A stretch of 64,000 bases of DNA, from NCBI GenBank assembly GCA_025355995.1, contig JANXYQ010000031.1, forward strand, positions 1-64,000. The letters run 5' to 3'. Under the pieces are notes generated by a model that made no database searches, was not told where the DNA came from, and saw only the letters and a program-made list of their open reading frames with translations. This DNA comes from Spirochaetaceae bacterium (GTDB lineage Bacteria > Spirochaetota > Spirochaetia > Treponematales > Rectinemataceae). The translations under genes were made by a program, and so were the position numbers. This document shows, piece by piece, positions 1 through 64,000 of this stretch (positions are counted from its first letter, which is position 1; each line of letters begins with the position of its first letter).

Positions 1-1
1 C

Positions 2-2974
2 AACGGCAAGACGCTCGCGACCCTCGTGGACTCCCGCGGGGAGCTCTGGGTGTCGGTGTACAGCGGAGGCATCCACCGCTACGACGCGGCCGCGGGCAAA
101 TGGAAGCATTTCCGCCACTCGGCGAGGGACCCGAAGAGCCCCGGCGACGACATCTGCAGCTTCCTCTACGAGGACTCCTCCGGCAGGATCTGGGCGGCGA
201 CGAACGTCGGACTCTCCCTCCTGGACAAGGACGAGGGCGGCTTCACGACCTACCTCGCGAAGGAAGGCGTCAAGAACGGGCTCAGCTCCAGCATCGTCAA
301 CACGATCCTCGAGGACCCGAAGGGCAACCTCTGGATCGGCACCTATACGACCGGACTCGATTATTGGGACAGGGGCTCCGGCGCGTGGTCCCATCATCCC
401 TACGATCCCAAGGACCCGAACTCGATCTCCGACAATCTCGTGAACTGCCTCGCCTACGACGCGCTCGGCAATCTATGGATCGGCACGAACAACGGCCTCG
501 ACAGGCTCGAGGGGGTCGGCACTTCGGCCCAGCGCTTCGTCCGGTACTTCTACGACCCCGCGAGGAGCGACGGCATCTCCTCCAACTCCATACAGAGGAT
601 ATTCAGGGACTCGAAGGGCTCGCTGTGGATCTCCACGCGGGGCGGCGGCGTCATGCGCTACCGCCCGGAGACCGACGGCTTCGAGCACTTCACGCGCAAG
701 GACGGGCTCCCCAACAACATCGCCTACTCGATACTCGAGGACAGGTCGGCGAACATCTGGATCGTCACACAGACCGGCATTGCCCGCTTCGACCGGCCCA
801 CGGGGACGATCAAGGGCGTGACGCTCTACAAGGAGCTGGAGAACGCGTCGTTCAACACCGGGTCCAGCGTCGGGCCGAGGGGCGAGATATACTTCGGCTC
901 GGTGGGCATGGTCGCCCGCTTCGACCCCTCGCTCTACGAGGTCAACTCCCACGTCCCTCCCGTCTACGTCACCGACCTCAGGGCGGCGAACGTGGGTAAG
1001 CTGGTCGCCCCCCTCGCGCGGACCGCCCCGGGCAAGCCCATCCGCCTCAAGTACTACGAGAATTCCGTCGAGTTCCGCTTCGCCGCCCTCGACTTCCGCG
1101 ACCCGGCCTCCAACCAGTTCGCCTATAAGCTGGAAGGCTTCGACAAGGACTGGAAGTATTTCCAGAGGCGCGATTTCGCGACCTACACCAACCTGCCCGG
1201 CGGCAGCTACACCTTCCGAGTGAAGGCCGCGAACAACGACGGGCTATGGAACGAGGACGGGGCGGCCCTTTCCCTGAAGGTGGCGACATCTCCCTTCCTG
1301 AGCGCCCCTGCCATCCTCCTCTACCTCCTCGCGATCGCCTTCGCCGGCTACGGCATCGCCACGATACGCGCCAACAGGAAGCTCGCGCTCAAGGTGCGCG
1401 AGCTCTCGGCGGCCAGGTCGGCCCTCGTGGCCGCCGGCGAGGAGTCGCGGCGGCTGGCCGCCGAGGCTGAGAAGGCGACGAACGCGAAGAGCCAGTTCAT
1501 ATCGACGGTGAGCCACGAGGTCCGCAATCCCATGAACGTCGTGATCGGGATGATCGACCTCCTCTCGCGCACCCCCCTCGACGACCGGCAGGCGGAATAC
1601 GTCTCGACGATCAAGCGGAGCGGGGAAACCCTGCTCGCGGTCATCAACGAGGTGCTGGACTTCTCCAAGATCGAGGCCGAGCGCGTCGAGCTGGAGGACC
1701 TGGCCTTCGACCCGAGGGAACTGGCCGAGAACGCCCGCGCGACCTTCGCGCACCAGGCCGAGGCCAGGGGGCTTTCCATCGAGGTCTCCGTCGGCGAGGG
1801 CCTGCCCGCCGCCCTGCGCGGCGATCCCTTCCGGATTGGGCAAATCCTCGCGAACCTGGTGGGCAACGCGATAAAATTCACGGACAGCGGCTTCGTGCGC
1901 ATCCGGCTAGAGAAAGAGGGGGGAAGCCTGGCGCTCAGCGTGAGCGACACCGGGATCGGCATCGAGAAGGAAAGGATGGCCCTCCTCTTCCTCCCCTTCT
2001 CTCAGGCGGACCAGTCCACGACGAGGCGTTACGGCGGCACGGGCCTAGGCCTCGCCATCTCGAAGAACCTCGTCGCACTGATGAAGGGCAGCATCGAGGC
2101 CGAGAGCGAGGCGGGCGTCGGGACTACCTTTACCGTACGGCTTCCCCTCCGCATCGCCGACTCCGTGCGCGACGGAGCCGCCGCCCGAGAGGCGACGGTC
2201 GCCCGCGAAGCGAGCCTCGCCAATGCGGAGGCGATCCGGAGCCTCGACCTTGCGGGGAAGAAGGCCCTCGTCGTCGACGACGACCCGATAAACCGCCGCG
2301 TGGCCGTCGGCCTCCTGCGCGAGCTAGGGGCCGAAGCCCTGGAGGCCGAATCCGGCCACGCCGCCATCGCCCACCTGGGAAGGCACCGAGTCGACCTCAT
2401 ACTCATGGACTGCTCGATGCCGGGAATGGACGGCTACGAGACGACGCGGAGGATCAGGGCCTCGGCTTTCGGCGCCCTCGATCCCACGACCAAGATAGTG
2501 GCCATGACCGCCCACATCCAGAGCGAGGACCGCGCCCTCGCGGCGGCGGCGGGCATGAACGGTTACCTCGCCAAGCCGGTGACCCTCGCGGCCCTCGCGG
2601 CGGCGATCGGCCAGCTGGATTTCAGCCCCCCCGCCTTCGACGCCTCCTCGTTCTGGGCGCGCTACGAAGGGGCTAAGGAGCTCGGGATCGAGATCCTCGA
2701 GCTCTTCCTCTCCCAGTCCCGAGGACTCTTCGAAGAGGCCCGCGCCGCGATCGCGAAGGGCGACCTCGAGACCGCGGCCGCCAGGATGCATCGGCTCAAG
2801 GGTTCCTCGGGAGCGATAGGGGGTATGAAGGCGGCCGCGGCCGCCGACGCCTTCATGGCCGCGGCCGCCGCCTCGCCCGACAGTGGGGAGCTGGACCGCC
2901 TCCTGGCCGAATTCGGCCAGGCGCTGACCGCCCTGGAGACCGAGGTCGGGAAGGCGCTGACGGTCAAGGCGTGA
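2..2974 (+). CDS. Hybrid two-component sensor kinase, 5' end outside window
   Basis: A membrane-bound hybrid histidine kinase that should sense a periplasmic signal and relay phosphate internally. The frame is open to the left edge, so the GTG at 26 is probably not the start. Numbering from that GTG: Reg_prop beta-propeller repeats (recurring LWIGT-type motifs) fill residues 1-310, a Y_Y_Y domain about 340-415, one membrane segment about 424-446, HisKA with phospho-acceptor His497 (SHEVRNP), HATPase_c with GTGLGL, a receiver domain with Asp795 (LMDCSMPGMDG) and an Hpt domain with His922 (MHRLKGSS). This resembles Bacteroidetes hybrid systems, but it ends in Hpt rather than an AraC output domain, so a separate response regulator is expected. 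None lies next to it. The ligand is unknown. Confidence 0.93.
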   Translation, partial: NGKTLATLVDSRGELWVSVYSGGIHRYDAAAGKWKHFRHSARDPKSPGDDICSFLYEDSSGRIWAATNVGLSLLDKDEGGFTTYLAKEGVKNGLSSSIVNTILEDPKGNLWIGTYTTGLDYWDRGSGAWSHHPYDPKDPNSISDNLVNCLAYDALGNLWIGTNNGLDRLEGVGTSAQRFVRYFYDPARSDGISSNSIQRIFRDSKGSLWISTRGGGVMRYRPETDGFEHFTRKDGLPNNIAYSILEDRSANIWIVTQTGIARFDRPTGTIKGVTLYKELENASFNTGSSVGPRGEIYFGSVGMVARFDPSLYEVNSHVPPVYVTDLRAANVGKLVAPLARTAPGKPIRLKYYENSVEFRFAALDFRDPASNQFAYKLEGFDKDWKYFQRRDFATYTNLPGGSYTFRVKAANNDGLWNEDGAALSLKVATSPFLSAPAILLYLLAIAFAGYGIATIRANRKLALKVRELSAARSALVAAGEESRRLAAEAEKATNAKSQFISTVSHEVRNPMNVVIGMIDLLSRTPLDDRQAEYVSTIKRSGETLLAVINEVLDFSKIEAERVELEDLAFDPRELAENARATFAHQAEARGLSIEVSVGEGLPAALRGDPFRIGQILANLVGNAIKFTDSGFVRIRLEKEGGSLALSVSDTGIGIEKERMALLFLPFSQADQSTTRRYGGTGLGLAISKNLVALMKGSIEAESEAGVGTTFTVRLPLRIADSVRDGAAAREATVAREASLANAEAIRSLDLAGKKALVVDDDPINRRVAVGLLRELGAEALEAESGHAAIAHLGRHRVDLILMDCSMPGMDGYETTRRIRASAFGALDPTTKIVAMTAHIQSEDRALAAAAGMNGYLAKPVTLAALAAAIGQLDFSPPAFDASSFWARYEGAKELGIEILELFLSQSRGLFEEARAAIAKGDLETAAARMHRLKGSSGAIGGMKAAAAADAFMAAAAASPDSGELDRLLAEFGQALTALETEVGKALTVKA

Positions 2975-3037
2975 GGCCGGGCCCGCCGAGCGGACCGGCC
3001 TGGCCGGCCCGTAGCCTCCCGTGTTAAGCTCCCGCCC

Positions 3038-3955
3038 ATGACCGCGAACCAGGCTCCGGCCAAGCTACCCGCCTCCGCGATCGGCGCGGCGGTCGTCATC
3101 GCTGCGATTTGGGGTTTCAACTTCGTCGTGATCAAGGTGGGCGTCGCCGGCGTGCCGCCCCTCATGCTCGCGGCCCTGCGCTTCCTCTTCAGCGCCCTGC
3201 CTGCCGTCTTCTTCGTCAAGCGGCCGAAGGCGCCGCTCAGGTCGATCGCGGCCTACGGCATCCTCCTCGGCGTCGGCGAGTTCGGCTTCCTCTTCACCGC
3301 CATCAAGCTGGGAGCCCCCTCGGGCCTTTCCTCGATCCTTCTCCAATCCCAGGCCTTCTTCACGGCCCTCCTGGCCGCGCTCTTCCTGAAGGAGAGGCTT
3401 CGGGCGCACAACGTGGCGGGCATGGCGGTGGCGGCGGCCGGGCTGGGCGTCTTCGCCCTCTCGTCGGGCGGCGCCTCGGGGGGCATGACCCTCCCGCTGC
3501 TCCTCATGATCCTCCTCGCGGCCCTCGGCTGGGCCGCGGCCAACGTCGCGGCGAGGACGATGCCCGGCGCGAGCGCCTTGGGCCTCATGGCCTGGTCGAG
3601 CCTCTTCTCGCCCCTCCCCCTCGCGGCCCTGTCCCTCCTCGTCGAGGGCCCGAGGGCGATAGGCGCCGCCTTCGCCGGGCTCGGGGCCCTCACGATAGGC
3701 GCCCTCGCCTACCTGGTCGCCATGTCGACCCTGCTCGGCTACGGCCTATGGAACCACCTCATCATGAGGCACGGCGCGGGGAGGATCGCGCCCTTCTCCC
3801 TCATGGTCCCCATCTTCGGCATCGCTTCGGCCTCGCTGGCCTTCGGCGAGCGTTTCGGCCCCCTCGACGTCGCCGGCGCCGCCCTCATCCTCGCCGGCCT
3901 CCTGGTCCACGTCTTCGGCGGCAACGATCATCGAGCGAAGCGAGATGAGCGGTGA
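3038..3955 (+). CDS. EamA/DMT-family inner-membrane transporter
   Basis: A 305-residue integral membrane protein of the drug/metabolite transporter superfamily, the family of amino acid, nucleotide-sugar and metabolite exporters such as RhaT, YdcZ and EamA relatives. It is almost entirely hydrophobic, with about ten membrane segments in two EamA repeats (roughly residues 10-140 and 155-292). The first repeat starts with the family's typical AAIWGFNFVVIK segment. The ATG follows a TAAGCT hexamer (3025-3030) by seven bases and has no Shine-Dalgarno, so the mRNA may be leaderless. Its stop overlaps the GTG of the next small gene (GTGA), suggesting translational coupling. The substrate cannot be deduced. 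Confidence 0.9.
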   Translation: MTANQAPAKLPASAIGAAVVIAAIWGFNFVVIKVGVAGVPPLMLAALRFLFSALPAVFFVKRPKAPLRSIAAYGILLGVGEFGFLFTAIKLGAPSGLSSILLQSQAFFTALLAALFLKERLRAHNVAGMAVAAAGLGVFALSSGGASGGMTLPLLLMILLAALGWAAANVAARTMPGASALGLMAWSSLFSPLPLAALSLLVEGPRAIGAAFAGLGALTIGALAYLVAMSTLLGYGLWNHLIMRHGAGRIAPFSLMVPIFGIASASLAFGERFGPLDVAGAALILAGLLVHVFGGNDHRAKRDER

Positions 3956-4200
3956 GCGAAGCCGACTTCCCCGAGCCCGAATATCTGGTCCGGCTCGCCA
4001 ACGCGCGCATGCCCTTCGGCAAATACGCCGGCGGCCTCCTCATCGACCTGCCGGAGGCCTATGTCGTGTGGTTCGCCCGCAAGGGATACCCCACGGGAGA
4101 GATCGGCGAGCTCCTCGCGTCGCTTTACACGATCAAGGAGAACGGGCTCGAAAGCCTGCTCAGGCCCTTGGTGAGGCGCGGCGGATACGGAGGGAATTAG
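3952..4200 (+). CDS. DUF3820-family small protein
   Basis: An 82-residue soluble protein matching the short DUF3820 family (sometimes labelled putative quorum-sensing-regulated virulence factor, a name with weak functional support). The visible family signature is the MPFGKYAG segment followed by LIDLPEAYVVWFARKG. The GTG start overlaps the stop of the EamA transporter by four bases. The 3' end runs into the convergent histidine kinase gene, sharing three bases. The function is unknown; some family members sit in or beside exonuclease proteins, but nothing here tests that. Confidence 0.8.
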   Translation: MSEADFPEPEYLVRLANARMPFGKYAGGLLIDLPEAYVVWFARKGYPTGEIGELLASLYTIKENGLESLLRPLVRRGGYGGN

Positions 4201-5372
4201 GCTTCGAAGCGGACCAGGAAGGAGGCGCCGGTCCCCGCTTTCCCCGAGGGGTCGGAGCCGATCGCCAGCGAGCCGCCGATCTGGCCGCAGAGCATGTCGA
4301 CGAGGGCGATCCCGAATCCCTTCGACGAATGGAAATCGAAGCCCGGGGGAAAGCCGACGCCGTCGTCGGACAGCGTGAGGAGGGCGCCGGTTCCCTCGCG
4401 GTGCAGGCCGAGGGCGATCGTCCCTCCCCGCCCCTCCGGGAAGGCGTGCTTGAGGGCATCGGTGACGAGCTCGTTCACGATGAGCCCGAGCGGAACGGCG
4501 CGCTTGACGTGGAGCGGGACGGGCTCGCTCGACCGGCTGAGCGAGATGCCCCGCGTCTCGGCGCCGTAGCCCTTCAGCAGGTCGGCCGCGATCCTCCCCA
4601 GGTACTCGCCGAGCTCCACTATTCCTAAGCCCGCGGAATCGTCGAGGTTGGCGTAGAGCGTGGTCAATACCGAGACGCGGTCGCGGAGCTTCCTCAGCGC
4701 CTCCCCGAGGGCCAAGTCCCCGGCCCGGCCCGCTTCGATGGAGATGAGGCTCCTCATGAGGGCGAAGCTGTTCTTGGTCCTGTGCTGGAGCTCGCCCAGG
4801 AGGACGGCCTTGGCCTCGAGGGCAGTCTTGAGCGCGGCTTCGCTCCGCTTCAGGACGCATAAATGGGCGACGGTCCGAGCGAAGAGAGCGAGTATCTCGC
4901 CGTCATCCTCGGCGATGGGGCGAGCGCTGCAGAGATTGTCCGCGACGAGCTCGCCGATGACCGTCTCGCCGTCCCAGAGGGGAGCGATGGCCACGTCGCT
5001 GCGCCCCACGGGATGGCTGCGATCGTCGTAGACCTCCCGCCCCGCCTTGATGAAGTACGGGATGGACCCGTCGTAGATCTCGTCCCTGTGGTCGATGGAG
5101 GTCCTGGGGATGCGGATGCCCCTCTCGTCCCTCGGGCGCCCGCCCTCGTCGGTTCCCCAGCTCCCGACCTTCCACTGGGGATCCGCGGGATCCACAAACC
5201 AGATGCCGATACGGTCGAAACCCAGGCGGTCGATGCAGAGCTCGACGGCTTTCCTGCAGAGGGCGGACTCGTCGGCGGCCCTCGAGAGCGCCATGGCTAT
5301 ATCGTGAAGGGAGCGCAACCTCGCGTCGAGCGGCGCGAGCAGGCGGCCGCGCTCGGGGCCATTGCATTCCAT
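4197..5372 (-). CDS. GAF-domain sensor histidine kinase (HisKA_2 type)
   Basis: A soluble 391-residue kinase with no membrane segment. A GAF sensor domain spans about residues 20-175, followed by a helix with phospho-acceptor His197 in LQHRTKNS and a HATPase_c domain (N box VNELVTDALKHAF, G boxes DDGVGFP and GFGIALV). The HxRxKN motif is typical of HisKA_2/HWE kinases, which often feed general stress or single-domain regulators. I place the start at the ATG at 5372 rather than 18 codons upstream, because a good promoter (TTGACC, 17 bases, TATACT) ends six bases before it, so the upstream codons would lie in the promoter. It is divergent from the NMT1-kinase gene; the two may answer to one regulator. 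Confidence 0.9.
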   Translation of the reverse strand: MECNGPERGRLLAPLDARLRSLHDIAMALSRAADESALCRKAVELCIDRLGFDRIGIWFVDPADPQWKVGSWGTDEGGRPRDERGIRIPRTSIDHRDEIYDGSIPYFIKAGREVYDDRSHPVGRSDVAIAPLWDGETVIGELVADNLCSARPIAEDDGEILALFARTVAHLCVLKRSEAALKTALEAKAVLLGELQHRTKNSFALMRSLISIEAGRAGDLALGEALRKLRDRVSVLTTLYANLDDSAGLGIVELGEYLGRIAADLLKGYGAETRGISLSRSSEPVPLHVKRAVPLGLIVNELVTDALKHAFPEGRGGTIALGLHREGTGALLTLSDDGVGFPPGFDFHSSKGFGIALVDMLCGQIGGSLAIGSDPSGKAGTGASFLVRFEA

Positions 5373-5378
5373 AACCCA

Positions 5379-5407
5379 AGTATAGGGCCGGGCAGGGGCA
5401 GGGTCAA
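5379..5407 (-). promoter_or_regulatory. Promoter of GAF kinase, predicted leaderless
   Basis: On the minus strand, -35 TTGACC (5402-5407), a 17-base spacer and -10 TATACT (5379-5384) end six bases before the ATG at 5372. Transcription would begin at or next to the start codon. Confidence 0.65.
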
Positions 5408-5440
5408 TCGAGCGGACTGGCGCCATCGCGCGCCGAGGAC

Positions 5441-5446
5441 TAGATT
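5441..5446 (+). promoter_or_regulatory. -10 box of NMT1-kinase gene, predicted leaderless
   Basis: TAGATT ends six bases before the ATG at 5453. No convincing -35 and no Shine-Dalgarno are visible. It lies back-to-back with the promoter of the GAF kinase. Confidence 0.45.
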
Positions 5447-5452
5447 GTACTC

Positions 5453-7210
5453 ATGCTGAAACCGGTCCGCGCAGGTCGCCTCGCAGCCCTCGCCCTCGCG
5501 GCGGCGGCCGCTTCCCGGCTCGCTTGCGCGGCTCCACAGAGCCTCGAAAGCGTCTCCCTGCAGCTGAAATGGAGGCATCAGTTCCAATTCGCGGGCTACT
5601 ACATGGCCGCCGAAAAGGGCTATTACCGCGATGCGGGCCTGGAGGTCCGCATCAGGGAGGCCGGCCCGGATACGCGCTTCACCGACGAGGTGGCGGAAGG
5701 CCGCGCCGATTTCGGTATAAACAATACGGACCTCCTCATCGACAGGGTCAAGGGCAAGAAGGTGGTGGTCCTGGCGGTCGTGTTCCAGCACTCGCCATTG
5801 ATCCTACTGTCGCTGGCGAAGAGCCGCCTATCGTCGCCGGAGGACTTCATAGGGAAGAGGGTCATGGTCTCGCTCGACGCCGAGGCCGAGATTTTCTCGA
5901 TGTTCTCCAACGAGTCGATACAGAAGGACGCGGTGCGCTACCTCCAGCATTCCTGGGACATCGAGGACCTCGTCTCGGGGAAGGTCGACGCGGTGAGCGC
6001 CTATTCCACGAACGAGCCCCTGGGCCTGAAGGCGCGCGGCATCACCTACAATATGGCGAGGCCCCTGACCTACGGCATCGATTTCTACGGCGACTGCCTC
6101 TTCACCTCGGAAGCCGAGATCCGCGCCCACCCCGCCCGGACGGCGGCCTTCCTCGCGGCCTCGCTGCGGGGCTGGGAATACGCACTGGACAACCCCGGCG
6201 AGGCCTGTGACCTCATCCTCTCGAAGTACTCGCAGGCGAAGGACAAGGCCTCTCTCCTGGCCGAGGCGGCCGCAATGGACGAGCTCATCGTTCACGAGTT
6301 CGTGCCGCTCGGGTCCATCAACCCGGGGCGCTGGCGCCATATCGGCGACACCTACGCCAAGCTCGGCGCGATTCCCTCGGACTATTCCCTCGCCGGCTTC
6401 CTCTACGACCCGAAGGCGCCCGTCATCGACCCCCGAGTCCTCAAGATAGTCATCGCCGCACTCGCGGCGGCCATGGCGGTCGCGATCGGCTACATACTCA
6501 TCCTGAGAGCTTTCAACGCGCGGCTCGGCGTAGAGGTAGCGTCGAGGACGGCCGTGCTCGAGGAGAACAGCCGGGCCCTCTCCCGCTCGCTGGGCGAGAA
6601 GGAAGTGCTCCTTAAGGAGGTGCACCACCGCGTCAAGAACAACCTGCAGGTCATCGCGAGCATCATCAACATGCAGATCGAGGACTCGAGCGGAACAGGG
6701 TCGCCCGAAGCCCTCCTGACCCTCAAGAACAGGGTCTTCGGCATGGCCCTCGCGCACGAGCGGATCTACGGGAGCGAGAGCCTCGCGCGCGTCGACATGG
6801 ACGACTACCTGGGCGCCCTCGTCGCGGAGCTCGTCCTGGCCTACCGGAGGACCGGGCTGATCGTGGAGGCCAGGGCCGAGGCTCCGGGCATCGGCCTGGC
6901 CGTCGAGATCGCGATGCCGCTGGGCCTAGTCGTCGGCGAGCTCGTCACCAACTCCCTCAAGCACGCCTTCGAGGGCCGCGAGTCGGGCCGGATAGAGGTG
7001 AGGCTGAGGCGGGAGGGAAGCCGCTTCGAGCTCCTGGTATCCGACGACGGTTCGGGCCCCTCCCCCGGCGCGGGCTCGGGCATCGGCCTACGCCTCGCGG
7101 AGGCCCTGGCCTCCCAGCTCGGAGGAGAGCTCCGCCGCATCGCCGGCCACGGAGCGGGCGGCGATGCGGCGGGACTGTCCTACCTCCTCTCCTTCGAAAC
7201 GCCCGCCTAG
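5453..7210 (+). CDS. NMT1/THI5-like binding domain fused to HisKA_2 histidine kinase
   Basis: A 585-residue membrane sensor. A signal-peptide-like N-terminus is followed by a periplasmic NMT1/THI5-type solute-binding domain (about residues 35-310; landmarks LKWRHQFQFAGYY and AAEKGYY) related to ThiY and SsuA pyrimidine or sulfonate binders. One membrane segment lies near 326-350, a short coiled region follows, then HisKA_2 with EVHHRVKNN (His391/392) and HATPase_c (VVGELVTNSLKHAF, DDGSGP). The binding domain presumably senses a thiamin-precursor-like or other small ligand instead of delivering it to an ABC permease; this is inferred from the fold. No receiver domain or response regulator is adjacent. 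It ends four bases into the convergent MFS gene. Confidence 0.9.
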   Translation: MLKPVRAGRLAALALAAAAASRLACAAPQSLESVSLQLKWRHQFQFAGYYMAAEKGYYRDAGLEVRIREAGPDTRFTDEVAEGRADFGINNTDLLIDRVKGKKVVVLAVVFQHSPLILLSLAKSRLSSPEDFIGKRVMVSLDAEAEIFSMFSNESIQKDAVRYLQHSWDIEDLVSGKVDAVSAYSTNEPLGLKARGITYNMARPLTYGIDFYGDCLFTSEAEIRAHPARTAAFLAASLRGWEYALDNPGEACDLILSKYSQAKDKASLLAEAAAMDELIVHEFVPLGSINPGRWRHIGDTYAKLGAIPSDYSLAGFLYDPKAPVIDPRVLKIVIAALAAAMAVAIGYILILRAFNARLGVEVASRTAVLEENSRALSRSLGEKEVLLKEVHHRVKNNLQVIASIINMQIEDSSGTGSPEALLTLKNRVFGMALAHERIYGSESLARVDMDDYLGALVAELVLAYRRTGLIVEARAEAPGIGLAVEIAMPLGLVVGELVTNSLKHAFEGRESGRIEVRLRREGSRFELLVSDDGSGPSPGAGSGIGLRLAEALASQLGGELRRIAGHGAGGDAAGLSYLLSFETPA

Positions 7211-8451
7211 CCGACTATCCGCCTGTCCCAGCCGTCGAGGAAGAAGGAGCCCAGTCCCCAGAGCGCGCATAGCGCCGCAGTTCCGATCCAGAGGGCGGGG
7301 AAGCCGGCCGCCGCTGCGGTTCCCGCGGCCAGGGGGCCCAGGGCCATGCCCGCCTGCAGGAACAACCCCGTGAAGGACTGGAAGGAGGCCCTCCAGTTGG
7401 CGGGCGAGTGCCTGGCCACGAATACGCCCATGTTCACCGCGGCGACGATCTCGCCTATCGTCCAAACGAAGGTCGAGAGGGCGAAGCCGGCCCTGCCCAG
7501 CGGGAGGGCGAGCATACCGAGGCCCAGGGCGTAGACCGCCCCCGAGGCCGCCAGACAGGAGAGGGGGCTGCGCGACCTCAGGGCGCGGGCGATGGGTATG
7601 CTGAAAACGATGACGGTCAGCGCGTTGAGCGACATCATCGCCCCGAAGAACGAGGTCCCCGCGTCGCCGAGGGACTTGGCTATGGTCAGCGGGAGGGCGA
7701 AGCCGGTCTGCGAGTAGGTGACGCTGCTGAGGAGGGCGATGCCGCAGTAGCAGGCGAGGATGGGCCTCGCGAAGAACGCGCGCAGCGCTCCCCGCTCGTC
7801 CGTCCTCTCCAGGAGCGGTCGCTCGATGGAGGCCGACGCACGCGGGGGAGTGGCTACGCCGTGCGTGGCTACGCCACGAGCGATGAGCAGGACCGACGCG
7901 AGCGTGCACAGCGCGTCCCCCCGGAAGAGCCAGGGCAGGCTGCGGTCGAAGAGGAAGGCGGCGACGAGGGGACCGGCCGAGGCGCCCACGTTGATCGACC
8001 AATACTGCAAGCCGAAGGCCTCCGTCCGGCGCTCCGGCGGAGCGAGGTCGGCGATGAGGGCAGAGATAAGGGGCCGCGCCCCGCCGCGGAAGAAGCTCTC
8101 TGCGACGAGGAGCCAGGGCGACCAGGCGTAGCCGTAGAGGAAGCTCATGGCGAGGTTGAAGAGGGCCGCGGCCGTATGGCAGGCGACGAGGGCCCGCTTG
8201 CGGCCGAACCTGTCGGCGATCCTGCCCGAGAGGAGGGCTCCCGCCGCCGCGGCGGCGAAGGCGACGGCTACCAGGAGTCCCGCCCGCGAGGCCGCGAAGC
8301 CCAGACGCCTCGTGAGGTAGAGGGCGAGGAAGGGCCCCACGAAGTCCCCGAAGCGGTTGATCATGGTTGCGCCGAACATGGACCAAAGCGAGGGCCCGAG
8401 CCCGAGGTAGGGCGCGAGGAGCTTACGGAGGCGCGAGTCATCCCGAGGCAT
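7207..8451 (-). CDS. MFS transporter
   Basis: A 414-residue major facilitator with about twelve membrane segments. The loop between segments 2 and 3 carries the MFS motif A pattern (GRIADRFGRKRAL), and a paler copy of the pattern follows the sixth segment. The family covers sugar, drug and metabolite transport with proton coupling; the substrate cannot be read from sequence, though the overall look is that of drug/metabolite efflux types. The start ATG lies seven bases after TATCCT (8459-8464, minus strand), again without a Shine-Dalgarno. The 3' end overlaps the convergent kinase by four bases. A short tandem copy of GTGGCTACGCC occurs within the gene at about 7851-7873. Confidence 0.88.
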   Translation of the reverse strand: MPRDDSRLRKLLAPYLGLGPSLWSMFGATMINRFGDFVGPFLALYLTRRLGFAASRAGLLVAVAFAAAAAGALLSGRIADRFGRKRALVACHTAAALFNLAMSFLYGYAWSPWLLVAESFFRGGARPLISALIADLAPPERRTEAFGLQYWSINVGASAGPLVAAFLFDRSLPWLFRGDALCTLASVLLIARGVATHGVATPPRASASIERPLLERTDERGALRAFFARPILACYCGIALLSSVTYSQTGFALPLTIAKSLGDAGTSFFGAMMSLNALTVIVFSIPIARALRSRSPLSCLAASGAVYALGLGMLALPLGRAGFALSTFVWTIGEIVAAVNMGVFVARHSPANWRASFQSFTGLFLQAGMALGPLAAGTAAAAGFPALWIGTAALCALWGLGSFFLDGWDRRIVG

Positions 8452-8809
8452 ATCGTCGAGGATAGCCCGCCCGTCGCCGCAAATGAAAGGCCCCGCCCAA
8501 GGCGCGCAGTGGGGGTGCCGGAGGCCACCGGAGCCGAGGCGAAGAGCGATCGCCCTTGCCGTTTGATGAAGAGCCTCGGCGAGGAGGCCGAAGGCAGGGG
8601 GAGCAGCTTCGCTGGCATCTCACCCGCGCGCCCGCTACGAAAGCGATCTCGGGCATGGGACACCGCGAGAAAAAACGGGGTCGAGCGATTTCCCTCGCGG
8701 CGCTCGGGAGCGAGTAAGGAAATGGATTTTTTTCGCGATGTGGGGACCCATGCCCGGGATCGATTATTGGAAATGCGCGGGTGACGCGTTATGCGGCCGT
8801 GCTCCCCCT
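8452..8809. other. Gene-free stretch between HD-domain gene and MFS gene
   Basis: About 358 bases with no convincing gene on either strand. The part next to 8451 holds the likely -10 box of the MFS gene. Near 8691-8735 an imperfect inverted repeat (ATTTCC ... GGAAAT) is followed by a seven-T run on the plus strand, which looks like a terminator although no plus-strand gene ends there. The short open frames present have no family features. Confidence 0.5.
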
Positions 8810-9613
8810 CTATAATTTATACTCCTTGACCAGGCTCTTCTCCGTCTCGCCCTCGATCGACGCCTCGACCTCGACGAAGAGCTCGAGCCCGGAGCCCCGG
8901 AGCTTCTCCTTGAGGAGCTCGTCGATCTGGAAGATGCCCGCCGAGTTGCTCATCCTCACGTGGATGTGCAGGGGCTTCTCCTTGCCCTCGAGGATGTCCA
9001 CCTGCTCGATGGAGGCGGCGGAGATGGAGTGGATGTTGACGACGCCGGCCTCGAAGCCGATGCGCGAGCGGCCCTTGGTCATGTCGAGGGCGTCCGCGAC
9101 GCGGACTATGCCCGCCTCGAGGGTCATGGGCTTGCCGCCCGAGCGGTGCGCAATGATCGCGTGCAGGATCTCGGAGCGCAGAATGGTGCGCGGTCCCGTG
9201 GGATACAGGCCTTCGAGGAGCCTGTCGATTATGGGCTGGGCGACGAAGAGGCTGAAGAGTTCGTGGTCGGCGCGTTGTATGGACATCCCGAGGTCGTGGA
9301 GGAGACAGGCGAGGACGACGATGAGCTCGGCCTCCGCGTTGCCCATGCCGTGGTCCTTGACGACGCTGGGCGCGACACCGCGCTCGACGAGGATGCGCAG
9401 CATGCGCAGGCCGATGTTGGACACGATCTGGAAATGCACCGGCCCGTGGTCGGTCATGCCGAGGCGGTCCAGGGCGTTGACGTTCATCGCGGTCCAGAGG
9501 GCGTAGAGCTCCTCGTCGGCGTTGACGCGGTCGATGACCGCGGAGAGGACGGGGTTGTGCCTGACGGGCAGTCGCATCTCGATCCGGTCGCTTTGTTCTT
9601 GTTTTGGTTCCAT
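8810..9613 (-). CDS. HD-domain metal-dependent phosphohydrolase
   Basis: A 267-residue soluble protein of the HD superfamily of metal-dependent phosphohydrolases. The metal-ligand pattern is visible: an early His in DHGPVHF, the HD doublet in CLLHDLGM, later histidines in HAIIAHR and a C-terminal Asp in VADALDM. The C-terminal third looks like a small ligand-binding or dimer domain (VEVEASIEGE). Such proteins are found in archaea and anaerobes, mostly uncharacterised; nucleotide or (p)ppGpp-like substrates are possible but unproven. I start at the ATG at 9613 rather than 31 codons upstream, because TATATT (9620-9625) lies six bases before this ATG and the upstream codons do not look protein-like. 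Confidence 0.83.
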   Translation of the reverse strand: MEPKQEQSDRIEMRLPVRHNPVLSAVIDRVNADEELYALWTAMNVNALDRLGMTDHGPVHFQIVSNIGLRMLRILVERGVAPSVVKDHGMGNAEAELIVVLACLLHDLGMSIQRADHELFSLFVAQPIIDRLLEGLYPTGPRTILRSEILHAIIAHRSGGKPMTLEAGIVRVADALDMTKGRSRIGFEAGVVNIHSISAASIEQVDILEGKEKPLHIHVRMSNSAGIFQIDELLKEKLRGSGLELFVEVEASIEGETEKSLVKEYKL

Positions 9614-9619
9614 GTGAGG

Positions 9620-9625
9620 AATATA
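9620..9625 (-). promoter_or_regulatory. -10 box of HD gene, predicted leaderless
   Basis: TATATT on the minus strand ends six bases before the ATG at 9613. There is no Shine-Dalgarno between them, and no clear -35. Confidence 0.5.
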
Positions 9626-9755
9626 CCCAAGGCGGAGCCGCTTAGGAAGTCCGCGCGGGCACTGACCTAGGCGCAGCCCCGCCTCACCGGGTCGCAGCTC
9701 ACGCACAGCCGCCCGCCCCCGTCCAGCGATATCGAAAGCCGGTCGGCGGCCGTGC

Positions 9756-9761
9756 TATAGT
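9756..9761 (+). promoter_or_regulatory. -10 box of polyprenyl synthase, predicted leaderless
   Basis: TATAGT ends six bases before the ATG at 9768. The intervening CTCCGG contains no Shine-Dalgarno. Confidence 0.5.
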
Positions 9762-9767
9762 CTCCGG

Positions 9768-10967
9768 ATGATCGAAGACAGGAAGCGGGGCGACGCGGAA
9801 GCGGCCCTCCGATACCTCGCGGCGCGGCGCGCGCCGATCGCGGCGGCTCTGGGGTCCCTGGCCGAGGCCGAGGCCGGGGAAGCCAGCGGGAACATGGGCA
9901 GGATCGCGGAGTTCTGCCTGAGGGGCAAGATGATCCGAGGCTGCCTGGTGTACCTGGGCGCCGAAGCCGCCAGGGATGGGGCTCTAGACGTGGAACGCCT
10001 GAGTCGAGTCGCGGCGGCGATGGAGCTCTTCCAGGCCGGGCTCCTCGCCCACGACGACATCATGGACCGGGACGAGACGCGCAGGGGGGCCCCGACCATC
10101 CACGCTCGCTACGCGGCGGAGGCCGAGGCGAGCTTCGCCGCCGAAGCCGATGCTCTCGCCCGCGATACGCGGCTTGCCGAAGGCGAGCACGTTCAACCCA
10201 ATTCCTTGCAGCCAAAGTCCGCAAGACTTTATGCGGGCGCGGCCCCGAACGCCATCCCCGATTTCCTCCACGTCGGAGAGGCCCTCGGCATCTGCCTCGG
10301 CGACCTCTGCTACTTCGCCGGCTTCGCGGAGCTCTCGCGCGCCCTCGTCGGCGATCCCCGGGCCGGGGAGATACTCGCCCTCTGCGCGTCGGGCCTCTCC
10401 GAGGTCGCCGTCGCCCAGATGTCGGACGTCCGCTGGGGCGGGTCGAAAGCCGAGGTGCCCGAGGAGGAGATCCTCGCGATGTACCGCCGCAAGACCGCCC
10501 GCTATACTTTTTCCCTGCCCCTCTCGATAGGCGCCCTCGTCGCCGGAGGCCGAGCCCTCGTCCCTCCGCTGACGGAGCTCGGCGAGCGCCTGGGCATCCT
10601 CTTCCAGATCCGCGACGACGAGCTGGGGCTCTTCGGCAATGAGGCGAGGACCGGCAAGGGCGTCGGCTCCGACCTCCGCGAAGGCAAGAAGACCCTTTTC
10701 CGCGCGAGGCTGCTGGCGGCTGCCCCGAGGGAGGAGAGGCCTCGCCTAGGCCGCCTCTTCGCCGGCGGGGCCGAGGCGAGCGCCGACGACCTCGCGTATA
10801 TCCGGCGCCTCGCCGAGGAGCACGGCGTCGCCGCATCCATCTCGGAGCTGACCCGCCGGTCCGAGGCGGAGGCGCGAGCCCTGATTGCCGGAATGGGAGG
10901 GATCCGCCCCGAGACGGCCGAGGTCCTCGAGGCCCTCGTCGAGTACGTTACGAGAAGAGACAGGTAG
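9768..10967 (+). CDS. Polyprenyl (trans-isoprenyl) diphosphate synthase
   Basis: Condenses isopentenyl diphosphate onto allylic diphosphates to make C15-C40 prenyl chains for quinones or carrier lipids. The first Asp-rich motif is DDIMD at 96-100 with the following RRG; the second is RDDELG near 282-287, ending in Gly rather than the usual third Asp, as in some GGPP synthases. GKGVGSDLREGKKT follows as expected. At 399 residues it is longer than the usual 300-350. The excess is a stretch of about 40 residues after APTIHARY (about 122-163) with unusual composition, coinciding with a lower-GC patch containing a small inverted repeat (10214-10230). Chain length cannot be predicted. Confidence 0.88.
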   Translation: MIEDRKRGDAEAALRYLAARRAPIAAALGSLAEAEAGEASGNMGRIAEFCLRGKMIRGCLVYLGAEAARDGALDVERLSRVAAAMELFQAGLLAHDDIMDRDETRRGAPTIHARYAAEAEASFAAEADALARDTRLAEGEHVQPNSLQPKSARLYAGAAPNAIPDFLHVGEALGICLGDLCYFAGFAELSRALVGDPRAGEILALCASGLSEVAVAQMSDVRWGGSKAEVPEEEILAMYRRKTARYTFSLPLSIGALVAGGRALVPPLTELGERLGILFQIRDDELGLFGNEARTGKGVGSDLREGKKTLFRARLLAAAPREERPRLGRLFAGGAEASADDLAYIRRLAEEHGVAASISELTRRSEAEARALIAGMGGIRPETAEVLEALVEYVTRRDR

Positions 10968-10982
10968 CCGGAGGGTTCCGCC

Positions 10983-11462
10983 ATGAAGACGTATGCCTAC
11001 GAATTGTCGCCGGAGGACCAGAAGAGGCTTTTCTTCGGCACTTGGTACAGGGATCCCCGGCTCAGGTACAGGAGGCTCCTCGCAGGACCCGCCTGCCTGA
11101 CCCTCGGGGTCCTCTGCGTCGTCTTCCAGGTCGGGTGGATCTACGTCGCGGTCGGGATCGGCCTCGTCCTCGTCGGGCTCTATTACCTGTTCCAGCCCCT
11201 CATCGTCTTCCGAGGGAGCGGGCGCAGCGGGCTGGTCGCCTCCATGGCGGTCGCGGGCGACGAGCTGCGCTATGAGGACTCCAAGAGCAAGACGGTGATC
11301 CCGCGGCGGATGATAACGAGCCTCTCGGTGCGGGGCGGCTACCTCGCGCTGGGCGTCAAAGCCGACAGGCCGATCTACCTCTTCTTCGACCTCGGGCGCA
11401 TCTCCGACGGGGAGGATTTCCTGGACAAGCTCCGCAGGATGGCGGGGAAACAGGCGCTCTAG
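10983..11462 (+). CDS. YcxB-like small membrane protein
   Basis: A 159-residue protein with two adjacent hydrophobic segments (about residues 33-50 and 53-72) and a soluble C-terminal half with the general look of YcxB-like domains (a basic patch, then a hydrophobic strand YLALGV, then an F/Y-rich YLFFDL strand). A clear Shine-Dalgarno (GGAGG) precedes the ATG, and it follows the prenyl synthase by only 15 bases, so they probably share a transcript. The function is unknown. The convergent aldolase-like gene begins its stop two bases downstream. Confidence 0.7.
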   Translation: MKTYAYELSPEDQKRLFFGTWYRDPRLRYRRLLAGPACLTLGVLCVVFQVGWIYVAVGIGLVLVGLYYLFQPLIVFRGSGRSGLVASMAVAGDELRYEDSKSKTVIPRRMITSLSVRGGYLALGVKADRPIYLFFDLGRISDGEDFLDKLRRMAGKQAL

Positions 11463-11463
11463 C

Positions 11464-12759
11464 CTACCTGGGCGGCACGCCGAAGGCGGCCTCGATTTCG
11501 GCGACGGCCGCGTCGTCTATCGGCCTGAACTCGCCGAGCCGCCTCGCCGCCAGGAGGGCGTTGGCCGTGGCCTCGGCCACCTCGAGCCGGTCGTAGGCTT
11601 CGAGCACCGTGCGGCCGGTCGCCAGGACCGCGTCGCTCTCGAGAATGACCACGGGATTGCGGGCGGTGATCGCGGCGCTGATCAACCCCTCGTCCTCGAA
11701 CTGCGCGCCGTAGGGGACTACCGGCATGTCGCGGAGGTTTATATAGGACTCGGGTATCGTCCGCGAGTCGAGCGCAGTCCCGGATACGATGAAGGCGGTA
11801 ACGTAGGGGCTCTGGGCGGTCACGATCGCGCCCGTCTCGGGATGGTCCGCGTAGATGAGCCTGTGGAGGCTCGCCGAGCGGGAGGGCACGCTGCCTATCT
11901 CGCGGCGGCCCCCTTCCACGAGAGCCAGGTCCCCGAGGTCGAGGGCCCTCCTGTCCACCCCGTAAGGCGTCACGAGGAAGCTGTCGTTGCCCAGCCTCGC
12001 CGAGAAAGAGCCTTCGGTGCTGGTCATGAGCCGCCTGTCGTAGGCGCGATGCACGAAATCGACCAGCGTCTTCCTGAGCTCGCGCTCCCGCGAGCCGCGC
12101 GCCTTCGGGTCGAAGCTCTCGGCTATCGCCTTCCAGCCCCTCCTCCTCAGCGCGAGCATCTCGGCCGATAGGGTCCGGGCCCCGCCGAGGACCGCCGCGT
12201 TCAGGATCGTGCGCGCGCAGAACTCGAGGGTCTCGAAGCGCTGGAAGGCCTCGAGCAGAGTGGCGCCGGCGGCAACCACGCCGTGGTTCTCGAGCACTAC
12301 GACGTCGCAGCCCTCGGCGAATTTTTCGGCTATCGAACGGCCAAGCCTCTCGCTGCCGGGGACGGCGTAGGGCGCGAAGCCCACCCTTCCGCAGGCATCG
12401 AAGGCCTGGGGCAGGACGCGCGTGTCGGGCGCCTTCCCCGCCACGCTGAAGGCGACGAGGGCCGGGGAGTGGGCGTGGAGGACGGCGCCGACGTCCGGCC
12501 GGGCCTCGTACACGGCCCTGTGGAAGGGATGCTCGCTAGAGGGCCTGAGCATCGTGTCGACGGGGACGCCCTCGCGCAGGCGGACGACGTCGGAGGAGCG
12601 CATCACGCCCTTGTCCGTCCCGCCCGGGGTGATCCATATGTCGCCGCCCTCGTCGCGGATCGAGAGATTGCCGCCGGAGGTGGTGGTCATGCCGTATCGG
12701 TAGATCCTGTCCATAATCTCGGCGATCTGGTCGCGTGGATGCTGGTAGTCTATGTTCAT
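11464..12759 (-). CDS. Tandem class II aldolase/adducin-domain protein, second domain degenerate
   Basis: A 431-residue protein made of two class II aldolase/adducin domains (about 5-215 and 228-425). The family contains Zn-dependent fuculose-phosphate-type aldolases, ribulose-5-phosphate 4-epimerase and methylthioribulose-phosphate dehydratase. The first domain keeps the catalytic Glu76 (SSEHPFH), the zinc pair His95 and His97 (HAHSP) and His159 (ENHG). In the second domain the same positions read SASLHR, TAQSP and ESDA, so it cannot bind zinc the same way; it is probably structural or regulatory. A TTG twelve codons upstream is part of the -35 box, so I start at the ATG at 12759. The substrate is unknown. 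Confidence 0.85.
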   Translation of the reverse strand: MNIDYQHPRDQIAEIMDRIYRYGMTTTSGGNLSIRDEGGDIWITPGGTDKGVMRSSDVVRLREGVPVDTMLRPSSEHPFHRAVYEARPDVGAVLHAHSPALVAFSVAGKAPDTRVLPQAFDACGRVGFAPYAVPGSERLGRSIAEKFAEGCDVVVLENHGVVAAGATLLEAFQRFETLEFCARTILNAAVLGGARTLSAEMLALRRRGWKAIAESFDPKARGSRERELRKTLVDFVHRAYDRRLMTSTEGSFSARLGNDSFLVTPYGVDRRALDLGDLALVEGGRREIGSVPSRSASLHRLIYADHPETGAIVTAQSPYVTAFIVSGTALDSRTIPESYINLRDMPVVPYGAQFEDEGLISAAITARNPVVILESDAVLATGRTVLEAYDRLEVAEATANALLAARRLGEFRPIDDAAVAEIEAAFGVPPR

Positions 12760-12765
12760 GCCCGA

Positions 12766-12795
12766 ATCATCGGGCCTCGCGGGGGCTTCCGTCAA
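12766..12795 (-). promoter_or_regulatory. Promoter of aldolase-like gene, predicted leaderless
   Basis: Minus strand TTGACG (12790-12795), 18 bases, then GATGAT (12766-12771), ending six bases before the ATG at 12759. The first hexamer contains the TTG that gene finders would choose as an upstream start. Confidence 0.5.
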
Positions 12796-12889
12796 TGCCC
12801 GCTTGCCGTCGAAGGCAATTTCGTGTAACTTTTCGGTTATGCGGCTCTTTATTTAGGAATTACATAGAGAAAAAACGAAGGGGAACGAC

Positions 12890-14122
12890 ATGCACACATT
12901 ACGCCTCGCCGCGCGCATGTACTCCGGCTACAAGCTAAAGGCCCTAAGCCTCCTAGTCTTCATCACCGTCGGCCTGGGCCTGATCATGCTCGGCGTGGAC
13001 GCCCTCTACAATTCGTTCAACTCGTTTTTCGACGTGCCCGCCGATTCCTTCCTCCCCCGCTACTTCGTGGCCAAGAAGGCCGGCCTGGACCTCATCGGCA
13101 GCGACTACGCCATCGCCGACCTCGCTCTCAAGGACTCCCAGAGGGAGGCTATAGCCCGCGACCTCGGCGGTCGCTTCGATCTCCACGATGTCGCCTACTT
13201 CTACGCCCTGCTCCAGGCCCGAAACAGCGGCAAGCGAATTTACTCCCTCGTGATCGGCGTGGATTTCCTGGAGCTCGGGGACGCTTTCCCGCATTTCGCG
13301 GGAAAATTCGAGCCGTCGGAGTTAGCTGAGTACAAGTCCAAGCCCAAGATACTCGTCGGGACCCCGCTGACCCACTGGGCCTCGACGTATACGGGCGAGG
13401 AATGGACCCTGCTCTCCACCGACTACTTCAAGGACTACAACGGCATCAAGGTGAAGGTGGGGGGCGCGGCGGTAACCATGAACGAGGGGGACTCGCTGGT
13501 AGTGCCCACGGTCTACATCGACATCTCGCACATCAAGCGGCTCCTCGCCATGCCCGCGGGCGTCGGCTTTCCGATCCTCCTCCGGCCCAAGAGGCCGGCT
13601 CGGGCCCTCTCCCTCGCCAACGAGTTGGACATGGCCGCCATAGGCCGCGCCGCCCGCTCCCAGGGGCTCTCCGCGTACTCGGTCTCGACGGTCTCGACCA
13701 ACCTCTACAAGACCTATGCGCTCTACCGCGGCGTGGTCGCCCTGCTCTCCGCGTTCCTGGTCCTGGTGATGACGGCGGCCATCTCGGCCAACCTCGCGAT
13801 CAACTTCCAGAATCGCCGAGCCGATTTCGGCCTCATGAAGGCCTTCGGCTGCTCCGACCGCCGCCTCCTCGGCCTCGTGCTCGCGGAGAACGCCCTCGGC
13901 CTAGCCCTTCCGGCGGCCCTGGCCTGCCTCCTCAACGCGGCGGCGGGCTGGGTCGTGAGGCCCTTCAAGGTCCTCTACAGCTTCATGGTCACGCCATCCG
14001 CGAGCGCCCCGGGAGCGCTGATCGTCGGAGGCGCGGCCATCGCGATCTGTATCGTCTCGTCGATCCAGCCCTACCGCTACCTCAAGCGGGTCGACCCCGT
14101 CTCGATCATGCGGGAGGAGTGA
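12890..14122 (+). CDS. FtsX/MacB-like ABC permease (first of pair)
   Basis: A 410-residue ABC export permease of the FtsX/LolC/MacB type: one N-terminal membrane segment (about 18-38), a large periplasmic domain (about 40-270) and three C-terminal segments (about 285-310, 330-355, 375-397). The cytoplasmic coupling motif DFGLMKAFGCS between C-terminal segments is characteristic. It starts the operon and has a purine-rich GAAGGGG Shine-Dalgarno before the ATG. The next gene is a second permease two bases after the stop, then LolA-like, LolD-like and barrel genes, so the two permeases probably form the heterodimer of a lipid or lipoprotein exporter like LolCE. Sequence does not show the substrate. 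Confidence 0.88.
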   Translation: MHTLRLAARMYSGYKLKALSLLVFITVGLGLIMLGVDALYNSFNSFFDVPADSFLPRYFVAKKAGLDLIGSDYAIADLALKDSQREAIARDLGGRFDLHDVAYFYALLQARNSGKRIYSLVIGVDFLELGDAFPHFAGKFEPSELAEYKSKPKILVGTPLTHWASTYTGEEWTLLSTDYFKDYNGIKVKVGGAAVTMNEGDSLVVPTVYIDISHIKRLLAMPAGVGFPILLRPKRPARALSLANELDMAAIGRAARSQGLSAYSVSTVSTNLYKTYALYRGVVALLSAFLVLVMTAAISANLAINFQNRRADFGLMKAFGCSDRRLLGLVLAENALGLALPAALACLLNAAAGWVVRPFKVLYSFMVTPSASAPGALIVGGAAIAICIVSSIQPYRYLKRVDPVSIMREE

Positions 14123-14124
14123 GG

Positions 14125-15375
14125 ATGCTGAAATACGCGATCCGGAACGCCCTGCACTACCGCGCCAAGTATTCCATAGCCTTCGTCCTCATCGCCTCCT
14201 TCGCTTTCTGCCTCGCCCTCTCCCTCTTCGCCTTCAACGGGTTCTGGGAGCAGGCGGGGATCTACGCGAGGTCCTGGGGCGACATCACGATCTGGATCGA
14301 CTCGGGCAAGCTGGATTCCGAGGCGCCCGCCAGCGGGTGGCCCCGGGGCGAGGCTCCGACGGAGAGGCTCGATAGGGCCCTACCCGCATTCTTCGAGGGC
14401 GAGCTGAAGGCGACCAAGGTGATCGGCTCGTCCTACGTGCGAGGGGACGCCTACGGCCGCTCGGGCCGCTGGAGCCTCACCGCGAGCAGCCTCCCGAAGG
14501 CGAGGCTGCTCGCCGAAATAGCCATCGCGGAGGGGAAGGAACCGGGCGAGGGAGAGGTCCTCGTCTCGGCCGGCCTGCGGAAGTCGACGGCGATCGGCGA
14601 GGCCGTCACCTTCGTCTACAAGGACAGGGACCTCATCCTGAACAGCCTGGCCTTCCGGGTCTCCGGCTTCTTCCTGCCGACCGGCAGCACCTCCGACTAC
14701 ATGTTCATGTCGCAGGGCCAGTTCGACGCGCTCGACGAGGGGATAAAGGACAACGTCTTCTTCGTCTTCCTGCCAGGCATGGGAGGCCAGAGGCTCTTCA
14801 TGACCGCGAGCGAGTACCGGCTCGCATTCAACGCCTTCCAAGACTTCGCCAGGAAAGCCTCGGGACGGAGCTGGGCGGTGAATTGCGGCTACGAAACCGC
14901 GGAGCAGCGCCACAGGTCATCGAAGCAGCTCATCGAGTTCTTCGAGCTCATCATGCTCATCTTCCTCTCGGCCCTGGTCGTCGTCGCGCTGGCGACGATA
15001 GTCAACGTCCTCTTCATCACCCTGATCGATAGGATCAAGATCGTAGGCACCTTCATGGCCTTCGGGATGCGCAGGGGCCGGGCGGTGCTCCTCCTGTCCA
15101 GCGAGATGCTCGTCTTCGCGTTGGCGGCCTGCACGGTCGGCATATTGGCCGCGCTGGCGGCCGCTGGGCCCGTCTCGAGCTTGAAATTCACCGCCGACAA
15201 CTGGACGATAGCCGTCATCCTCGGAGGCAAGAGAAGCCTCACCATCAGGCCGGCCCTCTGGGCGGCCGGCGCCACCTATCTGGCGGGCACCCTCATCCCC
15301 TTCGCCGCGGCGGCCTTCTCGGCCTCCAGGATCATCAAGGGCGAGGTGGTGCGCCTGCTTCACTACTCGAAGTAA
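14125..15375 (+). CDS. FtsX/MacB-like ABC permease (second of pair)
   Basis: A 416-residue partner of the preceding permease with the same layout: one N-terminal membrane segment, a periplasmic domain with little similarity to the first, and three C-terminal segments (a strong one at LIMLIFLSALVVVALATI). The coupling loop reads KIVGTFMAFGMRRG. The ATG is two bases after the upstream stop, with the previous gene's CGGGAGGAG end serving as Shine-Dalgarno. Distinct permeases in a pair suggest a heterodimer. It is followed after 12 bases by the LolA-like gene. Confidence 0.87.
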   Translation: MLKYAIRNALHYRAKYSIAFVLIASFAFCLALSLFAFNGFWEQAGIYARSWGDITIWIDSGKLDSEAPASGWPRGEAPTERLDRALPAFFEGELKATKVIGSSYVRGDAYGRSGRWSLTASSLPKARLLAEIAIAEGKEPGEGEVLVSAGLRKSTAIGEAVTFVYKDRDLILNSLAFRVSGFFLPTGSTSDYMFMSQGQFDALDEGIKDNVFFVFLPGMGGQRLFMTASEYRLAFNAFQDFARKASGRSWAVNCGYETAEQRHRSSKQLIEFFELIMLIFLSALVVVALATIVNVLFITLIDRIKIVGTFMAFGMRRGRAVLLLSSEMLVFALAACTVGILAALAAAGPVSSLKFTADNWTIAVILGGKRSLTIRPALWAAGATYLAGTLIPFAAAAFSASRIIKGEVVRLLHYSK

Positions 15376-15387
15376 GGAGCCGAAATC

Positions 15388-16209
15388 ATGCGCATGCGAT
15401 CCGTAACGATCATCGCCGCGGCCGCGGCCGCCGTCCTAGCCCTGGCGCCCCCCGCAGCTTCCGCCCAGGCGGGAGCCGGGCCGAGCGCGATCGCGCTCTC
15501 TGCGCCGGAGATCCTGAAGAGGGCGGACCTCGCCCTCGTGCCCAAGAACGCGGAATTCCGCTGGTCCCTCAAGGTGGAGCGCGAGGGGGAGCCCGCGAAG
15601 GAGGACCGTTTCCTCGGCTTCAAGAAGGGGGACCTCAAGTACCTCTTCTACACCTACTACCCGGACTCGTCCTACGGGCAATGCCACCTCAGGATCGACG
15701 CGGCGATCTGGATGTACCTCCCTCTGGCCGACGACACGGTCAAGACGAGCTACAAGTCCGCCTTCCTGAACTCGGGCCTCTCCTACGCCGACGTCATGTA
15801 CAACGAGCTCGCCCGCTACTACGACGCGACCGTCCTAAGGCGCGGGGTCACGGTCAAGGGATTGGACGGCGAGAGCGACTGCTACGAGCTCGAGCTGAAG
15901 GCCAAGAAAGGCGCCGACGGCTACGCCCGCATCGTCTCGTACATCGAGGAGGGCCGCTTCCTCACGATCCGTCGCGAGTACTTCACGCTGCAGGGGCAGA
16001 GGCTCAAGAGCATCGACTTCGGCGGCTTCGGGCTGAAGGGGCCGACGGTCTCGGCCTTCCGGCTCGAGATCAGCAACGATCTCGACCCGGGGCAGAGGAC
16101 GAGCGCTCGGTTCTGGGACCTGGAGAGCAAGGGCGAAATGCCCGAGAAGTACTTCTCCCTGAACTTCGCCAGGACCTGGCAACCGAAGGTGGAGGCGGAC
16201 AAGCCATGA
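15388..16209 (+). CDS. LolA-like outer-membrane lipoprotein-sorting family protein
   Basis: A 273-residue periplasmic protein (signal peptide about 1-26, cut near ASAQA) of the COG2834 LolA-like group, whose half-barrel fold carries lipids or lipoprotein acyl chains across the periplasm. Visible traits are the N-terminal EILKRADLAL helix, alternating beta segments (KYLFYTYYPD, IWMYLPLADD) and a C-terminal EISNDL strand. The gene lies between the permeases and the ATPase of an ABC exporter and just before a barrel, so it is likely the periplasmic shuttle. A second member of this family, similarly placed, is at 28600. Its stop overlaps the ATPase start (ATGA). Confidence 0.82.
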   Translation: MRMRSVTIIAAAAAAVLALAPPAASAQAGAGPSAIALSAPEILKRADLALVPKNAEFRWSLKVEREGEPAKEDRFLGFKKGDLKYLFYTYYPDSSYGQCHLRIDAAIWMYLPLADDTVKTSYKSAFLNSGLSYADVMYNELARYYDATVLRRGVTVKGLDGESDCYELELKAKKGADGYARIVSYIEEGRFLTIRREYFTLQGQRLKSIDFGGFGLKGPTVSAFRLEISNDLDPGQRTSARFWDLESKGEMPEKYFSLNFARTWQPKVEADKP

Positions 16210-16877
16210 TAGAGCTCCGGTCGGTGACGAAGGAATACGAGCTGGGCAAGACCAAGGTCGAGGCCCTGCGCGGAGTCAGCCTCAAGATCGAGCGGGGCGA
16301 ATTCGTGGCACTGGTCGGGCCCTCTGGCTCGGGAAAGACTACCCTCCTCAACATCGCCGGCCTCCTGGACCGGGCGAGCTCGGGCACGGTCCTCATCGAC
16401 GGCTCGGAGATCGGCGACCTGAGCCGGAACGCGCTGGCCGGCCTGCGCGGCGGGAAGATCGGCTTCATCTTCCAGGGCTTCAACCTCGTGCCCGTCTTCA
16501 GCGTCTACGAGAACATCGAGGTCTCCCTCGTGCTCGCGAAGGCGGAGGGGAACCGCAAGGAATGGAAAGAGCGCATAACGCGCGCGATCGATGAGGTGGC
16601 CCTCGGGGGGTTCGCCCGCAACAAGCCCGCCGAGCTCTCGGGCGGGCAGAGGCAGCGCGTCGCGATCGCCCGCGCGCTGGTGAAGCGGCCCGAGATAATC
16701 CTCGCCGACGAGCCTACCGCCAACCTGGACTCCAAGACCGCCTTCTCCATCATCGAGCTCATGCGCGAGCTCAACGAGGAGGAGAGGACCACCTTCGTCT
16801 TCTCGACGCACGACGACCGCGTGCTGAAATACGCCCGAAGGGTCGTCCGCATCGAGGACGGGGAGCTCAGGGAATGA
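16206..16877 (+). CDS. LolD/MacB-type ABC ATPase
   Basis: A 223-residue ATPase that powers the two FtsX-like permeases. It has Walker [10 protein letters not shown] at 38-46, ABC signature LSGGQ at 144-148, and Walker B ending in Asp168 with catalytic Glu169 (LADEPTA), plus the H-loop STHD. Small size and sequence match the LolD/MacB/FtsE class, which energises extraction or mechanotransmission rather than uptake. The ATG overlaps the LolA-like stop, and its own stop overlaps the barrel gene's ATG, so the last three genes of the operon are translationally coupled. Confidence 0.93.
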
Positions 16878-18121
16878 GGCGGCGGGGAACCTGGGCCCGG
16901 GCCGCGGCCGCCCTGGCCCTCGCGTCGGCCCTTCCCCTCGCCGCCGCGGGCGAGGAGACCAAGGTCATCCAGGGGATGTACCTCTCCGTCACGGGGGCCG
17001 AGGATCAGGGCAACGGCTCCTCGCCCTTCGCGCGCTATCCGGTCCCGCGGGACTGGTCCTTCGGCGCGTCCTCCTTCTCGAGCTACTCGCTGCGCTTCCA
17101 GGCCCGAGAGCTCTCGGGCCAGGTCGCGGCCTCCGCCCAGGGGAGCGCCCAGGATGCCTTCGCCCTCTCCATCGACCAGGCCTGGGTCAAGGCGACCTTC
17201 GGCGAGGGCTGGGGCGCATTCTTCGGCAGGCGCGAGCTCAACTGGAAGGACGGGGGCTACTGGAATCCCTCCGACGTCGTCAACGGCAGCCTGGCCTGGA
17301 GCGTCGCCGGCGAAGCAGTCGGGGGGGCGGCGCCCGGAAAGGACTCGGTCGAGCTCATCGGCCTCCTCCCCTTCATGGACTTCAACATCGACCTCAGCGC
17401 CGCCACCCTCCTCTCGAGCGGCATCGACGATCCCGGGCAGCTTCCGCTCTATCTGGCGGCGGGCTCCATACTCTATCCCCTCGAGCTGCGGGCGAAGCTG
17501 GCCCTCCAAGACGGCCGACAAGCGCTCGTCGGGGCCTCCGCCAAGCTCTCCCTCTCCTCGGGCAATCTCTACGCCGACGGCCTCTGGCTCCGGGACCATC
17601 CCATCGCGGCCGCCTTCGACCCTTTCGCCGCGCCGCGGGGCGATTGGTTCCGGTATTGCGCAGGCGCGGACTGGACCTTCGACGCCTCGGCCTCGAAGCT
17701 GGCGTCGGCGCTCTCGCTCAGGCTCGAGTACCTGCGGCAGGACGACGGGCTATCGAAGGGCCAGATGACCGGCTACTTCGCCGCGCTCGCCGCGATGCCG
17801 CTGACGAAGGCGGCCGAGATCGGCGCCTATGGAACGACGGCGGCGGCCTGGGGCGGCCGCTTTTTCTCCTTCGGCAAGGACTACCTCTTCGCGAACCTCT
17901 CTCTGGCCGAGATAGCCCAGCTCCACCTCGGCCTCTCGGCCTCTTGCCTGCTCAACCTCGACGACCTGTCCTTCGTCCTCCGCGAGACCCTGAGCTGGTC
18001 GCCGAAGAGCCTCTTCGCGATCGGCCTCACCGCCTCCAATTACCTCGGCGACCCCGGGAGCGAGGCTGGGATGCTGCCGATCAAGGCCGAGTATTCGCTC
18101 TGCCTTTCCCGTTCCTTCTGA
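16874..18121 (+). CDS. Predicted outer-membrane beta-barrel protein of ABC cassette
   Basis: A 415-residue secreted protein with a signal peptide (about 1-25, AAAGEE junction) and the repeating amphipathic strands and aromatic girdles of a beta-barrel, ending in CLSRSF with the C-terminal Phe typical of BAM-inserted proteins. No named family is obvious; the layout recalls DUF1302-type barrels that travel with lipid exporters. The ATG overlaps the ATPase stop by four bases. With the pump and LolA-like protein upstream, it is the likely outer-membrane end of the pathway, as receiver or pore. The role is inferred from context only. Confidence 0.72.
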
Positions 18122-18137
18122 GGGAGAGATCCGGTTC

Positions 18138-18917
18138 CTAGCCCGGCGCGAAAAGCTTGAGGGGAAGACGGCCGCGGATTCCCATGCGGTCGCCCTTGAT
18201 GACGATGACCGAGAGGATATCCGGGCTTCCTTCGGCCAGGTCGAGGGCCCTTTCCAGGTCCTCCTCGCCGGCGACGGCATTGCCTATCCTGGTAGCCCAG
18301 GCGTCGGCGAGGGCGGCGTCCGGCGCCCCGCCCCTCGAGCGACAGGCTATCATGGCCGCGTCGGCCTTCCCCAGGCTGAGGGAGGGACCGACCGTCCCGC
18401 TCGAAGTGCACAGTCCCAGGGGCGAGTATTCCCGCGGGATCGAGAGGCCGACGCGGTCCGAGAGCGGAGAGCTCCCGGCGAAAACCGAGGCGTCGATCGC
18501 GTCCTCGAACTTCAGCCATAGGTCCCCGCCGTTCTCGACGATCAGCTCGCGGCAGCGGAACTCGGCCGCCATGGCGCGCCCGACGAAGGACGAGACGGCG
18601 CCAGCCACCGCGGCCATGGGCCCGACCCCGGCCTTCGTCCCCGCCTCGAGCATCGCAGCCGCGATGGGCGGCGCCTCGGGATCGAGGTAAATCGGGACCA
18701 GGCTCGAGCGGAATTCGGGGCGTCTGGCGATATATGCCTCGAGCTCGAGGCGGAGCCGCCGCGCACGCGTCGCGGCGAAGTCTTCCATGTCGGGCGAGAA
18801 AGAGGGAGGGTCGACGCCGATCCAGAGGTCCGTCTCCTTGTAGGAGACGGTGAAGGAGGAGAAACGCGAGCCCATCCCCGCCCGATAGCCGCGCGCGCGG
18901 TAGTCCGTGCCGCTCAC
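18138..18917 (-). CDS. UPF0280 (ApbE-like) protein, homocysteine synthesis partner
   Basis: A 259-residue protein of the UPF0280/COG2122 family, distantly related to ApbE flavin transferases. Visible family segments are VENGGDLWLK and CTSSGTVGPSLSLGKADA. COG2122 was linked genetically with COG1900 and its NIL-ferredoxin to homocysteine formation from sulfide in Methanosarcina. Here it is the third gene of exactly that set. The start is GTG, overlapping the stop of the ferredoxin gene (GTGA); the codons upstream of it belong to the ferredoxin gene in another frame. The exact reaction is not established; sulfur handling or ferredoxin maturation are the options I know of. Confidence 0.87.
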   Translation of the reverse strand: MSGTDYRARGYRAGMGSRFSSFTVSYKETDLWIGVDPPSFSPDMEDFAATRARRLRLELEAYIARRPEFRSSLVPIYLDPEAPPIAAAMLEAGTKAGVGPMAAVAGAVSSFVGRAMAAEFRCRELIVENGGDLWLKFEDAIDASVFAGSSPLSDRVGLSIPREYSPLGLCTSSGTVGPSLSLGKADAAMIACRSRGGAPDAALADAWATRIGNAVAGEEDLERALDLAEGSPDILSVIVIKGDRMGIRGRLPLKLFAPG

Positions 18918-19324
18918 TCCCCGAATTTCAGGCTGATGAGGCCGAAGGGGCAGGCCTTGACGCAGAGGCCGCAGGCTATGCACTTCTCGCGGTCCACGGC
19001 GAGCGCCCATTCGGGGGTCGTCATGGAGAGGCAGCCCGAGAAGCAGACTCCGGTGCAGGAGCCGCAGTGCACGCAGTCCTCCTCGCGGACCGAGAGGGAG
19101 CGGGCGATGGGCGTGAGGGTGACCGAGACCGAGGCGAGGTACTCCCGGCTCTCCGCGAGCCGCTCGCTCTCGCCCTCGAGCTCGACGAGCATGCTGCCCT
19201 CCTGGCCCGAGGAGATCTCGGCCCTGAGGATGTTCACCTTTATGTCGAAGCGCTTGACCAGGGTGTAGATCACCGGCTCGTCGACGACGGCGCTCGAGTA
19301 CTCGAGGACGTATTTCTCCCTCAT
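18914..19324 (-). CDS. NIL-domain ferredoxin of the sulfide assimilation set
   Basis: A 136-residue protein. The N-terminal NIL domain (about 1-75) is an ACT-like small-molecule fold otherwise seen on MetN methionine importers. It is followed by a two-cluster 4Fe-4S ferredoxin: Cys84, 87, 90 and 94, then Cys115, 118, 121 and 125. An extra Cys98 follows the first cluster. The protein likely supplies electrons or sulfide-derived sulfur to the homocysteine biosynthesis protein encoded just upstream. The ATG overlaps that gene's stop (ATGA), and its own stop overlaps the GTG of UPF0280. Confidence 0.9.
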   Translation of the reverse strand: MREKYVLEYSSAVVDEPVIYTLVKRFDIKVNILRAEISSGQEGSMLVELEGESERLAESREYLASVSVTLTPIARSLSVREEDCVHCGSCTGVCFSGCLSMTTPEWALAVDREKCIACGLCVKACPFGLISLKFGE

Positions 19325-20475
19325 CTCGACCTCTCCCTGGCCGCGAGCCCCGCGACCGTGCTGCGCGCGGGCAGGTCCTGCACCGGAGCCGCCAGCGCGA
19401 AGGCCCCCGAGGCCACCTGGCGCTTCAGGAGCTCGGCGATCTCCCTCGCCTTCTTGAGGCTCGAGAGCGGGGCCGTCCGCACTTTCTTGCCCTCGACCGC
19501 GACGTATCCGGAGCGCAGCTCCTCGTAGCTCGTCCTCGCGAGGGCGGGATGGCCCTCCGCGCCGTAGTCGCAGACGAGGACCGGTATGTCGCGGTTGCGC
19601 ACCGAGACCGCGGCTGCCAGGTTCTCGTCCAGGACGGGGATCGGTATGCCGATGCCGAGGTAGAGGGTCACACCGTACTTCTCGAAGTAGGCCGCGCGCA
19701 GGTAGTCGGCGGACATCTCCTTGGCGTCGGCAGTCAGCATCAGGGTGGCCGCGTTGCTCTCGGGCACGCCTCGCTCGTTGCGCGGCTTGCTTGTATTGAA
19801 CTGCGTGCCCCGCCACGAGACGAAACCCTGGGCTCCCGCGAGGAAGACCCTCGTTCCGATGCCTATCGTGCGGAGATAGGGGTCGTTGAGCAGGGGCGAG
19901 AGCTCGCCCGAGGTCGAGTAGTTGACGTTGCCCCGCCGAGGCAGGAGGCTGCCCATATAAGTATACAGCTCGCGCTCGGTCGAGTTGGTGGCGGCCGCGT
20001 AGTTCTGGTAGGCGTTGCGCGGATTCACCATCGTGATCTCGTTGACGAGGTCCTTGCGTATCCAGGTCTCGATCTCGCGTCGGGGGTAGCAGTCGGTGCC
20101 CTTGCCCCGAGCCTTGAGCAGGAGCTCCTCCCCGCGGACCAGGGCCTCGATGAGGTGGGCGCCTCCGTAAGCCGGGTCCTCGGGCGAGGCCTCCGTCGCG
20201 CCTATGTAGGCGTCGACCGCGGCGACGCCGCCGAAGACCGGTACGCCGTTCAGCGTGATGGACTCCATGCGCAGGGGCGGGCTCGTGTGGCCGAAATTTA
20301 TGAAGCAGCCCGAGGAGCACATCGCGCCGAAGGTTGCGGTCGTCACCACGTCGACCTTTCGCGCGATTTCCGAGGGTTTGAGCTCCTCGGCCATCCTCGA
20401 GACTTCCTCGGCCGTGAGTATCACCGCTTCGCCCGCAGCGATCTTGGCGTTTATCTCTTCGTAGCTCTTGGCCAT
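19321..20475 (-). CDS. Homocysteine biosynthesis protein (HcyBio, DUF39/COG1900)
   Basis: A 384-residue protein of the DUF39/HcyBio family, which in methanogens converts aspartate semialdehyde and sulfide into homocysteine without O-acylhomoserine. Conserved cysteines thought to carry sulfur are visible: Cys53 and Cys57 in AMCSSGCF and Cys129 in GKGTDCYPR. NFGHTSPP and a C-terminal region starting near 370 complete the family pattern. It heads a three-gene operon with NIL-ferredoxin and UPF0280. A Shine-Dalgarno (ACGGAGG) precedes the ATG. The aspartokinase/homoserine dehydrogenase at 23102, from the same pathway branch, is close by on the other strand. Confidence 0.92.
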   Translation of the reverse strand: MAKSYEEINAKIAAGEAVILTAEEVSRMAEELKPSEIARKVDVVTTATFGAMCSSGCFINFGHTSPPLRMESITLNGVPVFGGVAAVDAYIGATEASPEDPAYGGAHLIEALVRGEELLLKARGKGTDCYPRREIETWIRKDLVNEITMVNPRNAYQNYAAATNSTERELYTYMGSLLPRRGNVNYSTSGELSPLLNDPYLRTIGIGTRVFLAGAQGFVSWRGTQFNTSKPRNERGVPESNAATLMLTADAKEMSADYLRAAYFEKYGVTLYLGIGIPIPVLDENLAAAVSVRNRDIPVLVCDYGAEGHPALARTSYEELRSGYVAVEGKKVRTAPLSSLKKAREIAELLKRQVASGAFALAAPVQDLPARSTVAGLAARERSR

Positions 20476-20560
20476 GGAGACCTCCGTGACGTCGCCAGTT
20501 TATCCGCGCGGCTCGAAGAAAGACAAGGCGTCGACGCTACCGAGAGGCCCGCCCCGATGC

Positions 20561-20566
20561 TATACT
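20561..20566 (+). promoter_or_regulatory. -10 box of first LuxR-membrane gene
   Basis: TATACT ends eleven bases before the ATG at 20578. The second copy of the gene has the same hexamer at the same distance (21831-21836). Neither has a Shine-Dalgarno; the leader would be zero to a few bases. Confidence 0.5.
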
Positions 20567-20577
20567 GATCCATAGAC

Positions 20578-21291
20578 ATGGCAAAAACGCTGTTCTTCGT
20601 CGAGGCCGCCGCCTTCGCCCTCCTCGCGGTTATCTTCCCCCTCATGGCGACAGAAGCCGCGAAAGCCTTCATCCTACCCATCGTCATCTCGCTCATCATT
20701 CCTCTCGCGGGCGCCACTGCCTCCTGGCCGACACGCGCCGTCTTCCGCGCCCTTGCCGCCGCCTTCTCATCCAGAAGTCTGGAGAACAACGACGACGACT
20801 CGGTCCTAATCCTCGAATCGCTCGTGGCCTTCTCCCGCGCGGCGGCTGTCCTCGGCTTCCTCTTCGCCATCGTCGCCATCGGGAGGCGCCCTCCCGCGAC
20901 CGGCGATACCTGGACCCTCCTCGGCGCCTTCCTCGCCGCCTACGCCCTCCTCAACGCCGAGCTCTGGAGCATCCTGGCTAAGGCGGTAGCGGAGCGATTC
21001 TCGGGCGAGCGAACAAACGAGCTTGTCGCGGAGGCCAGCGCGCGCGAGGACGGCCTCATGAGGGAGGCGGATTTCGCGCGGAGCTACGGCCTCACCCCGA
21101 GGGAGTGGGAGACCGCTGCCCTCATCGCCGCCGGGAAAAGCTACAAGGAGACCGCCTACGAGCTCGGCATCTCGATCAAAACCGTGAAGGTCCATATGAG
21201 CCGCGTCTACGAGAAGACGGGATCGGCCTCCAACGTCGGCTTTGTCCTCCTGTTGCGCTCAGGATCGACGTCTACTACAAAAGTCCAATAA
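20578..21291 (+). CDS. Membrane-anchored LuxR-type HTH protein, copy 1
   Basis: A 237-residue protein. Four predicted membrane helices fill residues about 5-145 (starting FFVEAAAFALLAVIF), then a polar linker and a C-terminal LuxR/GerE helix-turn-helix (about 170-230; LTPREWETAALIAAGKSYKE, then GISIKTVKVHMSRVYEKTG). There is no ligand-binding domain of the AHL type and no receiver domain. It should bind DNA from the membrane, with the membrane part sensing something. It is followed 82 bases later by a small MotA-like membrane protein, and the same two-gene unit is repeated directly downstream. I know of no name for this arrangement. Confidence 0.85.
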   Translation: MAKTLFFVEAAAFALLAVIFPLMATEAAKAFILPIVISLIIPLAGATASWPTRAVFRALAAAFSSRSLENNDDDSVLILESLVAFSRAAAVLGFLFAIVAIGRRPPATGDTWTLLGAFLAAYALLNAELWSILAKAVAERFSGERTNELVAEASAREDGLMREADFARSYGLTPREWETAALIAAGKSYKETAYELGISIKTVKVHMSRVYEKTGSASNVGFVLLLRSGSTSTTKVQ

Positions 21292-21297
21292 CGCGAG

Positions 21298-21347
21298 CGG
21301 CCCGACGCAGCGATATTCGCGATTGTCGGACAGCGGCGATCGGGCCG
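21298..21347. repeat. Inverted repeat between LuxR-membrane and MotA-like genes
   Basis: CGGCCCGA (21298-21305) pairs with TCGGGCCG (21340-21347), with a further weak inner pairing. It starts just after the stop of the first LuxR-membrane gene. It could be an attenuator or an operator. The matching spacer after the second copy (22562-22630) shares sequence words but the stem is less complete. Confidence 0.45.
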
Positions 21348-21373
21348 TAAATTGAATCCGACGAGGAGCTATT

Positions 21374-21805
21374 ATGCGCCGTTTTATCCTGAGCACCCTA
21401 GCCCTATTTTTCACCGCGATCTTCGCCTTCGTTTTCGAAGGAGGAGAAATGATGGATTTGCTCCTCCCCTCCCCACTCATCATCGTCGGCTGTGTTTCCG
21501 GCTTCGCAGTACTCGCGGTCTGGAGCGTCAAGGATTGGGGCGGGGCCTGGAAGGACGCTTTCGCCAAGGTCCCAGGTGGGTCAAGCGCCACGACATCGGC
21601 GGCGCTCTGGTCCTTCTACGAGAAGGCATGCTATGCCGCAGGCGTCGTGGGCTTCCTCTTCGGAATAACCATCATCGGGAAGAATTCTGGCCCCATGGAT
21701 AAACTCGGGGAGTCGATCGCGCTCAACTGTATCACGCCCATCCTCGCCATCCTCTTCGGCCTGGTAGCGCGGATTCTCAGGGCCAGGGTCGAAAGCAAGA
21801 GGTAA
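21374..21805 (+). CDS. Short MotA/TolQ-like membrane protein, copy 1
   Basis: A 143-residue protein with four hydrophobic segments. The first half (FEGGEMMDLLLPSPLIIVG) recalls the start of MotA, where GG and a Pro-Ser/Ala-LLIV-GG-G pattern bracket the first two helices. The second half (CYAAGVVGFLFGITIIG, then ITPILAILFGLVARIL) recalls MotA helices 3 and 4, including a proline at the corresponding place. The large cytoplasmic loop and charged motor residues of real MotA are missing, and no MotB partner is near. I infer a miniature ion-channel-like or scaffold protein working with the LuxR-membrane gene upstream. The start follows GAGGAG at 21363-21368. Confidence 0.7.
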   Translation: MRRFILSTLALFFTAIFAFVFEGGEMMDLLLPSPLIIVGCVSGFAVLAVWSVKDWGGAWKDAFAKVPGGSSATTSAALWSFYEKACYAAGVVGFLFGITIIGKNSGPMDKLGESIALNCITPILAILFGLVARILRARVESKR

Positions 21806-21813
21806 ATTCCGCT

Positions 21814-21847
21814 ATCCAGGCGGCAGGTGATATACTGCCGCCTGGAT
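21814..21847. promoter_or_regulatory. Perfect 12-bp inverted repeat abutting a start codon
   Basis: ATCCAGGCGGCA (21814-21825), loop GGTGATATAC, TGCCGCCTGGAT (21836-21847), with the ATG of the second LuxR-membrane gene at 21848. The -10-like TATACT (21831-21836) lies in the loop. It could be an operator, a transcription attenuator, or a hairpin that hides the ribosome landing site. Confidence 0.75.
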
Positions 21848-22561
21848 ATGGCACGCACCCTCTTCTTCCTCGAGGCCTTGGCCCTCGCCGCCCTCTCCCT
21901 CCTCCTGCCGATCATCGAATCCCAAGCGGCGGCGGCCTTCATAGTCCCCTTCGCCCTCTCCGTCCTCCTGCCCCTGGCCTGCGTCCTTTCGGTCTGGCCG
22001 ACGAGGGCCGTCCGCGAAGCCCTCCTCATCGTATTCTCTGCCAAAGGGCATGATGCCGGATCCGGGGAGGCTGCACTCGTCCTCGAATCGCTAGGGACCT
22101 TTTCCCGGCCCGTATCGGTCATGGGCATCCTGCTCGCCCTCGCGGTCGCCGCCGCGCGCCTTCCCTCGTCCGGCGACGCGAGGATCTGGTCCTGGCTCGG
22201 AGCCTACCTCTGCCTCTATGCCCTGGTAAACGTCACGCTCTGGCAGACTCTCGCGGCCTTGGCCAAGCGCATAGCCGTTTCCCCGGCGACTTCGGGCCTG
22301 AAGGCGCCGGAGGCTATCGAAGCGATAACTGCAAAGCACGCTCTCTCTCCCAGGGAATCGCAGGCCGCCATCCTAATAGCGCAAGGACGTAGCTATAAGG
22401 AAACGGCGGCCGAGCTGGGCATCTCCATCAAGACGGTGAAGACGCACATGGGTCGGGTCTACGAGAAAACGGGGGCGGCCTCCAACGTGGCGCTGTCCCT
22501 GCTCTTCCGTGGGGCGATGAAATCCGGCGAGAATTCAGTGAATCCTACAAAGGTCCGATAG
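21848..22561 (+). CDS. Membrane-anchored LuxR-type HTH protein, copy 2
   Basis: A 237-residue paralogue of the protein at 20578, colinear along its length and roughly half identical by eye. Four membrane helices are followed by the HTH (LSPRESQAAILIAQGRSYKE, then GISIKTVKTHMGRVYEKTG). Both copies share a C-terminal TKV tail. The ATG at 21848 is preferred over a GTG seven codons upstream, because copy 1 begins at the equivalent MA(K/R)TLFF and the upstream codons lie inside an inverted repeat. The membrane parts have diverged more than the HTH, suggesting different inputs but similar DNA targets. Confidence 0.85.
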   Translation: MARTLFFLEALALAALSLLLPIIESQAAAAFIVPFALSVLLPLACVLSVWPTRAVREALLIVFSAKGHDAGSGEAALVLESLGTFSRPVSVMGILLALAVAAARLPSSGDARIWSWLGAYLCLYALVNVTLWQTLAALAKRIAVSPATSGLKAPEAIEAITAKHALSPRESQAAILIAQGRSYKETAAELGISIKTVKTHMGRVYEKTGAASNVALSLLFRGAMKSGENSVNPTKVR

Positions 22562-22630
22562 CGCGGCAAGTCGGCAGCGGCGATAGTCGAAGCGTCGGTC
22601 GGGCCAGGGCTCGCCGCAAAGGAGCTAAGC

Positions 22631-23065
22631 ATGGCAAGATTCCTGTTCGGTACGGTGGCGATCTTCGCTACCTTCGTGTCTCTGTTCCTCATCGAGGGTG
22701 GGAATCTCCTCTCTTTACTGATGCTCTCGCCCTTGCTCATAGTCATCCTCGTGCCGGCCTTCGCCGTCCTGGCGGTGTGGAGCCTCGGGGACTGGGGCCG
22801 GGCCTGGAAGGACGCCCTCGCTCGCGGCGACGCCGATAGCGCGCCGGATTCGGCCGAGCTCTGGGCTTTCTACGAGAGGATGTGCTACCTGGCCAGCGTC
22901 GTCGGCTTCATCCTGGGCCTCGTGATCATCCTTTCCAACTTGGGCGACATTTCGACCATAGGGAGGCCTCTCGCCGTCGGCCTGATGACGCCCGTATACG
23001 CGATCCTCTTCGGGATCGTGGCGAGGATCCTCCGCGCGAGGGTGGAGAGATCCCGCCGAGCTTGA
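22631..23065 (+). CDS. Short MotA/TolQ-like membrane protein, copy 2
   Basis: A 144-residue paralogue of the protein at 21374, with the same four-helix plan. Landmarks are IEGGNLLSLLMLSPLLIVI in the first half and YLASVVGFILGLVIILSNLG followed by GLMTPVYAILFGIVARIL in the second. This copy is closer to the MotA helix 3-4 pattern (GxxxGLxxxLxNL ... MTxxYA). It is preceded by a Shine-Dalgarno-like AGGAG at 22620-22624. It ends 36 bases before the ThrA start; ThrA has its own promoter inside that gap. Confidence 0.72.
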   Translation: MARFLFGTVAIFATFVSLFLIEGGNLLSLLMLSPLLIVILVPAFAVLAVWSLGDWGRAWKDALARGDADSAPDSAELWAFYERMCYLASVVGFILGLVIILSNLGDISTIGRPLAVGLMTPVYAILFGIVARILRARVERSRRA

Positions 23066-23088
23066 CCTTCATAGTTACCTTCTATAGT
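23062..23088 (+). promoter_or_regulatory. Promoter of aspartokinase/homoserine dehydrogenase
   Basis: TTGACC (23062-23067), 15 bases, TATAGT (23083-23088), then 13 bases to the ATG at 23102. No Shine-Dalgarno is visible, so the leader is at most a few bases. The -35 overlaps the stop codon of the preceding gene. Confidence 0.5.
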
Positions 23089-23101
23089 ATCGCCAGTCAC
23101 G

Positions 23102-25576
23102 ATGAAGATAGCGAAGTTCGGCGGTACCTCTGTCGGCAGCCCCGAGGCCGTGAGGGCCCTGGTGGGAATCGTCCGCGAGCGCGGGCAAGCGGTGGTGGTG
23201 GTATCCGCCTTCTCGCGCGTCACGGACGCCCTCATAGCTACGGCCCGGGCCGCGGCCGCCCGCGATTCCTCGTGGGTCAGCCGCTTCGAGGCCATCGGCG
23301 AGCGCCATCGCGAGATGGCGGCGGCCCTCGTGAAGGGTGAGAGCGCCTCGGCTGAGGCCTACGACAGGATCGAGACCCTCCTCATCGAGCTCCTCGAGGT
23401 GCTCTCGGGGATCAAAGCGCTGCGAGAGCTCTCGGACAGGACCCTCGACCTCGTGATGAGCTTCGGCGAGCGGCTCTCCTCCGTCGTGATCGCCGCCGCC
23501 TTCCGCGACGCCGGGATCGACGCCGTCCCCGTGGACGCCCGGAGCCTGATCGTCGCCGACGGGGACTACGGCAACGCCCGGCCCCGAACCGAGGCCACGG
23601 TCAAGGCCATCCGCTCCCGCCTCTTCCCCCGCGCCGATGTGGGCGCCGTGGGCGACGCGAGCGGCGGTCCCCTGCCCATCGTGACGGGCTTCATAGCCTC
23701 CACCCCCTCCGGAGAGACGATCACCCTCGGCCGCGGCGGCTCCGACTACACGGCCGCGATAATCGGCGCCGTCCTCGGCGCCGAGGAGGTGGAGATCTGG
23801 ACCGACGTCGACGGCATACTCACCGCCGACCCGCGCAAGGTCCCCGACGCCTTCAGCCTGGACTCCCTGAGCTACGAGGAGGCGATGGAGCTCTCGCACT
23901 TCGGCGCCAAGGTCATCTACCCGCCGACCATTCAGCCCGCCCTCGAGCGCGGCATCCCCATACGCATACTCAACACCTTCAACCCATCCTTCCCGGGCAC
24001 CACCATCGCCTCGGACGCGGCGCCCTCGCGCTATCCGGTCAGGGGCATCTCGTCGATCTCCGCTGCCGCGCTGGTGCGGGTGCAGGGACCCGGCCTGGTC
24101 GGCGTCATGGGGATCGCGATGCGCCTCTTCGGCTGCCTCGCCCGGCGTCGCGTCAACATCATCCTCATCTCCCAGGCCTCGAGCGAGCGCTCCATCTGCT
24201 TCGCCGTCGTGCCCACCGACAAGGACGCCGTCGTCGCCGCCATAGCCGAGGAGTTCGGCCCCGAGCTGGAGGACGGCCGCATCGGGCCGCCCGTCATCGA
24301 GGTCGACAAGGCCATAATCGCCATAGTCGGCGAGAGGATGAAGCACACGCCCGGCATCTCGGGCCGCGTCTTCCACTCGCTCGGCCGCAACGGCGTCAAC
24401 ATCTCGGCCATCGCCCAGGGCTCTAGCGAGCTCAACATCTCAGCGGTAGTCGACGCCGCGGACGAAGCGAGGGCGCTCAACGCGATCCACGAGGCCTTCT
24501 TCCTCTCGGGAACGAGGTCGGTCAACGTCTTCCTCGCCGGCTGCGGCCTCGTCGGGGGCACCCTGCTGCGGCAGATCGCCCGCCAGCGGACCGTCCTCTC
24601 CGAGGACTACGCGGTCAGGCTCGAGGTGATCGGCATCGCCAACTCGCGCAAGATGCTGATCCGGGAGTCGGGCATCGGCCTCGAGGGATGGAAGGCCCAG
24701 GTCGAGGCCGAGGGCGAGAAGACGGACCTCGCGGCCTTCGTGGACAAGGCGAGGGAGCTCAGCCTGCCCAACGCGGTGTTCGTAGACTGCACCGCGAGCG
24801 ACGCCGTGCCCAAGCTCTACGAGCGCGCCCTGCGGGGCTCCACCGCGGTCGTCACGCCCAACAAGCGTGGCAACACCGGGAGCCTCTCTTTCTACTCCTG
24901 CCTCATGAGGGCGACCCGCGAATCCGGCTCTCCCTATCTCTACGAGACGACCGCCGGAGCCGGGCTGCCCGTAATCTCGACGCTGCACGACCTCATGGTC
25001 TCCGGCGACACCATCGTCCGTATCGAGGCCATGCTTTCGGGGACCATCGGCTACGTCCTCTCCAACTACGACGGATCCACCAGCTTCGCCAGCCTCGTGC
25101 GCGAGGCCAAGGAGCTAGGCTACACCGAGCCCGACCCCCGCGACGACCTCTGCGCCGCGGACGCCGCCCGCAAGGCCCTCATCCTCGCGCGGGAGTGCGG
25201 CCGGGACCTGGAGTTCTCCGACATCGCCATCGAGCCCCTCCTGCCCGCCTCCTGCATGGAGGCGCCCTCGGTCGACGCCTTCTTCGCCGAGCTCGAGCGC
25301 GAGGAGCCCTTCTTCCGCGCGATGCTCGAGCGCGCCAAGGGAGCGAACCTCGTCTACGCCGCCACCATCGACGAAGCCGGCATCAGGCTGGGCCTGCGCG
25401 CGGCCGCCCAGGGCGACCCGCTCTTCGGCCTGCGCGACGCGGAGAACGTCGTGGCCTACACGACCGAGCGCTACGCCAAGCTGCCCCTCGTGGTCCGCGG
25501 CCCCGGCGCCGGCGGCGAGGTCACGGCCGGCGGCCTCTTCGCGGACATCGTTCGAATCGCGAAATCTCTCGTGTGA
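23102..25576 (+). CDS. thrA: Bifunctional aspartokinase/homoserine dehydrogenase
   Basis: Catalyses the first and third steps of the aspartate pathway to threonine and methionine. The 824 residues comprise aspartokinase (about 1-300; KFGGTSVGSPEA, FIASTPSGETITLGRGGSDY), a regulatory region of paired ACT domains (about 310-455; VGVMGIAMRLFG, AIIAIVGERM) and homoserine dehydrogenase (about 465-824; NAD-binding VFLAGCGLVGGTLL, then TPNKRGNTG and the ELGYTEPDPRDDL catalytic loop). The order and length match E. coli ThrA/MetL. Its intermediate, aspartate semialdehyde, is the substrate of the DUF39 protein at 19321. Feedback by threonine is plausible from the ACT domains but not shown. Confidence 0.96.
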   Translation: MKIAKFGGTSVGSPEAVRALVGIVRERGQAVVVVSAFSRVTDALIATARAAAARDSSWVSRFEAIGERHREMAAALVKGESASAEAYDRIETLLIELLEVLSGIKALRELSDRTLDLVMSFGERLSSVVIAAAFRDAGIDAVPVDARSLIVADGDYGNARPRTEATVKAIRSRLFPRADVGAVGDASGGPLPIVTGFIASTPSGETITLGRGGSDYTAAIIGAVLGAEEVEIWTDVDGILTADPRKVPDAFSLDSLSYEEAMELSHFGAKVIYPPTIQPALERGIPIRILNTFNPSFPGTTIASDAAPSRYPVRGISSISAAALVRVQGPGLVGVMGIAMRLFGCLARRRVNIILISQASSERSICFAVVPTDKDAVVAAIAEEFGPELEDGRIGPPVIEVDKAIIAIVGERMKHTPGISGRVFHSLGRNGVNISAIAQGSSELNISAVVDAADEARALNAIHEAFFLSGTRSVNVFLAGCGLVGGTLLRQIARQRTVLSEDYAVRLEVIGIANSRKMLIRESGIGLEGWKAQVEAEGEKTDLAAFVDKARELSLPNAVFVDCTASDAVPKLYERALRGSTAVVTPNKRGNTGSLSFYSCLMRATRESGSPYLYETTAGAGLPVISTLHDLMVSGDTIVRIEAMLSGTIGYVLSNYDGSTSFASLVREAKELGYTEPDPRDDLCAADAARKALILARECGRDLEFSDIAIEPLLPASCMEAPSVDAFFAELEREEPFFRAMLERAKGANLVYAATIDEAGIRLGLRAAAQGDPLFGLRDAENVVAYTTERYAKLPLVVRGPGAGGEVTAGGLFADIVRIAKSLV

Positions 25577-25649
25577 GCCTCAGCAGTCAACGCCATCCTC
25601 TTATTTTGTAAAAAATCGAATTAAAGTCGAATATTCATTCGTTTATCCC

Positions 25650-25678
25650 TTGACTCTTTTTTCGCTTAACCATATGGT
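25650..25678 (+). promoter_or_regulatory. TetR gene promoter with overlapping palindrome, predicted leaderless
   Basis: TTGACT (25650-25655), a 17-base spacer and TATGGT (25673-25678) end six bases before the ATG at 25685. The 10-bp palindrome ACCATATGGT (25669-25678) covers the -10 box and is a likely autoregulatory TetR operator. The surrounding 100 bases are AT-rich. Confidence 0.65.
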
Positions 25679-25684
25679 CAAAAT

Positions 25685-26311
25685 ATGGAGAATGACGATC
25701 CGGACGAAAGCCGCGCCGCGCGAATCAAGGCGGCCGCCAAGCGGCTCTTCATCGAAAAGGGCTATGACGGCACTACCATGCAGGCTATCGCCGACGATTC
25801 CGCGGTCAATAAAGCCCTCCTTCACTACTACTTCCAGAGCAAGGACAGGCTCTTCCTCCTAATTTTCCGCGAGGAGATGGCGGAGCTCTCGGATCCCCTG
25901 TCGACTATTTGGCAGGAGGGCGAGAGGTCTCTCCTGGCTCGCTTAGAGGACTGGATCGATTCCCAATCCGCCTTCATCGCTCGCGCTCCTCAGCTCCCCC
26001 TCTTCATCATCTCGGAGATGGCGCGGAATCCCGAGCTCATTAAGGGGCTCCTGGCCGAATTCCTTCCTCCTCCGCAGCTGCTCAGGCTCGAGAGCGAGGA
26101 GGCATCCGCGGCGGGCGGGTCCGGCCTGCCCGTCCTGGTCGAGCTCGTCGGCATGGTCTTCTCCCTGGTCTTCTTCCCAGCGCTGGCGGCGCCGATGATC
26201 CAGCACCTGCTCGGCGTCGATTCCCCCCTCCTCGGCGAGCTCATGGCCAGCCAGGCCCGGCTCGCGAAGGAGCTGGTGCGCCGGAGGCTGGGCGGGCTGA
26301 CTCCGCCCTGA
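25685..26311 (+). CDS. TetR/AcrR-family repressor
   Basis: A 208-residue regulator. The N-terminal TetR HTH covers about residues 10-56 (ARIKAAAKRLFIEKGYDGTT, then HYYFQSKDRLF), and the rest is a helical ligand and dimer domain. It directly precedes a three-gene export cassette (MMPL pump, LolA-like protein, barrel) after 43 bases, so it most likely represses that operon and itself and is released by the exported lipid or a related amphiphile. The predicted mRNA is leaderless; the next gene has a strong Shine-Dalgarno instead. Confidence 0.9.
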   Translation: MENDDPDESRAARIKAAAKRLFIEKGYDGTTMQAIADDSAVNKALLHYYFQSKDRLFLLIFREEMAELSDPLSTIWQEGERSLLARLEDWIDSQSAFIARAPQLPLFIISEMARNPELIKGLLAEFLPPPQLLRLESEEASAAGGSGLPVLVELVGMVFSLVFFPALAAPMIQHLLGVDSPLLGELMASQARLAKELVRRRLGGLTPP

Positions 26312-26354
26312 CCTATCGGGTCCCGTTCCGTTTTTACGTTCCAGGAGGCAATAG

Positions 26355-28607
26355 TTGCATCGATTGATGGAAGCGCTGCTCAAGCGCAGCTGGTGGGTAG
26401 TGGGCTTCTTCGTCCTGGCGAGCGCCTTGGCGGGCCTGGGAGCCCTCCGCATGCATATCAACTTCTCGACGGAATCCTTCTTCCCCAAGAACAACCCGAT
26501 CATGAAGTCGAGCCGCCAGGTCCAGGAGACCTTCGGCACGGGCAAGAACGAGATCGTCGTCCTATTCGCCGACGACGTCCTCGTTCCCGCCCGCCTCAAC
26601 GCGATCAGGGCCCTGACCGCTTCCCTGCAAGGCATCGAGGGAGTCACCAAGGTGATCTCCCTGACCGACGCGCCCAGGATGCGCGAGGAGGGCGGCTCCC
26701 TCCTCACCGAGGACCTCGTGCCGGCCGACGACCCCAGCCCCGGCCAGATCGCCGGGATCAAGGACTACCTGGCGTCCAACTACGCCATGAAGGACGGCCT
26801 CCTCGCCGCGAAGGACGGGAGCTCAGCCAATCTCCTAATCCGGATCGACCCGAGCTTCAAGATGGAGACGATGAGCCTCAAGATCGACAAGGTCGTACGG
26901 GAGAACTGGAAAGGTCGCTACGAGTCGACCGGGGAGCCGGTCCTCTCCGAGGAGATCATGAGGATCATGAAAGGCATACCGGCGATGGCCGTCGTCGCCC
27001 TCCTCGTCATCCTCGCCTTCCTCTTCCTCAACTTCCGCTCCCCCCTCGGGATACTCGTCCCCCTGGCCCAGCTCCTCGTCGGCCTCCTATGGGGCCTGGG
27101 CTTCCTCGGATGGCTAGGGATCGACTTCCTGGCCCTGATGGCCATCGCCCCCATCGCCATCCTCGCGGTCGGCTCCTCCTTCTCCCTTCACCTCCTCGGG
27201 CGCTACTTCCTCGAGCTCTCGCGCGGGCACGACAAGGCGCACGCCATCAGGACCATGCTCGGCAAGACGGGCCTGGGCGTCTTCGTATCCGGCCTGGCCA
27301 TCTCGGCCTCGATGCTCACCTTCCTCCTCTCGGAGATCGACATGATCCGCGGCATGGGACTCATGACGGCCGTGGGCATCATCGCCTGCATGTTCGCCTC
27401 CCTTGTCCTCCTCCCCGCCCTCCTCAATCTCCTGCCCGCGCCCAAGATCCGGGCGCGCGGGGAGAAGGACGGCGGCGTGAGCCTCCGCCTGCGACGCCTC
27501 GGCGCTTTCATCGGCAGGCATCCCAAGCCCATCCTGGCGACCGGGGCCCTCCTCGTCCTCCTCTCCCTCGTCGGCATCGCCAGGATCGTCCCCGACTCCT
27601 CGCTCGTCGCCTACTTCCCCAAGGACTCCGCGGCCATCCGCGGCATGTTCGCCGTGGAGAAGGCCTTCGGCGGCTCGACCACCGTGAGCATGGTCGTGAA
27701 CGGCGACCTCCAGGATCCAGAGCTCTTGAAGGGCCTCCTCCGCTTCCAGGAGGAGGCGAAGTCGATCCCCGACGTCGGGCCCGTTCAGTCCCTGGCCTCG
27801 ATCCTGCGCAGCCTCCACGAGACGCTCTCGGGCCAGGCGGGCATGCCCGCGACGCGCGAGCTCGTGGCCCAGGAGCTTCTCGTCTACCAGGCATCGGGCT
27901 CCGTCGACGACGTCAGCTCCCAGGTCAACCTCGACTACTCGCAGGGCCTCGTCACCATCCTCGTCCATCGGGTCTCGACCAGCGAGACGAAGGCCATAAT
28001 CGCCAAGCTCGGAGCGCTCGCGAAGGCGACCCTGGGCGACGGGGCGACCGTGGAGTTCACCGGGGACTGCTTCATCGAATCCATCCTCGAGAGGATCGTC
28101 CTCAGGGACTTCGCCATCAGCTTAAGCCTCGCGGTGCTCCTGGTGCTGATGATCGACAGCCTCATCAGGAGCTTCCGCGCGGCCCTCGTCACCATCATCG
28201 TCCTCTTCTTCACCATCGTCCTCCAGTACGGCGTCCAAGGCCTCTTCGGCCTCACCTTCAACATGGCCTCGGCCCTCATGGGCGCCTTGGCCATCGGCGT
28301 CGGGGACTACGCGATACACTTGACGGTCAGGTACATGGAGGACCGCCGGAGGGGCCTCACTCCCGAGAAGGCGATAGAGGAGGCCGTCGCAACCTCCGGC
28401 CGGTCGATCGTCTACACCTCATTCACCCTGGGCGGAGGATTCGCCGCGCTCACCTTCTCGACCTTCGTGCCCGTCGCGACCCTGGGCAAGCTGATGATCT
28501 TCACCGTCTTCGCCGTCGGGATCGCGTCCCTGACCATCCTGCCAGCGGCCTGCCTCGTCTTCCTCCGCAATCCCGTCAAGAGTAGATTGGAGGTTTCCCA
28601 TGAATAG
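26355..28607 (+). CDS. MMPL/RND-family exporter
   Basis: A 750-residue proton-driven pump of the COG1033 MMPL/RND type. It has two repeats, each an N-terminal membrane helix, a periplasmic domain and five or so further helices (helices near 14-34, about 205-365, near 390-410 and about 575-735). A typical transport-helix sequence, GVGDYAIHLTVRY, is visible in the second half. The TTG start fits an AGGAGG Shine-Dalgarno at 26343-26348 with six-base spacing; the ATG at 26367 is a fallback. COG1033 pumps often pair with LolA-like and barrel proteins to move hopanoids, carotenoid-like or other lipids to the outer membrane, and those two partners follow here. Confidence 0.92.
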   Translation: MHRLMEALLKRSWWVVGFFVLASALAGLGALRMHINFSTESFFPKNNPIMKSSRQVQETFGTGKNEIVVLFADDVLVPARLNAIRALTASLQGIEGVTKVISLTDAPRMREEGGSLLTEDLVPADDPSPGQIAGIKDYLASNYAMKDGLLAAKDGSSANLLIRIDPSFKMETMSLKIDKVVRENWKGRYESTGEPVLSEEIMRIMKGIPAMAVVALLVILAFLFLNFRSPLGILVPLAQLLVGLLWGLGFLGWLGIDFLALMAIAPIAILAVGSSFSLHLLGRYFLELSRGHDKAHAIRTMLGKTGLGVFVSGLAISASMLTFLLSEIDMIRGMGLMTAVGIIACMFASLVLLPALLNLLPAPKIRARGEKDGGVSLRLRRLGAFIGRHPKPILATGALLVLLSLVGIARIVPDSSLVAYFPKDSAAIRGMFAVEKAFGGSTTVSMVVNGDLQDPELLKGLLRFQEEAKSIPDVGPVQSLASILRSLHETLSGQAGMPATRELVAQELLVYQASGSVDDVSSQVNLDYSQGLVTILVHRVSTSETKAIIAKLGALAKATLGDGATVEFTGDCFIESILERIVLRDFAISLSLAVLLVLMIDSLIRSFRAALVTIIVLFFTIVLQYGVQGLFGLTFNMASALMGALAIGVGDYAIHLTVRYMEDRRRGLTPEKAIEEAVATSGRSIVYTSFTLGGGFAALTFSTFVPVATLGKLMIFTVFAVGIASLTILPAACLVFLRNPVKSRLEVSHE

Positions 28608-29382
28608 CTACGGTTGTCTCAGGAAGTCCCTCGCGACCGCGATGGTCGCGGCGACCCTCGCCTTGCTGGCTGCATCGCCCCTGCAAGCCCAGGCCGCGCT
28701 CTCCGGCCAGGAGGTGATGGACAAGGTCTACAACAGCCCAAAGCCGAAAGGCTCGGTGCTCACGATGGCGATGGTCATCACGAAGAACGGCAAGAGCCTC
28801 TCCCGCACGCTTACGACCTGGACGACGGGGGACGTCGCAAAGGGCGAGACGGAGAAGACCCTCATGAAGTTCCTGAGCCCGGCGGACGTGAAGGGCTCAG
28901 GCTTCCTCAACCTCAAGAAGCCCGACGGCGCCACGGAAAGCCTTCTCTGGCTCCCCGCCCTCGGCAAGGTGAGGCGCCTCGGCTCCGGCGCCTCCGACCA
29001 GGACCAGGCCTTCTTCGGCTCCGATTTCACCAACCGCGACATCAACGGCTTCGTCCGCGCGGACTTCGCCTACGCGGTCGACTCCTTCGCGGGCGGAATT
29101 TACGCGGTGACGGCCACTCCGAAGAAAGCCCTAGGCTACGAGAAGCTCGTCTACCATGTCGATTCGAGCACCTGGAAATACGCGAAGATCGACTACTGGC
29201 GCGGCGGCAAACTCGCGAAGTCACAGACCGTCGCCTACGACAAGGTCCAGGGCTACGACATGCCCACCAGGATACTCATGAGCTCGGCCTCGGGCTCCTC
29301 GACGGAGCTGAGTTTCACCGGCTACAAGCTCGACCAGGAACTGGGCGACCAGTATTTTACCGAGCGATTCCTCAAGCAATAA
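28600..29382 (+). CDS. LolA-like outer-membrane lipoprotein-sorting family protein (MMPL-linked)
   Basis: A 260-residue periplasmic protein with a signal peptide (about 1-31, LQAQA) and the LolA-like fold of the MMPL-linked COG2834 group. Family markers are KFLSPADVKGSGFL and a WLPALGKVRRL strand pair, as in DUF1329-like partners of RND exporters. The ATG follows a TGGAGGT Shine-Dalgarno and overlaps the pump gene by eight bases. It should carry the lipid from the pump to the barrel encoded next. It is not closely similar to the other LolA-like protein at 15388, so the two cassettes are analogous, not recent copies. Confidence 0.88.
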   Translation: MNSYGCLRKSLATAMVAATLALLAASPLQAQAALSGQEVMDKVYNSPKPKGSVLTMAMVITKNGKSLSRTLTTWTTGDVAKGETEKTLMKFLSPADVKGSGFLNLKKPDGATESLLWLPALGKVRRLGSGASDQDQAFFGSDFTNRDINGFVRADFAYAVDSFAGGIYAVTATPKKALGYEKLVYHVDSSTWKYAKIDYWRGGKLAKSQTVAYDKVQGYDMPTRILMSSASGSSTELSFTGYKLDQELGDQYFTERFLKQ

Positions 29383-29399
29383 TTAAGCAGGAGACGGCT

Positions 29400-30584
29400 A
29401 TGAAACGAGCGGCAACATTCCTCATGCTTTCGACTCTCATCATTCTAGGCCCCGCCCTCGAGGCCCAGGTTTTCTCCGGCAGCCTGGAAAGCCGGCTGGG
29501 CTGGTACTGGGGCAGCGGCGATCTCCTCCCCCAGACGCAGCTCCTCGGTGGCAGGCTGGACGGCAAGGTCGGAGACCAGGACCAGCCCGCTGCACAGTAC
29601 TCGGGCAGGCTCGAGGTTGCCTTCGATCCCGCGACCGCAACGACCTCGGTCGCTCTCGGCGAGGCTTGGGTCAAGCTATTCGCCGGCCCCTTCGACCTCT
29701 CCTTCGGCAACCAGGTCGTCGCCTGGAGCAACACCGACGCGTTCTGGCCCATAGATGTAGTGAATCCCGTCGACCTCAGTCTCCCCGTCGATCCGATCAG
29801 GATGCCCGTGCCCCTGGGAAGGCTCGTGTATAACGGGGGCTTTCTCACGGTCGACCTCGTAGCCCAGCCCTACTGGGTCGCCCCGAAGCTGCCTGCCGCG
29901 CCCTGGGCAGAAGCCTCCCCCCTGCCCGCGACCTTCGAGACCGTCGACCCGACTTGGGAGAACGCAGCCTACGGCGGGCACGTCAAGGCGAGCCTCGGGC
30001 TGCTCCAGGGCCTGGATATCGGCCTGACAGCGTATCGCGGACGCGCTTATACCCCTTCCTCGACCCCCAACTTCACGGGGATGGTGCCGACCTCGGTCAC
30101 CCTCGCCTACGACCGCCTCACCTTCGTCGGCGCCGACCTCGTCCTGGCTCCCGGCGCCGGACTGCTGCTCAAGACCGAGTGGGGCTACAGGACTCTCCGG
30201 GACTCGAGCCTCCTCGAGCCGGAGGCCGGCGCGGCATCCCTGGAGGGCGTATCGGGCTTCGAGTACAACCTGGCCGGAGTGCAGCTGATCGGCGAGTACG
30301 TCCTCGATTGGGCCAAGGGCGCCGCGGCCGGCGGGGACAGCCTGGCGCACAGCGCCGTCGGCATCGGCTCGGTGGACATCGGCAGCAGGCTCAGCCTGAA
30401 GGCAGCGGCCGTCCATGAGTTCAAGGGCAACAGCGGAATGGTCGCGCCCCAGCTCTCCTATACCCTGGCCGACGGACTCAAGCTCGACTGCGCCTTGTAC
30501 TTCTTCTACGGAGGAGCCGACACGACCTACGGCGCCTGGAAGGACAACTCGCTCGGGAGGATCTCGCTGAAGTATTCGTTCTGA
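29400..30584 (+). CDS. Predicted outer-membrane beta-barrel protein of MMPL cassette
   Basis: A 394-residue exported protein with a signal peptide (about 1-22, ALEAQ) and beta-barrel strand patterning, ending ISLKYSF with the terminal Phe. A GNQVVAWSNTDAFWPIDVVNP segment near residue 101 resembles the start region of DUF1302-type barrels, which accompany RND pumps and DUF1329/LolA-like proteins in proteobacteria. The other cassette's barrel has the comparable [20 protein letters not shown] stretch, which supports a shared family. The ATG sits nine bases after an AGGAG. The convergent feoB gene begins one base after the stop. Confidence 0.78.
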   Translation: MKRAATFLMLSTLIILGPALEAQVFSGSLESRLGWYWGSGDLLPQTQLLGGRLDGKVGDQDQPAAQYSGRLEVAFDPATATTSVALGEAWVKLFAGPFDLSFGNQVVAWSNTDAFWPIDVVNPVDLSLPVDPIRMPVPLGRLVYNGGFLTVDLVAQPYWVAPKLPAAPWAEASPLPATFETVDPTWENAAYGGHVKASLGLLQGLDIGLTAYRGRAYTPSSTPNFTGMVPTSVTLAYDRLTFVGADLVLAPGAGLLLKTEWGYRTLRDSSLLEPEAGAASLEGVSGFEYNLAGVQLIGEYVLDWAKGAAAGGDSLAHSAVGIGSVDIGSRLSLKAAAVHEFKGNSGMVAPQLSYTLADGLKLDCALYFFYGGADTTYGAWKDNSLGRISLKYSF

Positions 30585-30585
30585 G

Positions 30586-32322
30586 CTAGGCGCCGAAAAT
30601 CGCGAAGATGCCGTGCAGGGCCGACGATCCCAGGATCGCCGCAGCCAGGACGAGAAGCACGACCTTGAGCATCGACGCTATCCCCGACTCGCGGGCCAGG
30701 GTGAAGAAGGCCGCCACGCAGGGCGTATAGAGGGCGAGGAAGACGCTCGCGACCACGAATTGCCCGGAGGAGAGCCCCAGGGGGGCGAGCAGGGCTATGG
30801 ATACGTCCTTGCGCAGGAAGCCGAGGATCATGATCGGCGCGATCTCAGGGGGAAGGCCGAGGAGGGCCTTTACCGGGCCCTTGATGGCCTCGGTTATGAA
30901 GGCGATGACGCCCAACGCGTCGAGCACGTTCAGGACGAGTATCCCGACCGCGATCATCGGAAGCACCTCCGCGAAGTACTCCGCTATCCGCCTGCCGAGC
31001 TTGCGCGCGAAGAGCCCCGCCTTCGGCACGCGATAGGCGGGAAGCTCCGTGAAGAATTCCGAGCTCTCCCCCCTCATCATCGCGTTGATCGCGAGGTTGG
31101 TCAGGAAGGCTATCGCGAGCAGGGAGGCGAAAACCGCGAGGACCGTGTTTACCCCGTAGTTCATGCCGAGGGAGATGATCATGCTGGTCTGGGGCAGGCA
31201 GGGAGCGCTCATGAGGATGAGGGCAATGGTCAGGGTCCTCTCGCGCTCGCTCCCGAGCATGCGCGTCGACATGAGCGCGGGCACCTTGCAGCCGAGGCCG
31301 AGCATCACGGGGATCGAGGAGTAGCCGTGCAGTCCGAGCCTATGGAACATCTTGTCGAGGACCACGGCCAGCCTGGGGAGGTAGCCGAAATCCTCGAGGA
31401 AGCCGAAGACCAGGTAGAAGGAGAAGAAATAGGGAAGGACTAGGACGAGGGCGATATATATCCCGCTCGTGAGCACGCCGAAAGAGCCCAGTGGATCGGT
31501 CCCGCGCCCGACCAGGAGCGAGGAGAGGAACTCCCAGGGGAGGCGGCGCGCGAAGCCTGCGACGAAGGGCGCGTAGACCCTCGAATAGAGCGGTTCCAGG
31601 ACCTCGTTGACGAGGCCCTCGCCGAGGAAGCGCACGAACAGCAGGGTCGAGACGAGGACGATGGCCGCGCTCAGGGGGCCCCCGACCGGATGGAGGGTGA
31701 AGTCGGAGAGGCGCTCGAGGAAGCGGTGATGCCTGTGCTCGAGCCTCTGCGCCTCGCCCACTATCTCGCCGATGAGCCTCCACCGGTACTCGGTCTCGAG
31801 GGCGGCGGGCTCGAGCTTAAGCGGGCTCGGCCTCGCCGCGGACAGCGCGGCCACGAGCTCGGCGACGCCGGAGCCGTCCAAGGCGCTCGTAGGGATGACG
31901 GGCAGGCCGAGCAGCCTCTCGAGGGCGGGTACGTCTATCGCGACGCCCCTGTGCTTGGTCTCGTCCCAGAAATTGAGACAGACGATCATCGGCTTGCCGG
32001 TCGAGATGAGCTGTAGGGTGAGCCCGAGGTTGCGCTCGAGATTGGTCGCGTCGATGACGTCGACGATGACCCCGCCGGCCGCGGGATCGACCTCGCCTAT
32101 GATGCGCAGCGCGGAAGCGTCGGCCTCGGAGAATCCCTCGAGAGAGTAGATGCCGGGCCCATCCACGAGCTCGTAATCCTCGTCCCTGAAGATGAATCGC
32201 CCCACGTCGAGCGCGACTGTGGTACCTGCGTAATTCGCCGTCGCGGCGCCGGTGCGCGTTATGCGCGAGAAGAGCAGGCTCTTGCCGACGTTCGGATTCC
32301 CCGCGAGAACTATCTTGCGCAT
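30586..32322 (-). CDS. feoB: Ferrous iron transporter FeoB (compact form)
   Basis: A 578-residue Fe(II) permease. The N-terminal G domain has G1 GNPNVGKS (8-15), a G3 region around DGPGIYSL and G4 in CLNFWDE. It is followed by two Gate regions and the FeoB core (about 200-578) with some eight membrane helices. The first gate motif reads GLGCKVPALM, with Lys where Asn is usual, and the second APCLPQ. It is shorter than E. coli FeoB (773) and close to the shorter anaerobe types. It follows feoA after seven bases, so feoAB is one operon under the operator upstream of feoA. Confidence 0.94.
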   Translation of the reverse strand: MRKIVLAGNPNVGKSLLFSRITRTGAATANYAGTTVALDVGRFIFRDEDYELVDGPGIYSLEGFSEADASALRIIGEVDPAAGGVIVDVIDATNLERNLGLTLQLISTGKPMIVCLNFWDETKHRGVAIDVPALERLLGLPVIPTSALDGSGVAELVAALSAARPSPLKLEPAALETEYRWRLIGEIVGEAQRLEHRHHRFLERLSDFTLHPVGGPLSAAIVLVSTLLFVRFLGEGLVNEVLEPLYSRVYAPFVAGFARRLPWEFLSSLLVGRGTDPLGSFGVLTSGIYIALVLVLPYFFSFYLVFGFLEDFGYLPRLAVVLDKMFHRLGLHGYSSIPVMLGLGCKVPALMSTRMLGSERERTLTIALILMSAPCLPQTSMIISLGMNYGVNTVLAVFASLLAIAFLTNLAINAMMRGESSEFFTELPAYRVPKAGLFARKLGRRIAEYFAEVLPMIAVGILVLNVLDALGVIAFITEAIKGPVKALLGLPPEIAPIMILGFLRKDVSIALLAPLGLSSGQFVVASVFLALYTPCVAAFFTLARESGIASMLKVVLLVLAAAILGSSALHGIFAIFGA

Positions 32323-32329
32323 CGGCCGT

Positions 32330-32605
32330 TCAACCGATCGGCTCCACCAAGATGCCCTTGGCTATCCCGTAACCCAGGGCGACCTGCGTACGGCCCTTCT
32401 CGATGACGATCGGGCCGCGTCTCGCGGCGGAGCTCTTCTTGGCGACGACCGCGCCGATCCCGATACCCATCGCCTGGAGCTTTTCCAGCGCCTCGCGGCC
32501 GCCCCGCAGGCCCACCACCCTGCCTGACTCGCCATCGCGTAGGCTGGTCAGGTCCAGGCTATCGCCTACGCACTCTTCCTCGACCTCGCGGCCCTTGCCC
32601 AACAA
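32330..32605 (-). CDS. feoA: FeoA-domain protein
   Basis: A 91-residue SH3-like protein that assists FeoB. The family pattern is visible: LTSLRDGESGRVVGLRGG, LQAMGIGIGAVV and a C-terminal GIAKGILVEPI. The best start is TTG at 32605, five bases after AGGAGG (complement 32611-32616). The promoter and a palindromic operator lie directly upstream. Confidence 0.9.
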   Translation of the reverse strand: MLGKGREVEEECVGDSLDLTSLRDGESGRVVGLRGGREALEKLQAMGIGIGAVVAKKSSAARRGPIVIEKGRTQVALGYGIAKGILVEPIG

Positions 32606-32629
32606 GTGGACCTCCTATCAGCGATTTCA

Positions 32630-32659
32630 ATTGTTAGCATTATCTAACAATAATGTCAA
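32630..32659 (-). promoter_or_regulatory. feoAB promoter with TTAG-N6-CTAA-type operator
   Basis: A perfect palindrome ATTGTTAG (32630-32637), CATTAT, CTAACAAT (32644-32651) sits inside a promoter with -35 TTGACA (32654-32659) and -10 TAACAA (32631-32636), spacer 17. DtxR/IdeR-type iron repressors bind TTAG...CTAA half sites, so iron repression is likely. The regulator gene is not in the window. Confidence 0.7.
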
Positions 32660-32706
32660 GGAAAGCCGAGAATTAAAGCGGTCCTTCGGCCTGACGGCGA
32701 GAGCCG

Positions 32707-33870
32707 CTATGGGCGGGAGGTCAAAGCTTTGTAACACTCGAGAATGGATGGTATATCCGGATCGGAGAGGGACAGGCAGCAGATCTTCTGCAAGACCGCG
32801 CGGGGCCCCTCGGAGGAGATCCTGTCCTTGACGATGGTCGAGGTCGAGTCTTCGAAGAGGAGGGCCGCGGCGATCGCCTTGGCGATCGCTCCGCGGGGCA
32901 GGCCGTGCTTGGCGCAGAGGGCAAGGGCTCCCATCAGGCGGTCGCGGGGAGCCAGCTTGCGCGGCAGGTCCCGCCCCACCCTCTCGATGGTGTCCCCGAG
33001 CTTCCGGTTGGCGAAGCGCGAGAGCAGGTCGGCGACGTGCTCGAGAAGGGGGCCGACGTCGACGGCGTGCTCGGCAGCGATGGCCCTCGCCGATTCCTCC
33101 ATCGCCGAACGCGCGACGCCGGCGACGGCGGGATCTCCCACCGCTTCCCATATGAAGCGGTAGCCTCGCAGGGCGCCGAGGTAGGCTACGGCGGCGTGGC
33201 CCATATTGTGGACGAAGAGCTTCCGCTCGGAGTAGAGCTCGAAGGGCGCGACCGGCTCGAGGTTGAGGATGCGTGGCGGAGGCCCGACGAAGCCGGCGGC
33301 GTCGACGGGGAGGCGGTCGTAGGCTTCGACCCATATCCTGAGTATGTTGCCCTCGCGCATCGCGTCGGTCATGACGGGGACCATCCTGCCGACCGAAGCC
33401 TTCACGAAACCGACCAGGCGCGTTAGGCGCTCTTTATCCGCGTCGCGAAGGCAGGTCGAGACCATTTCCCTGAAAGCCTTGTCCGCATCGGGCATGTTCT
33501 CGCAGAGGATGATATTGAGGGGAGCCATTATCCCCGTCCTCCAGCGATGCGAAAGGCCGGAGGCCAAGGTAGGAGCGATCTTCTGGAGCGCGCTGGCCCC
33601 GACCGCGGTGCCCATGACCTCAGCGTTCTCAATCTCGCGGGCGACCGCCTCGACGTCGGCGCCGTTCACAGCTCGCACGTTCTCGACGTAGGCCTCGGAA
33701 TCGCCCGCCTCGGATACCACGCGCACGGGATAGCGCCGCGTCACGTTCATCGCGTCGACTATCCTGGAGTCGACCTCGGCGAAGGCGACCTCGTAGCCCG
33801 AGCGGGCGAAAAGCTGGCCAATGAATCCGCGGCCGATGTTGCCCGCGCCGAACTGTACGGCCTTCTTCAC
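32707..33870 (-). CDS. Mannitol-1-phosphate 5-dehydrogenase family protein
   Basis: A 387-residue NAD-dependent polyol-phosphate dehydrogenase. The Rossmann start reads VQFGAGNIGRGFIG, and the catalytic-helix region SERKLFVHNMGHAAVAYLG is typical of MtlD (mannitol-1-phosphate to fructose-6-phosphate). It is last in a minus-strand sugar operon and starts with GTG 16 bases after the kinase stop. There is no mannitol PTS gene nearby, so the substrate may be another hexitol phosphate or hexulonate; MtlD and fructuronate reductases are one superfamily. The last codons (32717-32735) resemble the ends of the IS-like element at 41.6 kb. Confidence 0.86.
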   Translation of the reverse strand: MKKAVQFGAGNIGRGFIGQLFARSGYEVAFAEVDSRIVDAMNVTRRYPVRVVSEAGDSEAYVENVRAVNGADVEAVAREIENAEVMGTAVGASALQKIAPTLASGLSHRWRTGIMAPLNIILCENMPDADKAFREMVSTCLRDADKERLTRLVGFVKASVGRMVPVMTDAMREGNILRIWVEAYDRLPVDAAGFVGPPPRILNLEPVAPFELYSERKLFVHNMGHAAVAYLGALRGYRFIWEAVGDPAVAGVARSAMEESARAIAAEHAVDVGPLLEHVADLLSRFANRKLGDTIERVGRDLPRKLAPRDRLMGALALCAKHGLPRGAIAKAIAAALLFEDSTSTIVKDRISSEGPRAVLQKICCLSLSDPDIPSILECYKALTSRP

Positions 33871-33886
33871 TTTGCAAACCAGCCTT

Positions 33887-35365
33887 TCATCCTCGTAGGA
33901 TGCCCTTCACCGCCGGATACATGCGCTTATAAGCCCCGAAGCGATCCATGTACCTCGCGTGAGCCTTCATATCGGGCTCGAAATCGCGCTTCTTGCGTAC
34001 GAGAGAGGCCACGGCGCCGCCTAGGCTCGGGAATAGGCCCGAAGCCACCCCCGCCAGCATAGCGACCCCGAGCGTGCCGGCCTCCGGCACGTCGAGGGTC
34101 GAGATCCGCCTGCCCATCATATCGGCCTTGAGCTGGAGGTAGGCGGCGGATCGCGACAGGCCCCCGACCGCACGGAGCTCGTCGACCGCGATTCCCGCCT
34201 CCGCGAGCCGCTCGACGTTAACCATCATCTCGTAGGTGACGCCCTCGAGTATAGCCCTCGCTATATCGCGGCCCGTCGTTTCGATCGTGAGTCCGATTAT
34301 CGCCCCGACCGCGCCCGAGTCCATATAAGGAGTCGCCGCGCCCGCGAAATGCGGCAGGAGAAGGAGCGAGGTTCCCTCGGCCGCCGCCTCCCCCACGAGG
34401 AGATCGAAGTCCCCAGCGCCGCGGAACCCGTCGCGGTACCATTTTAGGAGGCTGCCGCAGGTAAAGGTGAAGGCATAGGTGACGTAGAGCCCCGCGACGA
34501 CGTGGGGCACGCAGGCGAAGCCGGAACGCGCGGTGGCCTCGTTGATCACCGGCTTATCGAAGGCGGGAGTGACGCATTCGGTCGTACCGAGCCCGTCGAC
34601 GGCTATGCCAGGGCCGATCACCCCGGCCCCGAGGGCGGCGCAGGGCTGGTCGTGCCCCCCGGCTACCAGGAGGGCCCCGGCGGGGATGCCGAGCTCCTCG
34701 GCTAGCCCTCGCCCTAGCTCCCCGATCACCGTCCCCGATAGCACGCTCTCGCCGAGCTTTCCCTCGTCCACCCCGGCTCCGTCGAGCATTTCGGGCGACC
34801 AGGCCTTGGCGACGACGTCGAAGGCCTGGGTCCTCGCGGCCAGGGAGAAATCGGTGCAGGGCCTCGCGCCGAGCCTGAAGAGGATGAAGTCGGCTAGGAG
34901 GAGGAATTTCCAGGCTCGGCCGTAGGTATCGGCTTCGTTGCGCTTGAGCCAGAGTATCTTGCTCAATGAGTACATCGAGTGGACAGGCGCCCCCGTGATC
35001 GCGTGCACGCGCCGCTCCCCGACGGCCTCGCCGATCATCCGAGCCTCCTCGGCGCCTCGCGCGTCGATATACATCAGGGCGTTCCGGATGACCGACCCGT
35101 CGCGCGCGAGGGGGACGACCGACTCGCCGAAGGACGAGACGCTTATTGCCCGCACAGGCGCCGCGGTCCTTCGCGCGAGGCCGACCGCGCGCGCGATCAC
35201 GTCCTTCGCCGCCCGCCAGACGAGCTCGGGCTCGATCTCCTGCATGCCGGGGGCGGGGGAGACGAGGGCATACTCGCGATAGGCCTGGCCGACTATCCTG
35301 CCCTCGGCGTCGACCACGCTCGCCTTGCAGCCCGAGCTGCCGACGTCTATTCCGAGGACGCTCAT
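33887..35365 (-). CDS. FGGY-family carbohydrate kinase (xylulokinase-like)
   Basis: A 492-residue sugar kinase: N-terminal ATPase half MSVLGIDVGSSGCKASVVD, middle GGHDQPCAALGAGV and C-terminal AVGGLSRSAAYLQLKADMMG are the FGGY landmarks. It resembles xylulo- and fuculokinases. I start at the ATG at 35365, which overlaps the aldolase stop (ATGA); the GTG three codons upstream lies inside the aldolase gene. The expected role is phosphorylating the ketose from the isomerase at 37440 for cleavage by the aldolase at 35362. The actual sugar is not identifiable. Confidence 0.92.
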   Translation of the reverse strand: MSVLGIDVGSSGCKASVVDAEGRIVGQAYREYALVSPAPGMQEIEPELVWRAAKDVIARAVGLARRTAAPVRAISVSSFGESVVPLARDGSVIRNALMYIDARGAEEARMIGEAVGERRVHAITGAPVHSMYSLSKILWLKRNEADTYGRAWKFLLLADFILFRLGARPCTDFSLAARTQAFDVVAKAWSPEMLDGAGVDEGKLGESVLSGTVIGELGRGLAEELGIPAGALLVAGGHDQPCAALGAGVIGPGIAVDGLGTTECVTPAFDKPVINEATARSGFACVPHVVAGLYVTYAFTFTCGSLLKWYRDGFRGAGDFDLLVGEAAAEGTSLLLLPHFAGAATPYMDSGAVGAIIGLTIETTGRDIARAILEGVTYEMMVNVERLAEAGIAVDELRAVGGLSRSAAYLQLKADMMGRRISTLDVPEAGTLGVAMLAGVASGLFPSLGGAVASLVRKKRDFEPDMKAHARYMDRFGAYKRMYPAVKGILRG

Positions 35366-36366
35366 CGATACCACAGGTCCAGGTAGAAGGCGGCGATCTT
35401 CGTCATCTCGCGATAAACGAGGGATTGGCGATAGGTCGTCGTGAAGTAGTCGAGGGAAGCCTTGGACGCCGCGTCGCTCAGCGGGCCGAGGAGGCCTTCG
35501 GACAGGAGGTCGGACGCGAGGCCCGGGCCGCCGACTTTCGCGGCGTTGGTTACCATGTCGCGGAGCAAGGCGGGACTCGTGTCGCGCTCGAGGGCCGTCC
35601 AGAGATTGACCTTGCAGACCCCGTCGTCGAAGAGCCGCGCGATCTTGTCGCCCGGCACGGACGAGGCGCCGTGAAGCACGACCTTGGTTCCAATCCGCTC
35701 CTTGATCCGTCGAGCCTCGTCGCCGAGGTAGCGCAGGTCCTTCGCGCTCGCGCGGTGCTCGGTGCCGAGGTTCGCCACGATCAGGTCGGCGCCGGTGCGC
35801 TCGACATACTCCTGCGCCCTGGCTCCCGAAGTGGGCTCGCCGCGCTCGGCGCCGGTCGCGTCGACTATCTCGTCGCAGGCGCCCTCGACGACTAGCTCGG
35901 AGCCCCGGTCCCTGACGAAGGAAGCCGTCAACTCCATATTCTCGGCGAAGGGCCGGCTAGACGCATCGAACATAATCGACGAGAACTGCCCGAGGTCCCA
36001 CTTCAGCAGCTCGGCGTCGTCATCGAATTGGATGTGGTCGAGGTGCACCATGACGCGAAGCTCCTCGTAGGGACCGCCCGGCCCGGCGAGGACGCCCAAG
36101 TCGGCCATGAAGAGCCTGAGGCCGACGTCCCACTCGCGCGTGTGGGTGTAAAACGCTGCCTGAGTCCGGTGGGGGTAGCGGCAGGTCAGCGCGAGTATGA
36201 TCGGCGCGTCCGGAACACCGAGATCCTTGCCCCGCCGGCTCGCCGCCGCTAGCACGGCCTCGGTCGTCGTGAGGTTCTCGCTGCAGAAGCAGGGCAGGGT
36301 CCAGCCTCGCCTTGCAGCCTCCGCGTAAATTCCCAATACGGCCCTTCGGCCGGTGATTATCGACAT
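35362..36366 (-). CDS. Class II (fructose-bisphosphate-type) aldolase family protein
   Basis: A 334-residue Zn-dependent class II aldolase of the FbaA/GatY/KbaY superfamily, cleaving a ketose phosphate to a three-carbon phosphate plus an aldehyde. The metal-binding HLDH, GTEH and HGASSVP (third His) are visible, as is VNLWTALER near the C-terminus where GatY has its phosphate-binding VNIxT. The family is diverse; tagatose-, fructose- or deoxy-sugar phosphates are possible. It begins 12 bases after the epimerase-like gene and overlaps the kinase by four bases. Confidence 0.87.
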   Translation of the reverse strand: MSIITGRRAVLGIYAEAARRGWTLPCFCSENLTTTEAVLAAASRRGKDLGVPDAPIILALTCRYPHRTQAAFYTHTREWDVGLRLFMADLGVLAGPGGPYEELRVMVHLDHIQFDDDAELLKWDLGQFSSIMFDASSRPFAENMELTASFVRDRGSELVVEGACDEIVDATGAERGEPTSGARAQEYVERTGADLIVANLGTEHRASAKDLRYLGDEARRIKERIGTKVVLHGASSVPGDKIARLFDDGVCKVNLWTALERDTSPALLRDMVTNAAKVGGPGLASDLLSEGLLGPLSDAASKASLDYFTTTYRQSLVYREMTKIAAFYLDLWYR

Positions 36367-36378
36367 TGTCTTCCCCTT

Positions 36379-37443
36379 CTAGAGCCTCGAGATCTCGTCG
36401 GCTATCCGATCGATTCCCGCCGCGTCGTCCAGGAATTCGACCTCGATCCTGAATCGCCGTTGCCCGCCCGGCCCTATCGCCTCGAGGAGACCTGCCTCCC
36501 TCGAACGCGCCCTTCCCTCGACCCGGCAGGTCGCGGGCTCCAGGCCCATGACGTACTCGCCCTCGCCCATCATCTTCCATTGAGCGAAGCGTGGCAGCTC
36601 CTTCGTATCGAAGCGCAGGGCTAGCCCGAGCCGAGCCTCGCGATTCACGAAAGCGACGCAGGTCATGCCGCGGCTATCGGAGCGGAGAGCGTGATAGAAG
36701 ACCTGCTCGGCCCAGGACGGGGTCGGCCCCTCCGCCTCGCCCCAGCGGAAGAGGCCCGCACGAGCGGCCTCGTCCCGCGGCTCCGTCTCGCCAGCCGGGG
36801 CGAGGAAGCGCGCGCCCGCGTCGAGCAGCGGGTAGCCGATATTGAAGTGATACAAGAGCTCTATCTCCTCCTCGCGGAAGCCGAGGTTGTCCACTCTGTC
36901 CTCGAGGACCAGGACGTTTTTCCCGCAGGGAGAACTTATCGCTCGCGTCAGGCTGAGATTCTCGCCGAAGACCCTAGCCTCGCGCATGCGCCCGGAGATG
37001 CGGATTTCCGGCGCCGGAAGCGACCAGTCGACGTCGGCGCCGACCGCCTCGGCGGGCGCGTTGGCCGCCCGGCCGTGGAGCCCGAAAGCCTCGCCCCCTT
37101 CGGAGCAGGGGCTTCCCACGTTGCGAAGGCCGCAGGTCGTGAGGAAGCCGGCGGTGAAGCCTCGCAGCCAGCCCAGGCCCGACGCGTCGTAGTATTCGGG
37201 CGCCACGACGCCCGGCGAGCCGATGTAGCTCAGGTTCCGCCCGCCCAGGGAGAGCCAGGCTATGTCCATACCCCTGTCGGGAAGGACCGTGAATTCGAGC
37301 CCCGATCCGTTGCGGGCGTCGACGGCTCGGACTCCCCTCCCCCTGCCTCCCTCGAGGACGCACTCCCTCACGCCCAGGAGCTGCGAGGCATCGCCCGCCC
37401 GCCGCAGGATCTCTCGCCTCGATAGGTCCATGCCGGAGCTCAT
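36379..37443 (-). CDS. DUF4432 aldose-epimerase-like protein
   Basis: A 354-residue protein of the galactose-mutarotase superfamily (DUF4432 type). Family landmarks are FTVLPDRGMDIAWLSLGGRN, FGLHGRAANAPAE (active-site His) and YHFNIGYPLLDAGARFLAP. It should interconvert anomers or epimers of the sugar used by this operon. The start is the ATG overlapping the isomerase stop (ATGA at 37440-37443); a much longer open frame upstream is only an alternative reading of the isomerase gene. Only 12 bases separate it from the aldolase. Confidence 0.85.
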   Translation of the reverse strand: MSSGMDLSRREILRRAGDASQLLGVRECVLEGGRGRGVRAVDARNGSGLEFTVLPDRGMDIAWLSLGGRNLSYIGSPGVVAPEYYDASGLGWLRGFTAGFLTTCGLRNVGSPCSEGGEAFGLHGRAANAPAEAVGADVDWSLPAPEIRISGRMREARVFGENLSLTRAISSPCGKNVLVLEDRVDNLGFREEEIELLYHFNIGYPLLDAGARFLAPAGETEPRDEAARAGLFRWGEAEGPTPSWAEQVFYHALRSDSRGMTCVAFVNREARLGLALRFDTKELPRFAQWKMMGEGEYVMGLEPATCRVEGRARSREAGLLEAIGPGGQRRFRIEVEFLDDAAGIDRIADEISRL

Positions 37444-38834
37444 ATCTCCGCCAGCCCGTAGCCGAGGTAGGTCGAGAAGGCCTCGCGAAGTGCCGCGGCC
37501 TTCGTTCCGAAGGTGACGCCAACGTGGTGGCGGAAGCCGCCGAGCCCTATCGCTCGCAGCTTCGGCTGCAGTCCCTCGATCTCCGCCACTCCGCCGCAGC
37601 CGAAGAAGCCCTCCTCGATCGGGTCGCCCGTGAAGCGTCCCTCGCCGAGATAGAACTGGAGCTCGCCGCCCTCGGTCTTCGAGCTCGCGAAGGTCAGGGG
37701 CGAAGCGGCGATCCTGCCCGAGTTGCAGCCCCAGCCGCAGCCGGCCCCGAAGCTCTTCGCGAACATCGGATGCTCGACGACCCTGCCCTTGGCCACCATG
37801 AGGGACTGCGGAACCGGCCCGCAATGGAAGAGGATGCACTTGTTCGGATCGGTACCGTAGTTGTTGTTCCAATCGAGGCAGGTCGCGGCCCGCTCGGAAG
37901 CCGCCGCGAGCGCGAGCATCGGCACCGCGTTGCACACGTCGAGCTCGCAGGCCGCCGCCATGCCTCGGTCGTTCAGCTCGGAGAGGAGGACGCAGGGAGA
38001 GATGCCGAGCTCCTTCTCGATCTCTATCCAGCAGCGCAGCGCGATCGCGTCGAGGCCGTACTCATCGATCATGTCGTCGAGGGCGACGCCTACCTTGGCG
38101 ATGGTATCGACCTTCCCTTCCGGAACGCCGCGGAAGTCCGTGTAGCCGAGGAGCCTGTCGCGCTTCTCGGAAAGCTTCGCCCCCCCCGCGGATCGCGTCC
38201 GCGAAAAGAGTTCCGAGAGGTCGAAAGTCTCGACCGTGATCCCCTTTCGCTGGAGGGCGAGCTCGTCGAAGCGAACCGTCTTGAAGGCGGTCGTCCGCGC
38301 CCCGATCGCGCCGACCGTCGCCCGCCTCATTCGCCGGACCACTCGGCACACCGCGGAGAAATCCTCGAGCTGTTTCCCGAATTCGCTCGACGCCGGATGC
38401 GCCACGTGGGGCTCGAAGGCCGTGAATGGCAGGCCGTACTGGTGGAAGACGTCCATGACCGAGAACTTCCCGCAGAAGGCATCCCTCCTGCGCTGGAAAT
38501 CCATTTTACCGATCTCGTCGGGGTAGGCCTGCACGAGAATAGGCACGCGACAGTCCCGCAGGGCGGAGATGGCGCCCGTCTCGTCGCCGAAATTCGGCAG
38601 GCAGAGGATGACCCCGTCGTAGCGCGCGGCGTTTTCCCTCAAGAAGGCGGCATAGAGCTCGCCTTCCGCGGCGGACTCGACCGCGCCGAAGCGGGTCGCG
38701 TCCTCGACGAGGCATATGCTCGAATGCCCCGCGGCGGCGACCGCCTCGGCGACTTCCCGCCGAGCCGACGCGATGAGCGATTCCGGAAAGAATCCGCGAT
38801 TGCCGAAATAGAGTGCGAAGGTCAAACCCGCCAT
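37440..38834 (-). CDS. L-fucose/L-arabinose-isomerase-like protein
   Basis: A 464-residue member of the FucI/AraA isomerase superfamily, which converts aldoses to ketoses with Mn(II). Visible parts are the N-terminal Rossmann-like domain (ALYFGNRGFFPESLI), a central IALRCWIEIEKELGISPC stretch with the metal-binding acidic residue, and DWNNNYGTDPNKCILFHCGPVP with a likely metal His. It is more distant from FucI or AraA than the usual orthologues, so the sugar could be unusual. It is first in the metabolic part of the operon, 11 bases after the regulator gene. Confidence 0.82.
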   Translation of the reverse strand: MAGLTFALYFGNRGFFPESLIASARREVAEAVAAAGHSSICLVEDATRFGAVESAAEGELYAAFLRENAARYDGVILCLPNFGDETGAISALRDCRVPILVQAYPDEIGKMDFQRRRDAFCGKFSVMDVFHQYGLPFTAFEPHVAHPASSEFGKQLEDFSAVCRVVRRMRRATVGAIGARTTAFKTVRFDELALQRKGITVETFDLSELFSRTRSAGGAKLSEKRDRLLGYTDFRGVPEGKVDTIAKVGVALDDMIDEYGLDAIALRCWIEIEKELGISPCVLLSELNDRGMAAACELDVCNAVPMLALAAASERAATCLDWNNNYGTDPNKCILFHCGPVPQSLMVAKGRVVEHPMFAKSFGAGCGWGCNSGRIAASPLTFASSKTEGGELQFYLGEGRFTGDPIEEGFFGCGGVAEIEGLQPKLRAIGLGGFRHHVGVTFGTKAAALREAFSTYLGYGLAEI

Positions 38835-38845
38835 GGCTTTCTCCT

Positions 38846-39946
38846 TTATGGTAGCGAGCGCACCGACGTGCGCTCGACGACGACTGGGTCAATGGTAATC
38901 ACGTTCTTGAAGCGAAGGCCAGGGTTCGCTATGCCGTCGACGAGTATTTGCGCCGCCCTCTCCCCGATGAAGGAGCTGGGGTGGGAAATGGACGACAGCC
39001 CGATTCCGGGAAGCTCGGCGTAATCGGAGTTGTCGACGCTGACCACGGATAATTCTCCGGGAATCGATAGGCCCCGCCTGGCCGCCGCCTTATATAGCGC
39101 GACCGCCAGCTCGTCGTTTGCGCAGAAGTAGGCCCCCGGCCTGCCTCGGCCCAAGGCCTCGTACAGCGCCTCCTCGGCGTCGCCCCTCCGCTCCACTCCT
39201 ACGCTCCGCTCGGAGCACTCAAGCCCCAGCTTGCCGAGCTCGGCTAGAAAGCCCTCGCGGCGAAGCTTGAAAGGCCGATGCTCCCTCGAGTAGACGATGC
39301 CGACGTCGCGATGCCCCTTTTCGAACAGGAACCGAGCGGCGGTCCTGCCCACCGCCTCGTCGTCGAGCGCGATCGAGGGGAAGCGGTCATCGCCGAAAAT
39401 GTTGTCCACGAGGAGAACCTGAATCCCGGAGTCCATTAATTCGCGCAGGAGGCCGTAATTCGTCCCTTCCAGGCCGGAGTGAGCGCCGGGTCCGTCGAGT
39501 CCGGCGTTGACGGGAACGATGGCTATCCCGCTCGCGCCCTTTTCCCCCAGCCTCCGAAGGATCGAACGCTCCTTCTCGAGATCGCCCTCCGATTGATTGA
39601 AGGTCATATTGAAACCGCTTCGCTGGGCGGTCCGCTCGAAGGCATCAATGATCGCGGGGAAAATATAAGAGGCCGCGAAGTAACAGACGAGGGCCAGGTC
39701 GCCCGTCCGCGCTGCGCGCTTGGCCATGCAAAAGGTGCCTATGCCCTTGCGCGACTCGAACCAGCCCTCGTGGACCAAGGAGACCAGAGCCTGCCGCACG
39801 GCTGAGCGCGATACCGAGAATCGGGCGCAGAGCTCGCTCTCTGATGGAAGCTTGTCGCCCGGCTTTATCGATCCTTCCTGTACCTCATTCTTTATCCAGG
39901 AGATGATAAGCTGGTATTTACTTGTAAGTACAGGTTGTAATGCCAC
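38846..39946 (-). CDS. GntR-HTH/LacI-sensor transcriptional regulator
   Basis: A 366-residue regulator with an N-terminal GntR winged helix (about 1-75; GDKLPSESELCARFSVSRSA) and a C-terminal LacI-type periplasmic-binding fold (about 85-366; HRDVGIVYSREHRPFKLRREGF), the AraR architecture. It presumably senses the sugar and controls the five downstream genes. The start is GTG at 39946: AATACT ends six bases before it and TTGACA lies 17 bases further up, so transcription should begin at the GTG itself. It is the first gene of the operon. Confidence 0.9.
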   Translation of the reverse strand: MALQPVLTSKYQLIISWIKNEVQEGSIKPGDKLPSESELCARFSVSRSAVRQALVSLVHEGWFESRKGIGTFCMAKRAARTGDLALVCYFAASYIFPAIIDAFERTAQRSGFNMTFNQSEGDLEKERSILRRLGEKGASGIAIVPVNAGLDGPGAHSGLEGTNYGLLRELMDSGIQVLLVDNIFGDDRFPSIALDDEAVGRTAARFLFEKGHRDVGIVYSREHRPFKLRREGFLAELGKLGLECSERSVGVERRGDAEEALYEALGRGRPGAYFCANDELAVALYKAAARRGLSIPGELSVVSVDNSDYAELPGIGLSSISHPSSFIGERAAQILVDGIANPGLRFKNVITIDPVVVERTSVRSLP

Positions 39947-39952
39947 GTGATT

Positions 39953-39981
39953 AGTATTAGGGTCGACCAGGAATTTGTCAA
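39953..39981 (-). promoter_or_regulatory. Sugar-operon promoter, predicted leaderless
   Basis: Minus strand TTGACA (39976-39981), 17 bases, AATACT (39953-39958), then six bases to the GTG at 39946. This is the best-matched leaderless promoter in the window. Confidence 0.68.
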
Positions 39982-40030
39982 GCTCGAAGGTGTCTCTATG
40001 GTAGTGGTACGAAGCTTCGACTTAGGAGGC

Positions 40031-41569
40031 TCATTTTTTCGATTGGATACTGATTCCGAGAGAGACGGCAGCCTCATCGGCGATACGATGCCAGACGCCC
40101 CGCCTGTCCGATACCTTGATTCGGGCGCCATCGAGCACGCTTGCGAACATAGCGTGATGCTTTTCCAAGGTTCGAAAATTCGCTCTGTCGTTTGAGCTGA
40201 GGAAAATCGCTTCGAGATGCTCGTCGATTTCTCGATCGAGGCATACCGTGAAGCGCTCGACGAGTTTCCGATAGTTATCGCGAACCTCGGATAGGTATTC
40301 GGTCACGATGGGATCGCGGCCCGCGGCCCTGCAAAAAACATCCACCAACTCGGCGAATTCGTCCACCGCCTGTTCGTATCGCTCGATGTCGAAAAGTCCC
40401 TGCGCCTTCTTGATCCGCTGGATGATCGATATCGAGTCGGTCGCGTCTATAGCCAGCCCGGTAGACTCGTCGACCAGCCCTCCAGGGGAAGAAGTCACGA
40501 TTCGCGCCATGAGGTTGAGGGCATCGGCGAAAATGCGCGTCGTCCAAAGCCCCTGCCCAATGGAATCGTAGAGCGTTCCCATCCGGTCGCGGTATTCGAG
40601 CCTCGATGCCTCGCGGTCAAGGAACACGGTGTCGAAGACCGGAACATTTATTCCCTTGAATTCCACCATCCCGGTATCGAAAAAATCCACCGCCTTCACG
40701 AATTCATAATGCGTCGATGAGGGCTGCATCTTGAGTTTCTGGAAGGTGACGCTCGTCAACAGGATCTTGGTCTTGTTCGGCGAGATCTTGTTCGCACGCA
40801 CCTGGAGGCGGGCCGCCGTATTCACTATGGTTCCCGACAGATCGCCATCGCGCGTGATGACGAGTTGAGCGTACTTGGCGCCGCCGGCGACCCCCGCGGA
40901 GATCTGGAAGCTGGGGAGCGCGTCGGCCAAGGGCTGCGGTACTACGGCATCCATCGCCGTCGGAAGCGTCGACTTTACCGCGAGCGCTGCTTTGGCGGTA
41001 GGCGCCCCCTTAGCCGAGCTCCCCTCTTTCGCGAGACGCCGAGCGGTGAGGTACACGACCTCGAATAGATCGGAAGCCGATCCGCCCAGGAGAAGGATCT
41101 CGTCGCCGCGAGCGCGGCGACTGACCACACCTAACTGCGCCGCGATCATCGGGACGTCCTGCTGTAGGACGCGATCGAGAAGATCGAGCATGGACATATT
41201 ATGACGATTCTTCTGGCAGAATCGCGTATATCCATGAATGTCGATAATAGCCATATAGACGTCGGGGATCGTTGCCATTCGCTTGATGTCTCCGGCGAAA
41301 TGGTACTTCCTATCCGGGACTACGACCTTGTTCCAGACCTTCGGATACGTGACGGGAGAGATATCTCGAAAGAAACCCCAATAGAGGCGCCGCTGGAGCT
41401 CGAAAGCCCGTTTGAGTATCGCTTCGGTCCGTGGGCTGTCTGGAAGCGCCGAGCAATATGAGCGCAAAGCGTTGAATGTCTGGAGATCCCCTCTGATTAT
41501 CTTATCAGAGAGGTGGACGAAAACCTCGTATGCCGAGCTTGCGGCGGAATATTCTTTTATATCGTTCAT
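40031..41569 (-). CDS. Class III nucleotidyl cyclase domain protein
   Basis: A 512-residue soluble protein with a class III adenylate/guanylate cyclase domain at about 100-290. It has two metal aspartates (Asp110 in AIIDIHGY, Asp156 in RARGDEILLLG) and the transition-state motif SGTIVNTAARLQ. It lacks membrane or known sensor domains; the N-terminal 100 and C-terminal 220 residues are helical and unassigned. It should make cAMP or cGMP, but substrate-specifying residues were not resolved. A Shine-Dalgarno GGAGAG lies eight bases before the ATG. The gene has lower GC than the window average and neighbours an IS-like element, suggesting horizontal acquisition of this patch. Confidence 0.84.
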   Translation of the reverse strand: MNDIKEYSAASSAYEVFVHLSDKIIRGDLQTFNALRSYCSALPDSPRTEAILKRAFELQRRLYWGFFRDISPVTYPKVWNKVVVPDRKYHFAGDIKRMATIPDVYMAIIDIHGYTRFCQKNRHNMSMLDLLDRVLQQDVPMIAAQLGVVSRRARGDEILLLGGSASDLFEVVYLTARRLAKEGSSAKGAPTAKAALAVKSTLPTAMDAVVPQPLADALPSFQISAGVAGGAKYAQLVITRDGDLSGTIVNTAARLQVRANKISPNKTKILLTSVTFQKLKMQPSSTHYEFVKAVDFFDTGMVEFKGINVPVFDTVFLDREASRLEYRDRMGTLYDSIGQGLWTTRIFADALNLMARIVTSSPGGLVDESTGLAIDATDSISIIQRIKKAQGLFDIERYEQAVDEFAELVDVFCRAAGRDPIVTEYLSEVRDNYRKLVERFTVCLDREIDEHLEAIFLSSNDRANFRTLEKHHAMFASVLDGARIKVSDRRGVWHRIADEAAVSLGISIQSKK

Positions 41570-41604
41570 CGCTTGGTCTCTCCGTTCGATTCGGTCGAAC
41601 CCAT
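41566..41604 (-). CDS. Possible 12-codon leader ORF upstream of cyclase
   Basis: ATG at 41604 opens a 12-codon frame (MGSTESNGETKR) whose TGA overlaps the cyclase ATG (ATGA). The -10-like GATTCT ends five bases before this ATG, so it would itself be leaderless and translationally coupled to the cyclase. It may be chance; the cyclase also has its own Shine-Dalgarno. Confidence 0.3.
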   Translation of the reverse strand: MGSTESNGETKR

Positions 41605-41609
41605 ACTAC

Positions 41610-41638
41610 AGAATCTCCGCTCCCGTTCCACTTGTCAA
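41610..41638 (-). promoter_or_regulatory. Cyclase promoter
   Basis: Minus strand TTGACA (41633-41638), 17 bases, then GATTCT (41610-41615). The -35 is perfect, the -10 moderate. It lies just outside the left end of the IS-like element. Confidence 0.45.
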
Positions 41639-41645
41639 TATGAGA

Positions 41646-42889
41646 ATTGTGTTATGAATCTTTGACCTTTGAATCGGAAGGAGAAATCATACGCGTCGAC
41701 AAGGTATTCCGCGAAAGGAGAAATACCGATGTCGACTCCCCCCTTCTGCCCAAATCCAATGTGCGAAAACCATACGACCCCTCCTGCGAATCGCTGGTGG
41801 AACAAAAAAGGATCCCACCACACCAGGTGCTTTGGAGCGGTTCCACGCTTCAGATGTCTTGCCTGCCGACGGACTTTCTCGACTCAGACCTTCTCAACAA
41901 ATTATTACGCAAAGAAGAAAATCGATTACCGGCGTCTTGAAGAACTGATCTCTTCGTCGATGAGCATCAGGTCTCTTTCGCGCTCTTTCGGATGTTCCTG
42001 CGGTTCCGTACAAAACCGTATTGACCGCCTCGCCCGGCAAGCCCTGGCCGCGCATGCCATTCTCCGTCCACGAGCGAACAGCGACGAGGACGTTTGCATC
42101 GATGGCCTAGTTAGCTTCGACCGCTCGCAATATTTCCCCAATAATATCACGATCTCGATCACCGCGGAATCGCGCTTCGTGCTCAGCTTCACGCATGCGA
42201 CCTTGCGGAGGTCCGGTTCGATGCGCCTCGAGCAAAAGAAAAGACGCAAGGATCTATACCAAGGCATCGAATTCGAGCCGTTCGCAATTCAGCGTTCATT
42301 TACCGAAATCCTCAATGAACTTGAGCGAGATAGGCCGCCGAGAAAACACAGGCCTTTGGTAATAACCACCGACGAAAAAATCGAATATAAAAGAGCCTTC
42401 CTCTCCCATCGCTTGTTTTGCAACCAGGATGAGGAACATCGCACGGTTCATCGCACGGTCAACTCGCGCCTTCCTAGAACCGCACTAAGCCCGCTCTTCC
42501 CCTCGAACTATCTGGATCGTGAAATTCGCAAGGATCAAGCCTCCCATCGGAAAGAAACCACATGCTTCAGTCGCGCTGTCGCGAACGGCCTTTCGCGGAT
42601 GGCTTGCTACTTGGGCTGGCACAACTATGAGAAGCCTTATCTCATCAAGGCACGTGTGACGCAAGCCCGCACTCACGGCGAGGAAGCGGGAATCCCCAAG
42701 GACAGAATCAAAAGCATACGGCGAGAGATGTTCAGAAAACGAGCATTCTATAGCATGACGATACTCGACCCGACGGAAGAGCGGATTTGGAAGAAGTCCT
42801 TCCCGACGCTTGGCCGTACTCGCCCTGTTTACCTTCCAGAATATGCCATCAATTAATCTCATCGGTTGGATAAAGCTTCGTAACACTAT
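41646..42889 (+). mobile_element. IS-like element with one transposase gene
   Basis: A low-GC block with a single transposase-like gene flanked by imperfect inverted repeats. GTGTTATGAATCTTTGACC (41649-41667) matches the complement of 42868-42886 at 15 of 19 positions. Boundaries are approximate; I could not fix a target-site duplication. It sits between the cyclase gene and a tRNA pair. Confidence 0.6.
41729..42856 (+). CDS. Zinc-ribbon/HTH transposase-like protein
   Basis: A 375-residue protein. The N-terminus has a zinc ribbon (CPNPMC near residue 7, RFRCLACRRTFS near residue 41), followed by an HTH (SIRSLSRSFGCSCGSVQNRI) and a catalytic-like core with acidic positions in DEDVCIDG and VITTDEK. 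This matches IS1-like/ISXO2-like transposases seen in spirochaetes and others, but I do not recognise the exact IS family. AAAGGAG eight bases before the ATG supports this start over a TTG 20 codons upstream. The codon choice is visibly less GC-rich than its neighbours. No internal stop or frameshift is seen, so it may be intact. Confidence 0.7.
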   Translation: MSTPPFCPNPMCENHTTPPANRWWNKKGSHHTRCFGAVPRFRCLACRRTFSTQTFSTNYYAKKKIDYRRLEELISSSMSIRSLSRSFGCSCGSVQNRIDRLARQALAAHAILRPRANSDEDVCIDGLVSFDRSQYFPNNITISITAESRFVLSFTHATLRRSGSMRLEQKKRRKDLYQGIEFEPFAIQRSFTEILNELERDRPPRKHRPLVITTDEKIEYKRAFLSHRLFCNQDEEHRTVHRTVNSRLPRTALSPLFPSNYLDREIRKDQASHRKETTCFSRAVANGLSRMACYLGWHNYEKPYLIKARVTQARTHGEEAGIPKDRIKSIRREMFRKRAFYSMTILDPTEERIWKKSFPTLGRTRPVYLPEYAIN

Positions 42890-42908
42890 CGAGACCATAA
42901 ATTAATAG

Positions 42909-42926
42909 AGCCGCCTCGCGGCGGCT
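42909..42926 (-). terminator. Hairpin after tRNA-Arg
   Basis: On the minus strand AGCCGCC, loop GCGA, GGCGGCT starts three bases after the tRNA and runs into an AT-rich CTATTAATTT. It fits an intrinsic terminator for the tRNA transcript, although the U tract is interrupted. Confidence 0.65.
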
Positions 42927-42929
42927 CGT

Positions 42930-43003
42930 TGGGACCAGCAGGGCTCGAACCTGCGACCTGCTGCTTAGAAGGCAGCTGCTCTATCCTGTTGAGCTATGAT
43001 CCC
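42930..43003 (-). tRNA. tRNA-Arg (anticodon TCT)
   Basis: A complete 74-base cloverleaf. The acceptor arm GGGATCA pairs with TGGTCCC, D-arm GCTC/GAGC, anticodon arm GCTGC-CTTCTAA-GCAGC with anticodon TCT, and T-arm GCAGG-TTCGAGC-CCTGC. The discriminator is A and CCA is not encoded. It reads AGA (and AGG by wobble). It is downstream of tRNA-Pro on the same strand. Confidence 0.96.
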
Positions 43004-43004
43004 C

Positions 43005-43120
43005 GGCGAAGGGGGTTCTCTATTCCTAAAAAGAACCCCCTTCGCCCGCGGTTCTGAGACTCACTTCGCGAGACTCAGAACCACGTAAATACTCATATAC
43101 GCGCCCTAGAAAAAAGGCGC
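43005..43120. repeat. Cluster of strong inverted repeats between two tRNA genes
   Basis: Between the tRNAs lie three hairpins. The first has perfect 15-bp arms (GGCGAAGGGGGTTCT at 43005-43019 and its complement at 43032-43046). The second has 9-bp arms (GGTTCTGAG at 43050-43058 with 43074-43082). The third has 5-bp arms (GCGCC at 43101 and GGCGC at 43116). The first begins one base upstream of the mature tRNA-Arg. They could guide processing or terminate and re-start transcription. Confidence 0.7.
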
Positions 43121-43243
43121 TCCGTTCACCTGCAATTCGGAGACTGTGGAGACTCGCCGGGCAAGCCTCGTAAATACGCAGCTCCTCGTTGATGAACCTT
43201 GGTAAGCTGTTTTGGCGCGCTGTACGTTGAGGTTCGTGATGCT

Positions 43244-43316
43244 TCGGGACGGTGGGAGTTGAACCCACGATCTTCAGCTCCCAAAGCTGACGCCTTAGCC
43301 TCTAGGCTACGTCCCG
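43244..43316 (-). tRNA. tRNA-Pro (anticodon TGG)
   Basis: A complete 73-base cloverleaf. Acceptor CGGGACG pairs with CGTCCCG, anticodon arm TCAGC-TTTGGGA-GCTGA with anticodon TGG, T-arm GTGGG-TTCAACT-CCCAC, discriminator A, no encoded CCA. It lies upstream of tRNA-Arg on the minus strand. Confidence 0.96.
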
Positions 43317-43398
43317 ATTATTTACGCCAACGTAGTCCGCGCCTCGTGCCTTTGTCAAGGTCGCTCGCCCTCATGAGCGCCTGAAGCCAGCTTTTCTG

Positions 43399-43426
43399 TT
43401 GACACCTCGAGTCGGCAGTTTATAAT
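43399..43426 (+). promoter_or_regulatory. Consensus promoter of EF-G-like gene
   Basis: Perfect TTGACA (43399-43404), 16 bases, perfect TATAAT (43421-43426), followed by the small palindrome CCGGTTTACCGG (43430-43441) near the start site. The leader is about 50 bases with AAGGAG (43476-43481) before the ATG, unlike the leaderless genes elsewhere in the window. Confidence 0.8.
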
Positions 43427-43486
43427 ACTCCGGTTTACCGGTATGCGCGAGTCTGTACAGCACTGAAATACTTCTAAGGAGCGATT

Positions 43487-45583
43487 ATGGCGAATTCGAC
43501 CGATTTCATCCGGAACGTGGCCATAGCCGGCCACGGCGGCACGGGCAAGACTACGCTGCTCGAACATCTCCTATTTCAAAGCGGCGCCATTCCCAAGCCC
43601 GAAACGATCGAATCCGGCAAGACCGTCAGCGACTACGGAGAAGACGAGATCGCCCGCAAGATCTCGATCCACGCTTCCCTCTGCCACGCCACGTGCAAGG
43701 ACGTCAAGATAAATTTTTTCGACACTCCAGGCTCTTCCGATTTCATCGGCGACGTCATCCTCGCCTTTCGATCCTGCGAATCCGCCCTCGTGATGATCGA
43801 CGCCAAGACGGGCGTTCAGATCGAGACCATCAAGCTATGGCGCAACCTCGAGGGGCGCAAGAAGCCAAGGATCGTTTTCGCGTCCAAGCTCGACGAGGAG
43901 AGAGCCTCCTTCCAGAGCGCCCTGGACGACGTCAAGGAGAAGTTCAAGGTCGTCCCCGTCGTAATCACGATCCCGATGGGCGAGGGTGGCTCGTTCAAGG
44001 GGGTCGTGGACGTATTGAACGGCCTCGCCTATCCGCTCCCCGCCTCGCACGACCAGAAAGAGGCCGGTGGTCCTGTCCCCGCGGACATGGCCCCGGCCGT
44101 CGCCGAATACCGCTCCCGGCTCTTCGAGGCGGCGGCCGAGGGCGACGACGCCCTCATGGAGAAGTACCTGAGCGAGGGCGAGCTGACGCAGGCCGAGACC
44201 GTCCTCGGCCTCAAGGAAGCCTTCGCGGCGGGTAGGATTATCCCCGCCTTCGCCGGAGCCGGGTCCCTCAATTCGGGCACTTCGGCGCTCCTGGAGTTCA
44301 TCGCCGCCATCGCGCCGAACCCTCTGGCCCTCGCGCCCGAGCCGATAAAGCTGAACGGCGACGATGAAATATCCGTGACCGTCGACCCGGGAAAGCCCGC
44401 TTCGGCCCTCGTCATTAAGACCCAAATCGACCAGTTCTCGGGCCGCCTCTCCTTCGTGAAGGTCATTACCGGAAAGCTCCTTCCGGATATCGAGGTCGTC
44501 AACGTCCGCGACAGCCGGAAGGAAAAGCTGGGGAAGCTCTACACGCTCCAGGGCAAGAAGATGGAGGAGGTCCGCGAGCTCGTCGCGGGCGACATCGGGA
44601 TCATCGCCAAGGCCTTCGATCTGAAGACCAACGATACGATCTCGACCTACGACAAGCCCTTCTCCTTCCACAAGCTCCGCCTCCCTACGCCCGTCCACAT
44701 GCTCGCGATCTCCGCGGTCAACAAGAAGGAGGAGGACAAGCTCAACGAGAACCTCCTAAAGGCCGCGGAGGAAGACCTCACTTTCCAGGTGCATTTCAAC
44801 GCGGAAACCAAGGAGACTGTCATCGCCGGCATGGGCGAGCTCCAGATCAACATGATCCTCGAGAAGATCAGCCACGCGACCAGGATACAGGCCGAGACCC
44901 GCATGCCCCGCGTAGCCTACCGCGAGACGATCACCAAGAAGGCCGGCGCGGAATACACGCACAAGAAGCAGACGGGCGGCCACGGCCAGTACGCGAAGGT
45001 CGTCTTCGAGGTCGAGCCGCTGGATCGTGGGATAGGCTACCAGTTCGAGAACAAGCTGTTCGGCCAATCGGTGTCCAAGGGCTTCATCCCCGGCATCGAG
45101 AAGGGCATCCATCAGGCGATGGAGTCCGGGGTCGTCGCAGGCTACCCCGTGGTCGACGTCAAGACGATCATCACCGACGGCAAGGAGCATGCCGTCGATT
45201 CCTCCGAGATGGCCTTCAAGATCGCGTCGCGAGGCGCCTTCAAAGAGGCTACCCGCAATGCCAACCCGGTCCTCCTCGAGCCCGTCATGAACCTCAGGGT
45301 ATTCTCCGAGGAAAAGAACCTGGGCGACGTGATGTCCGACCTCTCGGGCCGCCGCGGCCGCATCTCCGGCCAGAATCCCCTGGGCGGCGGCATCGTCGAG
45401 ATAGACGCGCAGGCTCCCCAGGCCGAGCTCCTCCGATACGCCATCGACCTCCGCTCGATGACGAGCGGCACCGCGTCCTTCGAGGCTGACTTCGACCATT
45501 ATTCCCCGATCACCGGCAAGATCGCCGAGGACGTGGTCAAGGCCGCGCAGGCCTTCAGGGTGCACGAGGAAGAGGAAGAATAG
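43487..45583 (+). CDS. EF-G-like translational GTPase (paralogue)
   Basis: A 698-residue protein with the full EF-G domain order: G domain (P-loop GHGGTGKTT at 15-22 or so, DTPGSSDF switch II, SKLDEE at the NKxD position), domain II, then domains III-V with the domain IV region YTHKKQTGGHGQYAKV and VSKGFIPGIEKGIHQAM. The G4 motif is altered and the switch sequences differ from housekeeping FusA, matching the EF-G-like group (Thermotoga TM1651 type) common in spirochaetes and deeply branching bacteria. It could act in translocation or recycling, or as a specialised ribosome factor. It has a strong promoter and its own terminator. Confidence 0.9.
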   Translation: MANSTDFIRNVAIAGHGGTGKTTLLEHLLFQSGAIPKPETIESGKTVSDYGEDEIARKISIHASLCHATCKDVKINFFDTPGSSDFIGDVILAFRSCESALVMIDAKTGVQIETIKLWRNLEGRKKPRIVFASKLDEERASFQSALDDVKEKFKVVPVVITIPMGEGGSFKGVVDVLNGLAYPLPASHDQKEAGGPVPADMAPAVAEYRSRLFEAAAEGDDALMEKYLSEGELTQAETVLGLKEAFAAGRIIPAFAGAGSLNSGTSALLEFIAAIAPNPLALAPEPIKLNGDDEISVTVDPGKPASALVIKTQIDQFSGRLSFVKVITGKLLPDIEVVNVRDSRKEKLGKLYTLQGKKMEEVRELVAGDIGIIAKAFDLKTNDTISTYDKPFSFHKLRLPTPVHMLAISAVNKKEEDKLNENLLKAAEEDLTFQVHFNAETKETVIAGMGELQINMILEKISHATRIQAETRMPRVAYRETITKKAGAEYTHKKQTGGHGQYAKVVFEVEPLDRGIGYQFENKLFGQSVSKGFIPGIEKGIHQAMESGVVAGYPVVDVKTIITDGKEHAVDSSEMAFKIASRGAFKEATRNANPVLLEPVMNLRVFSEEKNLGDVMSDLSGRRGRISGQNPLGGGIVEIDAQAPQAELLRYAIDLRSMTSGTASFEADFDHYSPITGKIAEDVVKAAQAFRVHEEEEE

Positions 45584-45604
45584 GCGAGGCGAAAATCCGA
45601 CCGG

Positions 45605-45637
45605 AAGGGCCGCCGGCGAGGCGGCCCTTTCTTTTTT
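45605..45637 (+). terminator. Intrinsic terminator of EF-G-like gene
   Basis: AAGGGCCGCC (45605-45614), loop GGCGA, GGCGGCCCTT (45620-45629), then TCTTTTTT. It is a strong stem with a T tract 22 bases after the stop codon and before the convergent cheD. Confidence 0.9.
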
Positions 45638-45659
45638 GCCCGGATGGGGAGAAGCTCGA

Positions 45660-46250
45660 CTAGAACAGGATCGCCTCCCCCTCGATAGGCTTTTTGTCCT
45701 CGACCGCGGACTTCCAATAGGCCCGTTCGTCCACCTCTATCTCCTCGGTATGGCGCGCCATGATGAAGCGCCGGAAGACGCGATAGCTGTCCGAATGGAA
45801 ATGGATGACGCGGCCGTGGCTTCCGCCGAGATCCTCGGAGATCACGGGGATGCGCTCCGTCGCCAGGTAGTCGCGGATGAAGCGCTGGTTCACCTCGCTC
45901 ACGCACAGGAAACTTCCCTCCCGCGCCAAGCCTAGGACCGACGCCGCGCCGAAGACCTTCGCGCGGAGGCCGCTGCGGGTCGCCCCGAGCTTGATCATGT
46001 CGTTTATCAGGAGCTCCATCGCGTGGATGCCGTACCGCCCGGCCTCGGTCGTCGCGAAAGGCATGTAACGCGAATAGCGAGGCGCGGCCAGGAGGAAGTG
46101 GTTCAAGCCCGCGACGCGGGCGCCCGGATCGTAGAGGCAGGCCGCGACGCAGGAACCGAGGAGGGTCTTGATATCGACGGCCGAGGCGGTGGCATAGCGT
46201 TCGCCTGGGAGCACTTCGACCCTCGGAAGGCCGGCCATGGGGATCAGCAT
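45660..46250 (-). CDS. cheD: CheD chemoreceptor glutamine deamidase
   Basis: A 196-residue CheD-family protein that deamidates receptor glutamines and, in many bacteria, partners with CheC. The active-site trio is in place: Thr29 and Cys34 in IKTLLGSCVAA, His51 in GLNHFLL. At 196 residues it is longer than usual CheD (about 155-165); the extra residues are C-terminal (RRFIMARHTEEIEVDERAYW onwards). It is isolated from other chemotaxis genes and has a GGAGGGG Shine-Dalgarno. This is the only chemotaxis gene in the window, and it implies motility genes elsewhere. Confidence 0.9.
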   Translation of the reverse strand: MLIPMAGLPRVEVLPGERYATASAVDIKTLLGSCVAACLYDPGARVAGLNHFLLAAPRYSRYMPFATTEAGRYGIHAMELLINDMIKLGATRSGLRAKVFGAASVLGLAREGSFLCVSEVNQRFIRDYLATERIPVISEDLGGSHGRVIHFHSDSYRVFRRFIMARHTEEIEVDERAYWKSAVEDKKPIEGEAILF

Positions 46251-46311
46251 TCGCCCCTCCAGACCTTAAGCCTAGTGCCGACAGGACGCGGCTACAAGCC
46301 TCGGGCGACGA

Positions 46312-49300
46312 TTACCACAGCACCATGCGCCCGCGATCCGCCTCGAAACCCGAATCGCGCAACGCGCCCGCATAGGCCGAGCGCGCGGCGTCCTGGTCGT
46401 TGATCTTTTCGACGACTATCCGGCTTTCCGGCGCCCCCTCCCGCTCCCGCGCGGCGCGGAAAAGGGAGAGAGCCTCCATCAGGCACGGGTCGTCTGGGGA
46501 GAGCGCGATCCTCAGGTCCCGGTACGAGCGCGTGGAGGCCGCTATGACTCGGCCCGAGAGGACGCAGACGCGGTTAGCCGCGATGCGCGGCGGCAGAAGG
46601 GCCTGCCGCTCCGAAACGGCGTAGAGGGCCGCCGCTGCGGGATCCAGGGAGTTGAGCCAGAGCGGCCTATCGGCGACCTGGGCATCCATGCCGGAAAAGG
46701 CGGCGAAAGCGGCGGGGTCGAGGAACTGGGGTCCCTCCGCGCCCTCGAAGAAGCGGCCCGCTAGCAGCTCTCCCGCGAGCTCGAGTCGCCGCATCGCGGG
46801 GAATAGCTCGCCCCATAGCATGCCTCCCTCCTCGCGCTCCAGCATGCCCCGGCACAGGAGGCCGTAGCGCGAGGCGAGGGCGCGCACCCGAGACGCGTCC
46901 AGGTAGGCCAGGTCGAGGGCGTCGGGCTCCGCCTCGATGCCGGGATCATCGGGACCCGTATCCTCGGGAAGGTCGAGCCTGTACCAGCGGCCCCCGGCCG
47001 GCGCCCCGCCCCTCCATCGCTCGCGCAAAGCGCGCGGGATCCTCCGGCGGGCGCCGAAGCCCGGCGTCCGCGAGGCGTCCTCCGCGGGCGCGGCATCGGG
47101 AAGGCTCGACCCGAATCCGTTCGCGATTCCCTCCCGCACGTCCCTGAAGGAATCGGAGGCGACGAGACCCTTCCAGGCCTCCGCCCAGAGGGCGCGGGCG
47201 AGCTCGGAGGATGGAAGGCCCGCGCGCTCCCTGATCGCCCAGAAATCGAGGCTTCCGCCCCCAGGAGGAAGGAGCCTCGACCCGAGCGAGGAGAGTTTCC
47301 CTCGCCGAGGCAGGAATAGCTCCAGGTCCTCCGCGCGGGCGAGCGAGACCCTGCCCCTCCCGCAGCCGAACCACTGCCAAGGCGAGGAGGCCAGCGCCGC
47401 GTCCAGGTCCGAGCGGCGGTAGCCCGCCACGCGAGCGCTCAGGAGCTCGGCCTCCCAGAGCGAGGCCGGCGCGGCCGTCCCCGAGAGGGCGGCGAGGGCA
47501 CGTTCCAGGGAGGCCGGGCCCGCGGGAGAGCCGATGCCCTGGAGCGAGAAGACCAGCCTCGCGAGGTCCGTCGGCGGCCTGGCGGAGACCGCCGGCCTCG
47601 CGGCCGCCCTCGCCCGCCTCAGCAGTATCTCGAGGTTCTGCGCGTCGATCACGGCCAGGCCTCCGACCGGACCATCGGTCGGGCCCGAGGCCCGGCCGTC
47701 GACGAGCAGATCAGCGACGATAGTCCCGTCCTCCGCGAGATCGGCTAACGCGTCGTCGAGATCGGGTCCGGAGATGCCGAAGAGAGCGGAAATCCGCGAG
47801 GGCGCCACGGCGGCCTCGCGGCGCAGCCATTCGGCGATGTGCGAGGCCGGATCGCGCCTCAATTCGGGCTCGCGCTCGGCGTGAACCAGCGCTTCCTCGG
47901 AGCCTCCCGGCAGCACAAGCCGGACGAGGCGCCCGCCGCAGTCGGGATCGGCCCGCAGCGCCTCCGCCAGTTCGCCTCCGGAGGAAAGAAGGATAGCGGG
48001 AAGCTCGGAGGCCGGGATCAGGACCCTTTCCCTCGCCCATTCGGCCAGGGAGAGGCAATCCTCGGGGCCCCAGCCGGGAACGAGGCGCTTGAGTCGGGAC
48101 TCGAACTCGGCCACGAGGCCGGGATCGAGGCGGGGCCGGAGCCGCGCGGAGCGCAGCGCCTCCGCGATGACCTCGTCGGAGACGGAGGACGAGGCCTTCC
48201 TCCGCAGCTCGTCGGTCCGGTACATATTCTCGCCGATCTCCTTCCACAGGGCCTCCCGCGCGAAGGGCGAGGGGACCCTGCTCGAGAAGGCCGAAAGCTC
48301 GACGCTCCCGTCGGAGACCCGGGTCGCGAGTCCCTTGGCCCCCTCGAGGTCGAATAGGTCGCCGAGGCAGGAGCGCCAGGTTTCCACGATCACCGGGAAA
48401 TCGGGGCTGCCGCTCACCGCCTCGAAGAGCTTGCGCGCGCGAAGGCGGGTCATCCATAGGGGAGCGCGCTTGCCCGGCAAGCCTCGGGGGAGGAGGAGGG
48501 AGCGGCCGGCGTTTTCGCGGAACTGCGCGCCGAAAATCCCGGAACCCTCGAGGCCCGAGCGGACGAGGCGCTCGAGCCTATCCCCCTCGGCGAGCGAGCG
48601 GAAGGCTCGCGTCAGGGCAGCGGAGGGATCCAAGCCCTCGACCCTCGGAACCGCGAGGAGAATCAGGTCGTCGTCCGTCACCCTCTGCACGGGCAGCCCG
48701 CATTCCTCCTCGAGGGCGGCAGCGAGAGCCAGTCCCAGGGGTTCGTTGATGGCGAGGCCGCGGAGGGTGTGCAGCACGAGCCTCGCGGAATCCCCCCTGG
48801 CTCCCGGCTCCTCGTGGGCCTCGAGCACGAGGCGGCGCGAGAGAGGCAGCGAGGGCCCGCCGGAGCCCCGGCCCTGGCCGGCCTCCTTCTGCGAGGCGAC
48901 GAAGCGCGAGCAGGCTTCCGCGGCGGCGGCCGAGAAGCCGTAGCCCTCCGCGAGGGCCTTCGCCCCGAGATCGATATCGAGGGCGTCCAGCAGGTCGAGG
49001 ACGGCGAGGGCCCGCTCGCTTAGCTCGGGGCTCCTGAAGCGCGCCTCTCCCTTCCAGAACGGCACGATGTCGGGATCCGGCGGGGCGGGAACCACGAAAA
49101 CCGCCTCGCTGCCGATCTCGGTTATCCTCCAAGCCTGCGCCCCCAGCGTGAAGACCTCGCCGATCTTGCGCTCCCAGACGAACTCCTCGTCGAGCTCGCC
49201 AATCCGCGCCTTCGAGCCCTCGATCCGCAGGCTGAAGAGCCCGCGATCGGGAATGGTGCCGCCCGAGGAGGAGAGGAGCCCCCTCGCGCCCTTGCCCGCG

Positions 49301-50838
49301 GCGACGGTCCCGGTCGCCGCATCGATGAATATCCTCGGCTCGAGCTCGCGAAGCCGGCTTCCGGAGTACTTCCCCGCGAGCATGAGCAGTGTCGAATCGA
49401 AGAGAGCCCGCGAAAGCCTCTCGAAGGGCGGGAATGAGAGGATGATGTCGTACAACGCGTCGATCGTCCTCGGGCCCTCGAGCGCCAGCTCGGGCTCGAG
49501 CGTAAGCTCGAGAAGGACCTGGGCGAGCACGTCGAGAGGGCAGGAGACGGGCCTCGTCGCCTCGACCGCCCGCTCCTCTACGCCCTTGGCGGCGGCGGCG
49601 GCCATCACGAGGTCCATCCCGTGGAAGGGATAGAGAGTGCCCTTGGATACCTCGCCGACCCCGTGGCCCGAGCGGCCTATCCTCTGCAGCGCCGACGCGA
49701 TGGCGGGAGGGGTGCCCGCGAGGAGGACCTCGTCGACGCTCCCGATATCTATCCCGAGCTCGAGCGAGGCAGTAGCGACGACGCAGCCGAGCTCCCCGGC
49801 CTTGAAGCGCTCCTCCACGACACGGCGCGCCTCCTTGGATAGGGAGCCGTGGTGCGCCCAGGCCGCGCCCTCCCCCGCCGCCTCGTTGACCAGGAAGGCC
49901 ATACGCTCCGCGCGGCGCCGAGAGTCGGTGAACACAAGAATGCCCCGGCCGAGCCCCATCTTCCTCGCGATCTCGGGGATGATCGCCGCATAGCGCGGGG
50001 CCGCGCCCGCGTCGGCGGACTCGGACGGCGGCGCCTCGGGGGCGGCGATCGGCCACTCTACCGAAAACTCGATCCTTTTTTCGGAAGCCGGCGCGACGAC
50101 GGCGACCGCGCGCCTCCTGTACTCGGGCTTGCCGCCGCCGAGGGCTGACTCGGCGCCGCGAAAGATTCGACGGCCGCCGACGAAATCGGCGATCGCCCCC
50201 ACGGGCCTTGCGGTAGCGGAGAGGGCCACGCGCTGGAACTCGCCCGCCAACAGGGCCAGGCGGCCTATCGAGCAGGCGAGGAGGGCCCCGCGTTTATCTC
50301 CTGCGAGGGCGTGGATCTCGTCGAGGACGAGGAGCCTCACTGTCGCGAGAATCTCGCGCGACGCGGCCGAATCGAGCATGAGGGCCAGGCTCTCCGGCGT
50401 CGTCGCGAGGATCGAGGGAGGCTTGCGCAGCATCCGCCGTCGCTCGGCCTGGCTCGTGTCGCCGTTGCGGGTCGCCGCGCGGAGCTCGGGCCAGGCTTCG
50501 CCGCGGGACCGGAAGAGCGTCTCGAGCTCGGCGATCGGCGTTTCCAGATTTCGCCTAACGTCCTCGCCGAGGGCCTTGAGCGGCGAGACGTAGAGGACAG
50601 AGAGGCTATCCGCGGGGTAGTCGCCCGATGCGATGCGCGAGACCGCGCCGAGGAAGGCGGTAAGCGTCTTGCCCGAGCCCGTCGGGGCCAGGGCGAGGAC
50701 GTGGCCGCCGGCCGCGATCAGCGGCCACGCGGCGGCTTGCACGGGAGTCGGATCGCCGTAGCGCGCCGAGAACCACTCCCTGACGAGGGGATGGAAGGAA
50801 GAGAGCGCCTCGTCGGCGACGGGATCAGGAGGGCTCAT
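46312..50838 (-). CDS. lhr: Lhr-type giant DEAD/DEAH helicase
   Basis: A 1508-residue Lhr-like superfamily 2 helicase, near E. coli Lhr length (1538). The core has Walker A APTGSGKT (51-58), a DExH box LDEIHAL, TTPESLALML, and in the second RecA domain FTDSRRRAERMAFLVNE and ASALQRIGRSGH. The long C-terminal half contains the winged-helix and Lhr-CTD modules. Lhr proteins unwind RNA-DNA hybrids and are linked to DNA repair. The ATG lies within the last codons of nrdG (14-base overlap), making it the last gene of the nrd operon; co-regulation with anaerobic dNTP supply is an inference. Confidence 0.93.
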   Translation of the reverse strand: MSPPDPVADEALSSFHPLVREWFSARYGDPTPVQAAAWPLIAAGGHVLALAPTGSGKTLTAFLGAVSRIASGDYPADSLSVLYVSPLKALGEDVRRNLETPIAELETLFRSRGEAWPELRAATRNGDTSQAERRRMLRKPPSILATTPESLALMLDSAASREILATVRLLVLDEIHALAGDKRGALLACSIGRLALLAGEFQRVALSATARPVGAIADFVGGRRIFRGAESALGGGKPEYRRRAVAVVAPASEKRIEFSVEWPIAAPEAPPSESADAGAAPRYAAIIPEIARKMGLGRGILVFTDSRRRAERMAFLVNEAAGEGAAWAHHGSLSKEARRVVEERFKAGELGCVVATASLELGIDIGSVDEVLLAGTPPAIASALQRIGRSGHGVGEVSKGTLYPFHGMDLVMAAAAAKGVEERAVEATRPVSCPLDVLAQVLLELTLEPELALEGPRTIDALYDIILSFPPFERLSRALFDSTLLMLAGKYSGSRLRELEPRIFIDAATGTVAAGKGARGLLSSSGGTIPDRGLFSLRIEGSKARIGELDEEFVWERKIGEVFTLGAQAWRITEIGSEAVFVVPAPPDPDIVPFWKGEARFRSPELSERALAVLDLLDALDIDLGAKALAEGYGFSAAAAEACSRFVASQKEAGQGRGSGGPSLPLSRRLVLEAHEEPGARGDSARLVLHTLRGLAINEPLGLALAAALEEECGLPVQRVTDDDLILLAVPRVEGLDPSAALTRAFRSLAEGDRLERLVRSGLEGSGIFGAQFRENAGRSLLLPRGLPGKRAPLWMTRLRARKLFEAVSGSPDFPVIVETWRSCLGDLFDLEGAKGLATRVSDGSVELSAFSSRVPSPFAREALWKEIGENMYRTDELRRKASSSVSDEVIAEALRSARLRPRLDPGLVAEFESRLKRLVPGWGPEDCLSLAEWARERVLIPASELPAILLSSGGELAEALRADPDCGGRLVRLVLPGGSEEALVHAEREPELRRDPASHIAEWLRREAAVAPSRISALFGISGPDLDDALADLAEDGTIVADLLVDGRASGPTDGPVGGLAVIDAQNLEILLRRARAAARPAVSARPPTDLARLVFSLQGIGSPAGPASLERALAALSGTAAPASLWEAELLSARVAGYRRSDLDAALASSPWQWFGCGRGRVSLARAEDLELFLPRRGKLSSLGSRLLPPGGGSLDFWAIRERAGLPSSELARALWAEAWKGLVASDSFRDVREGIANGFGSSLPDAAPAEDASRTPGFGARRRIPRALRERWRGGAPAGGRWYRLDLPEDTGPDDPGIEAEPDALDLAYLDASRVRALASRYGLLCRGMLEREEGGMLWGELFPAMRRLELAGELLAGRFFEGAEGPQFLDPAAFAAFSGMDAQVADRPLWLNSLDPAAAALYAVSERQALLPPRIAANRVCVLSGRVIAASTRSYRDLRIALSPDDPCLMEALSLFRAAREREGAPESRIVVEKINDQDAARSAYAGALRDSGFEADRGRMVLW

Positions 50839-51535
50839 TCCAGACTCCGCGGATCCGCGCCCGCGGGGCGCGACGGCGCAGGATGGCGAGGAAGGTCTCC
50901 ATGGCCGCGCGAGTATAGGGAACGACGGAGTCGAAGGCCGGGTCGAGGCAGCCGCCCGGCCTGAATTCCTGCAGGAGCACCTCGTCGCCCGCCTCGAGCG
51001 AGAGGGCCATCGCCTCGAGCTCCACCGGCCCGACGATGCCCGGCGCGCAGGTTATGCGGACTTCGAAGGGCGTGCCCGAGGACCGCAGGTAGGCGAGGGA
51101 CTCGAGGACCCTCTCGCCCGCGTCGGAGAGGGCCGGAGCGACGCGCCCATAGGCCGCGGGGGAGGTCTTGAAGTCCAGGGCCACGTAGTCGGCGGCGACG
51201 TCGGCGATGCGCGAGGGATAGGACCCGTTCGTGTCGAGCTTGACGGCGAGGCCGCGCTCGCGTATCGAGCTCGCGACGCGCGGCGTCTCCACGCGCAGGA
51301 GGGGCTCGCCCCCGGAGATCACGACGCCGGAGATGAGGTTCTTGCGCCTGTCGAGGAACTCGAGGAACTCGGCCAGGGAGGAGGGTTTTTGGCCCGCCTC
51401 CGCGCGCGAGGGATCGACGAGGCCCGCGTTCTGGCAATAGGGGCAGCGGAAGTCGCAACCCGGGAGGAAGAGCACCGAGGCGAGCCTTCCCGGAAAATCG
51501 ATGAGGCTGGTCTTGATGAAGGCTACGCCGCTCAT
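50825..51535 (-). CDS. nrdG: Anaerobic RNR activase (radical SAM)
   Basis: A 236-residue radical SAM activating enzyme that would install the glycyl radical on the reductase. It has Cys27, Cys31 and Cys34 in CDFRCPYC for the 4Fe-4S cluster, and GGEPLL for SAM binding. It resembles the YjjW/PflA-like NrdG form frequent with NrdD2/D3 enzymes. It follows the radical-domain protein gene after 51 bases. The 3' end overlaps lhr. If the radical Gly sits on the small protein encoded upstream, that protein is the activase's real target. Confidence 0.9.
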   Translation of the reverse strand: MSGVAFIKTSLIDFPGRLASVLFLPGCDFRCPYCQNAGLVDPSRAEAGQKPSSLAEFLEFLDRRKNLISGVVISGGEPLLRVETPRVASSIRERGLAVKLDTNGSYPSRIADVAADYVALDFKTSPAAYGRVAPALSDAGERVLESLAYLRSSGTPFEVRITCAPGIVGPVELEAMALSLEAGDEVLLQEFRPGGCLDPAFDSVVPYTRAAMETFLAILRRRAPRARIRGVWNEPS

Positions 51536-51586
51536 GGCTATCCTATTCGCGCCGAGGCGTGCCGGGCGGCCTTGGGGACCGGAGCC

Positions 51587-52159
51587 TCAGAGGCTAAGGC
51601 AACCGGCCTCGCCGGCGACGCGGGAGCGGAGCCCATTCACGTCGAAGGCCCGGAAGGACTCCTTCCCCTCGCCGTCCAGGCCCAGGATGGTCGGCGTCGC
51701 CAGGATGCCGAGGTCCCGGGCGAGGGCCAGGCCCTCGTCGCGGTCGACATCCACGAACAGGGCCCGCATGCCGGAGGCGATGACGTAGTTGGCCACCGGC
51801 GAGCAGTTGGGGCAGGCCTCGCGCGTGAACACGAGGACGCCGTCCCGCAGGTCCGCGCCGTCGGGCAGGGCCAGGCCGGCCGGCTTGGCTTGGGCCTCGG
51901 GCAACGCCGGGAATTCCGGCGCCGCCGCGGGCTCGGGCGTCGCGGCGGCTTCGGCGCCCCGAGCCGAAGCCTCGACGCCCTCGGGCATCCGGTAGGCGAC
52001 GCGCTGGCCGTACTCGGCTCGCTTGCCCGCGTTCCAATTGCGCACCGAGCGATAGTAGCCGACTATCCGGCTGTACACCTCGGTCGGCGTCCCCTCCGCC
52101 CGCGCGAGCTGCCCCTTTAGCTCCGCGATGCGCGCCAGAATCTCCCTTCGATCCGTCAT
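51587..52159 (-). CDS. Glycyl-radical-domain/thioredoxin-like fusion, separate from NrdD
   Basis: A 190-residue protein with three parts. Residues 1-22 form a charged leucine-zipper-like helix (REILARIAELKGQLARAEG). Residues 26-54 match the C-terminal radical loop of class III reductases (EVYSRIVGYYRSVRNWNAGK), with Gly34 as the candidate radical Gly. After an Ala/Pro-rich linker (about 60-105) comes a thioredoxin/glutaredoxin-like domain with a CPNC active site (Cys116, Cys119) and cis-Pro156 (ATPTI). It has its own AGGGG Shine-Dalgarno and starts 29 bases after the nrdD stop. NrdD itself lacks this loop. I infer that this protein completes NrdD in trans and may also be its reductant. Confidence 0.8.
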   Translation of the reverse strand: MTDRREILARIAELKGQLARAEGTPTEVYSRIVGYYRSVRNWNAGKRAEYGQRVAYRMPEGVEASARGAEAAATPEPAAAPEFPALPEAQAKPAGLALPDGADLRDGVLVFTREACPNCSPVANYVIASGMRALFVDVDRDEGLALARDLGILATPTILGLDGEGKESFRAFDVNGLRSRVAGEAGCLSL

Positions 52160-52188
52160 ATGTTCCCCTTTATCCCAGTCATGTCTTT

Positions 52189-54339
52189 TCAGGTTGCGGC
52201 CGCCAGCTCTGTCTCGAGGGTCCTGATCTCCCCGCGGAGCCGCTCTTCCTTCTCGGCCTTGCAGCGAGGGCAGGCGAAATGCTCCCCGGACAGGTAGCCG
52301 TGCACGGGGCAGATCGAGAAGGTCGGCGAGATCGTGAAGTAGGGCACGCGGTAGTTGGAGGCGATGGTCCTCACGAGATCCCGTACCGCGCGCCAATCGT
52401 CCGGCGCCTCGCCCAGGAATACGTGGAAGACCGTGCCGCCCGTGTAGGATGCCTGGAGCTCCTCCTGATGGTCGAGCGCGTCGAAGATGTCGGCCGTGAA
52501 GCCCACGGGAAGCTGGCTCGAATTCGTGTAATAGGGCTCGCCCGATCCGTCGGGGGAGATCCCGGACGCTATGATGTCCGGCCACTCCTCCTTGTCGTGC
52601 TTGGCGAGGCGATAGCTGGTCGACTCGGCGGGCGTCGCCTCGAGGTTGAAGAGCTGGCCGGTCTCGACCTGGTACTCCTGGAGGCGCTCGCGCATGTGGG
52701 CGAGGATCTCGAGCGAGAAGGCGCGGCCCTCGGGCGTCTCGATGCCACGGCCCAGGAAGTTGAGACAGCACTCGTGGAGGCCCACGAGGCCGATGGTGTT
52801 GAAGTGGTTGCCGAAGCCGCCCAGGTAGCGGCGCGTGTAGGGGAAGAGCCCGCCCTCGAGGAGCCGCGTGATGACCTTGCGCTTGATCTCGAGGGAGCGC
52901 GCCGCGAGGTCCATGAGGCGGTCGAGCCGCGAGAAGAGCTCGGCGCGCGAGCTTGTCCCGCGCTCGCGGCGCGAGCCGTGGTCGCGATCGTTCCTCGCGA
53001 GGTAGCCGATGCGCGGCAGGTTGATCGTCACCACGCCGACGGAGCCGGTGAGCTCGTCGGAGCCGAAGAGGCCGCCGCCGCGCTTGCGCAGCTCGCGCTT
53101 GTCCAGCTGGAGCCGGCAGCACATCGAGCGGACGTCGCCGGGATCGAGGTCGGAGCTGATGAAGTTCTGGAAGTAGGGCGTGCCGTACTTGGCCGTCATC
53201 TCGAAGAGGAGGCGCGCGTTGGGCGTGTCCCAGTCGAAGTCCTTGGTGACGTTGTAGGTCGGGATGGGATACTGGAAGCCGCGCCCCATGGCGTCTCCCT
53301 CGAGCATGAGCTCGATGAAGACCTTGTTGACCGTATCCATCTCGGCCTGGCAGTCGCCGTAGGCGAACCCCGCGCCTTTGCCCCCTACGACGGCCTCCTT
53401 GTCTCGCAGGTCCGCGGGGCAGGTCCAGTCGAGAGTGACGTTGGTGAAGGGCGCCTGGCTGCCCCAGCGGCTCGGCGTGTTGACGCCGAAGAGGAAGCTC
53501 TGCATGCACTGCCGCACTTCGCCTTCGCCCATCGAGTCCTTCTTGACGAAGGGGGCTATGTAGGTGTCGAAGGAGGAGAGAGCCTGCGCGCCGGCCCACT
53601 CGTTCTGGAGCACGCCGAGGAAATTGACCATCTGCTGCACGAGCGTGGAGAGGTGGGAGGCGGGCTTGGAGCTTATCTTGTCGGGGATGCCGCCGAGGCC
53701 CTCGGCGATGAGCTGGCGCAGGGACCAGCCCGCGCAGTAGCCGGAGAACATGGAGAGGTCGTGTATATGGAAATCGGCGTCGCGGTGGGCGGCGGCGATC
53801 TCCTCGGGATAGATGTTCTTGAGCCAGTAGTTGGCCGTGATGGTGCCCGAGTTGTGGAGGATGAGGCCGCCGAGGGAATAGTTTACGTTGGCGTTCTCCT
53901 TGACCCGCCAATCCGCCTGCGAGAGGTAGCCGTCCATCGTCGTGCTGATGTCCAGCATGAGCCGGGCGGCGTCTCGCATCGCCTCGTGCTTGGCGCGGTA
54001 GAGGATATAGGCCTTGGCGGCCTTGGCCTCCCCCGCCTCGACGAGGGCCGTCTCGACCAGGTCCTGTATCTCCTCGATGGCCGGAATAGAGTTCGGATGC
54101 CGGGAGGACATGAGCTCGCGAAGCCTCCGCTCGACGAGGTCGACCACTTTTTTGAGCGATTCCGCCTCGGCGACCGAGCCGACGGCCTCGAAGGCCTTGG
54201 CGGCGGCCGACTCGATCTTGGCCCTCTCGTAGCTGTGGACCTCGCCCGACCGCTTGACGACATAGCGGGTGGGCCTCTCGTCGCGGGCGCCGGGGCCGAG
54301 GATGGTCTTCCACTCGGGGAAGGTCTGCTGTCCGGGCAT
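52189..54339 (-). CDS. nrdD: Class III ribonucleoside-triphosphate reductase, catalytic subunit without radical loop
   Basis: The 716-residue core of oxygen-sensitive RNR that makes dNTPs under anaerobic conditions. An ATP-cone (about 25-120; VVKRSGEVHSYERAKI) precedes the ten-stranded barrel with NSGTITANYWL, IHDLSMFSGYCAGW, SMCCRLQLDKREL (two adjacent Cys) and NTIGLVGLHECCLNFLG. The C-terminus has the zinc site (ICPVHGYLSGEHFACPRC), then a helical tail ending ELAAAT. The glycyl-radical loop that normally follows the zinc site is absent; the matching motif is in the next gene. The ATG overlaps the nrdR stop (TGATG). A frameshift is unlikely, because a stop, a gap and a new Shine-Dalgarno separate them. 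Confidence 0.93.
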   Translation of the reverse strand: MPGQQTFPEWKTILGPGARDERPTRYVVKRSGEVHSYERAKIESAAAKAFEAVGSVAEAESLKKVVDLVERRLRELMSSRHPNSIPAIEEIQDLVETALVEAGEAKAAKAYILYRAKHEAMRDAARLMLDISTTMDGYLSQADWRVKENANVNYSLGGLILHNSGTITANYWLKNIYPEEIAAAHRDADFHIHDLSMFSGYCAGWSLRQLIAEGLGGIPDKISSKPASHLSTLVQQMVNFLGVLQNEWAGAQALSSFDTYIAPFVKKDSMGEGEVRQCMQSFLFGVNTPSRWGSQAPFTNVTLDWTCPADLRDKEAVVGGKGAGFAYGDCQAEMDTVNKVFIELMLEGDAMGRGFQYPIPTYNVTKDFDWDTPNARLLFEMTAKYGTPYFQNFISSDLDPGDVRSMCCRLQLDKRELRKRGGGLFGSDELTGSVGVVTINLPRIGYLARNDRDHGSRRERGTSSRAELFSRLDRLMDLAARSLEIKRKVITRLLEGGLFPYTRRYLGGFGNHFNTIGLVGLHECCLNFLGRGIETPEGRAFSLEILAHMRERLQEYQVETGQLFNLEATPAESTSYRLAKHDKEEWPDIIASGISPDGSGEPYYTNSSQLPVGFTADIFDALDHQEELQASYTGGTVFHVFLGEAPDDWRAVRDLVRTIASNYRVPYFTISPTFSICPVHGYLSGEHFACPRCKAEKEERLRGEIRTLETELAAAT

Positions 54340-54815
54340 CAAAGGCCTCCCTCGATCACGCCTTCTTCCACATGCTCTATCTCGCGGAGGAACTCGTCCA
54401 TCGTCTCGAATTTCCTGTACACCGAGGCGAAGCGCACGTAGGCTACCTTGTCCAGGCCGTACAGGCGCCTCAGGACCATCTCGCCGAGCTCCGGGCTGGG
54501 GATCTCGTTGGCGGTCTTGCCCTTCTGGGCGGCTTCGTCCTCGATCTCGTTGACGAGGTTCTCGATGCTGAGCTGGGAGACCGGCCGCTTCTCGAGGGCG
54601 CGGATGACCCCGCGCTCGAGCTTCGCCCGCTCGAAGGGCTCGCGCCTACCGTCTCGCTTCTCGACCATGAGGGGTTTTTCCTCTATGCGCTCGTAACTCG
54701 TGAAGCGAAGACCGCAGGAAGTGCATTCCCTTCGCCGTCGGATGCTCTCGCCGTTGGCGAGCGTTCTGCTATCGATGACCTTGTCGTCTAGGCTTCCACA
54801 GTGGGGGCAACGCAT
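54339..54815 (-). CDS. nrdR: Transcriptional repressor NrdR
   Basis: A 158-residue regulator. The N-terminal zinc ribbon uses CPHC and CTSC (Cys3, Cys6, and a pair near residue 32) and is followed by an ATP-cone (about 48-135; VEKRDGRREPFERAKLERGV). NrdR senses nucleotide levels and represses ribonucleotide reductase operons by binding tandem NrdR boxes. Here it is the first gene of its own target operon, with candidate boxes about 95-140 bases upstream. An AAGGTGAG Shine-Dalgarno precedes the ATG. Confidence 0.95.
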   Translation of the reverse strand: MRCPHCGSLDDKVIDSRTLANGESIRRRRECTSCGLRFTSYERIEEKPLMVEKRDGRREPFERAKLERGVIRALEKRPVSQLSIENLVNEIEDEAAQKGKTANEIPSPELGEMVLRRLYGLDKVAYVRFASVYRKFETMDEFLREIEHVEEGVIEGGL

Positions 54816-54910
54816 CTCTCACCTTACTTATTGGAATAAAATTTGCATGTAACGCTCCGCGAGGCCTTTAGCCGACGCTCCGTAGGGCTGCGCAACTATC
54901 ATCCATCACC

Positions 54911-54976
54911 CTACCACAGCTAGCGGAGCACTAAAAACCAACTACAGGATATAGTAGCGCACCCTCTAGCTGTCAA
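54911..54976 (-). promoter_or_regulatory. nrd operon promoter and candidate tandem NrdR boxes
   Basis: Minus strand -35 TTGACA (54971-54976), 17 bases, -10 TATATC (54948-54953). The -10 lies inside the box-like CTACAGGATATAGTAG (54942-54957), and a second weaker one, CTACCACAGCTAGCGG, lies at 54911-54926, exactly 31 bp away. NrdR boxes usually come in pairs about three helical turns apart, with core ATATAGT. Confidence 0.6.
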
Positions 54977-55008
54977 GGACAGAATTGTATTTTTATGTGC
55001 AAAAAAAC

Positions 55009-55037
55009 TTGAAGCGGGCATGGTTCCGAAGTAGCAT
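55009..55037 (+). promoter_or_regulatory. Promoter of small helical-protein gene, predicted leaderless
   Basis: TTGAAG (55009-55014), 17 bases, TAGCAT (55032-55037), then six bases to the ATG at 55044. Confidence 0.55.
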
Positions 55038-55043
55038 CTCGGT

Positions 55044-55394
55044 ATGGCATTCTCCGACAAAATGAGGGACTTAGTAACCAAAGGGATGGCCGCTTCCAAG
55101 GACATCGTCGCAAAGGCAGCTTCTCAGGCGCAGGTTTGGGGGGAGATGGGAGTCCTCAAGGTCGAGGTAATCCAGCTCCGCACGCAGGCCGAGAAGCTGA
55201 CGGCCCAGCTCGGGACCGAGGCCTACGCGGCCTTCGCCGAGAGGAAGGAAGCGAGCCTCTCGGCCCAGGCTCCCGCCGTGCGGGATCTCGTCGGCCGCAT
55301 CGCCGACCTCGGACGCCTTATCGAGGAAAAGGAAGCAGCCTTCCGCAAGCTCGGCGGCAAGGAATCGGACCTCGACCGCGGGGCGGACATCTAG
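55044..55394 (+). CDS. Small helical coiled-coil protein, unknown function
   Basis: A 116-residue soluble, strongly helical protein, Ala- and Glu/Lys-rich (SDKMRDLVTKGMAASKDIVA at the start, then a likely coiled coil from about 35 to 105). I do not recognise a family with confidence. It is transcribed away from the nrd operon, with its own leaderless-type promoter. Similar short proteins with N-terminal amphipathic helices occur in spirochaetes, and some bind membranes, but nothing here proves a role. Confidence 0.7.
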   Translation: MAFSDKMRDLVTKGMAASKDIVAKAASQAQVWGEMGVLKVEVIQLRTQAEKLTAQLGTEAYAAFAERKEASLSAQAPAVRDLVGRIADLGRLIEEKEAAFRKLGGKESDLDRGADI

Positions 55395-55398
55395 CGCA

Positions 55399-55453
55399 TC
55401 GCGAGAGCCTTTGAATCCCTACTGGGCTGCGCTTCGCGAGAGCCTTTGAATCC

Positions 55454-55463
<10 letters not shown>
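55399..55463. repeat. 30-bp perfect direct repeat at livF 3' end
   Basis: A 30-base segment beginning TCGCGAGAGCCTTTGAATCC occurs at 55399-55428 and again at 55434-55463, period 35. The second copy includes the livF stop codon and its last coding bases, so a piece of the gene end was duplicated. Only two copies, not CRISPR-like. Confidence 0.8.
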
Positions 55464-56164
<701 letters not shown>

Positions 56165-56165
56165 G

Positions 56166-56939
56166 TCACTCCACCCCCAGGTAGGCTTCGATCACTTTCG
56201 GGTCTCGCTGTATCGCCTCGGGTCCCCCCTGCGCGATGGTTAGGCCGTAGTCCAGGACGTACATCCTCTCGCAGATGCCCATCACCACCTGCATGTGATG
56301 CTCGATGAGGAGGATGGAGAGGTCGAATTCGTCGCGGAGCCTGCGGATGAAGGCCATGAGCTCGAGGGACTCCTGCGGGTTCATTCCCGCGGCCGGCTCG
56401 TCGAGGAGGAGGAGGCTGGGCTTGGTGGCAAGGGCGCGCACGATCTCGAGGCGCCGCTGCTTGCCGTAGGGCAGGCTCGTCGCGCTGCCGTCGGCCTCGT
56501 CCTGGAGCCCGACCTCGGCCAGCAGGGACATCGCGAACTCCCTGGCCGCGCACTCCCTCTTCCGGTAGGCCGGCAGGTGAAGGGTCGCGGCGAAGAGGCC
56601 CGTCCCGATGCCGATGTTGCAGCCCACGAGGACGTTCTCGAGGACGGTCAGGTCCTTGAAGAGCCGTATGTTCTGGAAGGTGCGCGCGACGCCTAGCTCG
56701 GTAATCCGGTGGGGCTTGAACCCGGTGATGTCCCTGCCCATGAAGAGGACGCGTCCCTCGCTCGGCCTGTACAGGCCGGTCACGCAGTTGAAGGCGGTCG
56801 TCTTGCCGGCGCCGTTGGGACCTATGAGGCCAATGATCTCGTTCTTGCCGATCTCCAGGCGGAGGCCGGAGACTGCCACGAGGCCGCCGAAGCGCATCGT
56901 GAGTCCCTCCGTGCTGAGGATGGTCTCGCCCTTATTCAC
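56166..56939 (-). CDS. livG: Branched-chain amino acid ABC ATPase LivG
   Basis: A 257-residue ATPase: Walker A GPNGAGKTT, Walker B LLLDEPAAGMNP and the LivG-type extended C-terminus. The signature region reads SLPYGKQRRLEIVRAL, where YGKQR replaces SGGQ as is usual for LivG. It overlaps livM by eight bases. Confidence 0.95.
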   Translation of the reverse strand: MNKGETILSTEGLTMRFGGLVAVSGLRLEIGKNEIIGLIGPNGAGKTTAFNCVTGLYRPSEGRVLFMGRDITGFKPHRITELGVARTFQNIRLFKDLTVLENVLVGCNIGIGTGLFAATLHLPAYRKRECAAREFAMSLLAEVGLQDEADGSATSLPYGKQRRLEIVRALATKPSLLLLDEPAAGMNPQESLELMAFIRRLRDEFDLSILLIEHHMQVVMGICERMYVLDYGLTIAQGGPEAIQRDPKVIEAYLGVE

Positions 56940-58014
56940 GATCGCCGCCCTTTCGCTTGGGGAAGAGGCCCGAGGCGCGCGCCGCGTCGAGCCATGCTCG
57001 CCCCCTGAACATGCCCCAAGAGAGCTCGCGGTTCCCCATGAGCCCCCGCTGGCGGAAAATGACCACCGCCATGAGGAAGGCCGAGAACACGACCATGCGC
57101 AGTCCCGGCAGTCCTGCGGTCTTGAAGGCGAGGAAGTCCATCGGCTCGTCGAGGAAGCGCAGGACTTCCATCAGGATGGTCACTCCGACCGCGCCGATGA
57201 CGGAGCCCGAGATGGAGCCGACGCCGCCCAGGACGACGATGAGCAGGATGTTGAAGGTTAGCATGAAGGTGAACATCTTCGGGTCGATCGTCGTGATCAT
57301 GTGGCCGAGGAGGGCGCCGCCCACGCCGGCCATGAAGCTCGAGGTCGTGAAGCTCACGACCTTCACCCTGAAGACGTTCACGCCCATGGCCTCGGCGGCG
57401 ATCTCGTCGTCGCGCACCGCTTTCATCGCTCGCCCGAAGCTGGAGCGCATGAGGAGTACCATGAAGGCGACGGCGACGGCGGCGCAGGCCCATACGGCCC
57501 AGGTGCTCGAGTACTTGGGCAGGCCCTTGAGGCCCTGGGCCCCGTTCGTGAGCGGCTGGAAGTTCGTGATGAGGACCCTGATGATCTCCGCGAAGCCGAG
57601 GGTCGCGATGGCGAGATAGTCGTCGCGCAGGCGGAGCACCGGCGCCCCGATAAGGAACCCGAACAGGGCGGTGACGAGGCCGGCGATGAGTAAGGCCGGG
57701 ACGAAGGGCATCGAGAGGTCGTGGAGCCAGGGGACGATGGGCGTGAGGAAGAAATTCATGTCCTTCTGCGCCGCCGTCATCGTGAGCAGGGCGCTCACGT
57801 AGGCCCCCACCGCCATGAAGCCCGCGTGGCCCAGCGAGAACAGGCCCGTGAAGCCGTTGAGGAGGTTGAGCGAGAGGGCGAGGACTATGTAGATCGCGCA
57901 GAGGTTGAAGATCCTCCGCGTGTAGGAGTCGAAGAAGAGGTCGACGACGACGAGGAGCACTGCGAAGGCGGCGATGGCCGCGATCGAAAGCAGGTGGCTG
58001 CGCTTCAGCTTCAT
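56932..58014 (-). CDS. livM: Branched-chain amino acid ABC permease LivM
   Basis: A 360-residue inner-membrane permease with about ten helices. Landmarks are LSLNLLNGFTGLFSLGHAGFMAVGAY near the N-terminus and the cytoplasmic coupling region SSFGRAMKAVRDDEIAAEAMG. The ATG at 58014 is six bases after the livH stop; a longer open frame upstream is livH read in another frame. It ends inside the first codons of livG. Confidence 0.93.
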   Translation of the reverse strand: MKLKRSHLLSIAAIAAFAVLLVVVDLFFDSYTRRIFNLCAIYIVLALSLNLLNGFTGLFSLGHAGFMAVGAYVSALLTMTAAQKDMNFFLTPIVPWLHDLSMPFVPALLIAGLVTALFGFLIGAPVLRLRDDYLAIATLGFAEIIRVLITNFQPLTNGAQGLKGLPKYSSTWAVWACAAVAVAFMVLLMRSSFGRAMKAVRDDEIAAEAMGVNVFRVKVVSFTTSSFMAGVGGALLGHMITTIDPKMFTFMLTFNILLIVVLGGVGSISGSVIGAVGVTILMEVLRFLDEPMDFLAFKTAGLPGLRMVVFSAFLMAVVIFRQRGLMGNRELSWGMFRGRAWLDAARASGLFPKRKGGDRE

Positions 58015-58019
58015 GGCGG

Positions 58020-58913
58020 TCACACCTTCTCCGCCTGGTTCTTGCCCAGGAGGCCCGTCGGCTTGACGAGGAGGACGATGATCAGGAGGACGAAGGCGAA
58101 GGCGTCCCGGTAGCCCGAGAGCTCGGGGAGGAAGGCCACGGTCATCAGCTCGATGAAGCCCAGCAGGAAGCCGCCGAGCACCGCGCCCGTGATGTTGCCG
58201 ATGCCGCCGATGACCGCGGCGATGAAGCACTTGAGCCCCGGCATCACTCCCATGAGGGGATTGAGCTGCGGGTACTTGTAGGACCACATGATGCCGCCCA
58301 GGGCCGCGAGGAAGGATCCGGTGCCGAAGGTGAAGGAGACGATCTTGTTGACGTCTATGGCCATGAGCCGCGCCGCGTCGAGGTCGGTCGAGACCGCTCG
58401 CATTGCCATGCCCGTCTTGGTGCGGTGGACGATCCACAGCAGGACGGCGAGGACGACGAAGGCGATGACGGGGATGACGAGGCTGACCGACATGACGGTG
58501 ATCGGCCCGATGTTGACGATGACGTTGAGCCAATCGGGCGTCTGCACTCCCTTGGGCCTGCCGCCGAAGATGACGGTCGCGAGGCTCTCGATGAGGAAGG
58601 AGGCGCCTATCGCGCTCACCATGACGGAGATCCTCGGCGAGTCGCGCAGCGGCCTGTAGGCGACGCGCTCCAAGCCCACGCCGAAGAAGGTGGTGACGCC
58701 GACCGCCAGGAGGAGGGAGCCCCACCAGGGCAGGAGGAGGACTGCCGCCCCGTAAAAGGCGAGGTAGGAGCCGAGCATGAAGACGTCGCCGTGGGCGAAG
58801 TTGATGAGCCGCAGGATGCCATACACCATCGTATAGCCGATCGCGATGAGCGCGTAGAGGCTGCCGAGGGAGAGGGCGTTGGCCAGGTGCTGGAAGAAAA
58901 GGGTCAAGGTCAT
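58020..58913 (-). CDS. livH: Branched-chain amino acid ABC permease LivH
   Basis: A 297-residue permease with about eight helices. Family parts are SLGSLYALIAIGYTMVYGIL at the start, INFAHGDVFMLGSY and the coupling segment GMAMRAVSTDLDAARLMAID. It follows livK after a 187-base gap that contains a large inverted repeat. LivH and LivM would form the membrane channel. Confidence 0.94.
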   Translation of the reverse strand: MTLTLFFQHLANALSLGSLYALIAIGYTMVYGILRLINFAHGDVFMLGSYLAFYGAAVLLLPWWGSLLLAVGVTTFFGVGLERVAYRPLRDSPRISVMVSAIGASFLIESLATVIFGGRPKGVQTPDWLNVIVNIGPITVMSVSLVIPVIAFVVLAVLLWIVHRTKTGMAMRAVSTDLDAARLMAIDVNKIVSFTFGTGSFLAALGGIMWSYKYPQLNPLMGVMPGLKCFIAAVIGGIGNITGAVLGGFLLGFIELMTVAFLPELSGYRDAFAFVLLIIVLLVKPTGLLGKNQAEKV

Positions 58914-58951
58914 GGGGCCTCGGTTATAGGACGGATACGATGCGTAGAACC

Positions 58952-59080
58952 AACGCGAAGGGCGCGAAGCGAAGACGCGGAGGGTGCGAAGGGGGGAATC
59001 GGGCCGAGGGAATCATCTTCCTCATACCCATGCCTCCTATCCCCTTCGCGCTCGTTTCATTCCTTCGCGTCCTTCGCGTT
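58952..59080. repeat. Long inverted repeat between livH and livK
   Basis: AACGCGAAGGGCGCGAAG (58952-58969) matches the complement of 59063-59080 at 17 of 18 bases, within the 187-base gap. Words built on CTTCGCGT are a common dispersed intergenic repeat in several phyla. Here it could also let the livK message outlast the livHMGF part. Confidence 0.6.
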
Positions 59081-59100
59081 TATCTCCCGGCTTTCCCGAA

Positions 59101-60249
59101 TCAGGGCTGGACGGTGGTGAGGTAGGTGAACTTGCCGTCCTTGACCGTCTTGATGACCGCGCTCTTCGTGGCGTTGCGGTCCGCGTCGAAGGTGATCATG
59201 CCCGCGGCGCCGGGGAAGTCCTTGGTCTCGTTGATCGCGTCGCGGATCTTCACCGTGTCGAGGGTGGCGGCCTTCTCGATGGCCGCTCGGGCCACCAGAT
59301 AGCCGTCGAAGCCGAGGGCGGTGACCGCCGCGGGCTCCTTGTTGTACTGCTTGCGGTAGGCGTCGAGGAAGGTCTTGCTCGTCTCGGTGATGGGGACCTC
59401 GGTCGCGAAGAAGGTGGAGAAGACCACGCCTTCGACGGACTTCTTGCCCACGTCGATGAACTCGGGAGTCTCCCAGGTGTCGCCGCCGAGGAATGGCGTC
59501 TTGATGCCGAGCTCCTTGGCCTGCTTGACGATGAGGGCGCTCTCGGTGAAGTTGCCGGGCGCGAAGATGACGTCGGGCTTGAACTTCTTCACCTCGGTGA
59601 GCTGGGCGGAGAAGTCCTGGTCCCCTGTGTTGTAGTTGAGCTCGGCGAGGATGGACTTGTCGTCCCCGGTGAGCTTCTTGAAGGAGTCGACGAAGAACTT
59701 GGCGAGGCCTACGGAGTAGTCGTTGGACACCTCGCGGATGATGACGGCCTTCTTGGCCTTCACTTCCTTGAACGCGTAGTTCGCCATCACCGTGCCCTGG
59801 AAGGGATCGATGAAGCAGACGCGGAAGTAGAACTCGTTGTCCTTGGTGACGAGCGGGTTCGTGCAGGAGAGGCCGATCGCGGGAATCTTCTTGTCCTTGA
59901 CGATCGGGCCCGCGGCCATGGAGAGGGAGGAGCCCCAGGAGCCGAGGACTACCTGGACCTTATCCTTGTCGACGAGGCGCTGGGCGGCGTTGGCGGCCTC
60001 GACCTTGTCGGACTTGTTGTCGGCGATGACGAGCTCTATCTTCATTTCCTTGTCGCCGACCTTGACCGTCGGATAAAGCTGGTTGGCGAGCTTGATTCCC
60101 TCGACCTCGAGGGCGCCGCCGCCGGCGTTGGCGCCGGTCATCGGCTCGAAGACGCCGAACTTGACGGCCGCGGGCTTGGCGGGGCCGCAGCCCACCAGGG
60201 CGAGGGCGAGAATGGCTATGGAAGCCAGGGCGATACCGAATCTTTTCAC
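59101..60249 (-). CDS. livK: Branched-chain amino acid binding lipoprotein LivK
   Basis: A 382-residue periplasmic binding protein made as a lipoprotein: signal helix 1-20 with lipobox LVGC and Cys21. The mature part has the type-1 PBP fold (KFGVFEPMTGANAGGG, ELVIADNKSDKVEAANAAQRLV). The start is GTG with AGGAGG six bases upstream. It is first in the livKHMGF operon under a strong promoter. Family members bind leucine, isoleucine or valine and some bind amides or other amino acids; specificity is not decided here. Confidence 0.94.
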   Translation of the reverse strand: MKRFGIALASIAILALALVGCGPAKPAAVKFGVFEPMTGANAGGGALEVEGIKLANQLYPTVKVGDKEMKIELVIADNKSDKVEAANAAQRLVDKDKVQVVLGSWGSSLSMAAGPIVKDKKIPAIGLSCTNPLVTKDNEFYFRVCFIDPFQGTVMANYAFKEVKAKKAVIIREVSNDYSVGLAKFFVDSFKKLTGDDKSILAELNYNTGDQDFSAQLTEVKKFKPDVIFAPGNFTESALIVKQAKELGIKTPFLGGDTWETPEFIDVGKKSVEGVVFSTFFATEVPITETSKTFLDAYRKQYNKEPAAVTALGFDGYLVARAAIEKAATLDTVKIRDAINETKDFPGAAGMITFDADRNATKSAVIKTVKDGKFTYLTTVQP

Positions 60250-60273
60250 AGGTCCTCCTTGATTAGCGGACTT

Positions 60274-60302
60274 ATACTATTCATGACCGGCGATGCTGTC
60301 AA
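60274..60302 (-). promoter_or_regulatory. livK promoter
   Basis: Minus strand TTGACA (60297-60302), 17 bases, TAGTAT (60274-60279), with a leader of about 20 bases holding AGGAGG before the GTG. It is a conventional promoter, unlike the leaderless ones. Confidence 0.75.
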
Positions 60303-60389
60303 AGGGAAATGTAATAATTGGGAATCATTTTCACGATATTCGTATTATATCAGATGTATATTTACGAATTGCGCATCATCTATAGGATG

Positions 60390-61214
60390 CTACGATTCTG
60401 CGGACAGCTTGCGCAGCCTGCACACATACATGGGTCCAGCCCCGGAAGCCCGGTCGGGAAGGATGGAAACGCCGTACTCCGTGGTCTCGGCGTCGGGATG
60501 GGCGGGCCTTTCGAAGACGAGGCGGGTGCCGAATTTCACGGCCGCCCTCGCTACTACGCGGTCGTTTTCCTCGGGGGACAGGGCGCAGGTCGAATATACG
60601 AGGCAGCCGCCCGCTTTCAGCATAATCAAGGCCGAGGACAGCAGGGACCACTGCCTGAGGGCGAGGCCGCGGATCCGGGAGGGGCTCCACTCCGAGGGCG
60701 CCCGCCCGTCGCCGCGAGCCTTCGCCCGGGAGAGCACGTGGCGCTCGCTCGAGCAGGGAGCGTCGAGCAGTATCGCGTCGAAGGCGCCCTCGTAGGAGCG
60801 GCACATGGCCGCCGCGTCGCGGCCCGCGACCGTCACGCGTCCGAGCTGCTCGGGACCGAGGTGGCGGTCCAGGGCGTCGCGGAGGCGCCGCCTGCGGTCG
60901 GAGGACAGCTCGTTGGCGACCAGGCTGGACCCCGGCCCGAGCCGGGACGCGAGGACCAGGCTCTTGCCCCCCGGGGCCGCGCACGCGTCGAGTATCCTGG
61001 CCTCGCTAGGCAGCTCGAGGCATTCCGCGGCGAAGATCGAGGCGGAGTCCATGAAATAGGGCTCGAGGCCAGGGCCGGCGCGAAAGGGAATGGAATCCGG
61101 TTCGGCGAGCAGGCTCGCCTCCAGGGCCGGCCAGCGCTCGCCGAAGAGGGCCCGATAATGGGCGTCGAAGGCTTCGCTCCCGCGCCCCGGGTCGGATTTC
61201 GGCTTCCTGCTCAC
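60390..61214 (-). CDS. RNA m5C methyltransferase (RsmB/NOL1/NSUN family)
   Basis: A 274-residue SAM-dependent methyltransferase that methylates cytosine C5 in rRNA or tRNA. SAM-binding motif I is DACAAPGGKS; motif IV has DAPCSS (Cys154) and motif VI STCAL (Cys210, the likely nucleophile). It lacks the NusB-like N-terminal domain of RsmB, so the exact target is uncertain; the compact form resembles NSUN4-like or RsmF-core types. The start is GTG, seven bases after TAGACT. It is divergent from the phosphatase gene; their -35 boxes overlap end to end. Confidence 0.9.
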   Translation of the reverse strand: MSRKPKSDPGRGSEAFDAHYRALFGERWPALEASLLAEPDSIPFRAGPGLEPYFMDSASIFAAECLELPSEARILDACAAPGGKSLVLASRLGPGSSLVANELSSDRRRRLRDALDRHLGPEQLGRVTVAGRDAAAMCRSYEGAFDAILLDAPCSSERHVLSRAKARGDGRAPSEWSPSRIRGLALRQWSLLSSALIMLKAGGCLVYSTCALSPEENDRVVARAAVKFGTRLVFERPAHPDAETTEYGVSILPDRASGAGPMYVCRLRKLSAES

Positions 61215-61221
61215 GCGAGGG

Positions 61222-61251
61222 AGTCTAGCGCAAGGGGGACCTGAGCCTCAA
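61222..61251 (-). promoter_or_regulatory. Promoter of methyltransferase gene, predicted leaderless
   Basis: Minus strand TTGAGG (61246-61251), 18 bases, TAGACT (61222-61227), seven bases before the GTG at 61214. The -35 directly abuts that of the divergent promoter. Confidence 0.55.
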
Positions 61252-61280
61252 TTGACCTTCTGCCCGGCTCTTGGGATACT
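61252..61280 (+). promoter_or_regulatory. Promoter of phosphatase-mutase operon, near-leaderless
   Basis: TTGACC (61252-61257), 17 bases, GATACT (61275-61280), then eight bases to the ATG at 61289. The TTG six codons upstream that would extend the gene lies in the spacer/-10 region and is unlikely. Confidence 0.55.
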
Positions 61281-61288
61281 CCCTGCCG

Positions 61289-61936
61289 ATGAAGAAGGCA
61301 GTCGTTTTCGATTTGGACGGGACCCTCGCCGACACTATCACCGACCTGGCCGGGGCGGTGAACCGCACCCTGTCTCGCAGGGGCCTGCCGGAACACGGCT
61401 TCGACGACTACAAGCTCATGGTCGGCGAGGGCTTCCGGAATCTCATCGCCCGCGCCCTCCCGGAGGAGCTCAGGCAGGACGACTACATCGAGTCGGCGAG
61501 GGCCGAGGCCGCCGCCGACTACGCGGGGCGCTGCCTCGAGCGGACCCGCCCCTACGCGGGCGTGCGCGAGCTCCTCTCGGCCCTCGCGGCTAAATCGGTC
61601 CCCCTCGCCGTCCTCTCCAACAAACCCGACTACCTGACGAAGAAGTGCGTGTCCGGGCTCTTCCCCTCGGTCTCCTTCGCCCTCGTGCGCGGCGAGACCC
61701 CGGATTTCCCTCGCAAGCCGGACCCCGCCTCCGTCCTGGACGCCTGCGCGCGTCTCGGCGCGGCGCCCGCGGAAGTCCTCTATCTCGGTGACTCGGGCGT
61801 AGACATGCGGACGGCGAAGGCGGCGGGCATGACCGCCCTGGGCGCGCTCTGGGGCTTTCGCGGCGAGGCCGAGCTCCGCGAGGCGGGAGCCGACGCCCTA
61901 CTCAGCTCGCCCCTGGACCTGCTAGACTATCTATAG
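61289..61936 (+). CDS. HAD-family phosphatase (phosphoglycolate phosphatase-like)
   Basis: A 215-residue HAD hydrolase with nucleophile Asp8 and Asp10 (VFDLDGTLADT), motif II SNKPD, the Lys in FPRKPDP and motif IV YLGDSGVDM. Subclass I cap, closest to Gph phosphoglycolate phosphatases, which remove 2-phosphoglycolate made during DNA repair, though many Gph-like enzymes act on other sugar phosphates. It is cotranscribed with the phosphohexomutase 11 bases downstream, so a sugar-phosphate substrate is equally possible. Confidence 0.88.
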   Translation: MKKAVVFDLDGTLADTITDLAGAVNRTLSRRGLPEHGFDDYKLMVGEGFRNLIARALPEELRQDDYIESARAEAAADYAGRCLERTRPYAGVRELLSALAAKSVPLAVLSNKPDYLTKKCVSGLFPSVSFALVRGETPDFPRKPDPASVLDACARLGAAPAEVLYLGDSGVDMRTAKAAGMTALGALWGFRGEAELREAGADALLSSPLDLLDYL

Positions 61937-61947
61937 AAGGAGACACC

Positions 61948-63717
61948 ATGAACCGCGACGCGATACAGGCCAGGGCTCGGGACTACGTCGGCAAAGAGGG
62001 CGATAAGGATTTCCGGGCCGAGGTCGAGGCCCTCCTGAAGGCGGAGGACTGGAAAGAGCTCGAGGACCGCTTCTACCGCGATCTCGAGTTCGGCACCGGC
62101 GGTCTGCGCGGCGTGATCGGCGGCGGCTACAACCGCATGAACACCCTGGTAGTCGGCAGGGCTACCCAGGGGCTCTGCGACTATGTCGCGAAGGCCCTGC
62201 CCGGGAAGGGCCACTCGGCCTGCATAGCCTACGACTCGCGGCGCTACTCGGCCGAATTCTCCGAGATCGCCGCCCGCGTCTTCGCGGCCAACGGCATCAA
62301 AGCCTATCTATTCAGCTCGCTGCGGCCCACGCCCGAGCTTTCCTTCGCAATCCGGCAGCTCGGGGCGGACACCGGCATCGTCGTGACTGCCAGCCACAAC
62401 CCGCCCAAGTACAACGGCTACAAGGCTTACTGGAACGACGGCTCCCAGGTGACGCCCCCCCACGACGAGGGCATCATCGCGATGGTGGAGGCCGTCAAGG
62501 AAGTGAAGACGATCTCCAGGGCCGAGGCGATGGCGAAGGGCCTCCTCGTCGTAATCGACAAGGGAATCGACGAGCCCTACGTCGCCATGGTCAAGTCCAA
62601 GCTCCTTCGCCCCGCGCTCATAAAGAGGATGGCCGGCGAGGCCAAGATCGTCTATACGCCCCTTCACGGCACCGGAGCCTTCCACTTCGAGCGCATCATG
62701 AAGGACCTCGGCCTGTCGGTGGCCACCGTGCCCGAGCAGCGCGAGCCCGACGGCGCCTTCCCGACCGTAGCCTTCCCCAACCCGGAGGAATCGGCGGCCC
62801 TCAAGCTGGCCCTCGAGCTGGGAGCGAGGGTGAAGGCCGACGTCGTGATGGCCAACGACCCCGACGCGGACAGGCTCGGCGTCGCGGTGCCCGACCCCGA
62901 GGGCAGGTTCGTCCTCATCACCGGCAACCAGCTCGGCTCGCTGCACCTCGACTACATCCTCCTGACGCGCAAGGAGCTCGGCCTGATGCCCAAGAAGCCC
63001 GCCGTGGTGAAGACCATAGTGACGACCGACCTCCAGGCTCGCATCGCCGAGAAGTACGGCGCGACCTCCTTCGAGTGTCTCACGGGCTTCAAGTGGATCG
63101 CCGACCTCATGCGCCGCTTCGAGACCGACGGCAAGGGCTACGAGTACGTCTACGGCACCGAGGAGAGCTACGGCCACCTCATCGAGAACGAGGTCCGCGA
63201 CAAGGACGGCATCTCCGCCGCCGCGCTCACCGCCGAGATGACCCTCTACTGGCGCTCCGAGGGCAGGACCCTCCTCCAGCGCCTCGAGGAGCTGTACGTC
63301 GAGTACGGCTACTACGAGGAGAAGAGCATCAACAAGTACTTCGAGGGGCCGACGGGGATGGACGTGATGAAGGGCATCATGGAGGGCTATCGCTCGAGCC
63401 AGCCCGCGGCGATGGGCGGCATCGCGGTCGCCCGCGTCCGCGACGTCAAGACGGGCCTCGAGTGGCCGTCAGGAAAACCCGGAGCGGCGGCCAAGGTAGA
63501 GCTGCCGACCAGCGACGTGATCCAGTGGTTCCTCGTCGACGGCACGAAGGTGACCGTGCGCCCCTCGGGCACGGAGCCCAAGATCAAGTTCTACGTGCTC
63601 CTGCGCAGCGACGAATGCGTGGCCGGCGGCGCGGCGCGGCTGCCGGCGGCGCGCGCCTCCGCGGCGGCCAAGGCCGCCGCGATATCTGAGGACATCAAGA
63701 AAGCGTTGGGCTCGTGA
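61948..63717 (+). CDS. Phosphohexomutase (phosphoglucomutase/phosphomannomutase)
   Basis: A 589-residue alpha-D-phosphohexomutase interconverting hexose 1- and 6-phosphates. The phospho-serine is Ser149 in TASHNPPKYNGYK, the metal loop is DPDADR (Asp304, 306, 308), the sugar-binding loop GTEESYGH, and the phosphate-binding loop RPSGTEPKIKFY near the end. Length and the early FGTGGLRGV match the PgcA-type long mutases found in Firmicutes and spirochaetes. An AGAAGGAG Shine-Dalgarno precedes the ATG. Its stop overlaps the GTG of the exonuclease gene. Confidence 0.94.
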   Translation: MNRDAIQARARDYVGKEGDKDFRAEVEALLKAEDWKELEDRFYRDLEFGTGGLRGVIGGGYNRMNTLVVGRATQGLCDYVAKALPGKGHSACIAYDSRRYSAEFSEIAARVFAANGIKAYLFSSLRPTPELSFAIRQLGADTGIVVTASHNPPKYNGYKAYWNDGSQVTPPHDEGIIAMVEAVKEVKTISRAEAMAKGLLVVIDKGIDEPYVAMVKSKLLRPALIKRMAGEAKIVYTPLHGTGAFHFERIMKDLGLSVATVPEQREPDGAFPTVAFPNPEESAALKLALELGARVKADVVMANDPDADRLGVAVPDPEGRFVLITGNQLGSLHLDYILLTRKELGLMPKKPAVVKTIVTTDLQARIAEKYGATSFECLTGFKWIADLMRRFETDGKGYEYVYGTEESYGHLIENEVRDKDGISAAALTAEMTLYWRSEGRTLLQRLEELYVEYGYYEEKSINKYFEGPTGMDVMKGIMEGYRSSQPAAMGGIAVARVRDVKTGLEWPSGKPGAAAKVELPTSDVIQWFLVDGTKVTVRPSGTEPKIKFYVLLRSDECVAGGAARLPAARASAAAKAAAISEDIKKALGS

Positions 63718-64000
63718 ATTTCCTGGCGCTCGACTTCGAGACGACGGGACTCGACAGCGCGATAGGGCGGGTGGTCGAGATAGGCGCCATCCGCTTCAGC
63801 CTCGGGAGCGAGGGCTTCATCGAGGAGGCCGCCCTGGCCTGCCTCGTCGATCCGGGGATGCCTATCCCCCGGCAGGCCAGCGCGATCCACGGCATATCCG
63901 ACGGGGACGTCGCCGGCGCGCCGGCCTTCGGCGAGGCTGCCCGCACCCTCCTCGCCCTCGCGGCGGGCGCGACCATAGTGGCGCACAACGCGCGCTTCGA
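63714..64000 (+). CDS. DnaQ-like 3'-5' exonuclease, 3' end outside window
   Basis: The first 95 residues of an epsilon-type DEDD exonuclease. The GTG overlaps the mutase stop (GTGA). Exo I is ALDFETTGLD with the catalytic Asp and Glu; after VVEIGAIRF come IPRQASAIHGIS and the Exo II region TIVAHNARF, where the window ends. It could be the PolIII epsilon subunit or a standalone exonuclease or helicase-fused DinG-type protein; the missing part would decide. Confidence 0.88.
   Translation, partial: MNFLALDFETTGLDSAIGRVVEIGAIRFSLGSEGFIEEAALACLVDPGMPIPRQASAIHGISDGDVAGAPAFGEAARTLLALAAGATIVAHNARF

What the first reader, a model, noticed from the sequence alone, without database searches (positions are those of the whole stretch)
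20578..23065. Tandem duplication of a membrane LuxR-type regulator plus a mini MotA-like protein
Two consecutive units each hold a four-helix membrane protein with a C-terminal LuxR HTH, then a ~144-residue four-helix protein whose halves resemble MotA helices 1-2 and 3-4 without the motor loop. Both members are duplicated in order, so the pairing is functional rather than accidental. A membrane-tethered transcription factor paired with a channel-like protein suggests direct sensing of ion flow or membrane energy, which I do not know as a described system.
Basis: partly seen in the sequence, partly recalled or inferred. Interest (0 to 1): 0.78.

Follow-up and report, generated by a model that had tools for sequence, protein, structure and literature searches.

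The report
Membrane transcription factors built from MotA-like domains
Spirochaetes have reused the membrane core of the flagellar motor's stator protein MotA, without its torque loop and most ion-path residues, next to or fused to transcription factors, which points to an undescribed kind of membrane signalling module that probably does not work as an ion channel.

Summary
Window 20578-23062 carries two tandem units, each a membrane LuxR-type regulator (237 aa) followed by a 143/144-aa four-helix protein (mini). The mini is a true MotA relative. It aligns end to end with spirochaete MotA (hhalign 99.4%, E 2e-21; reversed control 0.8%) apart from the deleted ~82-residue torque loop. Its AlphaFold model matches PomA at 1.6 Å over 114 residues. 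Beyond the finding, the membrane half of the LuxR protein is itself a mini-MotA domain (98.6%, E 1e-15), so each pair is the same domain with and without an HTH. Pairing is conserved: all 7 LuxR-TM genes found in 294 genomes of the order lie beside a mini. Across the phylum, 39 of 48 mini loci examined sit next to or are fused to a transcription factor: 10 LuxR-HTH and 29 ECF sigma, most of the latter as sigma - one-TM protein - mini. About 2% would be expected by chance. Residues that carry ions through PomA are mostly lost and no MotB-type aspartate partner was seen, so sensing of ion flow is not supported. Most likely a stator-derived membrane scaffold controls access of a DNA-binding domain; that mechanism is inferred. 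The duplication is old.

The parts
20578..21291 (+). LuxR-TM 1: mini-MotA-type membrane domain (about residues 1-141) + linker + GerE/LuxR HTH (about 172-223), 237 aa
21374..21805 (+). mini-MotA 1: 143-aa four-helix protein, MotA TM1-4 without the torque loop
21848..22561 (+). LuxR-TM 2, 237 aa (start ATG 21848 by homology, not the GTG at 21827)
22631..23065 (+). mini-MotA 2, 144 aa
20561..20566 (+). TATACT, -10-like element 11 nt before the LuxR-TM 1 start; a TATACT just before the start is also seen in G001, so the LuxR mRNA is probably leaderless (no SD)
   Evidence: direct reading;
21831..21836 (+). TATACT, -10-like element 11 nt before the LuxR-TM 2 start
   Evidence: direct reading
21813..21848 (.). 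perfect inverted repeat, 14-nt arms, 8-nt spacer, wrapped around that -10 element; one of only three perfect inverted repeats with arms of 11 nt or more (loop up to 12) in the window; candidate operator
21364..21368 (+). Shine-Dalgarno AGGAG of mini 1 (SD-like sequence before the mini gene in all orthologues inspected)
22620..22624 (+). Shine-Dalgarno AGGAG of mini 2
19321..20475 (-). neighbour, divergent: HcyBio homocysteine biosynthesis enzyme (possible target, inferred)
23102..25576 (+). neighbour, co-directional 36 nt downstream: aspartokinase/homoserine dehydrogenase; same synteny in congener G001

Best explanation
Each unit encodes two versions of one membrane domain, a MotA-type four-helix bundle that has lost the torque loop and most ion-path residues. 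One carries a cytoplasmic LuxR HTH, the other (mini) has none. I propose that they co-assemble in the membrane as a MotA-like ring or smaller hetero-oligomer. The state of this assembly, set by membrane or envelope conditions or by the ratio of the two subunits, decides whether HTH domains can pair on DNA. Shown: homology, shared fold, conserved pairing, and a parallel linkage of minis to ECF sigma factors. Inferred: co-assembly, stoichiometry, signal, direction of control and targets. The mini is the general membrane part; the transcription factor (LuxR fused or adjacent, or ECF sigma through a one-TM protein) is an exchangeable output.
For: LuxR membrane domain homologous to mini (hhalign 98.6%, E 1.2e-15, reversed 0.2%; LuxR fusions L079 and L081 hit the mini profile at 5e-24 and 2.5e-22). 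All 7 LuxR-TM genes found in the order lie beside a mini, in 6 genomes with mostly different neighbours. 39 of 48 mini loci lie beside or are fused to LuxR-HTH or ECF sigma genes against 16 LuxR and 14 sigma hits in the whole own genome. Most sigma loci have a ~100-aa one-TM protein between sigma and mini. Structural Gly/Tyr/Pro positions of MotA TM3-4 kept, ion-path residues mostly lost. SD before every mini inspected and leaderless-type LuxR starts in this genus suggest mini in excess.
Against: No physical interaction, oligomeric state or DNA binding was tested; only monomer models were made. The LuxR model is modest (pLDDT 71, pTM 0.44) and Foldseek finds only its HTH with confidence. LuxR-TM against MotA directly is weak (13%), so that link runs through the mini. 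Some minis have no transcription factor beside them (L025, L035, L075, L083, L097). The one-TM protein of the sigma operons has no Pfam or PDB match, so calling it an anti-sigma is a guess from position and topology.
Confidence: 0.5

Rival explanations
1. The mini is a working ion channel (H+ or Na+) and the LuxR protein reads ion flux or membrane potential.
For: Stator fold and homology to ion-conducting MotA/PomA; some distant minis keep a Thr at the T158 position (13 of 51) and Ser/Thr at the T185 position (31 of 51).
Against: T186- and TM3-Pro-equivalents not among the commonest residues in minis although invariant in 21 spirochaete MotAs; no MotB-type Asp-bearing partner beside the LuxR pairs or in the sigma operons. 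PomA T158A, T185A, T186A and PomB D24N abolish conduction (PMC6677748).
Confidence: 0.12
2. The mini is a dedicated membrane partner (stabiliser, chaperone or inhibitor) of a transmembrane transcription regulator, in the manner of ToxR-ToxS or TcpP-TcpH, without forming a MotA-like ring.
For: Same gene arrangement, regulator followed by membrane partner in one operon; ToxS is a co-activator of membrane-bound ToxR (PMC7496328 abstract).
Against: Partner and regulator here share one membrane domain family, which favours co-assembly by like domains; the same family also serves ECF sigma operons.
Confidence: 0.28
3. The LuxR protein works alone and the mini is a passenger left from gene duplication with loss of the HTH.
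For: The domain is shared, so the mini could derive from a LuxR-TM by HTH loss, or the reverse; one mini occurs alone (L025).
Against: Minis are conserved at 36-57% identity between genomes with coding-type base composition, carry a good SD in every case inspected, are beside every LuxR-TM gene found in the order, and are much more widespread than the LuxR fusion.
Confidence: 0.05

Closest known systems
Flagellar stator subunit MotA/PomA
   Same: Four-helix membrane fold, collinear TM1-2 and TM3-4 homology, conserved Gly/Tyr/Pro positions in TM3-4; model to PomA 1.6 Å over 114 residues
   Different: About 82-residue cytoplasmic torque loop absent; ion-path Thr and TM3 Pro mostly lost; no MotB next to it; linked to transcription factors
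ExbB / TolQ (generic ion transporters)
   Same: MotA_ExbB superfamily; two distant minis pass the Pfam cut-off
   Different: Mini is far closer to MotA (99.4%) than to spirochaete TolQ/ExbB-like proteins (19.7%), and has MotA's TM1-2
Transmembrane transcription regulators (ToxR/TcpP/CadC type; PMC10269533)
   Same: DNA-binding domain and membrane domain in one protein, membrane partner encoded next door
   Different: LuxR/GerE HTH at the C-terminus of a MotA-like four-helix domain; partner homologous to the regulator's own membrane domain; the survey's main text does not mention LuxR or MotA
ECF sigma / anti-sigma operons
   Same: In relatives, minis sit downstream of an ECF sigma gene and a small one-TM gene
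   Different: The window has no sigma gene; the one-TM protein matches no anti-sigma family; a MotA-like third component was not found described in the papers searched

Membership tests
MotA/TolQ/ExbB superfamily (PF01618) | TM3-TM4 core recognised by profile | tested here: met
   P0004 alone is below the Pfam cut-off (15.7 vs 22.9 bits) but hits PomA/MotA in NCBIfam (6.7e-7); two distant minis exceed the Pfam cut-off (25.0 and 31.3 bits); profile-profile 99.4%, reversed control 0.8%
Flagellar stator A subunit (MotA/PomA) | MotA-type four-helix TM domain | tested here: met
   Collinear TM1-2 and TM3-4 blocks; AlphaFold model, first ten VIA-align rows all flagellar stators, Z 14.3 to 10.6 against 8.3 for the next row
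Flagellar stator A subunit (MotA/PomA) | Cytoplasmic torque-generating interface | tested here: not met
   Mini 55-70 replaces MotA 56-138; most of the loop is missing
Flagellar stator A subunit (MotA/PomA) | Ion-path residues (PomA T158, T186; TM3 proline) | tested here: not met
   MotA 21/21 at each; mini: T158-equivalent Thr 13/51, T186- and Pro-equivalents not among the commonest residues listed (46 and 45 of 51)
Flagellar stator A subunit (MotA/PomA) | Partner B subunit with one TM helix carrying Asp | tested here: inconclusive
   None in the gene neighbourhoods of LuxR pairs; one-TM protein of sigma operons lacks a TM Asp. Unlinked partners were not searched
LuxR/GerE regulators (PF00196) | GerE HTH above curated cut-off | tested here: met
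   49.4 and 46.5 bits vs 23.5
Transmembrane transcription regulators | HTH and TM helices in one chain | tested here: met
Transmembrane transcription regulators | Controls transcription while in the membrane | not testable with these tools
   Needs experiment
ECF sigma / anti-sigma system | Sigma-70 region 2/4 gene in the module | tested here: not met
   Not in the window units; present in 29 relatives' loci (Pfam-confirmed for three)

The most novel reading that the evidence does not exclude
A phylum-wide signalling class in Spirochaetota in which a stator-derived, torque-loop-less MotA ring controls transcription initiation, with two exchangeable outputs: LuxR HTH fused to or beside the ring subunit, and ECF sigma held through a one-TM protein that threads the ring as MotB threads MotA.
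Probability: 0.4. Interest if true: 0.88.

Novelty: new variant of a known kind. Interest (0 to 1): 0.72.

Why it matters
MotA relatives are known as ion-driven motors (flagella, TonB and Tol systems, gliding, phage defence). A family that keeps the stator fold, drops the torque loop and most ion-path residues, and is tied to transcription factors in most of the loci examined would show that the fold can serve as a sensor or scaffold. It would also give spirochaetes an unrecognised membrane signalling route and give stator research a natural loop-less four-helix MotA to study. The published stator phylogeny I read (PMC12505986) does not mention transcription in its main text.

Tried and rejected
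Direct LuxR-TM to MotA comparison is weak (13%); the link is through the mini. The first TolQ/ExbB alignment was contaminated with unrelated ORFs and gave 0.8%; after cleaning, 19.7%. The one-TM protein was searched in PDB and Pfam without result. An 86-bp tandem repeat between LuxR and mini in G001 is not a genome-wide element. Literature searches for MotA with ECF sigma, LuxR or spirochaetes found no description, but the library holds only openly licensed papers. Only window proteins and the search for related loci relatives were sent to structure prediction, so model depth was limited to 8 and 6 sequences. Considered and dropped: recent tandem duplication; chance ORFs. The question whether minis lost the loop or never had it was left open; no rooted tree was made.

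Full report
What is there. The window (G000:C43; the named relatives found are Spirochaetaceae or Spirochaetota MAGs) has four co-directional genes between a divergent homocysteine biosynthesis operon (HcyBio 19321-20475, NIL/ferredoxin 18914-19321) and an aspartokinase/homoserine dehydrogenase gene (23102-25576). Order: LuxR-TM 1, mini 1, LuxR-TM 2, mini 2. Gaps are short (82, 42, 69 and 36 nt). The two LuxR proteins are 45% identical and the two minis 54%. The HTH domains exceed the GerE cut-off.

The mini is MotA without the torque loop. A profile of 14 minis searched against 393 spirochaete genomes finds full-length minis in many families and also hits the TM3-4 region of ~260-aa MotA-sized frames in most genomes. 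Against 21 extracted MotAs it aligns as two blocks, roughly mini 2-55 to MotA 3-56 and mini 70-138 to MotA 138-205, E 1e-11 to 3e-19. Profile-profile comparison aligns all 147 columns with one large deletion, 99.4%, E 2e-21; reversing either side gives under 1%. Against spirochaete TolQ/ExbB-like proteins the figure is 19.7%. The AlphaFold model (pLDDT 81, pTM 0.72) matches ten flagellar stator entries first: PomA Z 14.3, 1.6 Å over 114 residues, Z at least 10.6 in all ten, next unrelated row 8.3. Foldseek E-values are modest (best 0.015), as expected for a short helical protein against a target with an inserted domain.

The LuxR membrane domain is the same domain. It matches the mini profile in several relatives and by profile-profile comparison (98.6%, E 1.2e-15; reversed 0.2%). 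The LuxR protein is therefore a mini-MotA domain joined to an HTH, and the pair is one domain with and without its output. A direct LuxR-TM to MotA comparison is weak (13%), so that link is transitive.

The pairing is real. In 294 genomes of the order, seven LuxR-TM genes occur (two here, one each in G001, G003, G010, G015, G030), and every one is next to a mini. G001 keeps the window's synteny with one unit; the other genomes have different neighbours. In G093 and G124 the LuxR gene ends at one contig edge and a mini starts at another, consistent with a split pair. Identity and the LuxR tree place unit 1 with the G001 unit (54% and 57%, against 45% and 54% within the window), so the duplication predates the species split; the mini tree agrees but with weak support (44).

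A second, larger form. Of 48 mini loci examined, 29 have an ECF sigma gene upstream on the same strand, ending about 130-480 nt before the mini ORF. In 26 of these I could extract an intervening ~85-135-aa protein with one predicted TM helix, often with an N-terminal motif like MKLEKxLKxYYxxE. Pfam confirms sigma-70 region 2 in the three I tested, and two minis exceed the MotA_ExbB cut-off. Ten loci have LuxR-HTH, either fused to a mini-like domain beside a mini (the window type, and L079/L081) or as a neighbouring membrane LuxR protein of another kind (L096, L099, L100). Nine have neither; two of those are at contig ends, one is a fragment and one may be a shortened MotA. With 16 GerE and 14 sigma-region-2 hits in the whole own genome and roughly 4000 genes (my estimate from genome size), a gene would have one of these among three neighbours about 2% of the time; 39 of 48 is far beyond that. 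The loci were chosen by the mini alone. The sigma HMM was built from five of these loci and then applied to all, so the count for those five is not independent.

Does it conduct ions? PomA-T158, T185 and T186 and PomB-D24 are needed for Na+ passage (PMC6677748). In 21 spirochaete MotAs the T158, T186 and TM3-proline equivalents are invariant. In 51 minis Thr remains at the first in 13; Thr at the second and Pro at the third are not among the six commonest residues, which cover 46 and 45 of the 51. The 8 LuxR domains have none of the three. Structural positions are kept better: a TM3 Gly 46/51, the loop Gly 41/51, TM4 Tyr 39/51, TM4-end Pro 37/51. The one-TM proteins have no aspartate in their TM helix. 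This argues against stator-type conduction but cannot exclude another path.

Mechanism proposed. Like subunits with and without an output domain suggest a mixed assembly whose composition or conformation sets HTH pairing. Minis have SD sequences in all genes inspected, while the LuxR genes of this genus start 11 nt or less after a TATACT element without SD, which suggests leaderless translation and mini in excess. A perfect 14-nt inverted repeat (21813-21848) wraps the -10-like element of LuxR-TM 2, a candidate operator. The generic promoter scan did not flag these two sites. In the sigma form, a one-TM protein plus a MotA-like protein recalls the A5B2 plan of MotAB, with the cytoplasmic N-terminus of the one-TM protein as a possible sigma holder. 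All of this paragraph beyond the sequence features is inference.

Known or new. The stator phylogeny PMC12505986 divides the superfamily into flagellar and generic groups by torque interface or condensed cytoplasmic domain and does not mention transcription in its main text. The survey of transmembrane transcription regulators PMC10269533 notes spirochaete enrichment but not LuxR or MotA in its main text. No paper in the held library was found on MotA-like proteins with ECF sigma or LuxR. I rate it a new variant of a known kind (membrane transcription regulator with a membrane partner) built from a stator-derived domain; the categorically new reading is in the section on the most novel reading.

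Noticed in passing
L028-L034, L069, L071-L074, L076-L078, L080, L082, L084-L091, L093-L095, L098: Operon of ECF sigma gene, ~100-aa one-TM gene and mini-MotA gene, recurring across many families of the phylum; the one-TM family has no Pfam or PDB match.
   Followed up: partly
L033, L034, L099, L100: Double minis: two mini-MotA domains fused in tandem in one ~313-343-aa protein, next to either a sigma gene or a membrane LuxR-HTH gene.
   Followed up: partly
window 18138-20475 (-) and 23102-25576 (+): The regulators sit between a homocysteine biosynthesis locus and an aspartokinase/homoserine dehydrogenase gene; in G003, G015 and around the lone mini of G010 (L025) the nearby genes also look like amino-acid or sulfur biosynthesis (read by eye from sequence).
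   Followed up: no
window 21813-21848: Perfect 14-nt inverted repeat with 8-nt spacer over the -10-like element and start codon of LuxR-TM 2.
   Followed up: partly
G001:C118:10364-10536: Two identical 86-bp tandem copies, each with its own inverted repeat, between LuxR and mini of the congener; not found elsewhere in that genome.
   Followed up: yes
L092 4740-5195: 152-aa MotA-like protein that looks like a shortened MotA rather than a member of the transcription-linked minis; no transcription factor next to it.
   Followed up: no
G093:C37/C76 and G124:C47/C93: In two genomes of different families the assembly breaks between LuxR-TM and mini, both at contig edges.
   Followed up: no
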